Assembly: GCF_004217315.1 (NCBI RefSeq)
Contig: NZ_SGWR01000002.1
Location: 52,321 to 116,320, forward strand
Reading direction: 5' to 3'
Length of the DNA stretch: 64,000 bases
From: Corticibacter populi
GTDB lineage: Bacteria; Pseudomonadota; Gammaproteobacteria; Burkholderiales; Burkholderiaceae_C
The notes under the pieces are model-generated. The model had not been told where the DNA came from. It worked only from the letters and a program-made list of their open reading frames with translations, and ran no database searches. The position numbers and the translations under genes are program-made. Below are positions 1 to 64,000 of the stretch, one piece after another; position 1 is the stretch's first letter; the number at the start of each line of letters is the position of its first letter.

Positions 1-2
1 CG

Positions 3-620
3 ACCTCCATCCAGCCGCCACGCCTGACCCATCTGCTGTACCTGCACGGCTTTCGCTCCTCGCCCCAATCGGCCAAGGCGCAGTTGACACGCCGCTGGTT
101 CGGCATCCGCCATCCGGAGGTGGTGCTGGAGTGCCCGCAGTTGCCGCCATCGCCACACGCGGCGGCCCAATGCATGCAGGCCATCGTCAACAACTGGCCG
201 CAGCAGACCATGGCGGTGATGGGTTCGTCACTGGGCGGCTACTACGCCAGTTGGGTGGCGGCCCAATGCCGCTGCCCCTCCGTGCTGCTCAACCCGGCCG
301 TCGACCCGGCCCGCGACCTGGCCGCACACATCGGCGAGAACACGGTCTGGCACGACCCCGCCGAGGCGTTCTACTTCAAGCCGGAGTACATGGACGAGCT
401 GCGCGCGCTCGACAGCCGGGAGACGCCCGCCGCAGCCCCGCAACTGGCCATCATCGCCAAGGGGGACGAGGTGCTGGACTGGCGCGAGATGAGCCAGCGT
501 TACCGCGACGCGCAGCAGATCGTGCTCGAAGGCGGCGACCACGCGCTCAGCGCCGACTACGAGCGGCTGCTGCCGCAGATCGGCGCCTTCCTGGTGTCGC
601 TGGGTACGGTGGCGGCATAA
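3..620 (+). CDS. YqiA/YcfP-family alpha/beta-hydrolase esterase (5' end cut by the window)
   Basis: The reading frame is open from base 3, and the segment LHGFRSSPQSAKA before the first in-window start codon belongs to the family N-terminus. The true start is therefore outside the window, and the TTG at 84 is not used. The nucleophile elbow is GSSLGGYYASW. A C-terminal GGDHALS supplies the catalytic histidine, and an aspartate in KGDEVLDW fits the third triad position. The family (UPF0227) comprises small cytosolic esterases of poorly defined substrate. The TAA stop codon directly abuts the repeat element at 621 and doubles as its apparent target-site copy. Family assignment is firm; physiological role is unknown. 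Confidence 0.85.
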   Translation, partial: TSIQPPRLTHLLYLHGFRSSPQSAKAQLTRRWFGIRHPEVVLECPQLPPSPHAAAQCMQAIVNNWPQQTMAVMGSSLGGYYASWVAAQCRCPSVLLNPAVDPARDLAAHIGENTVWHDPAEAFYFKPEYMDELRALDSRETPAAAPQLAIIAKGDEVLDWREMSQRYRDAQQIVLEGGDHALSADYERLLPQIGAFLVSLGTVAA

Positions 621-803
621 GAACCTGTTCAAAGTCTTGGCATGAGAGCCGTTGTGGTTGAAAGGTTGTGGCTGCAAGGCGCAAAACGCAGCCGGGCTGG
701 TGGCCCGGCGAGGCTTTGCAACGCCGCAGACGCAGCATTTCAGCCGCAACCCACAGGGCATGGCGTTGCCATGCGGATCCATGCAGAGACTTTGAACAGG
801 TTC
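621..803. repeat. 183-bp MITE-like element with terminal inverted repeats
   Basis: The ends are perfect inverted repeats: GAACCTGTTCAAAGTCT at 621-637 and its reverse complement at 787-803. The element is flanked on both sides by TAA (618-620 and 804-806), which looks like a 3-bp target duplication. It has no coding capacity. A 3-bp TNA duplication is known for part of the IS5 family, so a non-autonomous IS5-type derivative is a reasonable inference, not a proof. Diverged relatives lie near 29836 and 43996, and isolated arms occur at several gene ends. The interior contains the palindromic AGCCGGGCTGGTGGCCCGGC region. The remaining bases to 998 are the gap leader, in which I see only a possible TAAAAT -10 at about 893. 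Confidence 0.75.
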
Positions 804-806
804 TAA

Positions 807-2000
<1,194 letters not shown>

Positions 2001-2022
2001 TTCGTCCGCATGCTGGATGAAG

Positions 2023-2049
2023 GGGCGGGTGTGATCACCCGCCCTTTTT
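2023..2049 (+). terminator. Rho-independent terminator of gap
   Basis: A 9-bp stem GGGCGGGTG / CACCCGCCC with the loop TGAT is followed by five T residues. It starts about 20 bp after the gap stop codon. It also separates gap from the convergent metal-transport operon. Confidence 0.9.
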
Positions 2050-2083
2050 CATGCTCCGGCCGGCTCCCCGGGAGAGTCCCCCG

Positions 2084-2938
2084 CTACGCCTCGCTGTGCG
2101 GCCGGGATCGATGGCCGCGCAGTTGCTGCCACAGCAGCGCCAGCACGAAGCCGGCGGTGAACAGCAGCACGATGGTCGGACCCGGCGCACTGTCGAGGAA
2201 GAAGCTCAGATACACCCCGGCGAGCGCCGCCACCACCGCGATGAGCACGGCCAGCAGCAGCATCCAGCCAAAGCTGCGCGTCAGCAAAAAGGCGATGGCC
2301 CCCGGCGCGATCAGCAGCGCAATGGCCAGCACCAGGCCGACAGCCTTGAGCGCCCCCACCACCGCCAGCGAAACCGCGGCCAGCAAGCCGTAGTGCAGCA
2401 CGGCAACAGGCAGGCCCGTGGTGCGCGCCTGCATCGGATCGAAGGTGTAGAGCAGCAGATCACGCCACTTGAGCGCGATCCACAACCCGATGGCCACGGC
2501 AATGGCGCCGCTCTCGGCCAGGTCGCGGACATCCACGCCCAACATGTCGCCGAACAGGATATGGTCCAGGTGCACATCGCTGCGGATCCACACATACAGC
2601 AGCAGGCCGAGCGCGAACATGCCGGAGAACACGATGCCCATGATGGTGTCCTCCTTGACGCGGCTGTTGACCTGCAGGTAGCCGATGGCCAGCGCGCAGG
2701 CCATGCCGGCGGCGAAGGCGCCGAGCAGGTACGGCAGTCCCAGCAGGTAGGCCAGCACCACGCCGGGGAAGATCGCATGCGAGATCGCGTCCCCCAGCAG
2801 CGCCCAGCCCTTGAGCACTAGGTAGCATGAAAGCAGCGCCGTGGGCACGGCCACGATGGCCGCGATCAGGAACGCCGAGTGCATGAAGTCGAACTGCAAT
2901 GGCAGCAGCAGCGTGTCAAGGAGCGCATCGAGGTTCAT
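2084..2938 (-). CDS. Metal (Mn/Fe/Zn) ABC transporter permease, second subunit
   Basis: This 284-residue multi-spanning membrane protein is of the ABC-3 (ZnuB/SitD/MntB) family. It contains LVLKGWALLGDAISHAIFPGVVLAYLLG, the family's coupling region, and the stretch IALLIAPGAIAFLLTRSF. It is the last gene of a four-gene operon. Its ATG overlaps the stop of the preceding permease by four bases (ATGA), which implies translational coupling. With its partner it would form the inner-membrane channel for a divalent metal. The neighbouring solute-binding protein and MntR-type regulator point to manganese, possibly also iron, as substrate. Confidence 0.9.
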   Translation of the reverse strand: MNLDALLDTLLLPLQFDFMHSAFLIAAIVAVPTALLSCYLVLKGWALLGDAISHAIFPGVVLAYLLGLPYLLGAFAAGMACALAIGYLQVNSRVKEDTIMGIVFSGMFALGLLLYVWIRSDVHLDHILFGDMLGVDVRDLAESGAIAVAIGLWIALKWRDLLLYTFDPMQARTTGLPVAVLHYGLLAAVSLAVVGALKAVGLVLAIALLIAPGAIAFLLTRSFGWMLLLAVLIAVVAALAGVYLSFFLDSAPGPTIVLLFTAGFVLALLWQQLRGHRSRPHSEA

Positions 2939-3840
2939 GCGGCATCCTCCACCGCCGTGTGCGTGGTGGCCGGCTGCCGCAGGGCCCGCCGGCTGCGCCG
3001 CCGCGCCGCCAGCAGGCCATGCCTGGGCGCGAGGAAGAAAGCCGCCAGGAACAGCAGCGTCTGCAGCAGCACGATGACGGCACCGGTGGCCCCGTCGATG
3101 AAATAGCTGGCATAGGCCCCAACGAAGCTGGTGACGGTGCCGATCAGCACGGCAATGCCGATGAGGTGCGAGAAGCGATCGCTCAGCAGGTAGGCGGTGG
3201 CGCCGGGCGTGACGATCAGCGCGATCACCAGGAAGGCGCCGACGGTCTGCATAGCTGCCACGGCGCTGGCCGAGAGCATGGCGAAGAACAGCACCTTGAG
3301 CCGGTTCACCGGCAGGCCGCAGGCACGCGCCTGCGTCTCGTCAAAGAACACCAGCAGCAGATCCTTCCACTTGAGCAGCAGCACCGCCAGCGTCGCGCCG
3401 CCGATGAGCAGCAACTGGCGCGTGTCGCCCGGCGTGATGGCCAGGATGTTGCCCAGCACGATGGTCTGGATGTTCACGCTGGTCGGCGAGAGCGAGATCA
3501 TGAAGAGGCCCAGCCCGAAGAAGGAAGTGAAGATCAGGCCGATGATGGCGTCCTCCTTGAGCCGCGTTCGCTGGTTGAGGAACACCATCGCGGCCGCGGC
3601 CAGTCCGCCAGCGAAGAAGGCACCGGCCGAGAACGGCAAGCCCAGCATGTAGGCGCCGGCCACCCCCGGCACGATGGAGTGCGAGAGTGCATCGCCGATC
3701 AGCGACCAGCCCTTGAGCATCAGAAAGCAGGAGAGAAACGCGCAGACGCCGCCGATCAGCGCCGCCACCCACATGGCGTTGACCATGTAGGCGTAGCCGA
3801 ACGGTTCGACCAGGGCCTGCCACCAGGCATCGCCGCTCAT
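2935..3840 (-). CDS. Metal (Mn/Fe/Zn) ABC transporter permease, first subunit
   Basis: This 301-residue paralogue of the next gene belongs to the same ABC-3 permease family. It has the matching [21 protein letters not shown] coupling segment and [14 protein letters not shown]. Two different permeases in one operon is the SitC/SitD (YfeC/YfeD) arrangement, which suggests a heterodimeric channel. It overlaps the ATPase gene upstream and the second permease downstream by four bases each. The C-terminal tail from about residue 270 is arginine-rich and probably cytoplasmic. Confidence 0.9.
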
Positions 3841-4841
3841 GGTGCCCCCTCCCCGCCGGCAGCGGGCGCCTGGCCGGCCGCCGGCGCATCGCGCTCGCCG
3901 CGCACCGACGAGCGGCCATCGAGCAGCACGAGCGGGCGCTCGTCGTCGCTCATGATGCCGACCACGGCACTGCCTGCGCCATGATGCTGCGGCAGGTCGA
4001 AGTGGCGCAGCACGCCGCCGAAGGCCCGCTCAAGATTGGCATGGGTGAAGATTTCCGCCGTGGGCCCATAGGCCAGCACGGTGTTCCTGACCAGCACGGT
4101 GCGGTCGCAGAACTCGGGGACGCTGCCCAGGTTGTGGGTCGAGACCAGCATCACTCGCCCTTCGTCACGCAGCGCACGCAGCAGCGCGATGATGGCATCC
4201 TCGGTCTTCACGTCGACGCCGGTGAAGGGCTCGTCGAGCAGGATCACGCGAGCATCCTGTGCCAGTGCGCGCGCGAGGAACACGCGCTTCTTCTGGCCGC
4301 CCGAGAGTTCACCGATCTGCCGCTGGCGCAGCTCCAGCAGCCCCACGCGCTGCAGCGCCTGCTCCACCGCCGCGTGGTCGGCGCGGCCCGGGATACGCAA
4401 AAAGCCCATGTGACCGTAGCGTCCCATCATCACCACATCCTCGACCAGCACCGGGAAGTTCCAGTCCACCTCCTCGCTCTGCGGCACATAGGCCACGAGG
4501 TTGCGGCGCATGGCTTCGCGCGCGGGCATGCCCAGCACGCGCACCTGCCCTTCGGAGAGGCGCAGCAAGCCCATGATGGACTTGAACAGCGTGGACTTGC
4601 CGCTGCCGTTGACGCCCACCAGCGCGGTGATGCTGCCCAGCGGCGTGCAAAAACTCGCATCGCGCAGGGCCGTGTGGCCATTGCGGTAGGTGATGGTGAC
4701 ATGCTGCACATCCAGACCACCAGCGCACCGCGCATCGGCGGCCTCATCCGGTGCCACCGCCGCCACTGCGGGCACCGCCGCGCCGGCAGCATGCAGTGCA
4801 GCGTCGCCGGATGCCGTCAGGGCCTCCGCCTGCCGGGTCAT
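3837..4841 (-). CDS. Metal ABC transporter ATP-binding protein
   Basis: The start is the ATG at 4841 ([12 protein letters not shown]), whose ATGA overlaps the stop of the solute-binding gene; the frame's longer upstream extension is a shadow of that gene. The 334-residue protein has Walker [10 protein letters not shown], signature LSGGQKKRV and Walker B VILLDEPF, in the MntB/SitB/ZnuC style. About 40 alanine-rich residues precede the ATPase fold, and roughly 60 residues follow it after FGGVLRHF. Both extensions are longer than usual and have no recognisable function. It energises the two permeases encoded next. Confidence 0.92.
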
Positions 4842-5770
4842 TGCGCCAGTCCCTTGGCAATGGTCTCGGAGGTCACCCGCAGCAGGTCCAGGTAGGTGGG
4901 CACCGGGCCGCCGGGCTCGCTGAGCGAATCCACATACAGCACGCCGCCATAGCGAGCGCCGGTCTCGCGCGCGACCTGTTCGGCCGGCGCCGCCGAGACG
5001 GTGCTCTCGCTGAACACGGCCGGGATGTTGTGCGCACGCACCTGGTCGATCACATGCCGCACCTGCCGGGGCGTGCCCTGCTGGTCGGAATTGATGGGCC
5101 ACAGGTACAACTCCTTGAGGCCGAAATCACGCGCCAGGTAGCTGAACGCACCTTCGCTGGTGACCAGCCAGCGACGCTGCTCGGGCAACTGCTCCAGCGC
5201 GTCATGGATGGGCCTGATGGCGGCGCGGATCTGCGCCTTGTAGGCCTCGGCATTGGCCCGATAGGTGTCGGCATTGCGCGGGTCGTGCTGGACCAGCGCA
5301 TCGCGGATGTTGTCCACATAGATCTGCGCCGAGGTCGGCGACATCCACGCATGCGGGTTGGGCTTGCCGGCATAGGGCCCATCGCCGATGCCAATCGGCT
5401 CGACTCCGTTGGAGACCACCACGCTGGGCACGTTCCTCAGGCGTGCGAAGAACTTCTCGAACCACAGCTCCAGGTTCAGGCCGTTCCAGAGAATCAGTTG
5501 CGCGCCCTGCGCACGCACCAGATCGCCCGGCGTCGGCTGGTACTCGTGGATTTCCGCGCCGGGTTTGGTGATCGATTCGACCACGGCGGCATCGCCGGCC
5601 ACGTTGCGCGCCATGTCGGCGATCACCGTGAAAGTGGTGACGACCTTGAACTTGCCGGCCGCAGCCGTCTGCGCCGCTGCCGGCAAGGCCAGGGCCAGCG
5701 CGGTGAATCCGAGACTGGCCAACGCCATGCGCCAGCCCAAACGGTGAAATTGCCTGCGTTGGTTATTCAT
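4838..5770 (-). CDS. Periplasmic metal-binding protein, cluster A-I (SitA/MntA/TroA type)
   Basis: The 310-residue protein has a signal peptide ending near ALALPAAAQ. Metal ligands expected for the family are visible: His in [10 protein letters not shown], His in NPHAWMSP, Glu in [11 protein letters not shown] and Asp in [10 protein letters not shown]. The His-His-Glu-Asp set is typical of manganese/iron binders, whereas zinc-binding ZnuA usually has a third histidine and a His-rich loop, absent here. It is the first gene of the operon and is read divergently from the MntR-like gene, so manganese-dependent repression is likely. SitA or MntA would be a fair name; I leave the symbol blank because the metal is inferred. 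Confidence 0.88.
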
Positions 5771-5890
5771 TCCTGCTCCTGTCGTGAAAACATGAATACG
5801 CGCTGATGCGTACGCCTGGGCCGCCGGGTCTTCCCATGCATGAACCGGGGCCGGTTTCGTCCTTGATGGCGGAACGCCTCGGCGGATTTA

Positions 5891-5925
5891 TAGCACTGGC
5901 TAATGCATGAATATAGCCTAAGCTA
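5891..5925. promoter_or_regulatory. Two MntR-type operator palindromes
   Basis: TAGCACTGGCTA (5891-5902) and TAGCCTAAGCTA (5914-5925) share the form TAGC-N4-GCTA and lie 23 bp apart centre to centre. They sit in the divergent region between the metal transporter operon and the DtxR/MntR-family gene. The core matches that of the enterobacterial MntR box (ATAGC-N4-GCTAT). I infer that they bind the product of the 6010 gene and control both directions. Confidence 0.65.
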
Positions 5926-6009
5926 AAAATAGCCTGCCCGGCAACATGGGCGATTTCAGGATAATCAGCAGGTTGAAACTCCAGCGTCTGTCCACGAGAT
6001 CCATACCCC

Positions 6010-6468
6010 ATGACCAGAAACAGCCCCCTTCCCGACGCTGCTCCCGAGCTGCCGGATGCCAGCACCCAGATGGAAGGCTTCCAGCAGGTGCGCGAAGCCC
6101 ACCGGCTCGAACTCATCGAGGATTACGTGGAGCTGATCTCCGACCTGATCCACAGCATCGGCGAGGCGCGGCAGGTGCAGATCGCCGAGCGGCTGGGCGT
6201 GGCGCAACCCACCGTGGCCAAGATGCTCAAACGCCTCGAAGCCGATGGCTATGTGCAGTTGCGCCCCTACCAGGGCACGCTGCTGACCGACAAGGGCGAA
6301 GCCATGGCGCAGTACAGCCGCGCCCGCCACCAACTGGTCGAGTCGTTCCTGCTGGCGCTGGGGGTCGACGAGGACAGCGCCCGGCGCGATGCAGAAGGCA
6401 TGGAGCACCACGTCAGCCAGGCCACGCTTGACGCGTTCCGGCACTATCTGGACCGGCATGGCCGCTGA
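6010..6468 (+). CDS. mntR: MntR-type manganese-responsive repressor (DtxR family)
   Basis: The 152-residue protein has an N-terminal winged helix ([20 protein letters not shown]) followed by the dimerisation/metal domain. Candidate metal ligands are in EDYVEL near the start of the fold, in RARHQLVE, and in the ExxEH motif EGMEHH. It has no SH3-like third domain, so it is MntR-like rather than IdeR-like. It is divergent from the four-gene metal transporter, with operator-like palindromes between. Expected role: Mn2+-dependent repression of uptake. The first 20 residues are a variable extension. Confidence 0.88.
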
Positions 6469-6545
6469 GCCACGGCACAGCGTCGATGCGCGCTCGCATC
6501 AACGCTCCGTCATGCAGCGCATCGGTCTCGCCGTGACTCGCCGCC

Positions 6546-7382
6546 TCAGCCGGCGCCCCACTCCAGATAACGCAACTCCTCCTCGGTAAAGCCAGCGGCG
6601 CGCCGTGCCGCGATGTTCAGCGGCGCCTTCGGGCGCGGCGCCTCGTACTGTGCCACCAGTTGCGGGTACAGTGCCACCGGCTCCAGATCGCGCTGCTGGC
6701 AGAGCCAGCGGTACCAGTGGTTGCCGATCGCCACGTGCCCGACCTCCTCGCGCAGGATGATGTCCAGCACCGCGTTGACGGCATGGGCATCGGCCGTATC
6801 GACCTGGCGCAGCTTGCGCTGGATCAGCGGCGTGGCATCCAGCCCGCGCGCCTCCAGCGTGCGCGGCACCAGCGCCATGCGTGCGAGGATGTCGCCGCTG
6901 GTCTTCTCGCACATGCTCCACAGGCCCTGGTGCGCAGGGAAGTCGCCATAGTCATGGCCCATGGCCTGCAATTGCGCCGCCAGCAACTGGAAGTGGCGCG
7001 CCTCCTCGGCCGCCACTTTGAGCCAATCCTCGTAGTACGCGGGCGGCATGCCCGCGAAGCGCCAGACGGCATCGAGCGCGAGATTGATGGCATTGAATTC
7101 GATGTGCACGATGGCGTGTACCAGCACCGCGCGCCCGGCCAACGTGGCCGGCGAGCGCCGCGCCACGTCGGTGTGCGGCAGCAGTTGCAGGCCGGGCGGC
7201 ATCCCCGGCTGCACCGGCCCGGCCGGCGCGATGGCCCGCTGCGGGTCGAGCGGCCACTGCGCCCGCTGCGCGTAAAGCTGCGATGCGGCATGCGCCTTGC
7301 CCGCCGCATCGCGCATTTGCAGAATCTCCAGCGCGCGGGCGCGCCACTCGCCGTCCATCATCTCGGTGCTCACATCGGTCAT
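6546..7382 (-). CDS. DUF455 family ferritin-like di-iron protein
   Basis: I chose the start MTDVSTEMMDGEW at 7382; a second ATG three codons upstream is possible. The 278-residue protein is a helical bundle with the paired motifs expected of a ferritin-like di-iron site: HIEFNAINLALD, AEEARHF and REEVGHVAIGNHW. DUF455 proteins are predicted metalloenzymes, distantly related to the tRNA hydroxylase MiaE; no reaction is established for this group. It faces mntR tail to tail with a 77-bp gap. Family call is firm, function open. Confidence 0.82.
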   Translation of the reverse strand: MTDVSTEMMDGEWRARALEILQMRDAAGKAHAASQLYAQRAQWPLDPQRAIAPAGPVQPGMPPGLQLLPHTDVARRSPATLAGRAVLVHAIVHIEFNAINLALDAVWRFAGMPPAYYEDWLKVAAEEARHFQLLAAQLQAMGHDYGDFPAHQGLWSMCEKTSGDILARMALVPRTLEARGLDATPLIQRKLRQVDTADAHAVNAVLDIILREEVGHVAIGNHWYRWLCQQRDLEPVALYPQLVAQYEAPRPKAPLNIAARRAAGFTEEELRYLEWGAG

Positions 7383-7560
7383 GGGCGGCATTCTAGTGTC
7401 GCGGTACACATCAGATGTCGCAGGATGGGCGTCGCGATCGGATTGCGTCGCGACGCCAGGGTATGCAGACAGGCTGGCGCTTCCTTCATAATCGGAGCCG
7501 GTGCCCACGACGGCGCGCCAGCGCCAGCCCCCAAACAGCAGAACACCAAGGAGACGATCC

Positions 7561-8091
7561 ATGGCCCTTTACGCCCTCGAAGACATCCAGCCCCAGGTCG
7601 ACCCCAGCGCCTGGGTCGCCGACAGCGCCGCCGTGATCGGCAAGGTCACCCTGGCAGTGGACACCAGCGTCTGGTTCGGTGCGGTCATCCGCGGCGACAC
7701 GGAGGATATCCGCATCGGCGCCGGCAGCAACATTCAGGACGCCAGCGTACTGCATGCCGATTTCGGCAAGCCGCTGACCATCGGCCGCGACGTGACCGTG
7801 GGCCATCAGGTGATGCTGCATGGCTGCACCATCGGCGACGAATCACTGATCGGCATCGGCGCGGTGATCCTCAATGGCGCGCGCATCGGCAGGAACTGCC
7901 TGGTCGGCGCCCGCGCGCTGGTCACCGAGAACAAGGAATTTCCCGATGGCAGCATGATCCTCGGCAGTCCCGCCAAGGTGGTGCGCGCGCTCAGCCCCGA
8001 GGAGATCGAAGGGCTGCGCCAAAGTGCCCGCCACTATGTCGAGAATGCGCGGCGCTTCGCCAAAGGGCTGCGCCCGTTGAAGCAGGGCTGA
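7561..8091 (+). CDS. Gamma-class carbonic anhydrase family protein (YrdA-like)
   Basis: The 176-residue left-handed beta-helix protein has hexapeptide repeats from [20 protein letters not shown] onward. Three histidines in VLHADFG and [10 protein letters not shown] correspond to the zinc ligands of gamma-carbonic anhydrases. Start ATG is preceded by AAGGAGA. Relatives include YrdA, CaiE and PaaY; most lack proven carbonic anhydrase activity in vivo, so the exact reaction is uncertain. The TGA stop is immediately followed by GAACCTGTTCACGATCT, a solo arm of the repeat family. Confidence 0.88.
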
Positions 8092-8108
8092 GAACCTGTT
8101 CACGATCT
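8092..8108. repeat. Solo arm of the GAACCTGTT repeat family
   Basis: GAACCTGTTCACGATCT directly follows the stop codon of the gamma-carbonic anhydrase gene. It resembles the left end of the 183-bp element at 621 and, more closely, the arm at 44176-44192 (GTTGACGATCTTT form). The next 190 bp up to hslO show no clear gene, only possible decayed repeat sequence. Confidence 0.5.
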
Positions 8109-8297
8109 GTCCATGGGCACGGGGCTCGCCATCTTGCAATCCAGGGCTGGCACCCCCATGTGGACAGGCATGCGCGTGAAACATCTGCGGGGCACAATGC
8201 ACACTGCGCACCGCCAAACAGACCACCTGCAGCCCGCCAGTCCCGCGCTGGCTGCCGGACCCTGTTCCTGACCCATCCGAATCTGCGAAACCCCACC

Positions 8298-9290
8298 GTG
8301 TCCGAAATCCAAAAATTCCTGTTTGACGGCCTGCCAGTGCGAGGCGCCATCGTGCGCGTCGATCACGCCTGGCAGGAAGTGCTGCGCCGCCGCGCCGCCA
8401 ACACCGAAACCGGCCCCTACCCGCCCGATGTCACTCGGCTGCTCGGCGAAATGGCCGCGGCCGGCCTGCTGCTGCAGTCGAACATCAATTTCGAGGGCGC
8501 GCTGGTGCTGCAGATCCAGGGGGATGGCCCGCTGCGTCTGGCCGTAGCCGAAGTGCAGTCGAACCTGGAGTTTCGCGTCACCGCCAACCTCGACCCCAGC
8601 CAGCGTGAAGCGCTCGCCGAGGGCTGTGACCTGGCCACGCTGGTGAACCAGCACGGCCAGGGCCGCTGCGCCATCACGCTCGACGCCGATGACAAGCGGC
8701 CCGGTTACCGCCCCTACCAGGGCATCGTTTCGCTGTGCGACGAGCAGGGCGAAACCCTGCCGGACCTCGCCGCCATCCTGCAACAGTACATGCGCCAGTC
8801 CGAGCAGCTCGACACGGTCATCGTGCTGGCCGCCGATGCGCAGGTGGCCGCGGGCCTCCTGATCCAGCGCATTCCCGTCAAGGGCGAGGCCAACCTGGCC
8901 GGCCGCCAGCTCGATACCGAGGCGACCGACGCGCTCGGCCAGAACGAGGATTTCAACCGCATCGCCACATTGGCTGCCAGCCTGCGCCAGGACGAACTGC
9001 TCGGCCTCGACAGCGAAGCCATCCTGCACCGCCTCTTCTGGCAGGAACCGCTGATGCGCATCGGCACCAATGCGGCGGCGCCCGCCTTTGCCTGCCGCTG
9101 CAACCGCGAGCGCGTGGCCACGATGCTACGCACCCTGGGGGCCGAGGAGGTCGAAGGCATCGTCGCCGAACGCGGCCTGGTCGAGATCGGCTGTGACTTC
9201 TGCGGTCAGCAATACCGCTTCGACGCGGTGGATGTGGGCCGCCTCTTCAGCCCGCTGGCCTCGCCGCCGGGCAGCGAACACCTGCAGTGA
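8298..9290 (+). CDS. hslO: Redox-regulated chaperone Hsp33
   Basis: The GTG start gives MSEIQKFLFDGLPVRGAIVRV, the family N-terminus; earlier in-frame codons belong to an unrelated open stretch. The 330-residue protein ends with the zinc redox switch: CRC near residue 279 and CDFC near residue 311 form the CxC-X(about 27-32)-CxxC cluster. Oxidative loss of zinc activates its holdase function in the cytosol. There is no clear Shine-Dalgarno site. The last codons and stop are part of a perfect 10-bp tandem duplication. Confidence 0.95.
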   Translation: MSEIQKFLFDGLPVRGAIVRVDHAWQEVLRRRAANTETGPYPPDVTRLLGEMAAAGLLLQSNINFEGALVLQIQGDGPLRLAVAEVQSNLEFRVTANLDPSQREALAEGCDLATLVNQHGQGRCAITLDADDKRPGYRPYQGIVSLCDEQGETLPDLAAILQQYMRQSEQLDTVIVLAADAQVAAGLLIQRIPVKGEANLAGRQLDTEATDALGQNEDFNRIATLAASLRQDELLGLDSEAILHRLFWQEPLMRIGTNAAAPAFACRCNRERVATMLRTLGAEEVEGIVAERGLVEIGCDFCGQQYRFDAVDVGRLFSPLASPPGSEHLQ

Positions 9291-9300
9291 CCTGCAGTGA
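9281..9300. repeat. 10-bp tandem duplication over the hslO stop codon
   Basis: CCTGCAGTGA occurs twice in direct succession (9281-9290 and 9291-9300). The first copy contains the hslO stop codon, so the duplication does not change the protein. Confidence 0.8.
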
Positions 9301-9359
9301 ACGGCACAGGCGCGGCCTGGAAACCTCCTGGTCTGCTGGCCAGCGCCCTCAGAACCCGT

Positions 9360-10304
9360 TCACACCGTCGCCTTGACGCTGCGCTGCAGCACGTCCAGCA
9401 ACCACTGGATGGCGGCCGGGTGGCGGTTCTGCCGCAGCCATAGCATGGTCACGCTCACCGGTGCGAGCTGGATGGGCAGTTCGCGCATCACCAGATGATG
9501 CGCCAGTCCGCTGGGTGCCAGAAAGTGCCGGGGCAAGGCGGTCAGCAGTTGCGTTTGCGCAACAACTCGGGCAGCCGTCAGGTACTGGTTGACGGTCATC
9601 ACAACCTGGCGGCGCAGGCCGCGCGCGGCCAGAGCCTCGTCGATGAAACCGTAGGGTCGGCCGGAAAAGCTCACCAGCAAGTGCCGGGCATCGCAGAAGC
9701 GCTCCAGCGTCAACGGTTGCTCGGCCAGTGGATGCTGCGCATTCATCACGCACACATATTCGCGCTGGTACAGCAGCCGCGCTTCGAAAGCCACACCGGC
9801 TTCGGCCTGGGCCCGCGCAGTCAGGTCCGCCAGCACTGCCGGGAAATAGCCCACCGCCACATCGATCTCGGCCGATTCCAGCATGCGGCGCGGGTCACGG
9901 GTCGTCAGCGGCATCACCTGCACACTCACGCGTGGGGCCTCTTTTTCCAGAATTTGCACCAAATGAGGGAGAAGCAAGGCCGCTGTGGCATCGATCATGC
10001 CCATGTGCACCGTCATGTCGGTGCGGGCCGGGTCAAAGCTTTCCGGCGATATGGCGTCGCGTAATTGCAACATCACATCGCGTACCGTGTCCCACAGCTC
10101 CACCGCACGCGCCGTCGGCTCCAGGCCCTGGCCGGAGCGCACCAGCAACTCATCCTCCAGAGCTTCACGCAGACGTCGCAGCGCATTGCTGACAGCAGGC
10201 TGCGTCAGGTTCAGGCGCTCAGCCGCCTTGGTGAGCGAGCGCTCCTGCATCACCACGTCAAAGACGCGCAGCAGGTTCAGATCCAGCGAGCGGAAATTGG
10301 CCAT
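9360..10304 (-). CDS. LysR-family transcriptional regulator (NodD/NahR-like subgroup)
   Basis: The 314-residue protein opens with LDLNLLRVFDVVMQERSLTKAAERLNLTQPAVSNALRRL, a LysR winged helix of the type seen in NahR/LinR-like regulators of aromatic catabolism. The effector-binding domain follows (TDMTVHMGMID onward). It is divergent from the small membrane-protein gene at 10463. A perfect inverted repeat 18 bp upstream of its start is a good autoregulatory site. The stop codon lies inside TGAACGGGTTC, an arm-like sequence of the repeat family. The inducer is unknown. Confidence 0.88.
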   Translation of the reverse strand: MANFRSLDLNLLRVFDVVMQERSLTKAAERLNLTQPAVSNALRRLREALEDELLVRSGQGLEPTARAVELWDTVRDVMLQLRDAISPESFDPARTDMTVHMGMIDATAALLLPHLVQILEKEAPRVSVQVMPLTTRDPRRMLESAEIDVAVGYFPAVLADLTARAQAEAGVAFEARLLYQREYVCVMNAQHPLAEQPLTLERFCDARHLLVSFSGRPYGFIDEALAARGLRRQVVMTVNQYLTAARVVAQTQLLTALPRHFLAPSGLAHHLVMRELPIQLAPVSVTMLWLRQNRHPAAIQWLLDVLQRSVKATV

Positions 10305-10321
10305 GCGATCCTCCTCGCCAA

Positions 10322-10342
10322 AATATTCACATCATGAATATT
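10322..10342. promoter_or_regulatory. LysR-type operator between divergent genes
   Basis: AATATTCA-N5-TGAATATT is a perfect 8+8 inverted repeat that contains the T-N11-A core of LysR boxes. It lies in an AT-rich stretch just upstream of the LysR gene ending at 9360 and facing the 10463 gene. Binding by that regulator is inferred. Confidence 0.6.
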
Positions 10343-10462
10343 GATGATTCAATAAATAAACTTGAGCGGCACTGGGGCAAACCCTAACATTGCGTCATTC
10401 GATATTTTTCAAGGCGCCATCAGCGCCGAGCAACAGACAGACTCCCAAAAGGAACCTTCATC

Positions 10463-10849
10463 ATGACCGCCTTTGTACACTCCGACGTCCATCAAGAACA
10501 CGATGGCATGAACCGCATCCTCAACGGCATGGCCGACCTGGTCCGCCGCGCCCACGAATCGCGCCTGTTCTTCGCCGCGATGATCGCTGGCGCCGTGGTT
10601 GCCACCGACTACCTGATCAGCCCCGCCGGCACCAGCCTGACAGCCTGGCTGCTGCTGTGGGCCGTGGCCTTCGGCATCGCCTCGCTGCTCAACCCGTCCC
10701 GTCAGGTGCATGCCCGCCGCGCCGGCCTGTTCGAACGCTGGATGCAAAGCCAGCGCGACGCCCGCGCCAACGAACAGATGTGGCAACTGGCCATGAGCGA
10801 CCACCGCGTGATGGCAGATCTGGTGCGCAGCATGAACAACCAGCACTGA
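10463..10849 (+). CDS. Small membrane protein of unknown function
   Basis: The 128-residue protein has two hydrophobic helices (about LFFAAMIAGAVVATDYLI and LTAWLLLWAVAFGIASLL), an amphipathic histidine-containing N-terminus and a charged C-terminal tail. ATG is preceded by AAAAGGAA. I recognise no family. It is divergent from a LysR gene with a palindromic operator between them and is followed by a strong terminator. That arrangement suggests a single-gene transcript under control of that regulator. Confidence 0.7.
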   Translation: MTAFVHSDVHQEHDGMNRILNGMADLVRRAHESRLFFAAMIAGAVVATDYLISPAGTSLTAWLLLWAVAFGIASLLNPSRQVHARRAGLFERWMQSQRDARANEQMWQLAMSDHRVMADLVRSMNNQH

Positions 10850-10867
10850 TCCCCCCGGATCGGAAGG

Positions 10868-10900
10868 AACGGCAGGAAAATCTTCCTGCCGTTTTTTTTT
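10868..10900 (+). terminator. Rho-independent terminator
   Basis: AACGGCAGGAA, loop AATC, TTCCTGCCGTT, then a continuous T run. It ends the transcript of the small membrane protein. Confidence 0.95.
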
Positions 10901-10980
10901 GTTTGTCAGTTGCCCACGCGCAACAGTCAAGAAAATAGTACTCCGCCGGTCGAAATCGCCCGGAACCCCGCGGCAATTTC

Positions 10981-11688
10981 TCAGGGGCGGCCAGCCGCCG
11001 CGCGCGCGCGCGCACGTTCCTCGGTGGTCTGCGCCACCTTGTCGCGCACATAGAGCGGTGCGATGTCCTGCGCCTCCTGGCTCCGGCCCTGCGCCATCAG
11101 GGCCGGAGCCAGGCGCAGCATGGCCTCGGCCGCAGGCAGGGCCGGCAGCCATGGCTGGCCGGTGAATGCCTCTGGATAGACCTCGAAGGCATTTCCAGCC
11201 AGTGCATGACCGGGGGGCACCTGCAGTTGCGCGGGTGGCAGCACGGCAATCGCGGCCTCGCGCTGCCAGGTACCACCGTCAGGCGCCCCCTCATCGGGCT
11301 GCCAGCGGTAAGGTGCCGCATACACCTCCTGCATGCGTGCATCGAGCACCGCCATGACCTGCTCTGCGCCATACTGCCGGCGCGCCTGCTCGGCCACCGC
11401 CAGCAGGGACTCGACCGGCACGGCCGGCAGGCCGCTGCCCCAGGCCAGGCCCTGGGCCACCGCGCAACTGGTGCGCAAACCGGTGAAGGAGCCCGGCCCG
11501 CAGCCATAGACGATGGCGTCGAGCGCCGTCAGCGCCAGTTGCGCCTGGCGCAGCAACTCGAGAATGGCTGGCAGGGCCTGCTGCGAGGACTGTGGCCCGC
11601 CCGCGCCTTCATACTGCCAGAGGCGCTCGCCGCTTTGCAGCGCAATCGACAGCCGTTCGGTGCTGGTATCCAGGGCAAGCAGTTTCAT
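10981..11688 (-). CDS. tsaB: tRNA threonylcarbamoyladenosine biosynthesis protein TsaB
   Basis: The 235-residue ASKHA-fold protein begins MKLLALDTSTERLSIAL and contains YGCGPGSFTGLRTSCAVAQGLA, the TsaB hallmark. It works with TsaC/TsaD/TsaE to form t6A37 on ANN-decoding tRNAs. The C-terminal half is variable and ends in an arginine/alanine-rich tail. It is divergent from dacB. The rimI acetyltransferase gene often found beside it is not present here. Confidence 0.93.
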   Translation of the reverse strand: MKLLALDTSTERLSIALQSGERLWQYEGAGGPQSSQQALPAILELLRQAQLALTALDAIVYGCGPGSFTGLRTSCAVAQGLAWGSGLPAVPVESLLAVAEQARRQYGAEQVMAVLDARMQEVYAAPYRWQPDEGAPDGGTWQREAAIAVLPPAQLQVPPGHALAGNAFEVYPEAFTGQPWLPALPAAEAMLRLAPALMAQGRSQEAQDIAPLYVRDKVAQTTEERARARAAAGRP

Positions 11689-11823
11689 GGGGATGGAGTT
11701 CAGGGTATTCTCGGCCAGGCGCCATTATCGGCGCCTTGGCAACTGCGCCACAGCAGCGCGGGCGTTTGCCACACAGGCCCTGCAGATGGCACACAATGCG
11801 GCTTGCTTTTTCCGATTCAGACC

Positions 11824-13359
11824 ATGCGATCGATCCACACCCGTTTCCTGCCTCGCGCCTGCCTGGGTACCCTGGCGCTGCTTGGCCTTGCCGGCCTGCC
11901 GGCGGCCCAGACACCACAGGCCGCACTCGCGACATCTCCCAATCATGCGGCGCTGGTGGCCAGCGGCGAAGCCAGCGCCCAGCCTCAGCTGCCGGCCGGT
12001 TTCGTCGCCGCACTGGATCGCGCCAAGATCCCCTCCGGCGCCGTCTCCGTGTGGGTGCAGGAGGTCGAGGGCCAGGCGCCGCCGCGCATCGCCTACCATG
12101 CCGACACCCCTGTCAGTCCGGCATCGGTGATGAAGCTGGTGACGACCTACGCCGCCCTCGACCAGCTCGGTCCGGCCTACACCTGGAAGACGCGCGTCTA
12201 CGCCGATGGCCCCATCGAGGGTGGCAGCCTGCGCGGCAATGTCTACATCCAGGGTGGCGGCGACCCCAAGCTGGTGATGGAGCGCCTGTGGGCGCTGCTG
12301 CGCCAGCTGCAGCAGCGCGGCATCCGCGTGGTGCTGGGCGACATCGTGCTCGACCGCGGCGCCTACGAGTTGCCCGACCACGACCCGGCCGCTTTCGACG
12401 ACGAGCCCCTGCGCCCCTACAATGCTGCGCCCGATGCACTGCTGATCAACTACAAGTCGGTGGTGCTGCGCTTCGTGCCCGATCCAGCCAATGGCGTGGC
12501 GCAGGTGCTGCAGTCACCACCGATGGCTCAGCTTGCCATCCCCGCCACCGTACCGCTGTCGAACGGCAAGGGCTGCCCGGCCACTTGGCGTCAGAACCTG
12601 AAGCTCGACGTCAGCGAGCGCGGCCGCTGGAGCATGGCCGGCAGCTACCCGGCGGCCTGTGGCGAGCTGAACTGGCCAGTGGCCTACCCGGACCCGCAAG
12701 TCTTCGCCGGCAAGGCCATCGAGGGCATGTGGCGCGAGATGGGCGGCAGCCTCACCGGCACGGTGCGCACCGGCGCCACGCCGCGCGGCCTGCGTCCGCT
12801 GGTCACCGAGCTCTCGCCTCCGCTGGCCGAGGTGATCCGGGACGTCAACAAGTACAGCAACAACGTGATGGCCGACCATGTCTTCCTGGCGCTGGGCAAC
12901 GACCAGGCCGACGACAGCGGCCAGAACGGCGCCTCGGTCAGCCAGCACGACAGCTTTGCGCTGGCGCAGCAACATGTGCAGCGCTGGTGGACGCGACGCA
13001 TCGGCAACCCGGAGGGCTCGCTCGTCATCGACAACGGCTCGGGCCTGAGCCGCGACGCGCGGGTGACGGCCCACGCGCTGGCGCTCATGCTGCGCCATGC
13101 CTGGCAGGCGCCGGTGATGCCAGAGCTGGTGGCGTCGCTGCCGGTCACCGGCGTCGATGGCACCATGCGCCGCAGCAAGGCCCAGGCGCCGGCCCACCTC
13201 AAGACCGGCTCGCTGCGCAACGTCAATGCCATCGCCGGCTACGTACACGGCCACAGCGGCAAGCGCTACGTGCTGGTGGCCATCGTCAATCATGCCAACG
13301 CGGCCGGCGCGCGCGGCCCGGCGTTCGACGCGCTGATCGACTGGGTGGCAGAAGACTGA
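11824..13359 (+). CDS. dacB: D-alanyl-D-alanine carboxypeptidase/endopeptidase (PBP4)
   Basis: The 511-residue periplasmic protein has a signal peptide ending near LAGLPAAQ. Active-site motifs are in order: SVMK (SxxK), SNN in KYSNNVMAD, and KTG in HLKTGSLRN. The large insertion between the SxxK and SxN motifs is typical of class C low-molecular-weight PBPs. It trims or cleaves peptidoglycan cross-links. It is divergent from tsaB and 89 bp upstream of exbB. Confidence 0.94.
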   Translation: MRSIHTRFLPRACLGTLALLGLAGLPAAQTPQAALATSPNHAALVASGEASAQPQLPAGFVAALDRAKIPSGAVSVWVQEVEGQAPPRIAYHADTPVSPASVMKLVTTYAALDQLGPAYTWKTRVYADGPIEGGSLRGNVYIQGGGDPKLVMERLWALLRQLQQRGIRVVLGDIVLDRGAYELPDHDPAAFDDEPLRPYNAAPDALLINYKSVVLRFVPDPANGVAQVLQSPPMAQLAIPATVPLSNGKGCPATWRQNLKLDVSERGRWSMAGSYPAACGELNWPVAYPDPQVFAGKAIEGMWREMGGSLTGTVRTGATPRGLRPLVTELSPPLAEVIRDVNKYSNNVMADHVFLALGNDQADDSGQNGASVSQHDSFALAQQHVQRWWTRRIGNPEGSLVIDNGSGLSRDARVTAHALALMLRHAWQAPVMPELVASLPVTGVDGTMRRSKAQAPAHLKTGSLRNVNAIAGYVHGHSGKRYVLVAIVNHANAAGARGPAFDALIDWVAED

Positions 13360-13448
13360 CGGGTCCGAGCGACCCGGCCCGAGCGGCGCGGCGGGGCTCG
13401 GCGATAATCGGCGGCATCCATGCCATCATCGACCACGGGGAGTGACTT

Positions 13449-14081
13449 TTGTTTTCCATCATCCAAGCCGCAGGCTGGCCGATCTGGCCACTGATCGCCT
13501 GTTCGATCCTGGCCCTTGCCATCATCGCCGAACGCCTCTACAGCCTGCGCCGCCCACTGGTCGCGCCCAGCGGCCTGCTGGACGAGGCACTGAGCGTCTC
13601 CGCCAAGTACGTGCCGCCCGCCGACGTGATCGACAAGCTCGCGCAGAACTCGCCTTTGGGCGAGGTGCTTGCCAGCGGCCTGCAGACGCTCAAGAACAAT
13701 CCCAAGGCCAGCGAGGATGAGCTGCGCTCGGCCATGCAGAACAGCGGCCGCGTCGTCGTCAGCCGCCTGGGCCGCTACCTGCAGGCGCTGGCCACCATCG
13801 CCTCGGCAGCGCCGCTGCTGGGCCTGCTGGGCACCGTCATCGGCATGATCGCCATCTTCGCCTCGCAGGGCACGATCGACTCGGGCATCATCACCGGCAA
13901 CCCTGGCCAGCTCGCGCACGGCATCTCCATCGCGCTTTACAACACCGCCTTCGGCCTGATCGTGGCGATTCCGGCGCTGATCTTCTGGCGCTACTTCAAG
14001 AGCCGCGTCGACGGCTACGTGCTGGAGCTGGAGGTGGCCGCCGAGACCTTCGTCAAACACCTCAAGGGTCTGCAGAAATGA
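13449..14081 (+). CDS. exbB: MotA/TolQ/ExbB proton-channel family protein
   Basis: The likely start is TTG at 13449, with GGGGAG 11 bases upstream. The 210-residue inner-membrane protein has three transmembrane segments (IWPLIACSILALAIIAERL, IASAAPLLGLLGTVIGMI, ALYNTAFGLIVAIPALIF) with the conserved GLLGTVIGMI channel motif. With the overlapping exbD it forms a proton-driven motor that energises TonB or Tol-type partners. A TonB-like gene lies 27 kb away at 41377. TolQ is the alternative, but the lpxK neighbour is the common ExbB/ExbD context in this lineage. Confidence 0.9.
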   Translation: MFSIIQAAGWPIWPLIACSILALAIIAERLYSLRRPLVAPSGLLDEALSVSAKYVPPADVIDKLAQNSPLGEVLASGLQTLKNNPKASEDELRSAMQNSGRVVVSRLGRYLQALATIASAAPLLGLLGTVIGMIAIFASQGTIDSGIITGNPGQLAHGISIALYNTAFGLIVAIPALIFWRYFKSRVDGYVLELEVAAETFVKHLKGLQK

Positions 14082-14497
14082 ACTTCCGACCCCAGGCGGA
14101 CAGCGAGCCGGAAATCAACCTGATCCCCTTCATCGACGTGCTGCTGGTGATCCTGATCTTTCTGATGCTGACCACCACCTACAGCCGCTTCAACGAGCTG
14201 CAGCTGACCCTGCCGCTGGCCAATGCCGAGCAGTTGAGCGAGCGCCCGCAGGAAATCACCGTGGCCATCGATGCAGGCGGCCAGTACGCCATCGACGGCC
14301 AGTTGCTGGGCAAGGCCACGCCCTCGCAGCTGACGGCCGAGCTGCGCCAGTTCGCCAGCAGCCGGCCCGAGGCCATTCTCATCATCAGCGCCGATGCCAT
14401 GGCCTCGCACCAGTCGGTGATCTCGGTCATGGAGGCGGCTCGCAATGCCGGGCTGGTGCGCGTGACCTTTGCCACCCAGGCCGCCTCCGGCGACTGA
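14078..14497 (+). CDS. exbD: ExbD/TolR family biopolymer transport protein
   Basis: The 139-residue protein has one N-terminal membrane segment (EINLIPFIDVLLVILIFLML) with the conserved aspartate needed for proton translocation, then a periplasmic ExbD/TolR domain. Its ATG overlaps the exbB stop by four bases, which implies stoichiometric translation. lpxK follows after 28 bp, so exbB-exbD-lpxK is probably one operon. Confidence 0.92.
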   Translation: MNFRPQADSEPEINLIPFIDVLLVILIFLMLTTTYSRFNELQLTLPLANAEQLSERPQEITVAIDAGGQYAIDGQLLGKATPSQLTAELRQFASSRPEAILIISADAMASHQSVISVMEAARNAGLVRVTFATQAASGD

Positions 14498-14525
14498 GCC
14501 CGTGCGGCACCATTCTTTCGGCCGC

Positions 14526-15611
14526 ATGTCTTTCTCCCTGCAACAAGCCTGGCGCCGCCGCAGCGGCCTCGCAGCACTGCTGTGGCCGCTCTCGGTCCTC
14601 TATGGCACCCTCGCCGGCCTGCGCCGCGCCCTCTACCGGCTGGGCCTGCGCCAAAGCCGGCACCTGCCGGTGCCCACCGTGGTGGTAGGCAATGTGATCG
14701 CCGGCGGTGCCGGCAAGACGCCGGTGACGATTGCACTGGTGCAGGCGCTGCAGCACGCCGGCATTGCCGCCGGCGTGATTGCGCGCGGCTATGGCCGCCA
14801 GAGCCGGGACTGCCGAGCCGTGACGGCCACCAGCAGTGCCGGCGAAGTCGGCGACGAGCCACTGCTGATCCACCGCGCCACCGGTGCCCCGGTCTTCGTG
14901 GCGGCGCGCCGCCACGACGCCGGCATGGCGCTGCTGCAGGCCCACCCCGAGGTGCGCATCATCGTCTGCGACGATGGCCTGCAGCATCTCGCGCTGGAGC
15001 GCGACTTCGAGATCTGCGTGTTCCCGGCCAATGGCATCGGCAACGGCTGGCTGCTGCCGGCCGGCCCCTTGCGCGAACCCTGGCCGCGCAAGGTCGACGC
15101 CGTGCTGCAGGCGCCCGGCATCGCGCCGGCGCTGCCGCTGCCAGCGGCAACGCCAAGCTGGACCCTGCAGCGGCGCCTCGCCGATGCCGCGCACAACGCC
15201 CAGGGCCAGACCATCCCGCTGGCGCAGCTGGCCGCGCTGCAGGCCGAAGCTGGCGCCGCACCTCTGGCCGCTGTCGCCGGCATCGCCCGACCCGAATCCT
15301 TCTTCGAGATGCTGCAGGCGCGCGGCCTGCACCTGCACACGCGCATCGCCCTGCCCGACCACTTCGACTATGCCGCGCCGCCTGCTGCAACTCCAACGCT
15401 GCAGGCATGGCAAGCCTTGCAAGTGCTGCCGGTCGGCACGCCGCTGCTCTGCACCGAGAAAGACGCCGTCAAACTCTGGTCGCTGCGACCCGATGCCTGG
15501 GCGGTGCCGCTGGAGGTGACGCTGCCTCAGCCGCTGGTCAATGCCGTGCTGGCGCTGTTGGATACAAACGATGCCGCGTCGCTGCGCTCAAGCAGCATGC
15601 AGTCGCCATAG
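14526..15611 (+). CDS. lpxK: Tetraacyldisaccharide 4'-kinase
   Basis: The 361-residue lipid A biosynthesis enzyme phosphorylates the 4' position of the disaccharide precursor at the inner membrane. Start chosen at [12 protein letters not shown], since the frame upstream overlaps exbD. It shows an N-terminal hydrophobic helix, a P-loop within [17 protein letters not shown], the ARGYGR segment and the DDGLQH motif. The last 85 bp overlap the 3' end of queA on the opposite strand, and the C-terminus after LLDTNDAAS is not conserved sequence. Confidence 0.93.
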
Positions 15612-16675
15612 CTGAAGAAGCGGTAGCGCCCGGCCACCGCATGCTGGTAGAGCGCGCGGATATGCGCATAGCCGGCCAAGGCGCTCACCAGCATCATCAG
15701 CGTGCTCTTGGGCAGGTGGAAATTGGTCAACAGCAAATCGACCACCTGAAACCGGAAGCCCGGTGTGATGAAGATTTGCGTATCCCCCTGCACCTGGCCC
15801 GTGCGCGCCCAGGATTCGAGCGTGCGCACACTGGTGGTGCCCACCGCCACCACGCGCCCGCCCCTGGCACGACAGGCCTCGACGGCCTGCACGGTCTCGG
15901 GCGGAATGCGGTAATACTCGCTGTGCATGCGATGCTGCGAAAGGTCCTCGGTCTTGACCGGCTGGAAGGTGCCGGCACCGACGTGCAGCGTGATGCTGGC
16001 ACGCTCGACGCCCGCCGCCTGCAGCGCCGCCAGGGTCTTCTCATCGAAATGCAGCGCTGCCGTCGGCGCGGCCACCGCGCCGGGGGTGCGGGCAAAGACG
16101 GTCTGGTAGCGCTCGGCGTCCTCCTCGGCATCGGCATCATCGCCCTCGGCCTGGTGGCGTTCGATGTAGGGCGGCAGCGGCAGGTGGCCAAAGCGCTCCA
16201 TCAGGCTCCAGGGTGTCTCACCGGCGGCGCCATGGAGGCGCAGCAGAAAGAGCGGGCCATCCGCATCGGGCCAGCGCCCCAGCAGCTCTGCATCGAAGCC
16301 GCCGGCCGCGAGGCCACCGGCCAGATGCAGCACCGCGCCGGCCGCCGGCTTCTTGCTGACCTTCATGTGTGCGGCCACGCAGCCGTCCTGCAGCACGCGC
16401 TCGATCAGGATTTCCAGCTTGCCGCCCGTGGCCTTCTCGCCGAAGATGCGCGCCTTGACCACCTGGGTGTCATTGAAGACCAGCAGATCCCCCGCCCGCA
16501 GCAACTGCGGCAACTCGTGAAAATGCCGGTCCTGCGGCGGCAGGCGGCGCCCATCCAGCAGCCGCGAGGCACTGCGCTCGCTGGCCGGATGCTGGGCAAT
16601 CAGCTCGGGCGGCAGTGTGTAGTCGAAATCGCTGAGGCAGAACTCACCGGGGGAGCGGTGCGCGGAATCGGGCAT
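15527..16675 (-). CDS. queA: S-adenosylmethionine:tRNA ribosyltransferase-isomerase
   Basis: The 382-residue protein starts at [12 protein letters not shown] (16675); an ATG ten codons upstream is possible. It contains [40 protein letters not shown] and FSYGDCMLL, all QueA signatures. It makes epoxyqueuosine on tRNA. An insert of acidic residues ([14 protein letters not shown]) follows PPYIERH, as is common in this family. About 18 extra residues after CMLL lie in the tail-to-tail overlap with lpxK. Confidence 0.95.
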
Positions 16676-16743
16676 GGCAGGGCGTGGGCAGGCAAAACCG
16701 GGCATTGTATGCTTGCGGCTTGTTCACCATGCAAAGCTCTCCC

Positions 16744-17304
16744 ATGCCTTCCGAACTCGACGTCAGACTGCGCCCGCTGGAGCGCGACGACCTGCATTTC
16801 GTCCACCAGATGGACAACAACGCCAGCGTGATGCGCTACTGGTTCGAAGAGCCTTTCGAGACCTTCGCGGAACTGACGTCGCTCTACGAGCAGCACATCC
16901 ACGACCAGGGCGAGCGCCGCTTCGTGGTCGAGTTCGCCAGCCAGAAGGCCGGCCTCGTGGAACTGGTGGAGATCGACCACGTGCACCGCCGCGCGGAATT
17001 CCAGATCATCATCGCGCCGGACTTCCAGGGCAAGGGCCTGGCCACGCGCGCGACGCGACTGGCGATGGATTACGGCTTCAGCGTGCTCAACCTCTACAAG
17101 CTCTACCTGATCGTCGACAAGGAGAACCACCGGGCCATCCACGTCTACACCAAGCTGGGTTTCAAGGTGGAGGGTGAGCTGATCCACGAATTCTTCATCA
17201 ACGGCGAATACCGCAACGCCACCCGCATGTGCCTGTTCCAGCACGAGTACCTGGAGAAATTCCACCGCAAGGGCAGCACGCTGTTGCGCCCGACTGCGCA
17301 ATGA
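16744..17304 (+). CDS. speG: Spermidine N1-acetyltransferase
   Basis: The GNAT-fold protein begins [21 protein letters not shown], closely matching the SpeG start, and has the family's usual 186 residues from this ATG; an ATG five codons upstream is an alternative. The acetyl-CoA-binding segment is [15 protein letters not shown], followed by [25 protein letters not shown]. It acetylates spermidine/spermine to prevent polyamine toxicity. It is divergent from queA. The flanking downstream DNA is insertion-sequence debris. Confidence 0.9.
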
Positions 17305-17484
17305 GCGGAGGTATCCACGTACAAAGGGCGCACGTGGCCTCCCTGACCTGAAGGCTGGATTCGGCTTCTCCGACAATGCCCTTGAGGATGGCTCCGGGTT
17401 TGTACCCGGCCCCAAGCAGCGAGCCTCTGGAAGATGGGTGCGGTTTGACCTTGTCGCTGGAATCCGCATGCCATAACGGAGTCA
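17305..17484. other. Intergenic stretch after speG, no recognised gene
   Basis: About 180 bp without a convincing reading frame. It contains a small palindrome (CCGGGTTTGTACCCGG near 17396) but no T run. It may be part of the decayed mobile element that begins just beyond. Confidence 0.35.
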
Positions 17485-17900
17485 CGAATTGACTTGCGTG
17501 GCCTGGCGCTGCGCATGCTTGCGCACCCGCTCCTTGCACGTGCGCGGCCAGCCGTGGCCGCCCCGCATTTGAGCGTGGATCACCTTAAGGTGCGCCAGCA
17601 GTGTGTCGTCGCTGAGATGGTGTCGCTGGACCGCGCTGGCTCTACGAACGAAGTGTGTTCGTGGTAGCCGGCGATGCTGGCCTGCCGCCGGCAGGCCTCC
17701 ATCTGCTCGGCGCTCACACCCCTTGCTCCCAGGCGATCCACCTCGACCCAGTTGAACAGCATCCGCTTTCCCCCAGCATCCTGGCCGCCGCTGCCATGCT
17801 CCGGCCACCGTGAACCAGTCGCACTGCCTCCTGCTTGAATTCCAGCGCGTGGCGTGCCCGCACTGCATGGTCCTCGTCATTTCCGTTTTCCTTGCTTGCA
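17485..17900 (-). pseudogene. Decayed IS3-family transposase (orfA and start of orfB)
   Basis: Read on the minus strand, fragments in two frames match an IS3-type pair. An orfA helix-turn-helix is seen as RHALEFKQEAVRLVHGG and SMAAAARMLG, then FNWV and LGARGVSAEQM in another frame. After a deletion come orfB pieces: AGYHEHTSFV, then LSDDTLLAHLKVIHAQMRGG and HGWPRTCKERVRK. Frameshifts and the loss of the whole DDE core show it is dead. I see no intact terminal inverted repeats. It separates speG from the liv operon. Confidence 0.7.
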
Positions 17901-18196
17901 TTGAACCATGCAGCAAGGGAGACGTTTTTCGGGCACAGGGTCAAGAGGCAGAGCGCGAATCCAGTCCGGTTCGGCTCACCCGCCGCACCATGTCACCACC
18001 GGCGATCGCACGACCGCCGGGCATGGTCACGCGGCGGCATACGCCGATAGGCACCCCGGCCAATGCCTTGCGGAAGATCATTCGTCCGGCGTTCATAGCG
18101 GCTCAACCCGTGTAGGCCAACCACAAAACCGCCCAAAGCCCGCGGCCATTGGGCCCGCGGGGCGACGCCGCTTGCTCTGCACCCACCTGGAGCCGC
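17901..18196. other. Intergenic region with weak liv-operon terminator
   Basis: About 300 bp with no supported gene. On the minus strand beyond livM there is a hairpin, CCCGCGG (18139-18145) with CCGCGGG (18155-18161), followed after about 10 bases by GGTTTTG. This could act as a weak terminator of the liv operon. The rest has no recognisable feature. Confidence 0.4.
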
Positions 18197-19183
18197 TTAC
18201 CTGAGAATGCGCAGCCGCTGCAGCAGCGCAATCAGCTCGCCCATGACGCCGCGGCGGAACAGCAGCACGCAGACCACGAAGATCAGGCCGGTGACGATGG
18301 TGACCGATTCGCCCAGCGAGCGGAACCAGCCGATGCCCGAGAGCTGCGCCAGCCAGTTGCCCCATTCGCCCACCTTGTTCTCGATGGCCACGATCACCAA
18401 CGAACCCATCAGCGGCCCCGACATGGTTCCCACGCCGCCCACCAGCGTCATCAGCACCACGTGGCCGGACATGCTCCAATGCCCGTCACTGAGCGTGGCA
18501 AAGCCCAGCACCAGCGTCTTGAGCGCGCCGGCCAGGCCCGCCAGCGCCGCCGAGAGCACGAACACCAGCAGCTTGAAGCGGTTGGTGTCATAGCCCAGCG
18601 AGATGGCGCGCGGCTCGTTCTCCTTGATGCTGCGCAGCACATGCCCGAAAGGCGAATGCACGATGCGCACGATCAGCAGGAAGGCCAGCACCACGATGGC
18701 CAGCGTGACGTAGTACATAGTCAGGTCGCTGCGCAGATCCAGCAGGCCCAGCAGGCGCCCGCGCGGTACGCCCTGCAGGCCGTCCTCGCCGCCGGTGAAA
18801 GGCGCCTGCAGCCAGACGAAGTACAGCATCTGCGCGAGCGCCAGCGTGATCATAGTGAAGTAGATGCCCTGGCGCTTGATGGCGAGGTAACCCATCACCA
18901 GGCCCAGCAGAGCACCGAAGGCGGTGCCCAGCAGCAGGCCCATCTCGGGCGGTACGCCCCAGACCTTGAGCGCATGGCCGGTGACGTAGCCCGCCCCGCC
19001 CAGGAAGGCCGCATGGCCGAAGGAGAGCAGCCCGGTGTAGCCGAACAGCAGGTTGAAGGCGCAGGCAAACAGTGCGAAGCAGAAGAGCTTCATCATGAAG
19101 ATCGGATAGGCACCGAGGAATGGCGCCGCCAGCAGCGCCAGGAGCAGCGCCGCGTAGCCGATGGTTGCGAGTTTCTGGTTCAT
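18197..19183 (-). CDS. livM: Branched-chain amino-acid-type ABC transporter permease LivM
   Basis: The 328-residue protein starts at MNQKLATIGYAALLLALLAAP (19183). It has the LivM family's multiple helices and the motifs NLLFGYTGLLSFGHAAFLG and LRSIKENEPRAISLGYDTNRFKL. It is the last gene of the livG-livF-livK-livH-livM order on the minus strand, 20 bp after livH. It forms the inner-membrane channel with LivH. The true substrate could be branched-chain amino acids, urea or an aromatic acid; the sequence does not decide. Confidence 0.92.
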   Translation of the reverse strand: MNQKLATIGYAALLLALLAAPFLGAYPIFMMKLFCFALFACAFNLLFGYTGLLSFGHAAFLGGAGYVTGHALKVWGVPPEMGLLLGTAFGALLGLVMGYLAIKRQGIYFTMITLALAQMLYFVWLQAPFTGGEDGLQGVPRGRLLGLLDLRSDLTMYYVTLAIVVLAFLLIVRIVHSPFGHVLRSIKENEPRAISLGYDTNRFKLLVFVLSAALAGLAGALKTLVLGFATLSDGHWSMSGHVVLMTLVGGVGTMSGPLMGSLVIVAIENKVGEWGNWLAQLSGIGWFRSLGESVTIVTGLIFVVCVLLFRRGVMGELIALLQRLRILR

Positions 19184-19203
19184 GGCGGGCGTCCTTGCGC
19201 GTC

Positions 19204-20088
19204 TCACTGTTCTTTGCCAAACAAGCCGGCCGGGCGGATCAGCAGCACGATGGCCATGATCACGAACACCACTGTCGAGGAGGCTTCCGGGTAGAACACA
19301 CGGGTCAGGCCCTCGATCACGCCCAGCAGCAGGCCGGTGACGATGGAGCCCATGATGGAGCCCATGCCGCCGATCACCACCACGGCGAAGACGGTGATGA
19401 TGAGGTTCTGCCCCATCAGCGGCGAGACCTGGTAGATGGGCGCGGCCAGCACGCCGGCAAAGGCGGCCAGCGCCACGCCGAAACCGTAGGTGAGCGTGAT
19501 CATCAGCGGCACGTTGATGCCGAAGGCCTCAACCAGACGCGGGTTCTCGGTGCCGGCGCGCAGATAGGCGCCCAGCCGCGTCTTCTCGATCATGAACCAG
19601 GTGAAGAGGCATACCAGCAGCGAGGCCAGCACCACCCAGGCACGGTACTTGGGCATGAACATGAAGCCCAGGTTGAAGCCGCCCTGCAACAGCGCCGGGG
19701 TCTGGTAGCTCAGGCCCGAGACGCCGTAGGCGGAGCGAAAGCCGCCCTCTATCAGCAGCGCCAGCCCGAGCGTCAGCAACAGGCCGTAGATGTGGTCGAG
19801 CTTGTAGATCCAGCGCAGGAACAGGCGCTCGAGCACGATGCCCAGGAGCCCCACCACCAGCGGCGCGAGCAGCAGCATCGCCCAGTAATTGATGCCCAGG
19901 TAATGCAAGCCCATCCAGGTGACCACCGCACCCGTCATGAACAACGCGCCATGCGCGAAGTTGATGACGTTGAGCAGGCCGAAGATGACCGCCAGCCCCA
20001 GGCTCAGGATGGCATAGAAGGAGCCGTTGACCAGGCCCAGCAGCAATTGGCTGAGGATGGCTGGCAGGGATACACCGAAGAGTTCCAT
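19204..20088 (-). CDS. livH: Branched-chain amino-acid-type ABC transporter permease LivH
   Basis: The 294-residue protein starts at MELFGVSLPAILSQLLLGLVNG (20088); the longer frame upstream lies in the hairpin-containing spacer and is not used. NVINFAHGALFMTGA and VVIGGMGSIMGSIVTGLLLGV are LivH signatures. It pairs with LivM. A strong hairpin lies in the 114-bp gap between it and livK. Confidence 0.92.
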   Translation of the reverse strand: MELFGVSLPAILSQLLLGLVNGSFYAILSLGLAVIFGLLNVINFAHGALFMTGAVVTWMGLHYLGINYWAMLLLAPLVVGLLGIVLERLFLRWIYKLDHIYGLLLTLGLALLIEGGFRSAYGVSGLSYQTPALLQGGFNLGFMFMPKYRAWVVLASLLVCLFTWFMIEKTRLGAYLRAGTENPRLVEAFGINVPLMITLTYGFGVALAAFAGVLAAPIYQVSPLMGQNLIITVFAVVVIGGMGSIMGSIVTGLLLGVIEGLTRVFYPEASSTVVFVIMAIVLLIRPAGLFGKEQ

Positions 20089-20136
20089 GGTTGAGAGGCC
20101 CGAAGTTGGCAAACCCAGTGCGCCATGTCCGCCGCC

Positions 20137-20161
20137 TGCCGGCGGCATCGCGCCGCCGGCA
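20137..20161 (-). promoter_or_regulatory. Intercistronic hairpin between livK and livH
   Basis: TGCCGGCGGC / GCCGCCGGCA forms a 10-bp stem with a 5-base loop, without a T run. In this position after a solute-binding gene, such hairpins usually stabilise the upstream mRNA or reduce read-through. That would make LivK more abundant than the permeases (inference). Confidence 0.55.
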
Positions 20162-20202
20162 TGGCCTCGGGCGCGGCGCCCGTCACGCGCTGCGCGCCTG
20201 GC

Positions 20203-21396
20203 TCACTTCCAGAGCGCGCACTTGCTCTCCTGCCGGGTGGTGAAAACGTCGCTGCCTTTGAGGGCCTGCACCACCTTGAGGTAGTCCCAGTCCCGGCTGG
20301 ATTCACCCGGCTGCTTGACCTCCACCAGATACATGTCATGCTCGTAGCGGCCATCGGGGCGGATCTGGCCGCTGGCGTAGAAGTCCTTGAGCGGCTTGCT
20401 GCCCAGCAGTTCGCGCACTTTGGCACCGTCGGTGGTGCCGGCCTCCTGCACGGCCTGCAGCCAGTTGTAGACGGCCGAGTAGTTGGCCGCCTGCACCGAG
20501 GTTGGCATGCGCTTGGTCTTCTCGTAGAAACGCTGCGCCCAGGCACGTGACTCGTCGTTCAGGTCCCAGTACCAGCTGTCGGTGAACTGCAGGCCCTGCG
20601 TGGTCTGCAGGCCCATGCTGTGGATGTCCGAGAGGAACAGCAGCAGGCCGGCGAGCTTCATGGTGCTGGTGATGCCGAACTCGCTGGCGGCCTTGATGGT
20701 GTTGATGGTGTCGCCGCCCGCGTTGGCCATGCCCAGGATCTTGGCCTTGGAGCTTTGTGCCTGCAGCAGGAAGGAGGAGAAATCCGAGGCATTGAGCGGG
20801 TGGCGCACCGAGCCCAGCACCTTGCCGCCATTGGCCTTGACGGTGGCGGCGGTGTCGTTCTCCAGCGCGTGGCCGAAAGCGTAGTCGGCCGTCAGGAAGA
20901 ACCAGGTGTCGCCACCGGCATCCAGGATGGCCTTGCCGGTGCCGCGCGCCAGCGCCACCGTGTCGTAGGCATAGTGCACCGTGAGCGGCGCACACTGCTC
21001 GTTGGTCAGCGCCGAGGTGCCGGCGCCATTGTTGATGTAGAGCACCTTCTTCTCGTTGGCGACAGTGCTGGTGGCCAGCGCGGTGCCGGAGTTGGTGCCG
21101 CCCAGGATCAGCGCCGCGCCCTGCGTGTCGATCCATTCGCGCGCCTTGGCGGCGGCGATGTCGGCCTTGTTCTGGTGGTCGGCCGTGAGCAGCTCGACGG
21201 GCTTGTCCAGCACCTTGCCGCCAAAGTCCTCGATGGCCATCTGCGCGGCCAGCACGCCACCGCGGCCGTCGACGTCCGAATACAGGCTGGACATGTCGGT
21301 GACGAAGCCGATCACGACCTTGTCCTGCGCCTGCGCGGCGCTCATCCACCCGGCCGCGCCCAGCATGGCGGCGATGAGGGTCAGTCTGGTTTTCAT
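20203..21396 (-). CDS. livK: Periplasmic solute-binding protein of the LivK type
   Basis: Start is MKTRLTLIAAMLGAAGWMSAAQAQ (21396), preceded by AAGGAGA; the signal peptide is clear. The 397-residue protein is a type I periplasmic-binding fold (DKVVIGFVTDMSSLYSDVDGRGG). Many close relatives in Burkholderiales are annotated as ABC binding proteins of unknown ligand, often for aromatic or small organic acids rather than leucine. It delivers substrate to LivHM. Position in the middle of the operon, flanked by 133-bp and 114-bp spacers, is consistent with separately tuned expression. Confidence 0.88.
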   Translation of the reverse strand: MKTRLTLIAAMLGAAGWMSAAQAQDKVVIGFVTDMSSLYSDVDGRGGVLAAQMAIEDFGGKVLDKPVELLTADHQNKADIAAAKAREWIDTQGAALILGGTNSGTALATSTVANEKKVLYINNGAGTSALTNEQCAPLTVHYAYDTVALARGTGKAILDAGGDTWFFLTADYAFGHALENDTAATVKANGGKVLGSVRHPLNASDFSSFLLQAQSSKAKILGMANAGGDTINTIKAASEFGITSTMKLAGLLLFLSDIHSMGLQTTQGLQFTDSWYWDLNDESRAWAQRFYEKTKRMPTSVQAANYSAVYNWLQAVQEAGTTDGAKVRELLGSKPLKDFYASGQIRPDGRYEHDMYLVEVKQPGESSRDWDYLKVVQALKGSDVFTTRQESKCALWK

Positions 21397-21529
21397 GAGG
21401 GTGTCTCCTTCGATCTCGATGGTCATGGTTGCGGGGAAATAACGGGACTCTCCAAAGGCGGTGCCGGTTGTGGCGGTGGCAATGGGCTGCGCGCGGCGGG
21501 CGTCGGAATCGGCGCTCAAACGCCCAAGC

Positions 21530-22333
21530 TCAGACGCCCAGAAGCTCGCCCAGCACGGGCATCTTGGCCTCCAGTTCGGCGGCGGCGAAATGCTCCACGA
21601 CGCGGCCATGCTCGATGACATAGAAGCGGTCGGCCAGCGGCGCGGCGAAGCGGAAGTTCTGCTCGACCATGACCACCGTGTAGCCCTTCTCGCGCAGCGT
21701 GGCGATCATGCGCGCGAGCGCCTGCACGATCACCGGCGCCAGGCCTTCGGAAATTTCGTCGAGCAGCAGCAGGTTGGCACCGGTGCGCAGAATGCGCGCC
21801 ACCGCCAGCATCTGCTGTTCGCCGCCCGAAAGACGGGTGCCGGGGCTGTGGCGGCGCTCGGCCAAGTTGGGAAACATCTGATAGATCTCGGCCACGCTCA
21901 TGCCCGCGCTGGTGCCTGCGCCGGAGACGGCACCAGCGCTCTTGAGCGCGGGTGGCAGCAGCAGGTTCTCCTCGGCCGAAAGGCTGGCGAAGATGCCGCG
22001 CTCCTCGGGGCAGTAGCCCACGCCTAGGCGTGCGATGCGGTGCGTGGGCAGGCCGATGGTCTCGGTGCCGTCGATCTGGATCGAGCCCTCGCGCCGCCCG
22101 ATCAGGCCCATGATGGCGCGCAGGATGGAGGTACGCCCGGCGCCATTGCGCCCGAGCAGCGTCACCACCTCGCCGCGCCGCACTTCCAGGTCCACGCCGT
22201 GCAACACGTGCGACTCGCCGTACCAGCCCTGCAGCTGGCAGATCCGCAGCGCGGACGTGCCGACCGTCTTCACCATGCTTGCGGAATCCACCGCGTCCGC
22301 CATGCTCGCCGTGTTGGATGTGGCCACGCCCAT
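21530..22333 (-). CDS. livF: ABC transporter ATP-binding protein LivF, with Arg in Walker A
   Basis: The 267-residue ATPase has GRNGAGRTS at the P-loop: the catalytic lysine position of GxxGxGK[ST] is arginine (codon at 22133-22135). Signature LSGGEQQML and Walker B LLLLDEISEGLAP are normal. The N-terminal 20 residues before MVKTVGTSAL may be a mis-chosen extension. A two-base gap separates it from livG. I recall related LivF proteins with GRNGAGR in this lineage, so the change may be family-specific rather than inactivating; ATP hydrolysis could then depend on LivG. Confidence 0.9.
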   Translation of the reverse strand: MGVATSNTASMADAVDSASMVKTVGTSALRICQLQGWYGESHVLHGVDLEVRRGEVVTLLGRNGAGRTSILRAIMGLIGRREGSIQIDGTETIGLPTHRIARLGVGYCPEERGIFASLSAEENLLLPPALKSAGAVSGAGTSAGMSVAEIYQMFPNLAERRHSPGTRLSGGEQQMLAVARILRTGANLLLLDEISEGLAPVIVQALARMIATLREKGYTVVMVEQNFRFAAPLADRFYVIEHGRVVEHFAAAELEAKMPVLGELLGV

Positions 22334-22334
22334 G

Positions 22335-23105
22335 TCAGTGTGCTCCTTGCAGTTGGCCTTCGGTGGTGCCCATGTAGGCCTCCATCACCTGCGGGTTGCG
22401 CGAAACATCGGCATAGCTGCCCTCGGCCAGCACGGCGCCGCGCTGCAGCACCGAGATGCGATCGGCGATGGTGGAGACCACTTTCATGTTGTGCTCGACC
22501 ATCAGGATGGTCCGCCCTTTGGCGACCGCCTTGATGAGCTGGGTGACGCGGTCCACGTCCTCGTGGCCCATGCCCTGGGTCGGCTCGTCGAGCAGCATGA
22601 GTTCGGGCTCCATCGCCAGCGTGGTGGCAATCTCCAGCGCGCGCTTGCGGCCATAGGGCAGGTTGACGGTGACTTCCTCGGCCCAGTCCTGCAGGCCGAC
22701 CTCGGCCAGCAGATCCAGCGCACGCTGGTTGAGCCGATCAAGCGAGCGCTCGCTCTTCCAGAAGTGGTACTGCGTGCCGAGCTGGCGCTGCAGCGCCACG
22801 CGGACGTTCTCGCGCACGCTCATGTGCGGGAACACCGCCGAGATCTGGAACGAGCGGATCACCCCGCGCCGGGCAATCTGCGCCGGCCGCTCGCCGGTGA
22901 TGTCGATGCCGTTGAAGTGGATGCTGCCCTCGGTCGGCACCAGGAACTTGGTCAGCAGGTTGAAGCAGGTGGTCTTGCCCGCCCCGTTCGGGCCGATGAG
23001 CGCGTGGATGTGGCCGCGCTGGACCTGCAGGTTGACATCACTGACGGCCGTGAAGCCCTTGAACTGCTTCGTCAGATTTTGCGTTGCCAGAATGACATCA
23101 CCCAT
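22335..23105 (-). CDS. livG: ABC transporter ATP-binding protein LivG
   Basis: The 256-residue ATPase has a canonical Walker A GPNGAGKTT, the LivG-specific RSFQISAVFPHMSVRENV region and Walker B LMLLDEPTQGM. The ABC signature is NLPYGRKRALEIA, the usual degenerate form in LivG. It is the first gene of the operon. A 16-bp perfect hairpin lies 117 bp upstream of its start. Confidence 0.93.
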   Translation of the reverse strand: MGDVILATQNLTKQFKGFTAVSDVNLQVQRGHIHALIGPNGAGKTTCFNLLTKFLVPTEGSIHFNGIDITGERPAQIARRGVIRSFQISAVFPHMSVRENVRVALQRQLGTQYHFWKSERSLDRLNQRALDLLAEVGLQDWAEEVTVNLPYGRKRALEIATTLAMEPELMLLDEPTQGMGHEDVDRVTQLIKAVAKGRTILMVEHNMKVVSTIADRISVLQRGAVLAEGSYADVSRNPQVMEAYMGTTEGQLQGAH

Positions 23106-23221
23106 GCGCGCCCCATCCCATCGACCGAGGAACGGCAGGTGCCGACAACCCGGCCTTCAGACCGGCGGCATCCGCCAACGAATGGGATCGATGCTAGGTT
23201 TGCTGCAACGCACACACAATG

Positions 23222-23261
23222 GGGAAAGCCTCCATCGTAGTTACCCGATGGAGGCTTTCCC
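23222..23261. promoter_or_regulatory. Perfect 16-bp inverted repeat upstream of livG
   Basis: GGGAAAGCCTCCATCG and its exact reverse complement flank an 8-base spacer (TAGTTACC). No T run follows on either strand, so it is not a classic terminator. It lies between livG (leftward) and the 3' end of the metallo-hydrolase gene (also leftward). It could terminate the upstream gene by another mechanism or act in the liv leader. Confidence 0.6.
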
Positions 23262-23317
23262 GGTATGGCCCGATTGCGGCTTGATCACGGCATCTTCTCG
23301 GCCTGTTCATGAGCCCT

Positions 23318-24238
23318 TCACGGCCACACCATCTCACCCTTGGCCACCTTGGCGCTCAGTACCAGGCCGCCTTCTCCCTCCAGGCCGGGGTAGCGTTTCT
23401 CCATCGCGGCAATCAGCGCATCGGCATCGCGGGCCTTGGCGGCCTCCTCGTCGAAAGCGCGGATGTAATCGGCGGTGAATGCCACGGCGCTCAGATCCAG
23501 CCTGGCACCCGGAGCAAAGTGGCCGGGCACGACAACCCTGGGCTGCAGTGCCTCGATGGTCTCCAGCATGGCCAGCCAGTCGGCATGCGATTGCGGGGTC
23601 TGGGTGTCGGCCATCCAGACATGCAGACCGGCTTGCACCGGGATGCCGCCCGCCACGGTCTGGATGGAGGGGATCCACACGACACTGCGGTCGGGCGCGG
23701 GGCCGGCGAGCCCCACGATCTTCAGCTCCTGCCCTTCCAGCGTCAGCGTGTCGCCCTGCAAGGGCTGCGGCACGACGATGGCCTGCGGGGCGTTGCTGCC
23801 CAGTTGCGGGCCCCATACCTTGAGCTTCTCATCCTTGGTGGCCTGGATGTGGGCAATGGTCTGCGGCGTAGCCACAATCGCCGCTTGCGGAAAGGCCTGC
23901 CGCAGGGTGTCCAGGCCGAAGTAGTAGTCGGGGTCGCCGTGGCTGATGTAGATGGTGCGCAGGGTCTTGCCGGAGGCCGCAACCCGTTCGGCCAGCTTGC
24001 GGGCCTCGGCGGCGGAAAACTGCGCGTCGATCAACAGGGCGTCGGACTCGCCGCTGACCAGCACCGAGGAGACGGCAAAAATGGCCTCCTCGCCGGGGTT
24101 GAAGACCTCGATGTGCAATGGCGCACCGGCAACCGCAGGCACTGCGCCGGCCGCCAGGGCCGGCGCGCTACCGGCAGCCATGGCCAGGCCAAGTGCACCT
24201 GCCAGTGCGAAGGGGCGCCAGAACGAGAAAACATGCAT
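23318..24238 (-). CDS. Exported metallo-beta-lactamase-fold hydrolase with atypical metal motif
   Basis: The 306-residue protein starts at 24238 (MHVFSFWRPFALAGALG, signal peptide to about ALAAGA), preceded by AAGGTG. The MBL metal motif reads SHGDPDYYFG, with Asp and Tyr where HxHxDH has histidines; PGHFAPG supplies a later histidine. It therefore may bind fewer or different metals. It is 83 bp downstream of the CGWC thioredoxin-fold gene on the same strand, and both are divergent from a LysR gene. Substrate unknown; a detoxification or quorum-lactone role is conceivable but unsupported. Confidence 0.78.
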   Translation of the reverse strand: MHVFSFWRPFALAGALGLAMAAGSAPALAAGAVPAVAGAPLHIEVFNPGEEAIFAVSSVLVSGESDALLIDAQFSAAEARKLAERVAASGKTLRTIYISHGDPDYYFGLDTLRQAFPQAAIVATPQTIAHIQATKDEKLKVWGPQLGSNAPQAIVVPQPLQGDTLTLEGQELKIVGLAGPAPDRSVVWIPSIQTVAGGIPVQAGLHVWMADTQTPQSHADWLAMLETIEALQPRVVVPGHFAPGARLDLSAVAFTADYIRAFDEEAAKARDADALIAAMEKRYPGLEGEGGLVLSAKVAKGEMVWP

Positions 24239-24321
24239 TGAATTCACCTTGTCAGTGTGGAAAAACCGTTGAAAAAACCGTGGCGCAGAACCGCCGAGAC
24301 ATGCGCCGCCCGCACACGCCA

Positions 24322-24972
24322 TCAGGTCGCCACCACCTGCTCGACCAGGGCCTCTGGCTGTGTGAATGCCGCGCCGGCCTGCAACAGCTGGCACCGGCCA
24401 CCGGTCTCCAGCACGAAGGTAGGCACGCCCCGCGCGCCCATGGCCTGCATCAACTGCCGGGCTTGCCCGACCCGGCTGCGATTGACCTCCAGCGGTTCGG
24501 CCGAGGGTGTGCACAGCAAGACCGCAGCGGCTTCCAGGCCCAGGCCTTGCAGCACGGCGGCCAAAGTGGCCGGCTCGGTGATGTTGCGGCCATCCACATA
24601 GCGGGCCCGCTGCATGGCCTTGAGAGCTGCCAGTTCCTGTTCCGGCGCAGTCAGGGCCACGGCGGTCAGAGCCATGGTGGCGGGGCCGCTGTCGAACATC
24701 TGCAGGTGGTCGGCCAGCACGCAACGGCGGTAGGTCTCGCTGAAGGGCTGACCGGTCAGAAGCTGGATGCGCTGGTCGTTGTCCCATGCATAGTCGGCAA
24801 AGTCACGTGTCATCCGGCGAGCGCCATTGCCGGCGAACAGGCCGCTGGGCATCAGGTGCAGTTGCACGTCCCCGCCACGGGCCAGCGCGTCCAGCGCCGC
24901 GCTGGCGCCGTAGCACCAGCCGCACAGCGGATCAAAGAGGTAATGCACGGTTTTCAGCGGCTGTTTCTGCAT
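24322..24972 (-). CDS. DsbA-family (FrnE-like) thioredoxin-fold protein
   Basis: The 216-residue protein lacks a signal peptide and has the active-site motif DPLCGWCYGA near residue 15, with cis-proline GVPTF near residue 184. This resembles cytosolic DsbA-like/FrnE proteins, some of which act as isomerases or S-transferases. It starts the two-gene unit with the MBL-fold gene and is divergent from the LysR at 25141. A redox or electrophile-stress function is plausible. Confidence 0.8.
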   Translation of the reverse strand: MQKQPLKTVHYLFDPLCGWCYGASAALDALARGGDVQLHLMPSGLFAGNGARRMTRDFADYAWDNDQRIQLLTGQPFSETYRRCVLADHLQMFDSGPATMALTAVALTAPEQELAALKAMQRARYVDGRNITEPATLAAVLQGLGLEAAAVLLCTPSAEPLEVNRSRVGQARQLMQAMGARGVPTFVLETGGRCQLLQAGAAFTQPEALVEQVVAT

Positions 24973-25140
24973 GGTCCATTCCTGGACACCGCTCGACCAT
25001 GGGGCGGCGGCTTGTTGAGGCGTCGTTGGAATCGCTGGGGTTCGTGCTGGTCAGGCGCTTGTCCTGCGACGCCGATGGGGTGAATGGAATTCTAGGAACA
25101 AGCAATTGATAGATAAATACATATTGAATATATTAAGAGT

Positions 25141-26088
25141 ATGTCAAAAGCAAACAATGAAGATGGTGCTGGCCATGGCAACTACGCAAACCTCAAACGG
25201 CTGGCCTACTTTGTCGCGGTGGTCGAGACCGGCTCCTTCACCGCGGCGGCCGAGCGCCTGGGCATCACCAAGGCGGTGGTCAGTCAGCAGGTGGCGCGGC
25301 TCGAGCGCGAGTTCCGCACCAGCCTGCTCACACGCACCACACGCAAGGTCGTTCCCACCGAGACGGGCCAGGCCTTCTACCAGCGCTGTGCGCTGGTCCT
25401 GCGCGAGGCCGGTGACGCCTTTGACGAGCTGGCCCAAAGTGCCGAGACGCCAGCGGGCACGCTGCGCCTGACCGCCCCGCTGGACTTCGGCATTGCGGCG
25501 GTAGTGCCGGCCATCGCCACCTTCGCAAGGCGCTACCCGCAATGCCGGGTGGAGGCGATCTACAGCGATCAGGCGCTGGACCTCATGTCCGGACAGGTGG
25601 AACTGGCCATCCGCGTAGGCTGGCTCAGCGAGCCGCATCTGCAGGCGCGCCAGGTGGGCAGCTTCAGGCAGCTCCTGGTGGCCGGCGCCGACTGGGCCCG
25701 GAGTGCCGGGGAACTGCGCCATCCGCAGGCGCTCGCCACCCTGCCGTTTGTGGCCAACACCGCCCTGCGCGAGCCGCTGCAGTGGCATTTTTCGCATGAG
25801 GCCCAGGAACGCCAGTTCGTGCATCTGCAGGCCAGCGTCTACCTCAACGAAACCCTGGCGGTGCGCGAGGCAGTGCGCCTGGGCATGGGCCTTTCCGTGC
25901 TGCCCGATTTCGTCGTGGCACAGGATCTTGCCGCCGGCCGGCTCGCGCAGGTTCTGCCCGATTGGCAATTGCCGGCCGGCGGCATCCATGCCGTGTTTCC
26001 CACTGCGCGCTTTCGTCCGACCAAGGTGCGTGCCTTCGTCGAAGTCCTCGCCGAGCAGCTGGCGCAGCGCCAGTCGCTCGGCGATTGA
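25141..26088 (+). CDS. LysR-family transcriptional regulator (CrgA/AaeR-like)
   Basis: The 315-residue protein has the winged helix LKRLAYFVAVVETGSFTAAAERLGITKAVVSQQVARLE and an effector domain beginning GTLRLTAPLDFG, typical of the group that includes CrgA and YafC-like regulators. It is divergent from the DsbA-like/MBL pair and probably controls it. The 168-bp spacer is unusually AT-rich near the LysR start and includes ATATTGAATAT (25121-25131), a possible operator. Confidence 0.88.
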   Translation: MSKANNEDGAGHGNYANLKRLAYFVAVVETGSFTAAAERLGITKAVVSQQVARLEREFRTSLLTRTTRKVVPTETGQAFYQRCALVLREAGDAFDELAQSAETPAGTLRLTAPLDFGIAAVVPAIATFARRYPQCRVEAIYSDQALDLMSGQVELAIRVGWLSEPHLQARQVGSFRQLLVAGADWARSAGELRHPQALATLPFVANTALREPLQWHFSHEAQERQFVHLQASVYLNETLAVREAVRLGMGLSVLPDFVVAQDLAAGRLAQVLPDWQLPAGGIHAVFPTARFRPTKVRAFVEVLAEQLAQRQSLGD

Positions 26089-26393
26089 CAGGCGTTGTGC
26101 CTGGGCGCGTGGGCCGTAGAAAAATAGTCGGCTACGAAACGGCCATAGCGAGGCCTCTTCCCGCTTCGCCATTTTCTACCGCCCACGTTCCTCACTGGCG
26201 CCACGACACTGCCAGGCCCTGTTGACGATCTTTGCGCCGGCTGCAGGGCTGGCCATTGGGTTGCGCATACCATTGCAGGTTTCTGTCGTGCTGCGGCACT
26301 GGCCACCCCAACCTCGGCGGGCATGCAAGACAAGGCTCATCACGCCCTCATCAGCCCAGACGCCTCGAGTAAAAACATACGCCATTGATTCTG
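26089..26393. other. Intergenic region before mutS with a repeat fragment
   Basis: No supported gene in about 305 bp. At 26218-26245, CCCTGTTGACGATCTTTGCGCC followed by GGCTGCAGGGCTGG resembles the arm and interior of the GAACCTGTT repeat family. The rest is unassigned and presumably holds the mutS promoter. Confidence 0.45.
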
Positions 26394-29093
26394 ATGAACA
26401 AAACAGACCAATCCTCGCACACGCCGATGATGCAGCAGTATCTGTCGCTCAAGGCCGAGCATCCGAACACCCTGCTGTTCTATCGCATGGGTGATTTCTA
26501 CGAACTCTTCTACGAAGACGCCCGAAAAGCCTCGCGCCTGCTCAACATCACGCTGACGCAGCGCGGCCAGTCGGCCGGCCAGCCTATCCCGATGGCAGGC
26601 GTGCCGTTCCACTCGGTCGAGACCTATCTGGCGCGCCTGATCAAGCTGGGCGAATCGGTGGCGATCTGCGAACAGATCGGCGACCCGGCCACCAGCAAGG
26701 GGCCCGTCGAGCGCAAGGTCGTGCGCATCATCACGCCCGGCACGCTGACTGACAGTGCGCTGCTGCCCGACAAGCAGGAGGCCGTGCTGCTGGCCGTCAG
26801 CGAGGCCGCCGGCAAGCCCGGCCGGGGCCGCGGCCAGCCGCGCCATGGCCTGGCCTGGATGAGCATCACCCAGGGCGTGGTCCACCTGGCCGAATGCCCG
26901 CAGGATGCACTGCCGGCCTGGCTGGACCGCATCGGCGCCAGCGAGGTCATCTTCAGCGGCGGCGCCTCCGAAGCGCTGGAGACGCTGCTGCGCCAGCGCA
27001 ATCAGTCCGGCCAGGCGCAGGCGGCATTGCAGACCATTGCCGCCTGGCAGTTCGACGCCACGCTGGGCGAGCAGGCGCTGTGCCGCCACCTGCAGGCCGC
27101 CAGCCTGCAGGCCTGGTCGGCCGACAGTCTGCCCGCCGCCCATGCGGCCAGCGCCGCGCTGCTGCACTATGCGGCCCACACCCAGGGCCGCGCGCTGCAG
27201 CACGTGCAAGGCATCCAGGTCGAGCAGGATGATGCACTGATCCAGTTGCCAGCCACCACACGGCGCAATCTCGAACTGGTGCAAACCCTGCGCGGAGAGG
27301 CTGCGCCGACGCTGTTCTCGCTGCTGGACACCTGCGTCACCAGCCTGGGCAGCCGCAAGCTCAAGGACTGGCTGCTCAATCCGCGGCGCGATCGCGGCGA
27401 GGCCCGCCAGCGCCTCGCGCACATCGCCACGCTGCGCGACGAGGCCGCGCCCCTGCCGCTCTGGCAGCATTACCGCCAGCAGTTGCAGGGCGTGGCCGAC
27501 GTCGAGCGCATCAGCGCCCGCATCTCGCTCGAACAGGTGCGTCCGCGCGAGCTGGTGGCCCTCAAGCACACGCTCTCGCAGGCCCGCGTCCTGGCTGCCG
27601 CCACAGGCACCCCAGACACCATCGAGGATGATGCCAAGGCCGGCCTCGCCAGCCTGCTGCAGCGCCTGGCGCCACCCGAAGGCGTGATCGAGCTGCTGCA
27701 GGTGGCCCTGCTGGAGGAGCCCGCCATGCTGATCCGAGATGGCGGTGTGATCGCCCCCGGTTTCGACGCAGTGCTCGACGAGCTGCGCGGCATCCAGGAC
27801 AACGCCGACGGCTTTCTGCTGGAGCTGGAAGCGCGCGAGCGCGAGCGCACCGGCATCAGCAATCTGCGCGTGCAGTTCAACAAGGTGCATGGCTTTTACA
27901 TCGAGGTCACGCAAGGCCAGCTCGACAAGGTGCCCACCGAATACAAGCGCCGCCAGACCCTCAAGAACGCCGAACGCTTCATCACGCCCGAACTCAAGGC
28001 GTTCGAGGACAAGGCCCTCTCCGCGCAGGAGCGCGCGCTGGCACGCGAGAAGCTCCTCTACGCACAGTTGCTCGAACAGCTGCAACCCAGGGTGCATGCG
28101 CTGATGCAGGTGGCCGCCGCGCTGGCCGAGCTCGACGCCCTCAGCACGCTGGCCGAGCGCTCCATCACGCTGGGCTGGTGCCAGCCGCAGTTCGTCATCG
28201 AGCCCTGCATCGACATCGAGCAGGGCCGCCACCCCGTCGTCGAGGCGCGTCTGGCCGAGACCGTGCAAGCCAGCTTCATCGCCAACGACACGCGCATGGG
28301 CGGGCGCACCCGCATGCAAGTCATCACTGGCCCCAACATGGGCGGTAAATCGACCTACATGCGCCAGGTCGCGCTGATCGTGCTGCTCGCGAGCATGGGC
28401 AGCTACGTGCCGGCCGGAAGCTGCCGCCTCGGCCCCATCGATGCCATCCACACCCGCATCGGCGCCGCCGACGATCTGGCCAACGCGCAATCGACCTTCA
28501 TGCTGGAGATGACCGAGGCCGCACAGATCCTGCACAGCGCCACGGCGCACTCGCTGGTGCTGATGGACGAGATCGGCCGCGGCACCTCCACCTACGACGG
28601 CCTGGCGCTGGCCGGCAGCATCGCCAGCCACCTGCATGACAAAACCCAGGCCTTCACGCTGTTCGCCACGCATTACTTCGAGCTCACCGAGCTGCCAGCC
28701 ACCCATCCGCATGCCGTCAACATGCATGTGGCCGCCACGGAAACGGGCAATCGCATCGTGTTCCTGCATGAGTTGCAACCCGGCCCCGCCAGCCGCAGCT
28801 ACGGCATCCAGGTGGCCCGGCTGGCCGGCATGCCCGGCGCCGTGATCACCCAGGCCCGCCACACGCTGGAGAAGCTGCAGCAACAGGACCACGGCAACCA
28901 GCAGCCGGACCTCTTCGCCATCGACCCAGCGGTGCTGCACACCGAAACCCGGGCCGCTGCCGCGCCAGAGAACCTCACCCCGAGTGCCGTCGAGGAGGCC
29001 CTGCAGGTGTTGGATGTCGATGCGCTGTCGCCGCGCGAGGCGCTGCAGCAGCTCTATGCGCTCAAGGACCTGCTTCGGAACGATGGCGCATGA
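26394..29093 (+). CDS. mutS: DNA mismatch repair protein MutS
   Basis: The 899-residue protein starts at [24 protein letters not shown]. The mismatch-recognition motif [15 protein letters not shown] lies near residue 30. The C-terminal ATPase has Walker [27 protein letters not shown] and the [13 protein letters not shown] segment. It binds mispairs and small loops and starts mismatch repair. The P-loop and recognition loop are intact. It is monocistronic and followed by a strong bidirectional terminator. No clear Shine-Dalgarno site precedes the ATG. Confidence 0.97.
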
Positions 29094-29141
29094 CTTGCCG
29101 GGAAGGGACGGCCCCTGCTGTCCGGCCCCCCTCCGCCCACG

Positions 29142-29171
29142 AAAAAGCGCAGCCATGGCTGCGCTTTTTTT
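29142..29171. terminator. Strong terminator after mutS
   Basis: AAAAAGCGCAGC, loop CATG, GCTGCGCTTTTT with additional T. The A run on the left makes it potentially bidirectional. It begins about 50 bp after the mutS stop. From here to 29448 I see no gene. Confidence 0.92.
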
Positions 29172-29448
29172 GCGAAGAGACGGGGCCTGAAACAGCATGG
29201 ATGCCCGGCCTCCGGGGGTGAATGAGCGCGCTGCAGCCCCTCGGACATCGGACTGGACGGAGTTCCACCAAAAAGTAAGGCAAACTGACTATTTTTTGCT
29301 TCTTTTGCTCGGTATTCCGCAGGTAGGATAGCGCCACTCCACTCCCCATGCGTTGATGCCAGACAGTCCGGCCGGCGGACGATCAAGGACAGGAGGGGAT
29401 GCCGTGAAGCAGTGATGGCCCCTAGAGCCCTTGTCTCTCACGATAGGT

Positions 29449-29478
29449 GCCGGGGCGTTGCGCCAACAACGCCCCGGC
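29449..29478 (+). promoter_or_regulatory. 12-bp perfect hairpin in the leader of a small ORF
   Basis: GCCGGGGCGTTG, loop CGCCAA, CAACGCCCCGGC. It ends 36 bp before the start codon of the 81-residue ORF. There is no T run, so a role in translation control or mRNA stability is as likely as termination. Confidence 0.5.
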
Positions 29479-29514
29479 GTGTCACAAAGCGATAACTGTG
29501 CAAGGAATGTCGCC

Positions 29515-29760
29515 ATGAAACACGTCAAGTCTAGCAGTTTTGATGCTGCCTACCCCGAGCCCCCGATCGGCGTGACCCGCCAGCCTCTCGGGCCCGATAC
29601 CGAGACCCAATCCTTTGCGTCCGCCATCAACGCGCTGGCCATGGCGCGGCGCTATCTGATCGAGGGAGACGAACGCGCAGCCGAACGCAAGGCCAGCGCC
29701 GCGCTGGAAGCCTTGCGGACCCTGGTCATGACAGCCGCGCCATCGCGGGTGGCGCACTGA
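29515..29760 (+). CDS. Hypothetical 81-residue protein
   Basis: ATG is preceded by AAGGA. The N-terminal half is proline-rich (YPEPPIGVTRQPLGPDTETQ). The second half is an amphipathic helical stretch (FASAINALAMARRYLIEGDE, then RAAERKASAALEALRTL) that resembles a helical hairpin. I do not recognise a family. It sits alone between the mutS terminator and a repeat, with a hairpin in its leader. The helical part and the ribosome site favour a real gene. Confidence 0.55.
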   Translation: MKHVKSSSFDAAYPEPPIGVTRQPLGPDTETQSFASAINALAMARRYLIEGDERAAERKASAALEALRTLVMTAAPSRVAH

Positions 29761-29835
29761 ATGCATGGCCCGCCGATGCGGGCTTTGCACCTGCAGGGCA
29801 TGGTGTATGCCCATGGCAGGCGCCGCGCCGCAAAG

Positions 29836-29975
29836 CGTGTTCAAAGTCCCGGTGCGCTTGCCGTAGTGCCTGAAGAATCGTGGCTGCAAGACGAAACCCC
29901 AGCCGGGCTTGCTGGCCCGGCGAGGATATAAAACGCCGCAAACGCGGTTTTCAGGTGCAATCCGAAGGAACGGGA
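29836..29975. repeat. Diverged copy of the 183-bp element
   Basis: It aligns with the element at 621 through TGTTCAAAGTC, GTGGCTGCAAG, AGCCGGGCT, TGGCCCGGCGAGG, AACGCCGCA and TTTCAG in the same order. The right terminal repeat is not recognisable. It fills most of the 29761-30026 gap, in which I see no gene. Confidence 0.7.
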
Positions 29976-30026
29976 TCGCAGAACGCATGAGGTATGCGGC
30001 CGCTCCTGAGGTAGGTCGGGACGGAT

Positions 30027-30063
30027 AAAAAAAAGCAGCCGACTGTCAGGACAGGGCTGCTTC
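30027..30063 (-). terminator. Terminator of tRNA-Ser / lysC transcript
   Basis: On the minus strand AGCAGCC pairs with GGCTGCT around an inner CTGTC/GACAG stem, followed by a run of T. It lies 60 bp beyond the 3' end of the tRNA. Confidence 0.88.
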
Positions 30064-30123
30064 ATCTGGGAAGTACGCGCTGCGAGCACCGCGTCGCCTA
30101 TCCCTGCATTTTGCTGATCTATC

Positions 30124-30216
30124 TGGCGGAGACGAAGGGATTCGAACCCTTGATGCAGCTCATCACCGCATACTCCCTTAGCAGGGGAGCACCTTCGGCC
30201 TCTCGGTCACGTCTCC
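30124..30216 (-). tRNA. tRNA-Ser (GCU anticodon)
   Basis: On the minus strand the acceptor stem GGAGACG pairs with CGTCTCC, followed by discriminator G and an encoded CCA. The anticodon loop reads CTGCTAA, giving anticodon GCU. The long variable arm (TATGCGGTGATGAGCTGCATC region) is typical of a class II serine tRNA, and the T arm has GGTTCGAATCC. It is downstream of lysC on the same strand, an arrangement I associate with Comamonadaceae. It is 93 bases including CCA. Confidence 0.95.
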
Positions 30217-30267
30217 GCGAAAGACGCACATTATGCCTGAAAAATCACGTCATTCCAGGCCGGATGC

Positions 30268-31569
30268 TCACTTTTCGTCATTGCGTTTGGGCACTTCGAT
30301 AACCGTGTCGCCGTCGAGGCCGAAGGCGGTGTGCAGCGCACGCACGGCCAGTTCCACGTACTTCTCGTCGATCACCACCGAGGTCTTGATCTCGGATGTC
30401 GAGATCATCTGGATGTTGATGCCTTCCTGGCTGAGCGCGCGGAACATGGTGCTGGCCACACCCGCGTGGCTCTTCATGCCGATGCCGACGATGCTGACCT
30501 TGCTGATCTGGGTGTTGCTCACCACGCTGGTGCCCTCGCCCAGCTTGGGCAGCACGACTTCCTTGAGCAGCTTGACGGTGCGCTCGTATTCCGGACGGGC
30601 CACGGTGAAGCTGAAGTCGGTCTTGCCGTCCTTGCTGAGGTTCTGGATGATCACGTCCACCTCGATGTTGGCATCGGCCACCGTGCCGAGGATGCTGTAT
30701 GCGATCCCCGGCTTGTCGGGCACGCCCAGCACCGACACCTTGGCTTCGTCACGGGTAAAGGCGATGCCAGAAACGACTGCTTTTTCCATTTTTTCGTCTT
30801 CCTCGAAAGTGATGAGTGTGCCCGACTGCGCTTCCTGGGCCAGGTCGATGTCCCACGGCGTGAAACTCGAGAGCACGCGCAGCGGCACGCGGTACTTGCC
30901 GGCAAACTCCACCGAGCGGATCTGCAGCACCTTGGAGCCCAGGCTGGCGAGTTCGAGCATTTCCTCGAAGCTGATGGTCTTCAGGCGCTGGGCATTGGGC
31001 ACCACGCGCGGGTCGGTGGTGTAGACGCCATCGACGTCGGTATAGATCAGGCATTCGTCGGCCTTGATGGCCGCCGCAATCGCCACCGCCGAGGTGTCCG
31101 AGCCGCCGCGGCCCAGCGTGGTGACGTTGCCCTGCTCGTCGATGCCCTGAAAGCCCGTGACGATGACGACCCGGCCGCCATCGAGCTCCTTGCGGATGCG
31201 CTGGCCGTCGATCGATTCGATGCGCGCTTTCATGTAGGCGCTGTCGGTGCGCACCGGCACCTGCCAGCCGGTGAAGCTCACCGCCGGCTGGCCTTCGGCC
31301 TGCAGCGCAATGGCCAGCAGCGCCGAGGAGGCCTGCTCGCCAGTGGCCGCCAATGCATCGAGCTCGCGGCGCACGGTCTGGGTGCGCTCGGCCGGCTCCA
31401 ATTCGGCGGCCAGCCCCAGCAGGCGGTTGGTCTCGCCGCTCATGGCACTGGGCACCACGACGACCTGATGGCCGGCCTTGACCCATTTGGCCACGCGCTT
31501 GGCGACGTTGCGGATGCGTTCGGTGGTGCCCATCGAGGTCCCACCGTATTTGTGAACAATCAGTGCCAT
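30268..31569 (-). CDS. lysC: Aspartate kinase
   Basis: The 433-residue protein starts at MALIVHKYGGTSMGTTERIRN; the KYGGTS motif and FTGWQVPVRTDS mark the kinase domain. Two C-terminal ACT domains follow (VSVLGVPDKPGIAYSILG and ISKVSIVGIGMKSHAGVASTMF), the site of lysine/threonine feedback. It catalyses the first step from aspartate to lysine, threonine and methionine. It is 152 bp downstream of tilS and precedes tRNA-Ser on the same strand. Confidence 0.96.
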   Translation of the reverse strand: MALIVHKYGGTSMGTTERIRNVAKRVAKWVKAGHQVVVVPSAMSGETNRLLGLAAELEPAERTQTVRRELDALAATGEQASSALLAIALQAEGQPAVSFTGWQVPVRTDSAYMKARIESIDGQRIRKELDGGRVVIVTGFQGIDEQGNVTTLGRGGSDTSAVAIAAAIKADECLIYTDVDGVYTTDPRVVPNAQRLKTISFEEMLELASLGSKVLQIRSVEFAGKYRVPLRVLSSFTPWDIDLAQEAQSGTLITFEEDEKMEKAVVSGIAFTRDEAKVSVLGVPDKPGIAYSILGTVADANIEVDVIIQNLSKDGKTDFSFTVARPEYERTVKLLKEVVLPKLGEGTSVVSNTQISKVSIVGIGMKSHAGVASTMFRALSQEGINIQMISTSEIKTSVVIDEKYVELAVRALHTAFGLDGDTVIEVPKRNDEK

Positions 31570-31721
31570 GTGCCGTTCTAGTCCTGAGAGAGATGCCACA
31601 AGCGCAGGCCCGCCGGCCTTCGGGAGTCCCTCAAGGCCATGATGCGGCTGCCAGACGCAAAACCCGTCTATTCTAAGCTAAGGCAGGGGTCAACCAGCCG
31701 CCATGGATGGCGCCCATGCAT

Positions 31722-32702
31722 TCAGGCATCGGGCGACGCCTGCCAATCGAGCACCGCACCATGCCGCAGCACATGGCCGCGCCCGACCTTGAGGCGGATC
31801 TGGTGGCCGCGCGTGCGGCAGGCAGCGAGCTGGCGCTGCAGTTCGCGCAGCTGCGCAGTGCTGGCTGCCGTGCCATGGCAGCGGGCCAGCCAGTGGCGCA
31901 GCACATTGGCCTGGCGCGCCGGCAGCAGCGCGCGCAACGCGGCAATGGCCGGTGGCGTGCCGATGCGCTGCAAATCCTCGGCTGCAACCTCCTCCAGCAA
32001 CTGCTGCGCCTGTGCGGCATGGGCGCTGCTGCGCGCGAAGGTGTTGCGCCAGCCCGGCAGGGCCGCCTCCAGCGCCGGCAGCACCTGGTGGCGGATGCGG
32101 TTGCGGGTATAGCCGGCATCGGTGTTGCTCGGGTCCTCGATCCAGTCCTGCCCCCGCTCGCGCAGCCATTGCCGCAACTGCGCACCGGGCACGCCCAGCA
32201 GCGGGCGCCACCAGTGCCGGCCATCACGCAGCCAATGGGCCGGCATGGCCGCCAGGCCCGGCAGACCAGCGCCGCGGCTCAGGGCCAGCAGCAGGGTCTC
32301 GACCTGGTCGTCGGCGTGTTGCGCCAGCGCAATGGAGGGGATGGGCAGGCCCAGCCGCTGCTCGAGCGCGGCAGCACCACGCTCGAGCGCCGCGTAGCGG
32401 GCTCGCCGCGCGGCATCTTCGGGGCTTTCGCCAGGTGCATGGCGGGCATCGGTGTATTCGATGTGCAGCGTGATGCCGTGCGCGGCGCACAGGCGCGCGC
32501 AGAAGGCGGCAAAGCCGTCGGCCGCGACCTGCAGGCCATGGTGCACGTGGATGGCCACCACCTGACGCGGCCAGCGCTGCCGGCAGGCCAGCAGCAGGGC
32601 CGTCGAATCGGCACCGCCGCTCAGGGTCACCGCCAGCGGCAAGGGCGGATCGAAGTCTTGCAGCGCATCAGCGATGTACTCTGACGGAGTGGGTGATGCC
32701 AT
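31722..32702 (-). CDS. tilS: tRNA(Ile)-lysidine synthase
   Basis: The 326-residue protein has the PP-loop LSGGADSTALLLAC, the HVHHGLQ motif and DQVETLLLALSRGAGLPGLAAM, all TilS features. It converts C34 of tRNA-Ile(CAU) to lysidine and so prevents misreading of AUG. It is shorter than E. coli TilS, which has an extra C-terminal domain. It lies between accA and lysC, all on the minus strand. A TGATGCC x3 repeat lies upstream of its start. Confidence 0.94.
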   Translation of the reverse strand: MASPTPSEYIADALQDFDPPLPLAVTLSGGADSTALLLACRQRWPRQVVAIHVHHGLQVAADGFAAFCARLCAAHGITLHIEYTDARHAPGESPEDAARRARYAALERGAAALEQRLGLPIPSIALAQHADDQVETLLLALSRGAGLPGLAAMPAHWLRDGRHWWRPLLGVPGAQLRQWLRERGQDWIEDPSNTDAGYTRNRIRHQVLPALEAALPGWRNTFARSSAHAAQAQQLLEEVAAEDLQRIGTPPAIAALRALLPARQANVLRHWLARCHGTAASTAQLRELQRQLAACRTRGHQIRLKVGRGHVLRHGAVLDWQASPDA

Positions 32703-32792
32703 GCTGCGACCTCCAAGACGGCAACCGGAGGCCGATGGCAGCCGGCACTGGACCGTTTTGCCTTGCCGAAGGACGGCCGGGGCTGGACGCTC

Positions 32793-32813
32793 TGATGCCT
32801 GATGCCTGATGCC
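32793..32813. repeat. TGATGCC x3 tandem repeat
   Basis: Three perfect 7-bp units lie in the 166-bp gap between accA and tilS. Length variation here would not affect coding sequence. Confidence 0.7.
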
Positions 32814-32868
32814 TGCTGTTCGTGGCTACCTTGTGGCTATTGCTTGTACTTACTCTTAGAACAGGTTC

Positions 32869-33852
32869 TTACTTCTTGACCGCGGCTTCGGTCTCGGCAA
32901 ATTCGCCATAGCTGAGCAGGCGCTGATAGCGGCGCTCGAGCAGTTCGGGCGTGGCCAGTTCGCCCAGTTCGTGCAGGGCCTCATCGAGCGCGCGCTTGAG
33001 GTGCAGCGCCATCTGGCGATAGTCGCGCTGGGCGCCACCGACGGGCTCGTTGACGACCTTGTCCACCAGCCCGAGCGACTTCAGGCGCGGCGCTGTGATG
33101 CCCAGCGCCTGGGCGGCCTCCTCGGCCTTCTCACTGGTCTTCCAAAGGATGGAGGCACAGCCTTCGGGGCTGATGACCGAATACACCGCGTACTGCAGCA
33201 TGATGACCACGTCGGCCACGCTGATGGCCAGCGCGCCGCCCGAGCCGCCCTCGCCGATGATGGTGCTGATGATGGGGGTCTTGAGCTGCGCCATCTCGTA
33301 GATGTTGCGGCCGATCGCCTCGGACTGGTTGCGCTCCTCGGCCTCGATGCCGGGGTAGGCGCCGGGCGTGTCCACGAAGGTGAAGACCGGCAGCCCGAAC
33401 TTCTCGGCCAGCTTCATCAGGCGCAGCGCCTTGCGGTAGCCCTCGGGCTTGCTCATGCCAAAGTTGCGGCGGGCCCGCTCCTTGGTGTCGCGACCTTTCT
33501 GGTGGCCGATCACCACGCAGGGGCGGCCTTCGAAGCGGGCCAGGCCTCCCACGATGGAAGCGTCATCGGCAAAGTGGCGGTCGCCGTGCAGCTCAGTGAA
33601 GTCGGTGAAGAGCGCGCGCACATAATCCAGCGTGTAGGGCCGGTCGGGGTGCCGCGCCACCTTGGTGGTCTGCCAAGGGGTGAGGTTCTTGTAGATATCC
33701 TTGGTCAGCTGCAGGCTTTTCTTGGAAAGCTGCTCGATTTCCGAGGCAAGGTTGACCGATTCATTGCTGTCGTTGACGGCGCGCAGCTCGTCGATCTTGC
33801 GATCGAGCTCGGCAATCGGCTGTTCGAAATCCAGGTAGGTCTTTTTGGCCAT
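32869..33852 (-). CDS. accA: Acetyl-CoA carboxylase carboxyltransferase subunit alpha
   Basis: The 327-residue protein begins [20 protein letters not shown] and contains [38 protein letters not shown] and [12 protein letters not shown], the AccA core. With AccD it transfers the carboxyl group to acetyl-CoA in fatty-acid synthesis. The TAA stop is followed by GAACCTGTTC and another TAA, a 10-bp solo arm of the repeat family (32857-32866). The next gene downstream is tilS. Confidence 0.96.
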
Positions 33853-33989
33853 GGTGATCTGTCAGTCCCTGTTGCCGCCTGGGCCGGGAAGAATTGGGCA
33901 AACGGTTATTGTAGGGCAGGCGTCCCGAACGCCGCCCTTCGCGATGGAGGGCAGCAAACCGGCTGCCGGCCAGGCTCGGCAACTCAGTA

Positions 33990-34847
33990 TCAGTAGGCCT
34001 GCGGCACGGCCAGCGAGCGCCACATGTACCAGGTGGCCACGCTGCGCCAGGGTTTCCAGGCCTCGGCCACTTCGCGGGCGTCGCTGCGGCTGACGGGCTC
34101 GCCGGAGAAGTAGTTGCGGCTGATGCCCTGGATCAGGCCGACGTCATCGAGCGGCAGCACATTGGGGCGCAGCAGGTGGAACATCAGGAACATCTCGGCC
34201 GTCCAGCGGCCGATGCCGCGCACCGCCGTCAGCTCGGAGATGATGGCTTCATCCTCCCACTGCGGCCAGTCCTGCACGGACAGGCGCTCTTCACCGAAGT
34301 GCAGGGCGAGGTCGCGCAGATACTCGATCTTGCGCATCGACAGGCCCGCCGCGCGCATGTCGGTCGGCGCCAGCACCAGGATCTGAGCAGGCGTCATGGC
34401 GCTGCCAGCCAGCGCCTCGAAGCGGCCCCACACGGTCTTGGCGGCCGCCACTGAAATCTGCTGGCCGACGATGCTGCGCGCCAGCGTGGCAAAGGCATCG
34501 CCACGCGACTCGATGCTCGCGCCTTGGTATTGCGGAATCAGGCGGCGCAGGATGCGGTCCTTCTTGACCAGGTGGCGGCAAGCCTCATCCCAGTAATCGG
34601 GCCGGGCCACCGCATCGGAGCCGTCACTGGCGGCAGGCACAGTTGCAGGCGTCTTGCTGCGAGGTTTGCCGGCCATCTTGACCGCCGTCTTTGTTGCGGG
34701 CTTTGCCACCGTTTTGGGCGCAGGCTTGGCAAGCGCCTTCGCAGCGGTCTTGGTCGCGGCCGTTCTGGCAGCGGGCTTGCCACTGGCGCCGGCCGGAGTG
34801 TCCTCAAGGGCGGATGGGCGCAGCGGGCGGGAATCGGGCGGCTTCAT
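33990..34847 (-). CDS. DNA-3-methyladenine glycosylase (AlkA-like HhH-GPD) with basic N-terminal tail
   Basis: The 285-residue protein has a catalytic HhH-GPD domain from about residue 80. [36 protein letters not shown] and LPLDDVGL place the helix-hairpin-helix and catalytic aspartate. It removes alkylated bases from DNA. The first 75 residues form an Ala/Lys/Pro/Thr-rich tail ([16 protein letters not shown] style) resembling histone H1-like tails, unusual for AlkA. Its ATG overlaps the cysS stop by four bases, so it is translationally coupled to cysS. Confidence 0.9.
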
Positions 34848-36238
34848 GCGAGGGCCATCTCCCAGCTCGTGCCTTGCGGCGTGTCCTTGAGCACCACGCC
34901 CTGCTCCAGCAGTTCGGCGCGGATCTGGTCGGCCCGCGCATAGTTCTTCGACGCCTTGGCGGCGGCGCGCTCGGCGATCAAGGCCTCGATGGACGAGGCA
35001 TCCAGCCCGGCGCCGGCCTGCAGGAAGGCGGTCGGGTCACCCTGCAGGATGCCGATGGTGCCCCCCAGCGCCTTGAGGAGTGCGGCGGCCTGCGCGTCCT
35101 GGCTGCGGTTGACTTCGCCGGCCAGCTCGAACAGCACGGCGATCGCCTCGGGCGTGCCGAAGTCCTCGTTCATCGCGGCCTGGAAACGCGCGGCATGCGG
35201 CTCGCTCCAGTCGATGCCCGCCAGCGCGGCCGGCGCCACCAGATCCAGCGCGGTATAGAGGCGCTTGAGCGCGGCGCGCGCATCCCGCAGGTGCACGTCA
35301 CTGTAGTTGAGCGGGCTGCGGTAGTGGCTGCGCAGGATGAAGAAGCGCACGGTCTCGGCATCGAACTGCTGCAGCACGTCGCGGATGGTGAAGAAGTTGC
35401 CCAGGCTCTTGGACATCTTCTCGTTGTCGACGTTGATGAAGCCGTTGTGCATCCACACGTTGACGAAACGCTCGCCGCTGGCGCCTTCGCTCTGGGCGAT
35501 CTCGTTCTCGTGGTGCGGGAAAGTGAGGTCGGCGCCGCCGCCGTGGATGTCGAAATGCTCCCCCAGCAATGCACAGCTCATGGCAGAGCACTCGATGTGC
35601 CAGCCGGGCCGTCCGGTGCCGAACGGGCTGCCCCATTGGGCATCCTGCGGCTCATCGGGCTTGGCGCTCTTCCACAGTACGAAGTCGAGCGGATCCTGCT
35701 TGCCGTCGAGCACGGCCACGCGTTCGCCGGCGCGCAACTCCTCCAGCGACTTGCCCGAGAGCTTGCCGTAGCCGGGAAACTTGCGCACCGCATAGTTGAC
35801 GTCGCCCTCGCCGCTGTCGCCGGCGCTGCGGTAGGCCAGGCCCTTTTGTTCGAGACGGCCGATCATCTCGAGCATCTGCGGCACGTACTCGGTCGCGCGC
35901 GGCTCGTGCGTGGGCCGCTCGATGCCCAGCGCATCGGCGTCGGCATGCAAGGCCTCGGTCATGCGGTTGGTCAGGCTGCGGATGCTCTCGCCGTTCTCCA
36001 GCGCGCGGCGGATGATCTTGTCATCGATGTCGGTGATGTTGCGCACATAGGTCACGCGGTAGCCGCTCACCTTGAGCCAGCGCTGCACCACATCGAAGGC
36101 CACCATCGAGCGTGCATGCCCCAGGTGACACAGGTCATAGACGGTCATGCCGCACACGTACATGCGCACGTGGCCCGGTTCGATGGGCTCGAAGGCCTGG
36201 ATGGATCGTGAGAGGGTGTTGTAGATGCGAAGGCTCAT
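34844..36238 (-). CDS. cysS: Cysteinyl-tRNA synthetase
   Basis: The 464-residue class I synthetase starts at [11 protein letters not shown] (36238); a GTG two codons upstream is unlikely. It shows [17 protein letters not shown] (HIGH-like motif), the zinc-ligand segment [10 protein letters not shown] and KMSKSLGNF. It charges tRNA-Cys. It is divergent from the TPR gene at 36434 and overlaps the glycosylase gene downstream. Confidence 0.97.
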
Positions 36239-36433
36239 ACCCACGGACTGTTACAAAGACGCAAAGTGTTCGATTATCGAGGCATTTGGCCCGGCATGCC
36301 CGCACATGGCCGGCAATGGCCCCAATCCATGCGCGCATGGGCGCGCCAGCGGCCCATGCGCGCTGCCCGCTGCCCGCTGCCCTGGTCGGCAGGGCCCCTA
36401 TACTATGCGATTGTTCCCGGCCTCCCCGCAGCC

Positions 36434-36994
36434 ATGTCCACGCCCTCCTCCTCCCTCCCTCTCCCAGTTCGCCGCCTGGCTGGCCTGCTGGCCCTGCTGC
36501 TGGCATTGAGTCTCGCCGCTGCCGCCGCGCAGGCGCAGACTGCGCAGCACGTCCAGATTGCCCAATGGCTGGCCAACGGGCAGGCCGAACAGGCCCTGGC
36601 CGCCGCCGAGGCCGGAATAGCCGAATTCCCGCGCGATCCGCAACTGCAGTTCCTCAAGGCCAATGCCGAATCGGCGCTGGGCCGCCAGGGCGATGCGGAA
36701 AAAACCCTCACCGACCTCACCCAGCAATACCCGGAATTGCCCGAACCCTGGAACAACCTGGCGGCGATCCGCGCCGGCCAGGGCCGCCTGGAAGAAGCAC
36801 GCAGCCTCCTGGAAGAAGCGCTGCGCAGCAACCCCAACTATGCCCAGGCCCATGCCAACCTCGCCGACGTGCTGCTGCGCCTGGCGGACGGCCACCTGCA
36901 AACGGCCCAGGAGCTCGCCCCCTCTGCCGCCCAGGCACAGCAGATCGAGGCCTTGCGCCCCCTTCTGGACGCCAATGCCCAGCAGCCGCGCTGA
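36434..36994 (+). CDS. Periplasmic TPR-repeat protein
   Basis: Start chosen at MSTPSSSLPLPVRRL (36434), which gives a standard signal peptide ending near AAAAQAQ; the upstream open frame is non-coding in character. About four tetratricopeptide repeats follow (for example AQWLANGQAEQALAAAEAG, PEPWNNLAAIRAGQGRLEEA). The protein has 186 residues. TPR proteins mediate protein-protein contacts; the partner is unknown. It is followed by two cyclophilin genes and lpxH in the same direction. Confidence 0.82.
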   Translation: MSTPSSSLPLPVRRLAGLLALLLALSLAAAAAQAQTAQHVQIAQWLANGQAEQALAAAEAGIAEFPRDPQLQFLKANAESALGRQGDAEKTLTDLTQQYPELPEPWNNLAAIRAGQGRLEEARSLLEEALRSNPNYAQAHANLADVLLRLADGHLQTAQELAPSAAQAQQIEALRPLLDANAQQPR

Positions 36995-37096
36995 ACCCGG
37001 CCTGTCCCCGGCCCTGCCGGGAACTTTCCGCCTCGTCCGGCGCACGCATGCCCCTTCTCCAAGCCTCCCGCAACCCTTGAAGCGACTGAACCGACC

Positions 37097-37738
37097 ATGA
37101 CCATGATCCACGCCAAACGCCAGACCCTGCGCACCCTGCTGCTCGGCGCCTGCGCCGCACTGGCCCTGCATCCTGTGCTGGCGCAGAATGCCACCCCGGC
37201 CCCAACCAGCGCGAGCGCCAATGCGGCGGCGGCCGCAACCGCAGATGCGCCGCGCGTCAAGCTCGAGACCAGCGCCGGCCCCATCGTGCTCGAACTCAAC
37301 CGCGAGAAGGCCCCCCGCACGGTCGAGAACTTCCTGCAGTACGTGCAGGACAAGCACTACGACGGCACCATCTTCCACCGCGTGATCGACGGTTTCATGA
37401 TCCAGGGTGGCGGCTTCACACCCGAGCTGCAGCAAAAACCGGTGCGTGCGCCCATCGTGCTCGAGGCCGACAACGGCCTCAAGAATGAACGCGGCACCAT
37501 CGCCATGGCACGCACCATGGTGCCCAACTCCGCCACCAGCCAGTTCTTCATCAACGTCGCCAACAACACGCCGCTCGACGCGCGCCCGGGCAACCCCGGC
37601 TATGCCGTCTTCGGCAAGGTCGTCGAGGGCATGGACGTGGTCGACCAGATCAAGTCCGTCCCGACCGGCAACCAGGGCCCGCACCAGAACGTGCCCGTCC
37701 AGCCGATCCTCATCCTCTCGGCCAGCACTGTCGAGTAA
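37097..37738 (+). CDS. ppiA: Periplasmic peptidyl-prolyl cis-trans isomerase (cyclophilin)
   Basis: The 213-residue protein has a signal peptide ([18 protein letters not shown]) and an Ala/Ser/Thr-rich linker before the cyclophilin domain. Domain motifs are [15 protein letters not shown] and [11 protein letters not shown]. It assists folding of exported proteins. A cytosolic paralogue follows 51 bp downstream; the tandem suggests local duplication with divergent targeting. Confidence 0.92.
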
Positions 37739-37789
37739 AAGACCGGCCCACTCCCTCCCCCTTTCCACCATCAACCCGAGGAGCCCACC

Positions 37790-38287
37790 ATGAGCAACCC
37801 AAAAGTCGAACTGCAGACCAGCCAAGGCACCATCACGCTCGAACTCGATGCCGAGAAGGCACCCAAGAGCGTCGAGAACTTCCTGAACTACGTCAACAGC
37901 GGCCACTATGACGGCACCATCTTCCACCGCGTGATCGGCAACTTCATGATCCAGGGCGGCGGCTTCGAGCCGAGCATGACGCAAAAGCCCACCAACGAGC
38001 CGATCGAGAACGAAGCCAAGAACGGCCTCAAGAACGACCAGTACACCATTGCCATGGCACGCACCAGCGCGCCGCATTCGGCCAGTGCGCAATTCTTCAT
38101 CAACGTGCGCAACAACGACTTCCTGAACTACCCCGGCCAGGACGGCTGGGGCTACGCCGTGTTCGGCAAGGTGGTCGACGGCACCGAGGTGGTCGACAAG
38201 ATCAAGGGCGTGGCGACCGGCCGCCGCGGTTTCCATGACGACGTGCCCAAGGAAGACGTGGTCATCACCAAGGCGGTGGTGGTCTAA
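37790..38287 (+). CDS. ppiB: Cytosolic peptidyl-prolyl cis-trans isomerase B (cyclophilin)
   Basis: The 165-residue protein begins [19 protein letters not shown] with no signal peptide. It contains [15 protein letters not shown] and [17 protein letters not shown]. It catalyses proline isomerisation in the cytoplasm. The start follows AGGAG. The TAA stop is immediately followed by GAACCCGCTC, a weak match to the repeat arm. Confidence 0.95.
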
Positions 38288-38319
38288 GAACCCGCTCCCG
38301 GCCTTCCGAAGCGCCAGCG

Positions 38320-39153
38320 ATGGGCCCAGCCCTGCCGCCCCTTGCCGAGCTGCCGCTGCCAGCGGCAGTGAACGCCCAACAGGCAAGATCGGAGATCATC
38401 GACTGCCTGGCCGATCTGCACCTGCAGCGCAGCCAGCCGGCCACCTGGCAGGCCTTCCGGCGGTACCTGCAGACAACCCCGGCAAACCGCATCCTCATGC
38501 TGGGGGATCTGTTCGAGGCCTGGATCGGCGACGACGTGCTGGACGAGTCCGGCAGCTTCGAAGCCGAAGTCGCTGCCGTGCTGCACGCCGCCAGTATCGG
38601 CGGCAAGCAGCTCTATTTCATGCACGGCAACCGCGACTTCCTGATCGGCGCGGCCTTTGCCGAGGCTGCCGGCCTCACGCTGCTGCCGGACCCGACCGTG
38701 CTGCCGCTCGCCGGGGACCGCACTCTGCTCTCGCACGGTGATGCGTTGTGCACCGACGACACCGATTACCAGCGCTTTCGCGCCCTCAGCCGCAACCCCG
38801 AATGGCAGCGGCAGTTCCTCGCTCAGCCGCTGGCCGAGCGGCGCCAGTTCGCCACCCGGCTGCGCACCGAAAGCGAAACGCGCAAAAGCGGCCAGGACAA
38901 AAGCAGCTACGTGGATCTCAACACCGAAGCCACGCGCGCCTGGCTGCGCGCCGCCGACTGCCGGACGCTGATCCACGGCCACACCCACATGCCCGGCGAG
39001 CATGCGCTGGGTGACGGATTGCAACGCATCGTCCTCAGTGACTGGGACCTCGCGGCCACCCCGCCACGTGCCGACGTGCTGCGTCATCAGGGCCAGGGGT
39101 CCTGGCAGCGCATCGATCTGGCCAGCCTGGCCGCTACGTACCCAAGCAACTGA
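38320..39153 (+). CDS. lpxH: UDP-2,3-diacylglucosamine diphosphatase
   Basis: The 277-residue metallophosphoesterase has DLHL near residue 32 (preceded by Ala, not the common Ser), GDLFEAWIGDD, HGNRDFLIG, LSHGDALCTDD and HGHTHMP, the full dinuclear metal set. It hydrolyses UDP-diacylglucosamine to lipid X in lipid A synthesis. About 25 residues precede the core fold, longer than usual. An internal start is possible, but no better ATG is present before DLHL. It follows ppiB by 32 bp. Confidence 0.93.
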   Translation: MGPALPPLAELPLPAAVNAQQARSEIIDCLADLHLQRSQPATWQAFRRYLQTTPANRILMLGDLFEAWIGDDVLDESGSFEAEVAAVLHAASIGGKQLYFMHGNRDFLIGAAFAEAAGLTLLPDPTVLPLAGDRTLLSHGDALCTDDTDYQRFRALSRNPEWQRQFLAQPLAERRQFATRLRTESETRKSGQDKSSYVDLNTEATRAWLRAADCRTLIHGHTHMPGEHALGDGLQRIVLSDWDLAATPPRADVLRHQGQGSWQRIDLASLAATYPSN

Positions 39154-39252
39154 GCAACCGAGCGGCCAAGCAATCGAACGGACGAGCGGACGAGCGGACG
39201 CTTCAGGTGTCTTGCCCTCGTGCGACCCGGCCGCGCATGCGAAAATAGCGCG

Positions 39253-41367
39253 ATGTACCTATTGTTCGAAGAAACCGGCAAGTTCCTCGCCGGCCGCGTC
39301 CTCTCCGAGGCCGACGCCTCCTCCCAGGTCGAGCTCGCCAGTGGCAAGCGCGTCAAGGTCAAGAAGGCCAACGCATTGCTCCATTTCGAGCAGCCCGCGC
39401 CGCAGGCCCTGCTGGAGCAGGCCCAGGCGCTCGCGCCCGAGATCGACCTGGATCTGGCCTGGGAGTTCGCCCCTGACGAGGAGTTCGGCTTCGCCGAATT
39501 CGCACGCGACTATTTCAGCGCCGACACCGACCTGGCCCACCAGGTCGCGGCGCTGCTGCGCCTCTACGATGCACCCCATTACTTCCGCCGCGCCGGCAAG
39601 GGGCGCTTTCGCAAGGCGCCCGAAGACGTGCTCCAGCAGGCCCTGGCCGCCATCGAGAAGAAGCGCCAGCAGCAGCTGCAGATCGACGCCTGGGCGGCCG
39701 AGCTGGCGGCCGGCCAGACGCCCGTGGCCATCCGCGAACAGCTCTACAAGATCCTCTTCAAGCCCGACAAGAACGCGCCCGAGTACAAGGCCGTGGTCGA
39801 AGCCACGCGCAGCACGCAGCTGCCGCCGCTGACACTGCTGCAGCGCGCCGGCGCCATCGCCTCAGCCTACGAGTTCCACTGGCAGCGCTTTCTGTTCGAC
39901 CAGTTTCCCAAGGGCTATGCCTTCCCCCCCGTGCAAGCGCCCGAGCCCGCGCAGGACTTGCCGCTCGCGCCCGTGCAGGCCTTCTCGATCGACGACTCCA
40001 GCACCTCGGAGATCGACGATGCGCTCTCGGTACAGGGCCTGGGCAGCGGCCAGGTGACGCTGGGCATCCACATCGCCGCGCCGGGCCTGGCAATCCGCCC
40101 CGGCGACGCGCTCGACCAGCTTGCACGTGCGCGCCTCTCCACCGTGTACATGCCGGGCGCCAAGCTCACCATGCTGCCCGACGAGGTGGTGCAGAAATAT
40201 ACGTTGGAGGCCGGCCGCGCCAACCCGGCCCTCTCGCTTTACGTGACCTACGATGAAGGCACGCTCGAACCGCTGGCGGCCGAAACCCGCATCGAGCGCG
40301 TCAACACCGCGCACAACCTGCGGCTCGACAAGATCGAGCATATCGTCACTGCGGAATGGCTCGCGGGCGTGGCCAGCGGCCATGAAACCCCGGCCGAGCT
40401 GCAGGCGCTGCAGCCGCAGCTGGCCTTTCTGCACGGTCTGGCCAAGGTGCTCAAGGCGCGGCGCGAAGTGGTGCGCGGCAAGCCCGAGACCTTCAACCGG
40501 CCCGACTACAACTTCCGCCTGCAGGGTCAGCAAGGTGACATTCCCGATGGCAGCGAAACCGTGCAGATCAGTACGCGCCAGCGCGGCGCGCCGCTGGACC
40601 TGATCGTCGCCGAGGCCATGATCGTCGCCAACAGCCACTGGGGCGGCTGGCTTGCCGGCCTGGGCGTGCCGGCCATCTACCGCAGCCAGCACAGCCTTGC
40701 GCCGGGCGTGAAGGTGCGCATGGGCACCAAGGCGCTACCGCATGCCGGCATGGGCGTGGCCAGCTACGCCTGGAGCACCTCGCCGCTGCGCCGCTACGTC
40801 GATCTGCTCAACCAGTGGCAGATCATCGCCGCCGCGCAGCACGGCAGCACCGCCGCGCTGGCCGCGCCTTTCAAGCCCAGGGATGCCGAGCTGTTCTCCA
40901 TCATCAGCGGCTTCGACGCCGCCTATACCGCCTACAACCGCTACCAGGGCGACATGGAGCGTTTCTGGACGCTGCGCTACCTGCAGCAAAACGGCATCCA
41001 GGACGTCGAGGCGACCATCATCAAGGACGCCTCGCAGGGCGACATCCCGCTGGTGCGCGCCGACACGCTGCCGCTGGTGCTGCGCGTGCTGGGCGCGCAG
41101 GATCTGGCGCGCGGCGCGCGGGTGCGCGTGCGCCTGGGCGAGATCGACCTGATCGCGCTGGAAGTCTCCGGCACCGTCACCGAGCGCCTCGAACGCCCTG
41201 CTGACGCTGCCGGCCAGGTCCCGCTGGCCGCCAACGACGCCGGCGAGGACGAAGAAGAAGGCGAGGAGCTGTCCGAATCCCTCGCCATTGCCGTGGACAT
41301 GACCGATGGTGGAGGCAATGGCGAAGGCAGTAGCGACACCGCTGCGCCCCAAGGCCAGCAGCGATAA
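39253..41367 (+). CDS. RNase II/R family exoribonuclease (RNB domain)
   Basis: The 704-residue protein starts at MYLLFEETGKFLAGRVL. The RNB catalytic motif is FSIDDSSTSEIDDALSV near residue 246, with the conserved aspartates. A C-terminal S1-like region follows SPLRRYVDLLNQWQ. It degrades single-stranded RNA 3' to 5'. The tail after residue 655 is acidic and low-complexity (GEDEEEGEELSES). It is larger than E. coli RNase II and lacks the RNase R N-terminal cold-shock features, so I do not assign a symbol. A GGACGAGC short repeat lies just upstream (about 39180-39200). Confidence 0.9.
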   Translation: MYLLFEETGKFLAGRVLSEADASSQVELASGKRVKVKKANALLHFEQPAPQALLEQAQALAPEIDLDLAWEFAPDEEFGFAEFARDYFSADTDLAHQVAALLRLYDAPHYFRRAGKGRFRKAPEDVLQQALAAIEKKRQQQLQIDAWAAELAAGQTPVAIREQLYKILFKPDKNAPEYKAVVEATRSTQLPPLTLLQRAGAIASAYEFHWQRFLFDQFPKGYAFPPVQAPEPAQDLPLAPVQAFSIDDSSTSEIDDALSVQGLGSGQVTLGIHIAAPGLAIRPGDALDQLARARLSTVYMPGAKLTMLPDEVVQKYTLEAGRANPALSLYVTYDEGTLEPLAAETRIERVNTAHNLRLDKIEHIVTAEWLAGVASGHETPAELQALQPQLAFLHGLAKVLKARREVVRGKPETFNRPDYNFRLQGQQGDIPDGSETVQISTRQRGAPLDLIVAEAMIVANSHWGGWLAGLGVPAIYRSQHSLAPGVKVRMGTKALPHAGMGVASYAWSTSPLRRYVDLLNQWQIIAAAQHGSTAALAAPFKPRDAELFSIISGFDAAYTAYNRYQGDMERFWTLRYLQQNGIQDVEATIIKDASQGDIPLVRADTLPLVLRVLGAQDLARGARVRVRLGEIDLIALEVSGTVTERLERPADAAGQVPLAANDAGEDEEEGEELSESLAIAVDMTDGGGNGEGSSDTAAPQGQQR

Positions 41368-41376
41368 TCGAGCGCC

Positions 41377-42285
41377 GTGACAATCCCTGAGCGCCTGCGC
41401 ACCCTCTCGCCCTTCGCCATCGCACTGATCCTCTCGGTGCTGGTGCATGCCGTGCTGCTGACAATCCGCTTCGTCAGCCCGCAGACCTTCGAGCGCATGT
41501 TCTCCGAGCTGCCGCTGGAAGTCATTCTGGTCAATGCCGAAACCAATGAAAGGCCCGAGCAGGCCAAGGCCGTGGCGCAGGTTGCGCTCGCCGGTGGCGG
41601 CGATGCCGACCAGGGCCGCGCCACCAGTCCGTTGCCCTATTCAGCCTTGACCAGCGTCGGCAGCGACACCGAGCAGGCCGAACGCCGCGAGGAAACCGCC
41701 CGCGAGGTGCAAAACCGCCTGCTCGCCGAGCTGCGCCAGCAGGTTGCCGCGCTGCCCGTGCCAGACCCGCGCAAGACCCGACTGACGGCCAGGGAGCAGG
41801 CCCAGGAAGAAAAACGCCTGCTGCTCATCAAGCAGCTCGCCGAGATCGAACGCCTCGTCAAAATCGAAAACGAACGCCCCAAGAAGCGTTATATCAGCCC
41901 CGCCACGCAGGATTCGGTCTCGGCCATCTACCTGGACCAGACCCGCAATGCCATCGAGCAGCGCGGCACCAGCCAGTTTCCCACCCAGAACGGCCGCCAG
42001 CTCTACGGCAGCCTGCTGATGATCGTGATGATCAACCACGACGGCAGCGTCCTCTCCACCGAGGTGGTGCAAAGCTCGGGCAATCCGGCGCTGGACCGCC
42101 GCGCCGAGGCCATCGTGCACGCTGCCGGACCGTTCGGGCCCTTCAGCCAGGCCATGCGCGGCGCGGCCGACCAGATCGGTTTCATCTCGCGCTTCGAATT
42201 CAAGCGCGATGCCACCCTGGCCACCCAGTTGCAGGAGTTCTCCACCGATGGCAGCAACGACACCAATCCAGCCGACGCCCCCTAG
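41377..42285 (+). CDS. TonB-family energy transducer
   Basis: The GTG start 9 bp after the RNase gene yields 302 residues. A single N-terminal membrane anchor (FAIALILSVLVHAVLLTIRF) contains the SxxxH-like SVLVHAV motif needed to contact ExbB/ExbD. A long charged coiled-coil linker (residues about 95-170) replaces the usual proline-rich one. The C-terminal domain has GSVLSTEVVQSSGNPALDRRAEAIV, the TonB fold. It should couple the proton motive force to outer-membrane receptors. The end overlaps aroE by 38 bp. Confidence 0.87.
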   Translation: MTIPERLRTLSPFAIALILSVLVHAVLLTIRFVSPQTFERMFSELPLEVILVNAETNERPEQAKAVAQVALAGGGDADQGRATSPLPYSALTSVGSDTEQAERREETAREVQNRLLAELRQQVAALPVPDPRKTRLTAREQAQEEKRLLLIKQLAEIERLVKIENERPKKRYISPATQDSVSAIYLDQTRNAIEQRGTSQFPTQNGRQLYGSLLMIVMINHDGSVLSTEVVQSSGNPALDRRAEAIVHAAGPFGPFSQAMRGAADQIGFISRFEFKRDATLATQLQEFSTDGSNDTNPADAP

Positions 42286-43228
42286 CGCGGCGCGTGACAC
42301 CGATGACGCGCATGACACGCATGACACGCATGACACGCATGACACGGCCGCCAACCATGCTGACGCAGACCGGTATGTCGTGATCGGCAACCCCATCGCA
42401 CACAGCCGCTCGCCGGCCATCCACCGGCATTTCGCCGCGCTGACCGGGCAGGCGCTGGAATACGAGCGCCGCCTGGCGCCGCTCGACGGTTTTGCCGACA
42501 CGCTGGCGCAGCTGTGCCAAAGTGGTGTGCGGGGCTGCAATGTCACCGTGCCCTTCAAGCAGCAGGCCGCCGCGCTGGCCAGCATCCGCAGCCAGCGCGT
42601 CGAGCTCGCCGGTGCCGCCAACACGCTGATCCTGCACGCCGACGGGCGCATCGAGGCGCACAACACCGACGGCATCGGCCTGGTGCGCGACATCACCGCC
42701 AATGCCGGCTTCGCACTGGCCGGCCGCCACCTGCTGCTGCTCGGCGCGGGTGGGGCTGCCGCCGGCGCGCTGGCGCCGCTGCTGCAGGAGCGCCCGGCCT
42801 CCATCACCGTGGCCAACCGCAGTGCCGGGCGCGCGCAGGCGCTGGTGGCGCTGCACCAGCCGCTCGCGCAGCAGCTGGGCGTGGCGCTGCGGGCACTGGC
42901 CCTCGACGCGGTGGACAAATCCGCGCTGCCGCGCATGCACGCCCTCATCAATGCCACCGCCAGCAGCCTGCAGGGCCAGGCGCTGCCACTGCAGCGCCTG
43001 GATCAACTGCTCACCGACGACGCTCTGGCCTACGACATGATGTACGGCCCGGCCGCGCAGGGCTTTCTCGGCTGGGTAGGGCAGCACTGCCCCGAGGCCC
43101 GGCTGCGCGACGGCCTGGGCATGCTGGTCGAGCAGGCGGCCGAATCCTTCCAGCTTTGGCGCGGCCTGCGCCCGCCCAGCCAGCCGGTGTTGCAGGCGCT
43201 GCGGCAGGAATTGGACCTGACGCCATGA
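42248..43228 (+). CDS. aroE: Shikimate dehydrogenase with a repeat-encoded N-terminal extension
   Basis: The 326-residue protein has VIGNPIAHSRSPAIH, NVTVPFKQQA (catalytic lysine) and AHNTDGIGLVRD, all AroE signatures. It reduces 3-dehydroshikimate with NADPH. The first about 38 residues are an extension containing (HDT)4 encoded by a perfect 9-bp tandem repeat; normal AroE begins near DRYVVIGNP. If the ATG at 42248 is used, the repeat is translated. No other ATG precedes DRYVVIGNP in frame. mtgA overlaps its stop (ATGA). Confidence 0.93.
   Translation: MAATTPIQPTPPSAARDTDDAHDTHDTHDTHDTAANHADADRYVVIGNPIAHSRSPAIHRHFAALTGQALEYERRLAPLDGFADTLAQLCQSGVRGCNVTVPFKQQAAALASIRSQRVELAGAANTLILHADGRIEAHNTDGIGLVRDITANAGFALAGRHLLLLGAGGAAAGALAPLLQERPASITVANRSAGRAQALVALHQPLAQQLGVALRALALDAVDKSALPRMHALINATASSLQGQALPLQRLDQLLTDDALAYDMMYGPAAQGFLGWVGQHCPEARLRDGLGMLVEQAAESFQLWRGLRPPSQPVLQALRQELDLTP
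42311..42346 (+). repeat. CATGACACG x4 tandem repeat within aroE
   Basis: Four perfect 9-bp units in frame encode His-Asp-Thr repeats in the AroE N-terminal extension. A degenerate unit (GATGACGCG) precedes them. Copy-number change would keep the frame. Confidence 0.9.
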
Positions 43229-43962
43229 CCGGCGGCGGCCGCTCTGCCCGGAGCCTGCCGGCGGCGGCCGGGCGCTGGCTGGTGATGGTGCTGCTGGCGG
43301 TGCTGAGCCTGCAGCTCTTTCTGCTGGCGTCCATCGCCACACTGCGCTGGTGGCAGCCACCTTCGACCAGCTTCCAGCGCACGGCCATCTGGGAAAACCT
43401 GCGCGATGGCCGCGCCATCCGCTGGCAACACCAGAACGTGGCCGCGGACGCGATTGCCGACCATGCCCGGCGTGCCGTCGTCGCCTCCGAGGACAGCCTG
43501 TTCTTCGCGCACCGCGGCGCCGACTGGCAGGCCATCGAGCGGGCCTGGCAACGCAACACGCGCAGCGAGGAGGACGCGCGCATCCACGGCGGCTCGACCA
43601 TCACCCAGCAGCTCGCCAAGAACCTTTTTCTCTCCAGTGAGCGCAGCCTGCTGCGCAAGGGCCAGGAGCTGGTGCTGGCCTGGATGCTGGAATGGACGCT
43701 GCCCAAGGAGCGCATCCTCGACATCTACCTCAACCAGGTCGAATGGGGCGACGGCATCTACGGCATCCAGGCTGCCGCCCGCCACTATTTCAAGACCGGT
43801 GCGGCGCGCCTGGGCGCCGAGCAGGCCGCCCGCCTGGCGGTGATGCTGCCGCAGCCACGCCGGCTCGGCCAGAACCCCTACAGCCCCTATATGCAGCAGC
43901 GCACGCGTACCATCGCGGCGCGCATGGGAGCGGTCCAGATCCCGGCGGCGCAGCAGGATTGA
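43225..43962 (+). CDS. mtgA: Monofunctional biosynthetic peptidoglycan transglycosylase
   Basis: The 245-residue protein starts at MTGGGRSARSLPAAAGRW, overlapping the aroE stop. It has one N-terminal membrane helix (LVMVLLAVLSLQLFLLASIA) and the GT51 motifs VVASEDSLFFAHRGADW, GGSTITQQLAKNLFLS and YLNQVEWGDGIYGIQAAARHYF. It polymerises lipid II into glycan strands in the periplasm. Confidence 0.95.
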   Translation: MTGGGRSARSLPAAAGRWLVMVLLAVLSLQLFLLASIATLRWWQPPSTSFQRTAIWENLRDGRAIRWQHQNVAADAIADHARRAVVASEDSLFFAHRGADWQAIERAWQRNTRSEEDARIHGGSTITQQLAKNLFLSSERSLLRKGQELVLAWMLEWTLPKERILDIYLNQVEWGDGIYGIQAAARHYFKTGAARLGAEQAARLAVMLPQPRRLGQNPYSPYMQQRTRTIAARMGAVQIPAAQQD

Positions 43963-43995
43963 GCGCAGCGGCGGCATCTCTCGCCGATGGATACG

Positions 43996-44192
43996 GACCT
44001 CTCAGAACCCGAGCATAGTTTCGCCATGCAGCCGGATGGCATGCGCATGCCATTCGGGTTGCACTGGAGAACCGCGTCTGCGGCGTTGCCCGCGTTGCCC
44101 AGACACCCAGTCCGGGCTGCGACAGGCATCTTGCCCGCTGCATTCTTGACCTCCTGCGTGACCCGCGAAAAGATCGTCAACAGGTTCTCAAC
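43996..44192. repeat. Diverged copy of the GAACCTGTT repeat, inverted
   Basis: In reverse complement, GAACCTGTTGACGATCTTT starts the copy at 44187-44192. GCAGCCCGGACTGG, AACGCCGCAGACGCGGTT, AGTGCAACCC and GGCATGCGCATGCC follow in the same order as in the element at 621. The racemase stop codon TGA directly precedes GAACC. No gene is visible between mtgA and the racemase gene. Confidence 0.65.
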
Positions 44193-45051
44193 AGGCGCCG
44201 GCCAGGGCCGCCTGCAGCTCTGGCGACAGATTGCGCCACGACACGCCGCCCGCGCCCATGGCCGAAGATGCAAGCGATGGCAGGGCCGGCAGTGCCAGCA
44301 CATGTGCCGCGCCTGCCGCCACGCTGTCGATCAGCGGCACCCCCACCTCCGCCTGGATGCGGGCCGCCATGCCGGCCAGCGCCGCGCCGCCCAGCACGAT
44401 GGCCTGCACATCCAGGCGCCGGGCCATGTCGGCGCAGGCAGCGGCAAGCACCGCGTGGGCACGCTGCGGATCGGCCGCCAGTTGGGCCCCGGTCAAAGGC
44501 ACGGTATCGATGCCGGCCAGCGCCTCGCAGCCGAGCACCTGCGCCAGGCGCGCCAGCATGGGCTTCCAGCGCTCGCCGCCGGTGACGACGCCGAAGCGGC
44601 CATGGCGGGCCGCCTGGATGAACGAGGCCTCGGCGAGGCCACTGACGGGCACCGGCGAGAGCTCACGCAAGGCCAGCAGGCCCGGATCGCCAAAGCAGCC
44701 GATCAGCACCGCATCCGGCCGCCATGGAGGCTCCAGTGCAGGTGCAGGTACAGGTGCTGCTGCAGACGCTGACGGCGCCATGGCAGCCGCCCAGGCATCG
44801 AGTGCGGCATGGCAGGCGATGGCGTAGCTGGCCTCGGACGAGATGTAGGCCGCGCCCAGGCGCGCGGTCACGCAGCGCACCTCAACGGCTGGTACAGCCG
44901 GTACAGCCTGCGCCGCCGGCACTGCGGCGGCATCGCCCTGTTGAGAGGCCTGCACCGCATCCTGCACATGGTGCTGCAGCAAGGCGGTGACCGAATCGCT
45001 GGTATTGGGGTTGATGACCAGCAGCTGACGTGCGGGCGCGGGGGATGGCAT
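44188..45051 (-). CDS. Aspartate/glutamate/hydantoin racemase family protein
   Basis: The 287-residue protein begins with LLVINPNTSDSVTALL, characteristic of the hydantoin/Asp racemase group. The two expected cysteine positions fall in DAVLIGCFGDPGLLALRE and at the later region, where AIVLGGAALAGMA has Ala rather than Cys, so the second catalytic Cys may be missing. It is the last gene of a polyamine-type ABC operon, 20 bp after the GntR gene. The context suggests a catabolic role for the imported compound. Confidence 0.8.
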   Translation of the reverse strand: MPSPAPARQLLVINPNTSDSVTALLQHHVQDAVQASQQGDAAAVPAAQAVPAVPAVEVRCVTARLGAAYISSEASYAIACHAALDAWAAAMAPSASAAAPVPAPALEPPWRPDAVLIGCFGDPGLLALRELSPVPVSGLAEASFIQAARHGRFGVVTGGERWKPMLARLAQVLGCEALAGIDTVPLTGAQLAADPQRAHAVLAAACADMARRLDVQAIVLGGAALAGMAARIQAEVGVPLIDSVAAGAAHVLALPALPSLASSAMGAGGVSWRNLSPELQAALAGAC

Positions 45052-45071
45052 GGTGGGAATCTTCCTTGCGA

Positions 45072-45821
45072 TCAGGCCAGCATGCTGCCCAGGTCAACTT
45101 CGGCGGCAGCGGTCTCGAAGCACAGGGTGCTCTCCAGATCCTGCAGGTGTTCGAGCATCAGTGTCACGGCCATCGGCGCATCCCGCAGGGAGATCGCATC
45201 GATCAGGCGCTCATGCTCGACGCAACGGCAATTGCTCAGCCGCAGGCTCTCCGGACTCGCCTGCACGGCATCGGACTGGCCATACAGCATCAGCACCAGC
45301 GAGGTGCGCGAGATCAGGTCCTGCAGGATGGCCGCCAGCGTCTGCTGACCGGCCCCTTGTGCAAGCAATCCATGGAACTGGCCGGAATGGCGAATGGCCT
45401 TGTGGCGATCACCGTGGCTGCGCGCGGCCTGCTCGTCGCGCACGCACTGGCGCAGCGCATCGATCTCGGCGGCCGAGGCGTGCTGCACGAAGCCGCTGAC
45501 CAGGCGCGGCTCGATCAGGCGGCGCGCCTCGAATACTTCGCGGGCTTCCTCGGCACTGGGCGAGGCCACGGCGGCGCTGCGGTGCGGGCGCAGCGTCACC
45601 AGCCGGTCGTGCGCCAGGCGCACCAGCACGGGTCGCACGCGCGTGCGCGAGACGCCGAAGATGCCGGCGAGCTTGTCCTCGCCCAGCCGGGTGCCGGGCA
45701 GCAGGCGGTGCTCAAGGATGGCATTGATCATGCGTTCATACATGGCATCATCGCTGGGAGCGGCTGTGCCACCCCCAGTGGATGCGTCGTGGTCGATTCG
45801 TGTGTCCAGCATGTTCATCAA
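45072..45821 (-). CDS. GntR-family regulator, FadR/FCD subgroup
   Basis: The 249-residue protein has a winged helix (LPGTRLGEDKLAGIFGVSRTRVRPVLVRL) and an all-helical FCD effector domain with metal-binding histidines (RHSGQFHGLLAQ, EHERLIDAIS). It lies inside the ABC transporter operon, 24 bp after the second permease gene, and probably controls that operon. Four similar TTGCATACAA-type motifs upstream of the first gene are its likely operators. Confidence 0.88.
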   Translation of the reverse strand: MMNMLDTRIDHDASTGGGTAAPSDDAMYERMINAILEHRLLPGTRLGEDKLAGIFGVSRTRVRPVLVRLAHDRLVTLRPHRSAAVASPSAEEAREVFEARRLIEPRLVSGFVQHASAAEIDALRQCVRDEQAARSHGDRHKAIRHSGQFHGLLAQGAGQQTLAAILQDLISRTSLVLMLYGQSDAVQASPESLRLSNCRCVEHERLIDAISLRDAPMAVTLMLEHLQDLESTLCFETAAAEVDLGSMLA

Positions 45822-45845
45822 AAAAGCAAGTTCCTGCCATTGCGC

Positions 45846-46733
45846 TCAGGCCGCGCCGGCGCGCCGTCGCCGCAGCAGCCAGGCCAGGCCCAGCGCCAGG
45901 CCGATGGCCAGGAACGAAATCAGCGTGGTCACCGTGCCGAGGGCATAGATGGCCGGCGTGGTCACCGTGGTCGTCAGGCCCTGCAGTTCCAGCGGCAGGG
46001 TGTTGACATCACCGATGGCCTGCGAGGTGCGGGCAATCTCGTCCCACGAGAGCGTGAAACCGAACATGCCGATGCCCACCACCGACGGCGCGATCAGTGG
46101 CAGCACCACATGGCAGAAGCGCTGCCAGGGCGTGGCGCCCAGGTCGTCGGCCGCCTCCTCGTAGGCGCGGTTGAAGCGGTTGAACACGGCGAACATGATC
46201 AGCAGCCCGAAAGGCAGCGTCCAGGTCAGGTGCGCGCCCAGCGCCGAGGTGAAGAGGCCCAGGCTGGTGCCATACCGCTCCAGCGCATCCTGCATGCCAA
46301 ACAGGCCCAGCGCACCCTTGAACAGGTCGTCGAGCAGGCGGAACTCCAGCGCAATGCCCAGCGAGACGATGATCGAGGGCATGATGAGGCTGGCCACCGC
46401 CACCAGGAACACCAGCGAAGCACCCCGGAAGCCACGCCGGAATGCCAGCCCGGCCAGCACCGAGAGCACCACCGTCAGCAGCATCACCGCCACGCCCAGC
46501 GCCAGCGAGCGGCGCAGCGCAGCGCCGATGTCCACCACGCCCAGGCCCTCGGCCAACTGGCGGAACCAGTGCAGCGAGACACCGCGCATCGGAAAGGTGA
46601 GGCCGCCCTCGGGGCCCTGGAAGCTCAGCAGGAAAATCACCAGTGTCGGCCCGTACATGAACAGCACGAACAGCGAGAAAATCAATGCCAGCAGCCAGAA
46701 GCTGCGCGGGCGTGTCTCGGGTTTGCGCATCAT
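45846..46733 (-). CDS. ABC transporter permease, PotC type
   Basis: The 295-residue protein starts at MMRKPETRPRSFW (46733). It has six hydrophobic segments and the binding-protein-dependent motif EEAADDLGATPWQRFCHVVLPLIAP. It is the second permease of a spermidine/putrescine-type importer and starts two bases after the first permease ends. A C-terminal RRRR stretch is probably cytoplasmic. Confidence 0.88.
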   Translation of the reverse strand: MMRKPETRPRSFWLLALIFSLFVLFMYGPTLVIFLLSFQGPEGGLTFPMRGVSLHWFRQLAEGLGVVDIGAALRRSLALGVAVMLLTVVLSVLAGLAFRRGFRGASLVFLVAVASLIMPSIIVSLGIALEFRLLDDLFKGALGLFGMQDALERYGTSLGLFTSALGAHLTWTLPFGLLIMFAVFNRFNRAYEEAADDLGATPWQRFCHVVLPLIAPSVVGIGMFGFTLSWDEIARTSQAIGDVNTLPLELQGLTTTVTTPAIYALGTVTTLISFLAIGLALGLAWLLRRRRAGAA

Positions 46734-46735
46734 GC

Positions 46736-47704
46736 TCACAGCTCCTTGCGGATATCGACCAGGCGCGTGAGCGCCCAGATCATCATCATCACCACCACCA
46801 GCAGGATCACCGCATTGGCCGCCGCCAGCGGGAACTGCAGGTACGAGGTCTGCACCTGGATGATCTTGCCCACCGAAGCGATCTGCTGTCCGCCCATCAC
46901 GCCGATCGTGACGAAATCCCCCATCACGATGGTGATGACGAAGATCGAGCCGATGATGATACCGGTCTTCGAGAGCGGCACGATCACGTTCCACAGCGTC
47001 TGCCAGCCACTGGCGCCGCTGTCGCTGGCGGCCTCGATGAGGCTGCGGTCGATGCGCATCATGCTGTTGAAGATCGGCACGATCATGAACATGGTGTAGA
47101 GGTGCACGAAGGCGAGCACCACCGAAAAATCGGAGAACAGCAACCAGTCGAGCGGCGCGCTGGTCAGGCCCAGGCCCTGCAGCGTCTGGTTCACCAAACC
47201 GTTGCGGCCCAGCAGCGGCACCCAGGAGATCATGCGGATCACGTTCGAGGTCCAGAACGGGATGGTGCACAGCACGAACAGCAAGGTCTGCACCGTGCTG
47301 CTGCGCACGTGAAAGGCCAGGAAGTAGGCCACCGTGAAGCCCAACGCCAGCGTGATGGCCCATACCAGCAGACCGAACTTCAGCGTCGACCAGTAGGTGC
47401 GCAGCGTCACGCACCAGTCGGCGGTGTTGGAGCAGCCGCGGAAAATGGAGGCGTAGTTGTCCAGCGTGAAGCCGGGCAGCAACTCATACTCGTTGTAGTT
47501 CCAGAAGCTCACCATCAGGATGAGCGCCAGCGGCACCAGGAAGAACAGCAGAAAGACCAGACTCATCGGCAGCGCCTGCCACCAGGCCGAGAAGCCTTGT
47601 GGCAGACCGCGGCGGCCTGCGCCCGTGCCGGTATCCGTGCTGCGCGCAGGCGGCGCGGCCGCGATGGAGGATGTCAAGGGAGATGTGCTCATGGTGTCTG
47701 CCAT
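46736..47704 (-). CDS. ABC transporter permease, PotB type
   Basis: The 322-residue protein has a Ser/Thr/Gly-rich N-terminus, then six membrane segments. The coupling loop is EAASDSGASGWQTLWNVIVPLSK. The start may be MADTMSTS (47704) or the ATG four codons later. It is separated from the binding-protein gene by a 192-bp spacer holding seven TTAGCTAC units. Confidence 0.88.
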   Translation of the reverse strand: MADTMSTSPLTSSIAAAPPARSTDTGTGAGRRGLPQGFSAWWQALPMSLVFLLFFLVPLALILMVSFWNYNEYELLPGFTLDNYASIFRGCSNTADWCVTLRTYWSTLKFGLLVWAITLALGFTVAYFLAFHVRSSTVQTLLFVLCTIPFWTSNVIRMISWVPLLGRNGLVNQTLQGLGLTSAPLDWLLFSDFSVVLAFVHLYTMFMIVPIFNSMMRIDRSLIEAASDSGASGWQTLWNVIVPLSKTGIIIGSIFVITIVMGDFVTIGVMGGQQIASVGKIIQVQTSYLQFPLAAANAVILLVVVMMMIWALTRLVDIRKEL

Positions 47705-47840
47705 TGGTAGGTTGCCATGGTGGCGTCCTGATACTGCCCTGGTAGTGCCCTGTTGGCGCCTTGATGTGGGGATGGCTGCCGGAGCCGGGGCATGGCACCG
47801 GCAGCACCCACCAGCCTTGAACGATCAAGCGCTCAGTTGC

Positions 47841-47896
47841 TTAGCTACTTAGCTACTTAGCTACTTAGCTACTTAGCTACTTAGCTACTTAGCTAC
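47841..47896. repeat. TTAGCTAC x7 microsatellite inside an ABC operon
   Basis: Seven perfect 8-bp units abut the stop codon of the solute-binding gene and lie upstream of the first permease gene on the minus strand. Each unit holds the palindrome TAGCTA. The array is non-coding. Confidence 0.97.
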
Positions 47897-49189
47897 TCAA
47901 GCGGCGACGAACTCGTTCCACTTCTGCACCATGTAGTTGTTCTCGTCCATCACCGCGTTCCAGCAGGCGATGTTGCCCATGCGCTGCTCGTAACTGCCGC
48001 CGTCGCGCACCTCGCCGGCCTTGGCGATCACCACGCCCTGCGGGCTCTTGATGTCCTGCGCAGCGGGTTGGCCTTCCATCCAGTAGGCCCATTCGTATGG
48101 CTCCATGTTGGCCTGCGCGGTCTCCAGCACGGCGCTGTAGTAGCCCTGGCGGTTGAGGTAGGCACCGGCCCAGCCGTCGAGGAACCAGTTGATGAACTCA
48201 TAGGCCGCGTCCAGTTTGGCGCCCGAGAGCGTGGTGGGCAGGCCAAAGCCCGAGGCCCAGGCGCGGTAGCCCTCCTTGAGCGGCTGGAACACGCACGGGA
48301 TGCCCTTGCCCCGCACGGCGGTGACGGCCGGGCTCCACATCGACTGGATCACCACTTCGCCCGAGGACATCAGGTTGACCGACTCGTTGAAATCCTTCCA
48401 CAGCGCGCGGAACTGGCCGGCGCGCTTGGCTTCGATCAACGTCTTGATGGTCAGGTCGATTTCGGCCTTGGTCATGTTGCCCTTGTCGGCGTACTGGTGG
48501 ATGCCCTGGGCCTCGACCACCATGGCCGCATCCATGATGCCGATGGAAGGGATGTTCAGGATCGAGGCCTTACCCTTGAATTCCGGGTTGAGCAGTTCGG
48601 CCCAGGATTCGATCGGGCGCCCGATCAGGTCGGGGCGGATGCCCAGCGTGTCGGCGTTGTAGGTGGTCGGGATCAGCGACAGCCATTCAGTGGGTGCGCT
48701 GGCGAAGTCCTTGCTCTTCTCACCTTCGAGGAAGATCACCTTCTTGGGCGCGGTGCCCTGGTCGCCCACGGTCTTGCCACCCACCGTGCCGTTGGTGAAG
48801 AGCGAGGTGATCTTGCCGGCGTTCTTCACGCGCCTGGCATCGATGCCCTTGAGGTTGCCGGTCGGCACGATTTTCTTCAGGGAGAAGTACTCGGTGTCGA
48901 TCAGGTCGAAACTGTTGGGCTGCGTGACGGCACGGCGCGTCACGTCATCGGTGGTCACGGCCACGTACTGCAGCGTGATGCCGGTGTCGGCCTTGAACTT
49001 GTCGGCAATCGCCTTGTCCTGGTTGACCGCCGTGCCCAGGTAGCGCAGCACCGGCTTCTCCTGGGCATGCACGGCCGGGAACAGGCCTGTGGCCAGAATG
49101 GCCGCCGTGCCCTTGAGCATGGTACGGCGCTGCACGCCGGCTCTCAGGCCGCTCTTGAGGCGTTGCGGGAAATCATGGGTATCGGACAT
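47897..49189 (-). CDS. Extracellular solute-binding protein, spermidine/putrescine type
   Basis: The 430-residue protein has a twin-arginine-like signal (QRRTMLKGTAAILATGLFPAVHAQ). A type II binding fold follows (KPVLRYLGTAVNQDKAIADKFKADTGI onward). It belongs to the PotD/PotF-like family; ligand-site acidic residues cannot be assigned confidently. It is encoded between the ATPase and permease genes. The substrate may be a polyamine or an amino-acid derivative. Confidence 0.88.
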   Translation of the reverse strand: MSDTHDFPQRLKSGLRAGVQRRTMLKGTAAILATGLFPAVHAQEKPVLRYLGTAVNQDKAIADKFKADTGITLQYVAVTTDDVTRRAVTQPNSFDLIDTEYFSLKKIVPTGNLKGIDARRVKNAGKITSLFTNGTVGGKTVGDQGTAPKKVIFLEGEKSKDFASAPTEWLSLIPTTYNADTLGIRPDLIGRPIESWAELLNPEFKGKASILNIPSIGIMDAAMVVEAQGIHQYADKGNMTKAEIDLTIKTLIEAKRAGQFRALWKDFNESVNLMSSGEVVIQSMWSPAVTAVRGKGIPCVFQPLKEGYRAWASGFGLPTTLSGAKLDAAYEFINWFLDGWAGAYLNRQGYYSAVLETAQANMEPYEWAYWMEGQPAAQDIKSPQGVVIAKAGEVRDGGSYEQRMGNIACWNAVMDENNYMVQKWNEFVAA

Positions 49190-49261
49190 GGCGGATCACT
49201 CCTGTGTGGGATGGGAAGGGGGAAGGGAACATGGATACGTGCACGGTGGCGCCAACGGAGC

Positions 49262-50299
49262 TCAGGCCGTCAGCACATGCGCCGCGCCGGTGCGCCAGTG
49301 CATGCAGGCAGGCTGGCCCACGGCGAACGGCATGGCAGCGTAGACGGCCTCCGGCACCATGGCAGAGAACTCCGCCGTGGCATGCGCGGCAAACTTGCGG
49401 CCCTGCTGCTGCAGGCCCAACAGCACGTAGGTGCCCTGATACTCGACATCGGTGACGATCACCGGCAGTTGCGGCTCGGCCGCATCGAGCGGCGCGTCAT
49501 CCGGGCTGATGCACACCTGATCGGTACGCACGCCGATCTTGCCCTGCGGCGTCTCGATCACGTTATGCCCGCCCATGAAACGCGCCACGAATTCGGTGGA
49601 CGGACGGTTGTAGACCTCGTAGGGTGAGCCCATCTGCTCGATGCGACCATGGTTCATCACCACCATCGTGTCGGCCAGCGCCATCGCCTCCTCCTGCGAG
49701 TGCGTGACGTGGATGAAGGTGAGGCCCAGTTCCTGCTGCCAGCGGCGCAACTCGGCGCGCATCTGCACGCGCAGGAATGGATCCAGCGCCGAGAGCGGCT
49801 CATCGAGCAGCAGCACACGCGGCTGCGTGATCAGTGCGCGTGCCAGCGCCACACGCTGTTGCTGCCCACCCGACAACTCTGCCGGCTTGCGCGCCGCCAG
49901 GTGGCCCATGGCCACGCGTTCAAGCAGTTCCTGCGCGCGGGCGTGGCGCTCGGCCCGGCGCACACCCCTCATCTTCAAGCTGAAGGCCACGTTGTCCAGT
50001 GCCGAGAGATGCGGGAACAGCGCAAAGCTCTGGAACATCATGGCCGTGCCCCGCGCCGCGGCCGGCAGGTCGGTGATGTTCTTGTCGTCCAGCAGGATAT
50101 CGCCGCTGGTGGCGCTCTCATGCCCTGCGATCATGCGCAGCGTGGTGCTCTTGCCGCAGCCCGAAGGCCCCAGCAGACAGCAATAGCTGCCGCCCTCGAC
50201 CTTGAGGTTGATGGCATCGACGGCCGGCTTGCCCTGCGCGTATTGCTTGGTCAGGGCAACGACCTCGATGGCGGCGGGAGACAGTGCGGATTCATTCAT
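49262..50299 (-). CDS. ABC transporter ATP-binding protein, PotA type
   Basis: Start is MNESALSPAAIEVVALTKQYAQG (50299); the long upstream frame lies in the promoter region. The 345-residue protein has Walker A GPSGCGKST, signature LSGGQQQRV, Walker B VLLLDEPLSALDP and the switch histidine in VTHSQEEAM. A C-terminal TOBE domain begins near residue 250. It is the first gene of the operon and energises the two permeases. Confidence 0.92.
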   Translation of the reverse strand: MNESALSPAAIEVVALTKQYAQGKPAVDAINLKVEGGSYCCLLGPSGCGKSTTLRMIAGHESATSGDILLDDKNITDLPAAARGTAMMFQSFALFPHLSALDNVAFSLKMRGVRRAERHARAQELLERVAMGHLAARKPAELSGGQQQRVALARALITQPRVLLLDEPLSALDPFLRVQMRAELRRWQQELGLTFIHVTHSQEEAMALADTMVVMNHGRIEQMGSPYEVYNRPSTEFVARFMGGHNVIETPQGKIGVRTDQVCISPDDAPLDAAEPQLPVIVTDVEYQGTYVLLGLQQQGRKFAAHATAEFSAMVPEAVYAAMPFAVGQPACMHWRTGAAHVLTA

Positions 50300-50308
50300 G
50301 CCCAAACC

Positions 50309-50386
50309 TGTATGCAAATGCCGTGCCACTAACGCATACGACATGAACATCAAATTGCATACAAGTTTTTTGAGTATTGCGTACAA
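50309..50386. promoter_or_regulatory. Four related operator-like motifs upstream of the ABC operon
   Basis: TGTATGCAAA (50309-50318, reverse orientation), ACGCATACGA (50332-50341), TTGCATACAA (50355-50364) and TTGCGTACAA (50377-50386) share a GCATAC/GCGTAC core. The last two are 22 bp apart, two helical turns. Their form is typical of FadR-type GntR operators. They lie between the ABC operon and ruvC. Confidence 0.6.
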
Positions 50387-50544
50387 ATTGCGCCAATACG
50401 GTGCAGTGGATGGCGCACGCGCACCGGAATCTCCCGCGCATGGTGCAAGCAGCCGGACGAAGTTCGCTACACTCGTGCCCATCCAATCGCTTAGAACCAG
50501 CCCGTCCGGCCCGCCCTCCCCCACCGCCCCCGAACCACCTCCCC

Positions 50545-51093
50545 ATGCGCATCCTCGGCATTGATCCCGGCCTGCAAACCACCGGCTTTGGCGTGATCGA
50601 CGTGCAGGGTCAACAACTGAACTACGTGGCCAGCGGCACCATCCGCACCACCGCCATTGCGCGCGGCGACCTGCCCGCACGCCTGAAAATCATCTTCGAC
50701 GGCATCGCCCAGTTGAGCAGCCAGTACCGACCCGACGAAGCCTGCGTGGAGATCGTCTTCGTCAACGTCAACCCGCAATCGACGCTGCTGCTGGGCCAGG
50801 CCCGCGGCGCCTGCCTGACCGCGCTGGTGGCACACGATCTGCCGGTGGCCGAATACACCGCATTGCAGATGAAAAAGGCCATGACGGGCCACGGCCGCGC
50901 CGCCAAATCGCAGATCCAGGAGATGGTCAGGCGCCTGCTACAGTTGCCCGGCCTGCCCGGCACCGATGCCGCCGATGCCCTGGGCCTGGCCATCACCCAC
51001 GCACACGCCAGCCACACCCGCCAGGCACTGGCGCAAACGGCCACCCTGCAGCGCCGCCAGCACGCCATGTACAAGGCCGGGCGCAACTACTGA
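50545..51093 (+). CDS. ruvC: Holliday junction resolvase RuvC
   Basis: The 182-residue protein starts at [19 protein letters not shown], which holds the first catalytic aspartate. The second acidic residue is in [14 protein letters not shown] (FVN), and the last acidic pair is in [14 protein letters not shown]. It cleaves four-way junctions during recombination. ruvA and ruvB are not in this window. The stop is followed closely by TAACCTGTTCACG, another repeat-arm-like sequence. Confidence 0.95.
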
Positions 51094-51162
51094 GTAACCT
51101 GTTCACGCCGGCTCCAGTTCGCGCTCTTTCTCTCCTCTGCTTGCAGGTCCCCGCCCGCGCCT

Positions 51163-51190
51163 CGTCACGCAAGCGTCACAGCGACGTCAC
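51163..51190 (+). promoter_or_regulatory. Pho-box-like triple direct repeat
   Basis: CGTCAC occurs three times at exactly 11-bp intervals (51163, 51174, 51185), the spacing of PhoB half-sites. A possible -10 (GAAATT or TACATT) lies downstream. The repeat is 36 bp upstream of the glycosyltransferase start, pointing to phosphate-starvation control (inference). Confidence 0.55.
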
Positions 51191-51225
51191 CTGAAATTCA
51201 TGCCACCTGCCTACATTGGGCAGTC

Positions 51226-52494
51226 ATGAATGCGTCCAGCCCACCCCACACCGGCCGCATGACGGCCTTGCACAGTACCGCCATGCCAACCGGCGCGTCT
51301 GCGGCCGCGCCGCTGCGGGTGGCACTGGTGACGGAGACCTTCCCGCCTGAACTCAATGGCGTGGCCATGACGGCCGGGCGGGTCGTCAACGGCCTGCAGG
51401 CGCTCGGCCATCGGCTGCGCATCGTGCGTCCCCGCCAACCCGACGAAGACGCCGCACGCCTGGCAAGCTTTGCCGACCTGCCCACCACACTGGTATCCGG
51501 TATCGGCGTGCCGGGCTACAACGGCATCCGCTTCGGACTGCCCGCAAAAAGCACCCTGCGCCACCTCTGGCAAAGCGAACGCCCGGATGTCGTGCATATC
51601 CTGACCGAAGGCCCGCTGGGGCGCTCGGCCCTGCAGGCTGCCACCGGGCTGCAACTGCCAGTGGTGGCCGGCTACCACACCCATTTCGACCGCTACACCG
51701 AGCATTACCGGCTGGGCTTTCTGCGCCCGGCAGTGGAAGGCTATCTGCGACGCTTTCACAACCGCTGCCAGATCAACCTGGCGCCTACGCGGGAGCTGGT
51801 CGCGCAACTCTCGGACATGGGCATGCACAACCTGCGCCTGATGTCGCGCGGCATCGATCGCCAGCAGTTCAACCCGCAGCAGCGCAACATCCGCTTGCGC
51901 GCCGAATGGGGTGCAGGCGCCGATGACCTGGTGATGCTGTGCGTCGGGCGGCTGGCGGCCGAGAAGAATCTCGATCTGGTGGTCCAGGCCTGGCAGGCGG
52001 TGCGGCGCGAACGTCCCTACACCAAGCTGGTGCTGGTCGGCAGCGGTCCCGAGTACGCGCGCCTGGCCCGGCTCGACCCCGACATCATCCTCACCGGCGC
52101 CGTCAGCAGCGACCAATTGGGCATGCACTATGCCTCGGCCGACCTGTTCGTTTTTGCCAGCATGAGCGAGACTTTCGGCAACGTCGTACAAGAAGCCATG
52201 GTCAGCGGCCTGCCGGTGATCGGCTTCGACTACGCCGCCGCGCGCGAACTCATCACGGACGGCCACAACGGCCTGCTGGTATCCTTTGGCAACGTGCCGG
52301 ATTTCATCGCCCGCACGGTGATGGCCTCCCGCGCTCCGCAGACACTGCGCGCCATGGGAGCAGCTGCCAGCCAGAGCGGCCGCAGCTGGCAGAGCGTCAC
52401 GGATGAACTGGTTTGCAACTACCGCGACGCCATCGCCCTGGCCGCCGCGACCATCAGGAGGCCCCTCCATGCCGCACCAGCCCGAAATGCCTGA
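51226..52494 (+). CDS. Glycosyltransferase family 4 protein, probable glycolipid synthase
   Basis: The 422-residue protein is a GT-B glycosyltransferase. N-terminal VALVTETFPPELNGVAMTAGRVV and C-terminal LCVGRLAAEKNLDLVVQAW and SETFGNVVQEAMVSGLPVIGFD are GT4 hallmarks. The N-terminal signature is shared with SqdX/Agt-like transferases that make diacylglycerol glycolipids when phosphate is scarce. A PAP2 phosphatase gene overlaps its 3' end. About 30 residues precede the fold, so the start could be an internal ATG. Confidence 0.88.
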   Translation: MNASSPPHTGRMTALHSTAMPTGASAAAPLRVALVTETFPPELNGVAMTAGRVVNGLQALGHRLRIVRPRQPDEDAARLASFADLPTTLVSGIGVPGYNGIRFGLPAKSTLRHLWQSERPDVVHILTEGPLGRSALQAATGLQLPVVAGYHTHFDRYTEHYRLGFLRPAVEGYLRRFHNRCQINLAPTRELVAQLSDMGMHNLRLMSRGIDRQQFNPQQRNIRLRAEWGAGADDLVMLCVGRLAAEKNLDLVVQAWQAVRRERPYTKLVLVGSGPEYARLARLDPDIILTGAVSSDQLGMHYASADLFVFASMSETFGNVVQEAMVSGLPVIGFDYAAARELITDGHNGLLVSFGNVPDFIARTVMASRAPQTLRAMGAAASQSGRSWQSVTDELVCNYRDAIALAAATIRRPLHAAPARNA

Positions 52495-53035
52495 TCTCGC
52501 CGAACTCGCGGACATCCCCAATGTGCCGCTGGGCTTCAGTCACCGTGAACTGCGATGGTGCCTGCAGTTGCAGCAGCGCCTCTGCCATACCGGCTTCAAC
52601 GCCATGCTCGGCCTCGTCAGCCGGCTGGGCAATGGCGTGTTCTGGTACACGCTCATGCTGGTGATCCTCGCCAGCGGCAATGACGAGGCCGTGCCCGCTT
52701 TCACCCGCATGGCCGCCGTCGGGCTCATCGGCGTGCTGCTCTACAAGTGGCTCAAGAAAACCACCAGCCGCCCCCGCCCCTGTGCGCGCAATGGCCGCAT
52801 CGTCGCACGCGTGGCGCCACTCGATGAATTCAGCTTCCCGTCCGGTCACACCTTGCACGCAGTGGCCTTCACCATCGTGGCCACGGCCTATTTCCCATGG
52901 CTGGCGCTGCTGCTGGTGCCATTCACGCTGCTCGTTGCACTCTCGCGCGTGGTGCTGGGCCTGCACTATCCCAGCGACGTGCTTGCCGGTGCATTGCTGG
53001 GCACGGCACTGGCAACGGGCGTGCTGCTCTGGTGA
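52469..53035 (+). CDS. PAP2-family membrane phosphatase
   Basis: The 188-residue protein starts at MPHQPEMPDLAEL, preceded by AGGAGG, and overlaps the glycosyltransferase gene by 26 bp. The three phosphatase motifs are KTTSRPRP, FPSGHTLH and SRVVLGLHYPSD. It probably dephosphorylates a lipid phosphate such as phosphatidic acid or an isoprenyl pyrophosphate. Coupled to the upstream transferase, it could supply diacylglycerol for glycolipid synthesis (inference). Confidence 0.88.
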   Translation: MPHQPEMPDLAELADIPNVPLGFSHRELRWCLQLQQRLCHTGFNAMLGLVSRLGNGVFWYTLMLVILASGNDEAVPAFTRMAAVGLIGVLLYKWLKKTTSRPRPCARNGRIVARVAPLDEFSFPSGHTLHAVAFTIVATAYFPWLALLLVPFTLLVALSRVVLGLHYPSDVLAGALLGTALATGVLLW

Positions 53036-53077
53036 AACTGGGGAGCGGCCTGACCCAAGCGCAGGGTCTGGCCGCGA

Positions 53078-54001
53078 TCACCAAGCCAGCGCCGGCTGTG
53101 CAAAGCCCTTGGGGGCACGCTTCTCTTCCTCGAAGCTGACCAACTCCCACGCATCGCGTTCGGCCAGCAGGGCACGCAGCAACTGATTGTTCATGGCGTG
53201 ACCAGAGCGATAAGCGCTGTAGGCAGCCAGCAGTGGCTTGCCAAGCAGATACAGGTCGCCCATCGCATCGAGGATCTTGTGCTTGGCAAACTCGTCGCCG
53301 TAGCGCAGACCGTCGCTGTTGAGCACTTTGTAGTCGTCCATCACGATGGCGTTGTCGTAGCCGCCACCGAGCGCCAGACCGTGCGAGCGCAGAGCCTCCA
53401 CGTCGCGGGTGAAACCAAAGGTGCGCGCGCGGGCAATATCGCGCACGTAGTTGCCCTCTCCCATGTCGAACTCGACCGCCTGGCCGGTGGAATCCACCGC
53501 AGGGTGGCTGAAGTCGATCTCGAAGCGCAGCTTGAAGCCGTCGTACGGGTCGAGCCGGGCCCACTTGACCTCGCCCACACCATCGACGCGCACCTCCACC
53601 CGCCGCAGCACCCGCACGAACTGCTTGGGCGCCGCCTGCAACGCAATGCCTGCCTGGTGCAGCAGGTACACGAAGCCGGATGCCGAACCATCGAGAATCG
53701 GCACTTCCTCTGCTGTCAGGTCAACATAGAGGTTGTCAATACCCAGGCCCGCGCAGGCCGACATGATGTGCTCGACGGTGCTGACCTTTGCGCCGTCCTG
53801 GCCGATCGTCGACGCCATGCGGGTATCCGTGACGGCCTCGGCCGAGATCGGGATATCCACCGGCTCGACCAGATCGACGCGCCGGAACACAATGCCGGTA
53901 TTCACCGCCGCCGGACGCAGCGTCAACTCGACCCGCAGCCCGCTGTGCAGGCCCACACCCACGGCGCGCGTGACGTTCTTGATGGTTCTTTGTGCAAGCA
54001 T
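53078..54001 (-). CDS. lpxC: UDP-3-O-acyl-N-acetylglucosamine deacetylase
   Basis: The 307-residue zinc hydrolase starts at [21 protein letters not shown]. Zinc ligands are the histidine in STVEHIMSA and the His/Asp pair in [15 protein letters not shown]. The later [11 protein letters not shown] has the catalytic histidine. It commits the pathway to lipid A. The gene faces the PAP2 gene tail to tail and is divergent from the capsule locus. An intact ftsZ/ftsA neighbourhood, common for lpxC, is not seen. Confidence 0.96.
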
Positions 54002-54385
54002 CACCGCATTTTACCGGGAGTGCCAGCAGGCGCCACGTGGACCAGAATCACCATGCAGCCCCCTGCGGCCTTCTGCAAAGCCAGCAGCCTCCCCACCCTC
54101 ACAGTTGCTCTTCTGCCACACCCCATGCACCATAAGAGGTCATACAATCGCCTCGCATAACACGCTGAAACAGCAGATCCTGGAAGGCTTTCCGAACGCC
54201 TGTTGCAATTTCAGGGGTTCGGGAGCCTGCGGCGTGTGCTGAAATATAAAAAAAGAAACCAACACGATGTCCATCCAGAATCTGGTTCGGGCGCCAATCG
54301 GTCGCCTTGTCATCCAATCCACACTTGCAGCACGACTTGCAGCGCATTCAGGCGCGTCAAATTTGTCCACCCTGTCCTTGGCGTC
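54002..54385. other. Divergent spacer between lpxC and the capsule locus
   Basis: No certain gene. An ATG at 54267, preceded by an A/G-rich stretch, opens a 49-codon frame (MSIQNLVRAPIGRLVIQSTL at its start) that ends at 54416 within the kpsS start region. It could be a leader peptide, but has no further support. ATTTCAG (54208) and CTGAAAT (54239) form a weak inverted repeat. I looked for the capsule JUMPstart/ops GGCGGTAG element and did not find it. Confidence 0.4.
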
Positions 54386-55768
54386 ATGCACCAACCGCCC
54401 TCTTTCATGCCTCTGACGACACACCGACAGGATGGGTGGAGTCCAGTCGATGCCAGCACAGAGACGGTACCGCATGTGGAAACGGAAGCCCAGGCCGCAC
54501 CAGATAAGCCGCCCAGCGCTCCGCCCGAGCAGCCCGACAGCATGCATTCCATGCCGGTACCGTTGCCACTGCGCAGGCTGATGCGTCACAAACGGGTGCT
54601 GCTGCTTCAGGGCCCCATGGGTCCCTTCTTCTCGAAGCTGGCCCAATTCCTCAAGCGGCAGGACGTGGAGGTCGGCAAGGTCAACTTCAATGGCGGCGAT
54701 GCGCTTTTCTACCGCGACCTTGATGCCGTTGCCTATACCGGTCGGCATGAAGACCTGCATGACTGGCTGCACGAACACATTCGGCAAAGAGGCTACGAAG
54801 CAATCGTTCTGTTCGGCCAATGCCGCCCCGTGCACAAGGTCGCTCGCGGCGTAGCGCAGGAACTGGGCCTGGCTGCGCACATCTTCGAAGAGGGCTATAT
54901 TCGCCCCGACTACATCACACTGGAAGAAAGCGGCGTCAATGCCTGGTCACCGCTGCCACGCGATGCCGCGTTCTACCGTTCGCAAGCCGTGCCGGAAGAA
55001 GCCAGCCACAGGCCAAAGCCGCAACCCACCGCGCAACGCTTTCGCAAAACCGCTTCGCTTGCCACGCTGTATGCCATTGGCATGGCCATCGGCCGCATCA
55101 AGTACCGGCACCATGTCTACCATCGTCCCCTCAACCCCTTGGTACAGGGCTGGCAGTGGGGCGTGATCGGCGGGCTGCGCAAGCTGCGCGGCTATGTGCT
55201 TGACCGTCCCATTCTCAAACAGTTGACTGGACCCGAATGTAGCGGTCGCTACTTCGTCCTGCCTCTGCAAGTACACAATGACAGCCAGATGGTCGACAAC
55301 TCGCCCTTTGGCAGTAATGAAGATCTGATTGAGCATGTGCTGCGCTCATTCGCCGCACATGCCAAGGCGGAGGATCTGCTGGTCATCAAGCACCATCCGA
55401 TGGACCGCGCCTACCGCAACTACAGCCACTTCATCCATCAGCAGGCCTGCCGACTGGGCATCGGGAAGCGCATCATCGTCGCCCAGGACCTGCACCTGCC
55501 CACCCTGCTCGATCATGCGAAAGGTCTTGTTACCGTAAACAGCACCACTGGTCTGCAGGCCTTGCTGCACAATACGCCGGTCGCCGTGCTGGGTGCTTGC
55601 GCCTATGACATCGAGGGCCTGGTCTTCGGACAGGGTCGCCATCTCGATCAGTTCTGGGCCGCCCCCGGCAAGGTCGACCTTGATTTGTTCTGGCGCTATC
55701 GCAACTACCTGATCGAGCACACTCAACTCAACGCCAGTTTTTACGCCAGAGCGCCCGTTCTTGACTGA
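54386..55768 (+). CDS. kpsS: Capsule polysaccharide export/initiation protein KpsS
   Basis: The protein has KRVLLLQGPMGPFFSKLAQFL, VNFNGGDALFYRD and FEEGYIRPDYITLEESGVN, signatures of the KpsS family. These proteins add the first beta-Kdo residues to the phospholipid anchor of group 2 capsules. The start is uncertain: ATG 54386, 54407 and 54542 are in frame, none with a good ribosome site. The conserved region begins near 54590, and 54542 would give a length closest to E. coli KpsS. The kpsC partner is not in the window. It is 53 bp upstream of the kpsM frame. Confidence 0.9.
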   Translation: MHQPPSFMPLTTHRQDGWSPVDASTETVPHVETEAQAAPDKPPSAPPEQPDSMHSMPVPLPLRRLMRHKRVLLLQGPMGPFFSKLAQFLKRQDVEVGKVNFNGGDALFYRDLDAVAYTGRHEDLHDWLHEHIRQRGYEAIVLFGQCRPVHKVARGVAQELGLAAHIFEEGYIRPDYITLEESGVNAWSPLPRDAAFYRSQAVPEEASHRPKPQPTAQRFRKTASLATLYAIGMAIGRIKYRHHVYHRPLNPLVQGWQWGVIGGLRKLRGYVLDRPILKQLTGPECSGRYFVLPLQVHNDSQMVDNSPFGSNEDLIEHVLRSFAAHAKAEDLLVIKHHPMDRAYRNYSHFIHQQACRLGIGKRIIVAQDLHLPTLLDHAKGLVTVNSTTGLQALLHNTPVAVLGACAYDIEGLVFGQGRHLDQFWAAPGKVDLDLFWRYRNYLIEHTQLNASFYARAPVLD

Positions 55769-55821
55769 ATCTCCCCGCGAAGGCAGACCCGACTGCCTCG
55801 CCAGACTGCAACAAGCCCGTT

Positions 55822-56655
55822 TTGACAGCATCTGCCGCCCCATCCGCCAGCAACGCCGGCACCTCTGCCGCCCCCCCCCCTCGCTCCCATTGGCAGGTGG
55901 CCTGGGCGGTCTGGCATGCGCTTTTCATGCGCGAGGCACTCACCCGCGTCTCCGGCAGGCGCATGGCGTGGCTCTGGCTGCTGCTGGAGCCGCTGGTGCA
56001 TGTCGGCTTTCTGATGTTGATCTTCTCGACGCTGCGCAGCAGACAGCTCAGTGGCGTAGACTTTGCGCTGTTCCTGGCGCTCGGGTTCATGGGCTACCAG
56101 ATGTTCGTCTCCATCGGCCGGCGCAGCGCCTCCGCCATCAACTCCAACCGCGGCCTGATGTCCTACCGGCAGGTGCTGCCGGTCGATACCGTATTGGCGC
56201 GCATTGGCCTGGAGTTCACGCTGCAAACGCTGGTTTTGATTCTGCTGCTGGCCATTGCCGCCCTGTTCGGCTTCGATATACTGCCACATGACCCGCTCAC
56301 GGCTGCTGCAGCACTGGCCCTGCTGGCGCTGATGGGCGCGGGCTTCGCCCTCATGTTCTCCGTGTTCTACGTGCTGGTGCCCGAAACGGAAAAACTCATC
56401 GGCTTCATCTTCACCCCGCTGTACTTTGCCTCGGCCATCATGTACTCGCCGGCGCTCCTGCCCCCCGCCTTGCGCGACATCCTGCTCTACAACCCCATCG
56501 TGCATGGCGTGGAACTGGTCAGAGGCGGTTTTTTCGAGGGTTATCACCTGCTGCCCGGCATCAGCATGGGCTACCTCAGCACCTTTGCGCTGGGATTCAC
56601 GGTGTTCGGCTTGCTGCTGCAGCGCCGCTTTGCCGCCCGCCTGCAGGCCCTTTGA
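55822..56655 (+). CDS. kpsM: Capsule export ABC transporter permease KpsM, behind a C10 tract
   Basis: The 277-residue protein has six membrane segments of the ABC-2 type and KpsM motifs ALFMREALTRVSGRRMAWLW, NRGLMSYRQVLPVDTVLAR and YNPIVHGVELVRGGFF. It carries capsule polymer across the inner membrane with KpsT. The frame begins with a weak TTG (55822); there is no ATG or GTG between the kpsS stop and the conserved region, and the first in-frame ATG (55927) would remove conserved residues. A C10 run at codons about 17-20 makes the gene prone to frameshift. Confidence 0.92.
   Translation: MTASAAPSASNAGTSAAPPPRSHWQVAWAVWHALFMREALTRVSGRRMAWLWLLLEPLVHVGFLMLIFSTLRSRQLSGVDFALFLALGFMGYQMFVSIGRRSASAINSNRGLMSYRQVLPVDTVLARIGLEFTLQTLVLILLLAIAALFGFDILPHDPLTAAAALALLALMGAGFALMFSVFYVLVPETEKLIGFIFTPLYFASAIMYSPALLPPALRDILLYNPIVHGVELVRGGFFEGYHLLPGISMGYLSTFALGFTVFGLLLQRRFAARLQAL
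55871..55880 (+). repeat. C10 homopolymer in the 5' end of kpsM
   Basis: Ten consecutive C residues follow G55870. They encode the proline run before the conserved KpsM domain. Homopolymers of this length slip during replication, and a change of one base would put kpsM out of frame from the TTG at 55822. Confidence 0.97.
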
Positions 56656-56675
56656 GCCGCTAGTGCCCAAACGAC

Positions 56676-57341
56676 ATGATCGACGTCATCGACCTGCACA
56701 AGCGCTACCGCACCGACCATGGCCTGGGCCGCTGGGTGCTCAAAGGTATCAACCTGCGCATTCCCGCCAACCAAAGCGTGGGGCTGGTAGGGCGCAATGG
56801 CGCTGGCAAATCCACCCTGCTGCGCCTGATCGGCGGCATCGACGTGCCGGACAAGGGCCGCGTCATCCGGCACAGTCGCACATCCTGGCCGCTGGGCCTG
56901 GCCGGCGGCTTGCAGGGCTCCCTGACCGGCCGGCAGAATGCCAAGTTCGTCTGCCGGCTGCACGGCCATGAGAAGGACATGGCCGAAAAGCTCGAATTCA
57001 TCAACGACTTTGCCGAACTCGGCGAAGCCTATGACGAGCCCATCAAAACCTATTCCAGCGGCATGCAGGCGCGCCTGAAATTCGCCATGAGCATGGCCTT
57101 CGAGTTCGACATCTACCTGGTCGACGAACTCACCGCCGTGGGCGATGCCGCATTCAGCAAAAAAGCCCGTGCCGCCTTCAAGCGCCTGGCCGGCCGCAGC
57201 AGTCTGATCATGGTCTCGCACAGTGAAGGCACGCTCAAGGAGTTCTGCGAGGCCGGCATTTGGCTGCATGACGGCCAAGCCCACTGGTTCGACGACATCA
57301 ACGACACGCTGGCCAACTACAAACAAAGCCTTTCCCTATGA
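56676..57341 (+). CDS. kpsT: Capsule export ATP-binding protein KpsT
   Basis: The 221-residue ATPase has Walker [10 protein letters not shown], the KpsT-type signature [18 protein letters not shown] and Walker [12 protein letters not shown]. It powers capsule export by KpsM and is 20 bp downstream of it. The kpsE start overlaps its stop (ATGA). Its short length and lack of a C-terminal polymer-binding domain fit the group 2 capsule type. Confidence 0.95.
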
Positions 57342-58540
57342 CAGACGCCAACAAGCCTGCCGCCGAAACGAGCGCAGCCCCGCAAGAACCAGCAACCAGC
57401 GCAAGTGCCAGTGCAAGCGCGAAGGCGAGCCCCATCACGGGAGCCGTCTCCGCCGCAAGACGGCACCCATTGCTGGCGTTGGGCGTCCTGGCCGTGCTGC
57501 TGGCAGCCATCTACTGGAGCCTCATTGCCTCCGACCGCTACGTCTCCGAGACCCACCTCATTGTCGACAGCACCGACATCCAGAGCGGCGCCAGCTTCGA
57601 CATCGCCAGCGCGCTCACTGGCAGCGGCTACAGCACCACCGATCTGCGCCTGCTGCGCGACCACCTGCGCTCGGTGGACATGCTGCAAAAGCTCGAAGAG
57701 CTGCTGCAGATCAAGGAGCACTACAGCGCCAGCGAACACGACTTCTTCTCGCGGCTGGCCAAGGATGCCAGCCAGGAACAGTTTCACGCGTACTACCTCA
57801 GGCGCAACAGCATCGAGATCGACGATCAGGTCGGCGTGCTGCGCATCCGCGTGCAGGCCTATGACACCGAGACTGCGCAAGCCATCGCCAAGGCATTGCT
57901 GCAGGAGGGCGAGGCTTTCATGAACCAGATGGGCCACGACATCGCCCGGACCCAGGTGGAGTTCCTGGACCGGCAGGTGGCACAAAGCAACCAGCGCGCA
58001 CAGGAAACCCGCAACGCGCTGCTGCAGTATCAAAACGATACCGGCATGATCTCGCCCCAGGCGCAGGCGGAAAGCCTGGCCGCCATTGGCGCGCGGCTGG
58101 AGAGCGAACTGGTCAGCCTGCGCGCGCAACGCAGCGTGATGCTGGGCTACCTCAGTCCCGAAGCAGCGGACGTCAAGCAGTTGGAGCTGCAGATTGCCGC
58201 ACTGGAAAAGCAGCTCAAGACCGAGCGCGCCAAGCTCACCTCGGGCGCCACCAAGAAGAACGAGGCGCTCAACCGCGCCGTAGAGGAATACCAACGACTG
58301 GAACTCGAAGCCCAGTTCGCCATGCAGGTTTACCAATCGAGCCTGCAAGCGCTCGAACGTGGCCGCATCGAGGCGCTGCGCATCCTCAAGAAGATCACCG
58401 TGCTGCAGCAACCCACGCTGGCCCAGGAGCCGCTGGAGCCGCGCCGGCTCTATAACCTGCTGGTGTTTGCACTGCTGGTGTTTGCCATTGCCATCATCAC
58501 CAACCTGCTGGCAGCCATCGTGCGTGACCACAAGGATTGA
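57338..58540 (+). CDS. kpsE: Capsule export inner-membrane protein KpsE (PCP family)
   Basis: The 400-residue protein has two membrane helices, [20 protein letters not shown] near residue 45 and [21 protein letters not shown] at the end. They flank a large periplasmic region with coiled coils (about residues 190-350). This is the KpsE/Wzc-like polysaccharide co-polymerase architecture. It bridges KpsMT to the outer-membrane exporter. An Ala/Ser-rich N-terminal 40 residues is variable. Confidence 0.93.
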
Positions 58541-58696
58541 TGCCGAATCGATGCGACTTGAAGCAAGCGGGAATGGAAGAAGATCGACACCATCGACCGG
58601 CAAACAACCTCTGCGCAATTCCCACAATACCTGTTTCGCACCCATTGTCGACAGAATAGTGACAATTGTTTGCAACTGTCTCCCGAATCCAAGCAT

Positions 58697-60589
58697 ATGA
58701 ATTTTTTATCCAGAAAACAGAATAAGATTCGGTCGCACCACGCTGCTCAACCGAACGACATGCTTCGACGTCTTGCCAGAACCCTGCTCCCGGCCCTGCT
58801 GGTCGCCATGAGTGGCTGGCCGGCCGTGCAGGCACAAAGCGACATATTCCCCGGAGGCCTGCCCGCGACCGACGGCAACACCAGCTATAGCAGCCAACGC
58901 ACCACCAGCAGCGATACCGGTCCATCGTCTGCCGCCAGCCAAGGCGCCAATAATGGCAGCGGCAGCAGCTTTTCCCCGGTCGTACCGCAAGGCAGCCGCA
59001 CAACCTATACGCAGCCGCAAGGCGGCGGTGCGCCGGCCCCGCAGGTGCAACCCAGCGCCCCTCAGTACTTCGACTACCAGAGCAACCTGGGCAGCGATGT
59101 CTTTGGCGCCCAGCTCTTTACCGGCGCCTTTGCCAATGCCGGTGCAGCGCAGTTCAACCCCGATTACGTAATCTCCAGCGGCGACAGCATCCAAGTGCGG
59201 CTGTGGGGCGCATTCGACTATGACGCGCAGCTCACCGTCGACCCGCAAGGCAACATCTTCCTGCCGCACGTGGGCCCGGTGCGCGTGCTGGGCGAGCGCA
59301 ACCAGAACCTGGAGAGCGTCGTCAACAACGCGGTGCGCCGCGTGTTCCGCGCCAACGTGCAAAGCTATGCCAGCCTGGCTGCCGCACAGCCGGTACGCAT
59401 ATTCGTCAGCGGCTTCGTGCATCGCCCTGGTGCCTACAACGGCACCAGCATGGACAGCCTGCTGCACTACCTGGACCAGGCCGGCGGCGTGGACCCCGAG
59501 CGCGGCACCTTCCTGGCCGTGCAAGTCAAGCGCGGCGAGCAGGTGCGCGCCACCGTCAACCTGTACGACTTCTTGCTCAGCGGCTTCATGCCCACCGTAC
59601 AACTGGCCAATGGTGACGTGATCTTCGTGCCGCCGCGTCAGAACGTGGTGCGTGTCAGCGGCCTGGTGGAAAACGCCAAACGCTTCGAAGTCAGCAGCGC
59701 CAGCCCCACCGTGGCCCAGCTCATCGCCGTGGCCAAACCCTTCGCAGAGGCCACCCACGTACGCGTGCAGCGCAATACCGGCGACCTGCGCAACACCGAG
59801 TACTACCCACTCTCGCAGGCCAGCCAGGTGTTCCTGCAAAACGGCGACGAACTGGAGTTCACCGCCGACAAGAAGCCCGGCACCATCACCGTGCGCGTGG
59901 AAGGCGAGCACATGAGCCCGCAAGAATACGTGCTGCCCTACGGCAGCAAGCTGGGCGAGTTGATTGGCCACATCCACTTCAACGACCGCTCGGAACTGGA
60001 GAGCATCCAGCTTTTCCGCCGCAGCGTGCAGGACCGCCAGAAGCAAATTCTGGAGACCTCGCTGCGCAGCCTGGAGACCTCGGTGCTGACGGCGCGCAGC
60101 GGCTCGACGGACGAAGCCCGCCTGCGCCAGGAAGAGGCCAACCTCACGCTGCAATGGATCGACCGCGCCCGCAAGGTCCAACCGCTGGGACAGGTCGTCA
60201 TCGCTCCGATTCAGGAGCGCGCCACCCTGCTGCTGGAAAACGGCGACGTGCTGCGCATCCCGACGCGCGACGGCCTGGTGCTGGTGGGCGGCGAAGTGCT
60301 GTTCCCCAATGCCGTGGCCTATGACTCGCGCATCGACCTTGCCGACTACATCAACCGCGCTGGCGGCTATACCCAGCAGGCCGACGACGCCCGCGTGGTG
60401 GTGGCCCGCCGCGACGGCACCTTCGAGCAAGTGAATATGGACAGATGGGGCACGAAACCTGTCATCAAGGCAGGCGACCAGATTCTGGTGCTGCCCAAGG
60501 TGGACGAGAAAAACCGCCAGTTCTGGAAAGACATCACGCAGATCATGTACCAGATTGCGGTCAGCGCAAAGGTGGTATTCGGGCTGTAA
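58697..60589 (+). CDS. kpsD: Outer-membrane polysaccharide export protein KpsD
   Basis: The protein has a signal peptide best seen from MLRRLARTLLPALLVAMSG (ATG at 58760, 609 residues); the ATG at 58697 adds 21 residues and is the alternative start. A Ser/Thr/Gly/Gln-rich linker precedes the export domain (YVISSGDSIQVRLWGAF, VDPQGNIFLPHVGPV) and several SLBB-type repeats (RIFVSGFVHRPGAYNG, VRVSGLVENAKRF). It forms the outer-membrane exit for capsule. The 156-bp gap after kpsE contains ATTGTC/GACAAT (58644, 58661), a possible operator. A C-terminal hydrophobic stretch ends at VFGL. Confidence 0.92.
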   Translation: MNFLSRKQNKIRSHHAAQPNDMLRRLARTLLPALLVAMSGWPAVQAQSDIFPGGLPATDGNTSYSSQRTTSSDTGPSSAASQGANNGSGSSFSPVVPQGSRTTYTQPQGGGAPAPQVQPSAPQYFDYQSNLGSDVFGAQLFTGAFANAGAAQFNPDYVISSGDSIQVRLWGAFDYDAQLTVDPQGNIFLPHVGPVRVLGERNQNLESVVNNAVRRVFRANVQSYASLAAAQPVRIFVSGFVHRPGAYNGTSMDSLLHYLDQAGGVDPERGTFLAVQVKRGEQVRATVNLYDFLLSGFMPTVQLANGDVIFVPPRQNVVRVSGLVENAKRFEVSSASPTVAQLIAVAKPFAEATHVRVQRNTGDLRNTEYYPLSQASQVFLQNGDELEFTADKKPGTITVRVEGEHMSPQEYVLPYGSKLGELIGHIHFNDRSELESIQLFRRSVQDRQKQILETSLRSLETSVLTARSGSTDEARLRQEEANLTLQWIDRARKVQPLGQVVIAPIQERATLLLENGDVLRIPTRDGLVLVGGEVLFPNAVAYDSRIDLADYINRAGGYTQQADDARVVVARRDGTFEQVNMDRWGTKPVIKAGDQILVLPKVDEKNRQFWKDITQIMYQIAVSAKVVFGL

Positions 60590-60684
60590 TCACCCCATCA
60601 AGCCATCACTCCCCTTTGATAACCTGCCACGGTTGCCAAGCATCGGCGACCTGAGAACAACAGCCCTGTTGAGAGAGAGCAACC

Positions 60685-62958
60685 GTGAACAAAATCATCA
60701 TCGTCGGCCACCCGCAATCCGGTTATGAAGAGGTCGAACGGCTGCTCGTCGAATGCGGCATGGCTCCTGCACTGCCTTCGCGCCGCGAAAAGCTCACGCC
60801 CGACCAAATCAGCCGAACCCTGGTCAAGGCGCATGGCGCCACTCCAATCGAGAATCTGCAGTCACCCCAGCAGCTGCAACAAATCACAGTAGCCCCCGTC
60901 TGGCAGGGCATGGCCCTCGATTTGATGCTGGCGAATGTAGAGCAGCCACTCTGGGGCTGGGCAGACACCCAGGCCGCCTACCTGCTGGACTACTGGAAAT
61001 CGCAAGATCCCCAGATCGTCTTCGTACTGGTCTACGACGAGCCCCGGACCGTATACACGCGCCTGAGCCTCGAGCAGGCCAGTGCGCCGGAGGCCGAGCT
61101 CCAACGCCGGATCGACGCCTGGGTCAGCTACAACGCTGCGCTGCTGCATTTTCACCTGCGCAACCCCGAGCGCAGCCTGCTGGTGCATGCGCGACAAGTG
61201 CAAACATCGGCGCAAAGCTACCTGCAGCAAATCAGCGCACGCATCGATGCTCCCCTGCACGTTCCGCCAACGCTGTTGCCGGAACTTCACAATTCCTCTC
61301 AAGAGGATGAATCGCAAGACGGCGATGCAGTCGTGCAGGACAACCATCTCGCCGTCCGCGACAACCGGGCGCACGTTGCAGGCGCGCCTGCCGAGCCCCC
61401 CAGGTTAGCCGAACTGCAAGCCAACGCCTTAGCCGACCTGCTTGCCAGCCAACTGGTCGATGCCAACCCCGAGGCCCTGCAACTTTATGACGAGTTGCAA
61501 GCAGCAGCCACGCTGCCCCACGGCGTCGCACAGTCATCCGGCCTGCCTCCCGCCTTGTCCGGAAGCGGCAGCCTCAGAGACCGCTACCAGGCCTGGCTGG
61601 CTTTGGTTGCCCAACAAGCAGCGCTGCAGGAGCAGATGCAGCGTGCCCAAACCCAGGCCGAGCAGCTCAAGGCACTGAGCCAACAATTCAGCCACGCAGA
61701 CACCCAGGCGCGGGAACGTCAACGCCTGCTTGATGATCTGCACAGAACCCATCGACAAGCTGAAGCACTGGCCCAGGAGCGGCAACACCTGCTTGAACAA
61801 CAAACCATCGCCCTGCAGGAGCAAACTGCTGACCGGGAAAGACTGTGCGCCGAACTCGCCGGACAGTTGCGGACAGAGCGGCAGCAGTTGCAGCATAAAG
61901 AGCAGGAGCGACAGTTGTTGCTCACACAACTGCACCAAGTGCAGGAAGAACTTGAACAGCACTACTTGCAAGCCAGACAGCAAGACACAACGCTGCAAAG
62001 CCTGCGGCAAAACCTGCAACAGGTCGAACAGCAGGCCAAGCAGCAAGCCGCCGAACACTCACGACAAGTCGAACAGCTACGAGCTGCACGGCAAGAGAGC
62101 CAACTGCTGCTTGCGCAATTGCACCAAGTGCAGGAAGAACTGGAGCGGCACTACCTGGAAAACCAGCGGCATGCATTGCAACTCGAAGAGCTGCAAAAAA
62201 ACCAGGAACAACACTTGCGACAGATTGGGCAGCTCAAGAAAGAGCGCGACGAGCACACCAAAACCGCCAACGAACGCAAGACCCGGCTCGAACAGCTGAC
62301 CCAGGCCAAAGCCGCCTACGAAAAACAGACCCAAGAACACAATCGGCAAGCCGAAACGCTGAAGGCGGAGCGGCAAGCCGCGCGCGAACAAGTCAAGCAG
62401 CTCCAAGCCCAGTTGAATGCGGCACAAGCGCGCCTGGCCTCAGCCCCAACAGCCGACTTGCAGCAGGAAAACGCGCTGCTACTCAGCCAACTGCACCAGG
62501 TTCAGGAAGAGCTTGAACGCTTGTACCTGGAAAACCGCAAGCTCCAGACACCTGCCACAAATGCGTCAATCAGCCCCCAACCGCAGCAACCCATCATACG
62601 CACAGGCGCTGCCAATCGCGTCAAACGCGAACTACCCTATCGGCTCGGCTCATTGATGATCGCACGGTCGCACAACCTGGGAGGCTTGCTCGGCATGCCC
62701 TTTGCGCTGCGCGCCGAAACCAAGCGTTACCGGGAAGAACAGCAAGCCACCGCCGGCCAACCACCCTTGCCGCCAATCAGCGAATACCGGGACGCCAGAG
62801 AGGCCGAGAAAGTCAAACAACACCTCTCCTATCGCCTGGGCCGTGCCTTGCTCCAATCCAGTGAAAAACCACTGGGCTGGCTTGGGCTGCCATGGGCACT
62901 GCGCCGCGAGGTCAAAGACTTCCGGCAACAACGAAATTCCAGGCAAGTGGCAGGTTGA
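60685..62958 (+). CDS. Capsule-linked coiled-coil protein with degenerate sulfotransferase-like head
   Basis: The 757-residue protein starts with GTG/ATG-like MNKIIIVGHPQSGYEEVERLL (GTG at 60685 after a GAGAGAGAGCAAC stretch). The first 190 residues resemble a sulfotransferase fold: a P-loop-like VGHPQSGYEEV, then WGWADTQAAYLLDYW and VFVLVYDEPRTVY where active enzymes have WxWKDPR and VYRxP. The PAPS-binding Lys/Arg are therefore missing. Residues about 305-620 are glutamine-rich coiled coil with LLLxQLHQVQEELE at about 411, 474 and 598. The C-terminus holds two related modules (LPYRLGSLM... at about 648 and LSYRLGRAL... at about 713), each ending LPWALRREV-like. No function is known to me. 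Confidence 0.7.
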   Translation: MNKIIIVGHPQSGYEEVERLLVECGMAPALPSRREKLTPDQISRTLVKAHGATPIENLQSPQQLQQITVAPVWQGMALDLMLANVEQPLWGWADTQAAYLLDYWKSQDPQIVFVLVYDEPRTVYTRLSLEQASAPEAELQRRIDAWVSYNAALLHFHLRNPERSLLVHARQVQTSAQSYLQQISARIDAPLHVPPTLLPELHNSSQEDESQDGDAVVQDNHLAVRDNRAHVAGAPAEPPRLAELQANALADLLASQLVDANPEALQLYDELQAAATLPHGVAQSSGLPPALSGSGSLRDRYQAWLALVAQQAALQEQMQRAQTQAEQLKALSQQFSHADTQARERQRLLDDLHRTHRQAEALAQERQHLLEQQTIALQEQTADRERLCAELAGQLRTERQQLQHKEQERQLLLTQLHQVQEELEQHYLQARQQDTTLQSLRQNLQQVEQQAKQQAAEHSRQVEQLRAARQESQLLLAQLHQVQEELERHYLENQRHALQLEELQKNQEQHLRQIGQLKKERDEHTKTANERKTRLEQLTQAKAAYEKQTQEHNRQAETLKAERQAAREQVKQLQAQLNAAQARLASAPTADLQQENALLLSQLHQVQEELERLYLENRKLQTPATNASISPQPQQPIIRTGAANRVKRELPYRLGSLMIARSHNLGGLLGMPFALRAETKRYREEQQATAGQPPLPPISEYRDAREAEKVKQHLSYRLGRALLQSSEKPLGWLGLPWALRREVKDFRQQRNSRQVAG

Positions 62959-63021
62959 AAGCATCCCATCCTCTCAGGCCGCCACGCCGTGGCACGATGA
63001 ACCGTCCAATCCGAACCCAAC

Positions 63022-64000
63022 ATGAGCGATCAAGACAACATCCCCTCCTGGCTGGAACACCTGAAGCTGCTCATGCCACCGCAAGGCGCCCTGCTGGTGG
63101 GCGCTGGCACAGGCAACGACAACTGGATCAGACTCTTCAGACAATGGCCCCAGCTCCACGTCACGCTGGTCGAAGCCGATGCACGGCAATTCGCGCGGCT
63201 TCAGCAGTCCGTCGGTCTTCTCGCGCATGAAGGCAATTGGCAGCTCATTCATGGCGTGGTGGCACCTCAGCACGAAGATACGGTGTTCTACCTCGCAAGC
63301 AATGCCTCGGAAAGTGGCCTACTGCCGCCAGAAGCATTGCGCCCGTTCTGGGCCAATCTGCACACCCAGGAACAGCAGCAACGGCCAGGCCTATCCCTTG
63401 ATGAATTGGTGGGCCGCGAGCCTGACATTGGCGCTCCCAACGGGAGCATTAAACCAACAGGCGAAAAAAACACGGTTGACTGGCTCATCATCGACTGCCT
63501 GCCCGCTGGCGCACTGCTGCGGGGTTCACACTCGCTGGACAAGCTGGACGTCGTCGTGGTGCGTGCCGTTCTCGACAGCGACAACGACGATGCAGGGGCT
63601 GAAGCAACACCCCACCACACCGCGCCAGCCGACACTGGCCTGAGCGACATCACCAAACTGTTGAACCAGCACGGCCTGCGCCTGATCACCATGGAGGCAG
63701 GCCGACACCCTGCCATAGGCCATGCACTGTTTGTACGCGACAGTACATCGGCCCTGCAGACACAGGGCCAGGCACTGGCCGCTGCGAAGAAGCTCGCACA
63801 GGAGCACAGCCAGCAGATTGAACAAATCAAGAAGGAACGCGACGAGCAGGCCAAGGCCGCCAACGAGCGCAAGGCCCAGATCGAACAGCTGACCCAGGCC
63901 AAGGCCACTGCCGAGAAGCTCGCGCAGGAGCGCGATCAGCAAATTGAACAGATCAGGAAGGAACGCGACGAGCGGGCCAAGGCCGCCAACGAACGCAAGG
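63022..64000 (+). CDS. FkbM/methyltransferase-like coiled-coil protein (3' end cut by the window)
   Basis: The frame opens at ATG 63022 (MSDQDNIPSWLEHLKLLMPP) and runs past the window edge. Residues 20-215 look like a class I methyltransferase fold: GALLVGAGTGNDNW (SAM-binding glycine motif), VTLVEADARQFARLQQ, then LSLDELVG and VDWLIIDCLPAGALL where FkbM enzymes have KxDxEGxE. A coiled coil starts near residue 240, with a 42-residue repeat (KKERDEQAKAANERK...). That coiled coil matches part of the preceding gene. It may be an inactive or divergent methyltransferase acting as a scaffold; function unknown. Confidence 0.65.
   Translation, partial: MSDQDNIPSWLEHLKLLMPPQGALLVGAGTGNDNWIRLFRQWPQLHVTLVEADARQFARLQQSVGLLAHEGNWQLIHGVVAPQHEDTVFYLASNASESGLLPPEALRPFWANLHTQEQQQRPGLSLDELVGREPDIGAPNGSIKPTGEKNTVDWLIIDCLPAGALLRGSHSLDKLDVVVVRAVLDSDNDDAGAEATPHHTAPADTGLSDITKLLNQHGLRLITMEAGRHPAIGHALFVRDSTSALQTQGQALAAAKKLAQEHSQQIEQIKKERDEQAKAANERKAQIEQLTQAKATAEKLAQERDQQIEQIRKERDERAKAANERK
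63831..64000 (+). repeat. 126-bp coding repeat in the coiled coil
   Basis: GAAGGAACGCGACGAGC recurs at 63831 and 63957, a 126-bp period (42 residues, six heptads), with near-identical sequence following. A related stretch lies at 62236-62330 in the previous gene. The array probably continues beyond the window. Confidence 0.75.

Follow-up and report, generated by a model that had tools for sequence, protein, structure and literature searches.

A run of ten cytosines in the probable N-terminal tail of a Corticibacter populi capsule exporter gene, kpsM, as a predicted slip-prone site

Ten consecutive cytosines (C10) near the start of kpsM, a capsule exporter gene of Corticibacter populi, are predicted here to form a credible slip-prone site. 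The reading that we favor, and hold with moderate confidence, is that KpsM has a loose tail at its N-terminus whose prolines are encoded by the run, that these proline codons are prone to slippage and may bring about occasional, reversible loss of the capsule, and that the site is accidental rather than a dedicated switch. The run would have arisen as a by-product of CCC proline codons read from a TTG start at position 55822. A slip of one base would shift the frame and remove KpsM; capsule export would then stop, by the established pathway, and a slip back would restore it. Loss of mismatch repair as the source of slippage is ruled out, as mutS and mutL are both present in the genome, and a modest slip rate would be expected for the same reason. 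Capsule loss of this kind is plausible without a dedicated switch because, according to the accessible text on Escherichia coli K96, a run of seven adenines (A7) in kpsC has that effect (PMC13410964). An earlier, sequence-only reading of the same DNA had proposed a capsule phase-variation switch at the tract, and this interpretation is partly supported by the results presented below.

Results

The kpsM gene and its surroundings

The window, that is, the whole stretch of DNA analyzed, comprises 64 kb (contig NZ_SGWR01000002.1, positions 52,321 to 116,320), and all positions given without a locus or genome label, except those in Lampropedia cohaerens, are counted within it. kpsM (55822-56655, forward strand) encodes the permease of a capsule-export ABC transporter, 277 amino acids long when counted from TTG 55822, with a Pfam ABC2_membrane match of 5.4e-16. 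Its match to the NCBIfam KpsM model (1e-37) scored 130.5 against a curated cut-off of 300, which we read as the mark of a divergent member. The closest solved relative is KpsM of S. thermodepolymerans, both by sequence (E 6.5e-48) and by the fold of a structure model (TM 0.88), and the identity of the protein is secure on these two grounds. Sequence, fold and the adjoining kpsT-, kpsE- and kpsD-like genes place it among the capsule ABC permeases of the group 2/3 type.

On the same strand, kpsM is preceded by a kpsS-like open reading frame of uncertain start (54203-55768; Pfam Capsule_synth, 1.5e-77; NCBIfam KpsS, 4.8e-105, under the cut-off). It is followed by a kpsT-like ATPase gene (56676-57341), named from its place, with a Pfam ABC_tran match of 3.2e-18 and family matches to general ABC ATPases, by a kpsE-like gene of the BexC/CtrB/KpsE family (57338-58540; NCBIfam TIGR01010, 1.2e-80, under the cut-off), and by a gene for a kpsD-like polysaccharide export protein (58670-60589, start uncertain; Pfam Poly_export and SLBB). 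The gene had earlier been named kpsM; homology bears this out and places it in a kpsS-M-T-E-D cluster. Beyond the kpsD-like gene lies an open reading frame of 757 amino acids (60685-62958), coiled-coil-like by eye, whose residues 641-728 weakly match an O-methyl phosphoramidate transferase family (1.1e-8, far under the cut-off).

In published KpsM the N-terminus is formed by an amphipathic interface helix, which touches KpsE (PMC11041684). In our structure model a helix begins at residue 23, the tail before it shows pLDDT blocks of 50 and 69, and the N-terminal tail carrying the prolines encoded by C10 is predicted to be disordered.

Reading frames and stops at the tract

C10 was confirmed at 55871-55880 of the forward strand, where the sequence-only reading had placed it, and the frame arithmetic of that reading proved right. 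It is the sole C or G run of at least eight bases within the window; other single-base runs of this length are T9 at 10892-10900 and A8 at 30027-30034. The kpsM-frame codons across the tract are GCC GCC CCC CCC CCT CGC, and the run extends from the last two bases of codon 17 to the second base of codon 20, counted from TTG 55822, and encodes Ala-Pro-Pro-Pro.

TTG 55822 (55822-55824) is the sole ATG, GTG or TTG upstream of C10 in the kpsM frame, and the most likely start of the gene. Another frame is open through C10 to a stop at 56289 and also has a single such codon 5' of the tract, TTG 55761 (55761-55763), which overlaps the kpsS stop region. The third frame has none. The earlier statement that only TTG codons lie ahead of the tract is thus confirmed for the frames open to C10, but its list of starts left out two in-frame codons 3' of the tract, GTG 55897 (55897-55899) and ATG 55927 (55927-55929, within the interface helix), as well as the fact that the public protein call (P0001, 252 aa) begins at this GTG.

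At C10, TTG 55822 reads into kpsM; at C9 or C12, TTG 55761 does; at C11, neither does. A tract one base shorter would take reading from TTG 55822 to the stop at 56012, and a tract one base longer would take it to that at 56289; such changes of length are predicted to truncate the product, as they do in a contingency locus. Reinitiation at GTG 55897 could partly rescue these off states, and at C9 or C12 the reading of kpsM could pass to TTG 55761.

Translation of the tract

KpsM is very probably translated from TTG 55822, as judged from what is conserved around the tract. Codons 21-25 (Arg-Ser-His-Trp-Gln, 55882-55896) lie between the tract and GTG 55897 and are the conserved start of the interface helix; Arg-Ser-His-Trp-Gln-Val, encoded directly 3' of C10, fits an Arg-x4-[Val/Ile] motif. 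A search for the gene across 399 genomes of the taxonomic family gave matches in 44 of them, at 46 places in all, the best 30 of the 46 were examined as loci, and 28 family loci were left once the window and L. cohaerens had been taken out. With gene calls ignored, 27 of these 28 carry the motif (the exception is L055), and all 27 have an in-frame ATG, GTG or TTG 5' of it. A narrower motif script gave 24 anchored loci plus L055, and the three that it missed are visible in the locus sequences. Beyond the 28, a matching motif string was seen by eye in L003, from the same genus and 30% identical. Fifty of 66 database proteins contain the motif as called, 15 of the remaining 16 begin after or inside it, and the last, P0066, is a distant relative without it. 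The motif arginine stands in 35 of the 36 rows of alignment A2, which took 34 of the 66 database proteins, mostly early-start calls.

The L. cohaerens orthologue (L031) has a tail of 16 residues from ATG 3025, compared to 20 in the C. populi gene, with its own Pro-Pro-Pro and a C7. Since the motif 3' of the tract precedes GTG 55897 and is kept in nearly all the family loci, and since the L. cohaerens tail starts from an ATG, translation very likely begins 5' of C10. With TTG 55822 as the sole upstream in-frame start, the repeat tract most probably lies inside the reading frame, as is expected of a contingency locus and as the sequence-only reading had held. The alignment of the two tails was not above chance (609 of 2000 shuffles equaled it, and 380 of 2000 in the other frame).

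Codon statistics are a mixed judge of the frame around the tract. The kpsM frame is preferred in 55769-55821 (+1.6) and in 55881-55926 (+3.5), the 55761 frame in 55822-55870 (+3.0 vs. -5.8 for the kpsM frame). Shine-Dalgarno energies were +0.1 kcal/mol at TTG 55822, -1.5 at GTG 55897, -2.1 at TTG 55761 and -2.7 at ATG 55927, compared to +0.4 at kpsT, -0.1 at kpsE and a median of -3.0 in 178 training genes. No convincing Shine-Dalgarno sequence was found by this energy scoring at TTG 55822 or GTG 55897, nor at the kpsT and kpsE starts, and because these two genes also have none, the scoring is uninformative for the start of kpsM. The kps cluster may depend on coupled translation, its Shine-Dalgarno sequences being weak or absent (window positions 56656-57340 for the kpsT and kpsE starts).

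The tract in relatives

The comparison set contained one genome per species. An orthologue of kpsM was present in one of ten genomes of the same genus, that of L. cohaerens (G001, 78% identity), with C7 at a different offset compared to the C10 of the window gene. In 24 other relatives, taken from the best 30 of the 46 loci, the maximum length of a C run over the 30 codons ahead of the motif was 1 to 6. No tract of at least eight was found among the kpsM relatives examined (the best 30 of 46 loci, and L. cohaerens), and long tracts are, as far as these sequences indicate, not a conserved property of kpsM there. Of the proposed capsule switch, C10 as the "on" length and the predicted break of frame by a one-base slip are supported; a comparable tract in the relatives examined is not. 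Our literature search found nothing on this tract in this lineage, in agreement with the earlier remark that no description for kpsM was known there; the term capsul- has no occurrences in the accessible text of the L. cohaerens genome paper (PMC5015223).

Long C/G runs in the genome

The genome (4.2 Mb) holds 35 C/G runs of at least eight (52 matches minus 17 overlapping), 11 of at least nine and four of at least ten. As a null for base composition, Markov models of order 2-5 were fitted to 404 kb, 64 kb of which are the window itself; they predict 18-24, 3-5 and 0.5-0.9, respectively, so that runs of at least ten exceed what base composition predicts. A codon-usage null with proteins fixed points the other way, with about 9.7 sense-strand C runs of at least ten expected in genes genome-wide and one supported. 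It overpredicts at a length of at least six as well (28 observed vs. 105 expected), and is therefore rough, indicating a general avoidance of C runs rather than a precise rate. The base-composition and codon-usage nulls thus disagree. With the kpsM tail peptide fixed, genome codon usage gives C10 or longer 6.7% of the time. The second genomic run of ten (L045/L151) falls between genes by the codon-based caller but could lie inside the N-terminal tail of an unassigned minus-strand open reading frame; the remaining two runs of at least ten are also intergenic by that caller. The kpsM run is in this sample by choice, because the genome sample includes the window.

By the codon-based caller, 18 of the 35 runs of at least eight are genic (9 C-sense, 9 G-sense) and 17 intergenic. 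Two of these 17, in kpsM and in an HlyD-like gene, were reassigned manually to genes, with an open reading frame start as the sole ground in the HlyD-like case. With these two included, five of 11 C-sense (proline-side) runs and none of nine G-sense runs lie in the first 20 codons (Fisher p 0.038); without them the counts are three of nine and none of nine, an excess that we take as not significant. Genic C runs of at least eight lean weakly to the N-terminal tails of unrelated genes, their hosts including a T2SSE-type ATPase gene and, by eye, a TetR-like gene. The genome's own C9 runs include one at codons 7-10 of the T2SSE-type ATPase (L048:1501-1509) and one at codons 10-13 of the HlyD-like gene (L043:1501-1509).

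In a sister species (G009), a C19 lies in the N-terminal tail of proA (L100:1993-2011, equal to G009:C2:124462-124480; L108). G004 has a proA whose protein is 97% identical to that of G009 and whose stretch of the same length is interrupted by three other bases. We considered the C19 as a sign of contingency and read it instead as the tail of a housekeeping gene. Long C runs in tails are thus not a mark of capsule genes, because they are present in those of T2SSE-type, TetR-like and proA genes. Poly-C/G runs are generally under-represented and not significantly nearer 5' ends, a bias that holds for poly-A/T, according to the accessible text of Orsi et al. (2010; PMC2831843). As poly-C/G generally shows none there, the lean toward N-termini seen here, should it be genuine, would be a local feature of proline-rich tails.

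Long G runs were also noted in relatives. A G11 (L102:2003-2013, G007:C6) lies in an apparent signal peptide; the protein is at least 688 amino acids long and has a DUF6923 match, and this surface-type protein is perhaps a better contingency candidate than kpsM. A G10 lies in the interior of earP, which encodes the EF-P rhamnosyltransferase, in L. cohaerens (L106:2007-2016, G001:C22). A G22 (L098:2004-2025, G006:C33) and a G21 (L099:1993-2013, G007:C1) stand beside odd sequence and are possible assembly artefacts; the former has an N nearby and is about 1 kb from a contig end.

Discussion

It could be argued that the tract is a selected contingency locus, kept because slippage yields a useful mixture of capsulated and bare cells. 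We regard this as unlikely, although it is a contender to be taken seriously. The tract is longer than the cut-off of at least 7 G/C used for Campylobacter phasomes in the accessible text (PMC6321876), display of the capsule is predicted to depend on the gene, and the shorter A7 in kpsC leads to reversible capsule loss in E. coli K96, with the change present in two natural isolates, as far as the accessible report goes (PMC13410964). C10 is also the sole supported genic sense C run of at least ten where codon usage would predict about ten; long C runs look purged from genes, so that selection could be why this one has survived in a capsule exporter, which counts against an accidental origin. 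On the other hand, the run is C7 in the orthologue and does not exceed C6 over the 30 codons ahead of the motif in 24 other relatives (from the best 30 of 46 loci), similar runs occur in tails of genes without obvious switching use, and mismatch repair genes are in place. A different objection is that KpsM might start at GTG 55897 or ATG 55927, in which case the tract would be an untranslated leader of a length irrelevant to the frame. Both the public call P0001 and the codon-based gene caller start kpsM 3' of the tract, codon statistics in the kpsM frame are poor over the 49 nt that precede C10, and little would be lost by starting at residue 26 because the model helix starts at residue 23. 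However, such a start would cut off the arginine motif of 27 of 28 family loci (best 30 of 46), GTG 55897 is without a convincing Shine-Dalgarno sequence, and the frame of the L. cohaerens orthologue is open upstream and has an ATG, all of which makes a downstream start improbable. An assembly error, with a true tract length other than C10, seems very improbable: very long G runs beside odd sequence do occur in two sister assemblies (L098, L099), but with C10 the upstream TTG 55822 shares the frame of the conserved motif, an outcome not favored by an error, even if C9 would join TTG 55761 instead.

Two further proposals depend on the frame of TTG 55761. In L. cohaerens an ATG at 2994, just after the kpsS stop at 2987, has the same frame relation to kpsM and is open through C7. 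This was tried as support for the alternative start and found to be weak, as open starts in the equivalent frame are common, being present in 11 of 27 other family loci (best 30 of 46) without a long tract; the third frame has one in two of the 27. The upstream peptides of this frame in C. populi and L. cohaerens are unlike by eye, and that of the window, with 33% KRDE, is unlike family tails. Because such open starts are frequent and the two peptides dissimilar, we left our estimate for TTG 55761 unchanged. The sequence-only reading had used it as a working start, and what backs it is an open frame of a sort found in many other loci. The proposal of a switch with three states rests on a frame of a kind often left open by chance and is highly doubtful. 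In it, C10 would give KpsM from TTG 55822, C11 would give no KpsM, and the kpsS-coupled start would, at C9 or C12, yield KpsM with a longer, charged tail; if true, one tract would set both whether and how the capsule is exported. CCC-CCC-CCC-T might also be a +1 ribosomal slip site that joins the kpsS-coupled frame of TTG 55761 to kpsM. Proline CCC-C/T is a +1-prone motif, the 55761 frame is open through the tract one base off kpsM, and L. cohaerens ATG 2994 lies in the same relative frame; in view of the many tract-free loci with open starts and of the unlike peptides, we give this proposal hardly any credence. We continue to favor a probably accidental slip-prone site, made of proline codons within a tail predicted to be disordered, over a dedicated switch.

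Should its length prove variable, the tract would constitute a contingency site for a capsule exporter in an environmental betaproteobacterial genus, for which we found none described in the literature, and slip-controlled display of capsule would extend beyond host-adapted bacteria. If its length is constant, it would serve as a useful caution that, where GC content is high, a long C run can represent a proline tail.

In Neisseria meningitidis, phase variation of the capsule by slipped-strand mispairing in siaD was reportedly described by Hammerschmidt in 1996, and the slippage tract is said to be poly-C. As in siaD, the kpsM tract lies within a capsule gene; unlike siaD, which encodes a polysialyltransferase and whose variation is documented, kpsM encodes an exporter, and its C10 is seen in one genome. 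E. coli K96, with a group 3 capsule, offers a comparison within the kps genes. Among 16 spontaneous mutants, two had a change at the A7 of kpsC, as did a transposon mutant, revertants had restored the tract, and two natural isolates share the change, according to the accessible report (PMC13410964). Both cases have a homopolymer in a kps gene in which a slip of one base breaks the gene, with predicted capsule loss, but A7 is in kpsC and its reversible effect was shown experimentally (PMC13410964), whereas C10 is in kpsM and its effect is predicted from sequence. Campylobacter contingency genes have the same type of tract, with 1944 poly-G/C tracts over the PhasomeIt genome set at a cut-off of 7, which C10 exceeds (accessible text of PMC6321876). 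In contrast to them, eight of the 11 C/G runs of at least nine in the C. populi genome are intergenic by the caller, or six after kpsM and the HlyD-like gene are placed by hand. Finally, the position of the tract near the 5' end of its gene resembles that of the homopolymers which Orsi et al. propose, in the accessible text, as a general inactivation mechanism, although their 5' bias is one of poly-A/T and the kpsM tract is poly-C (PMC2831843).
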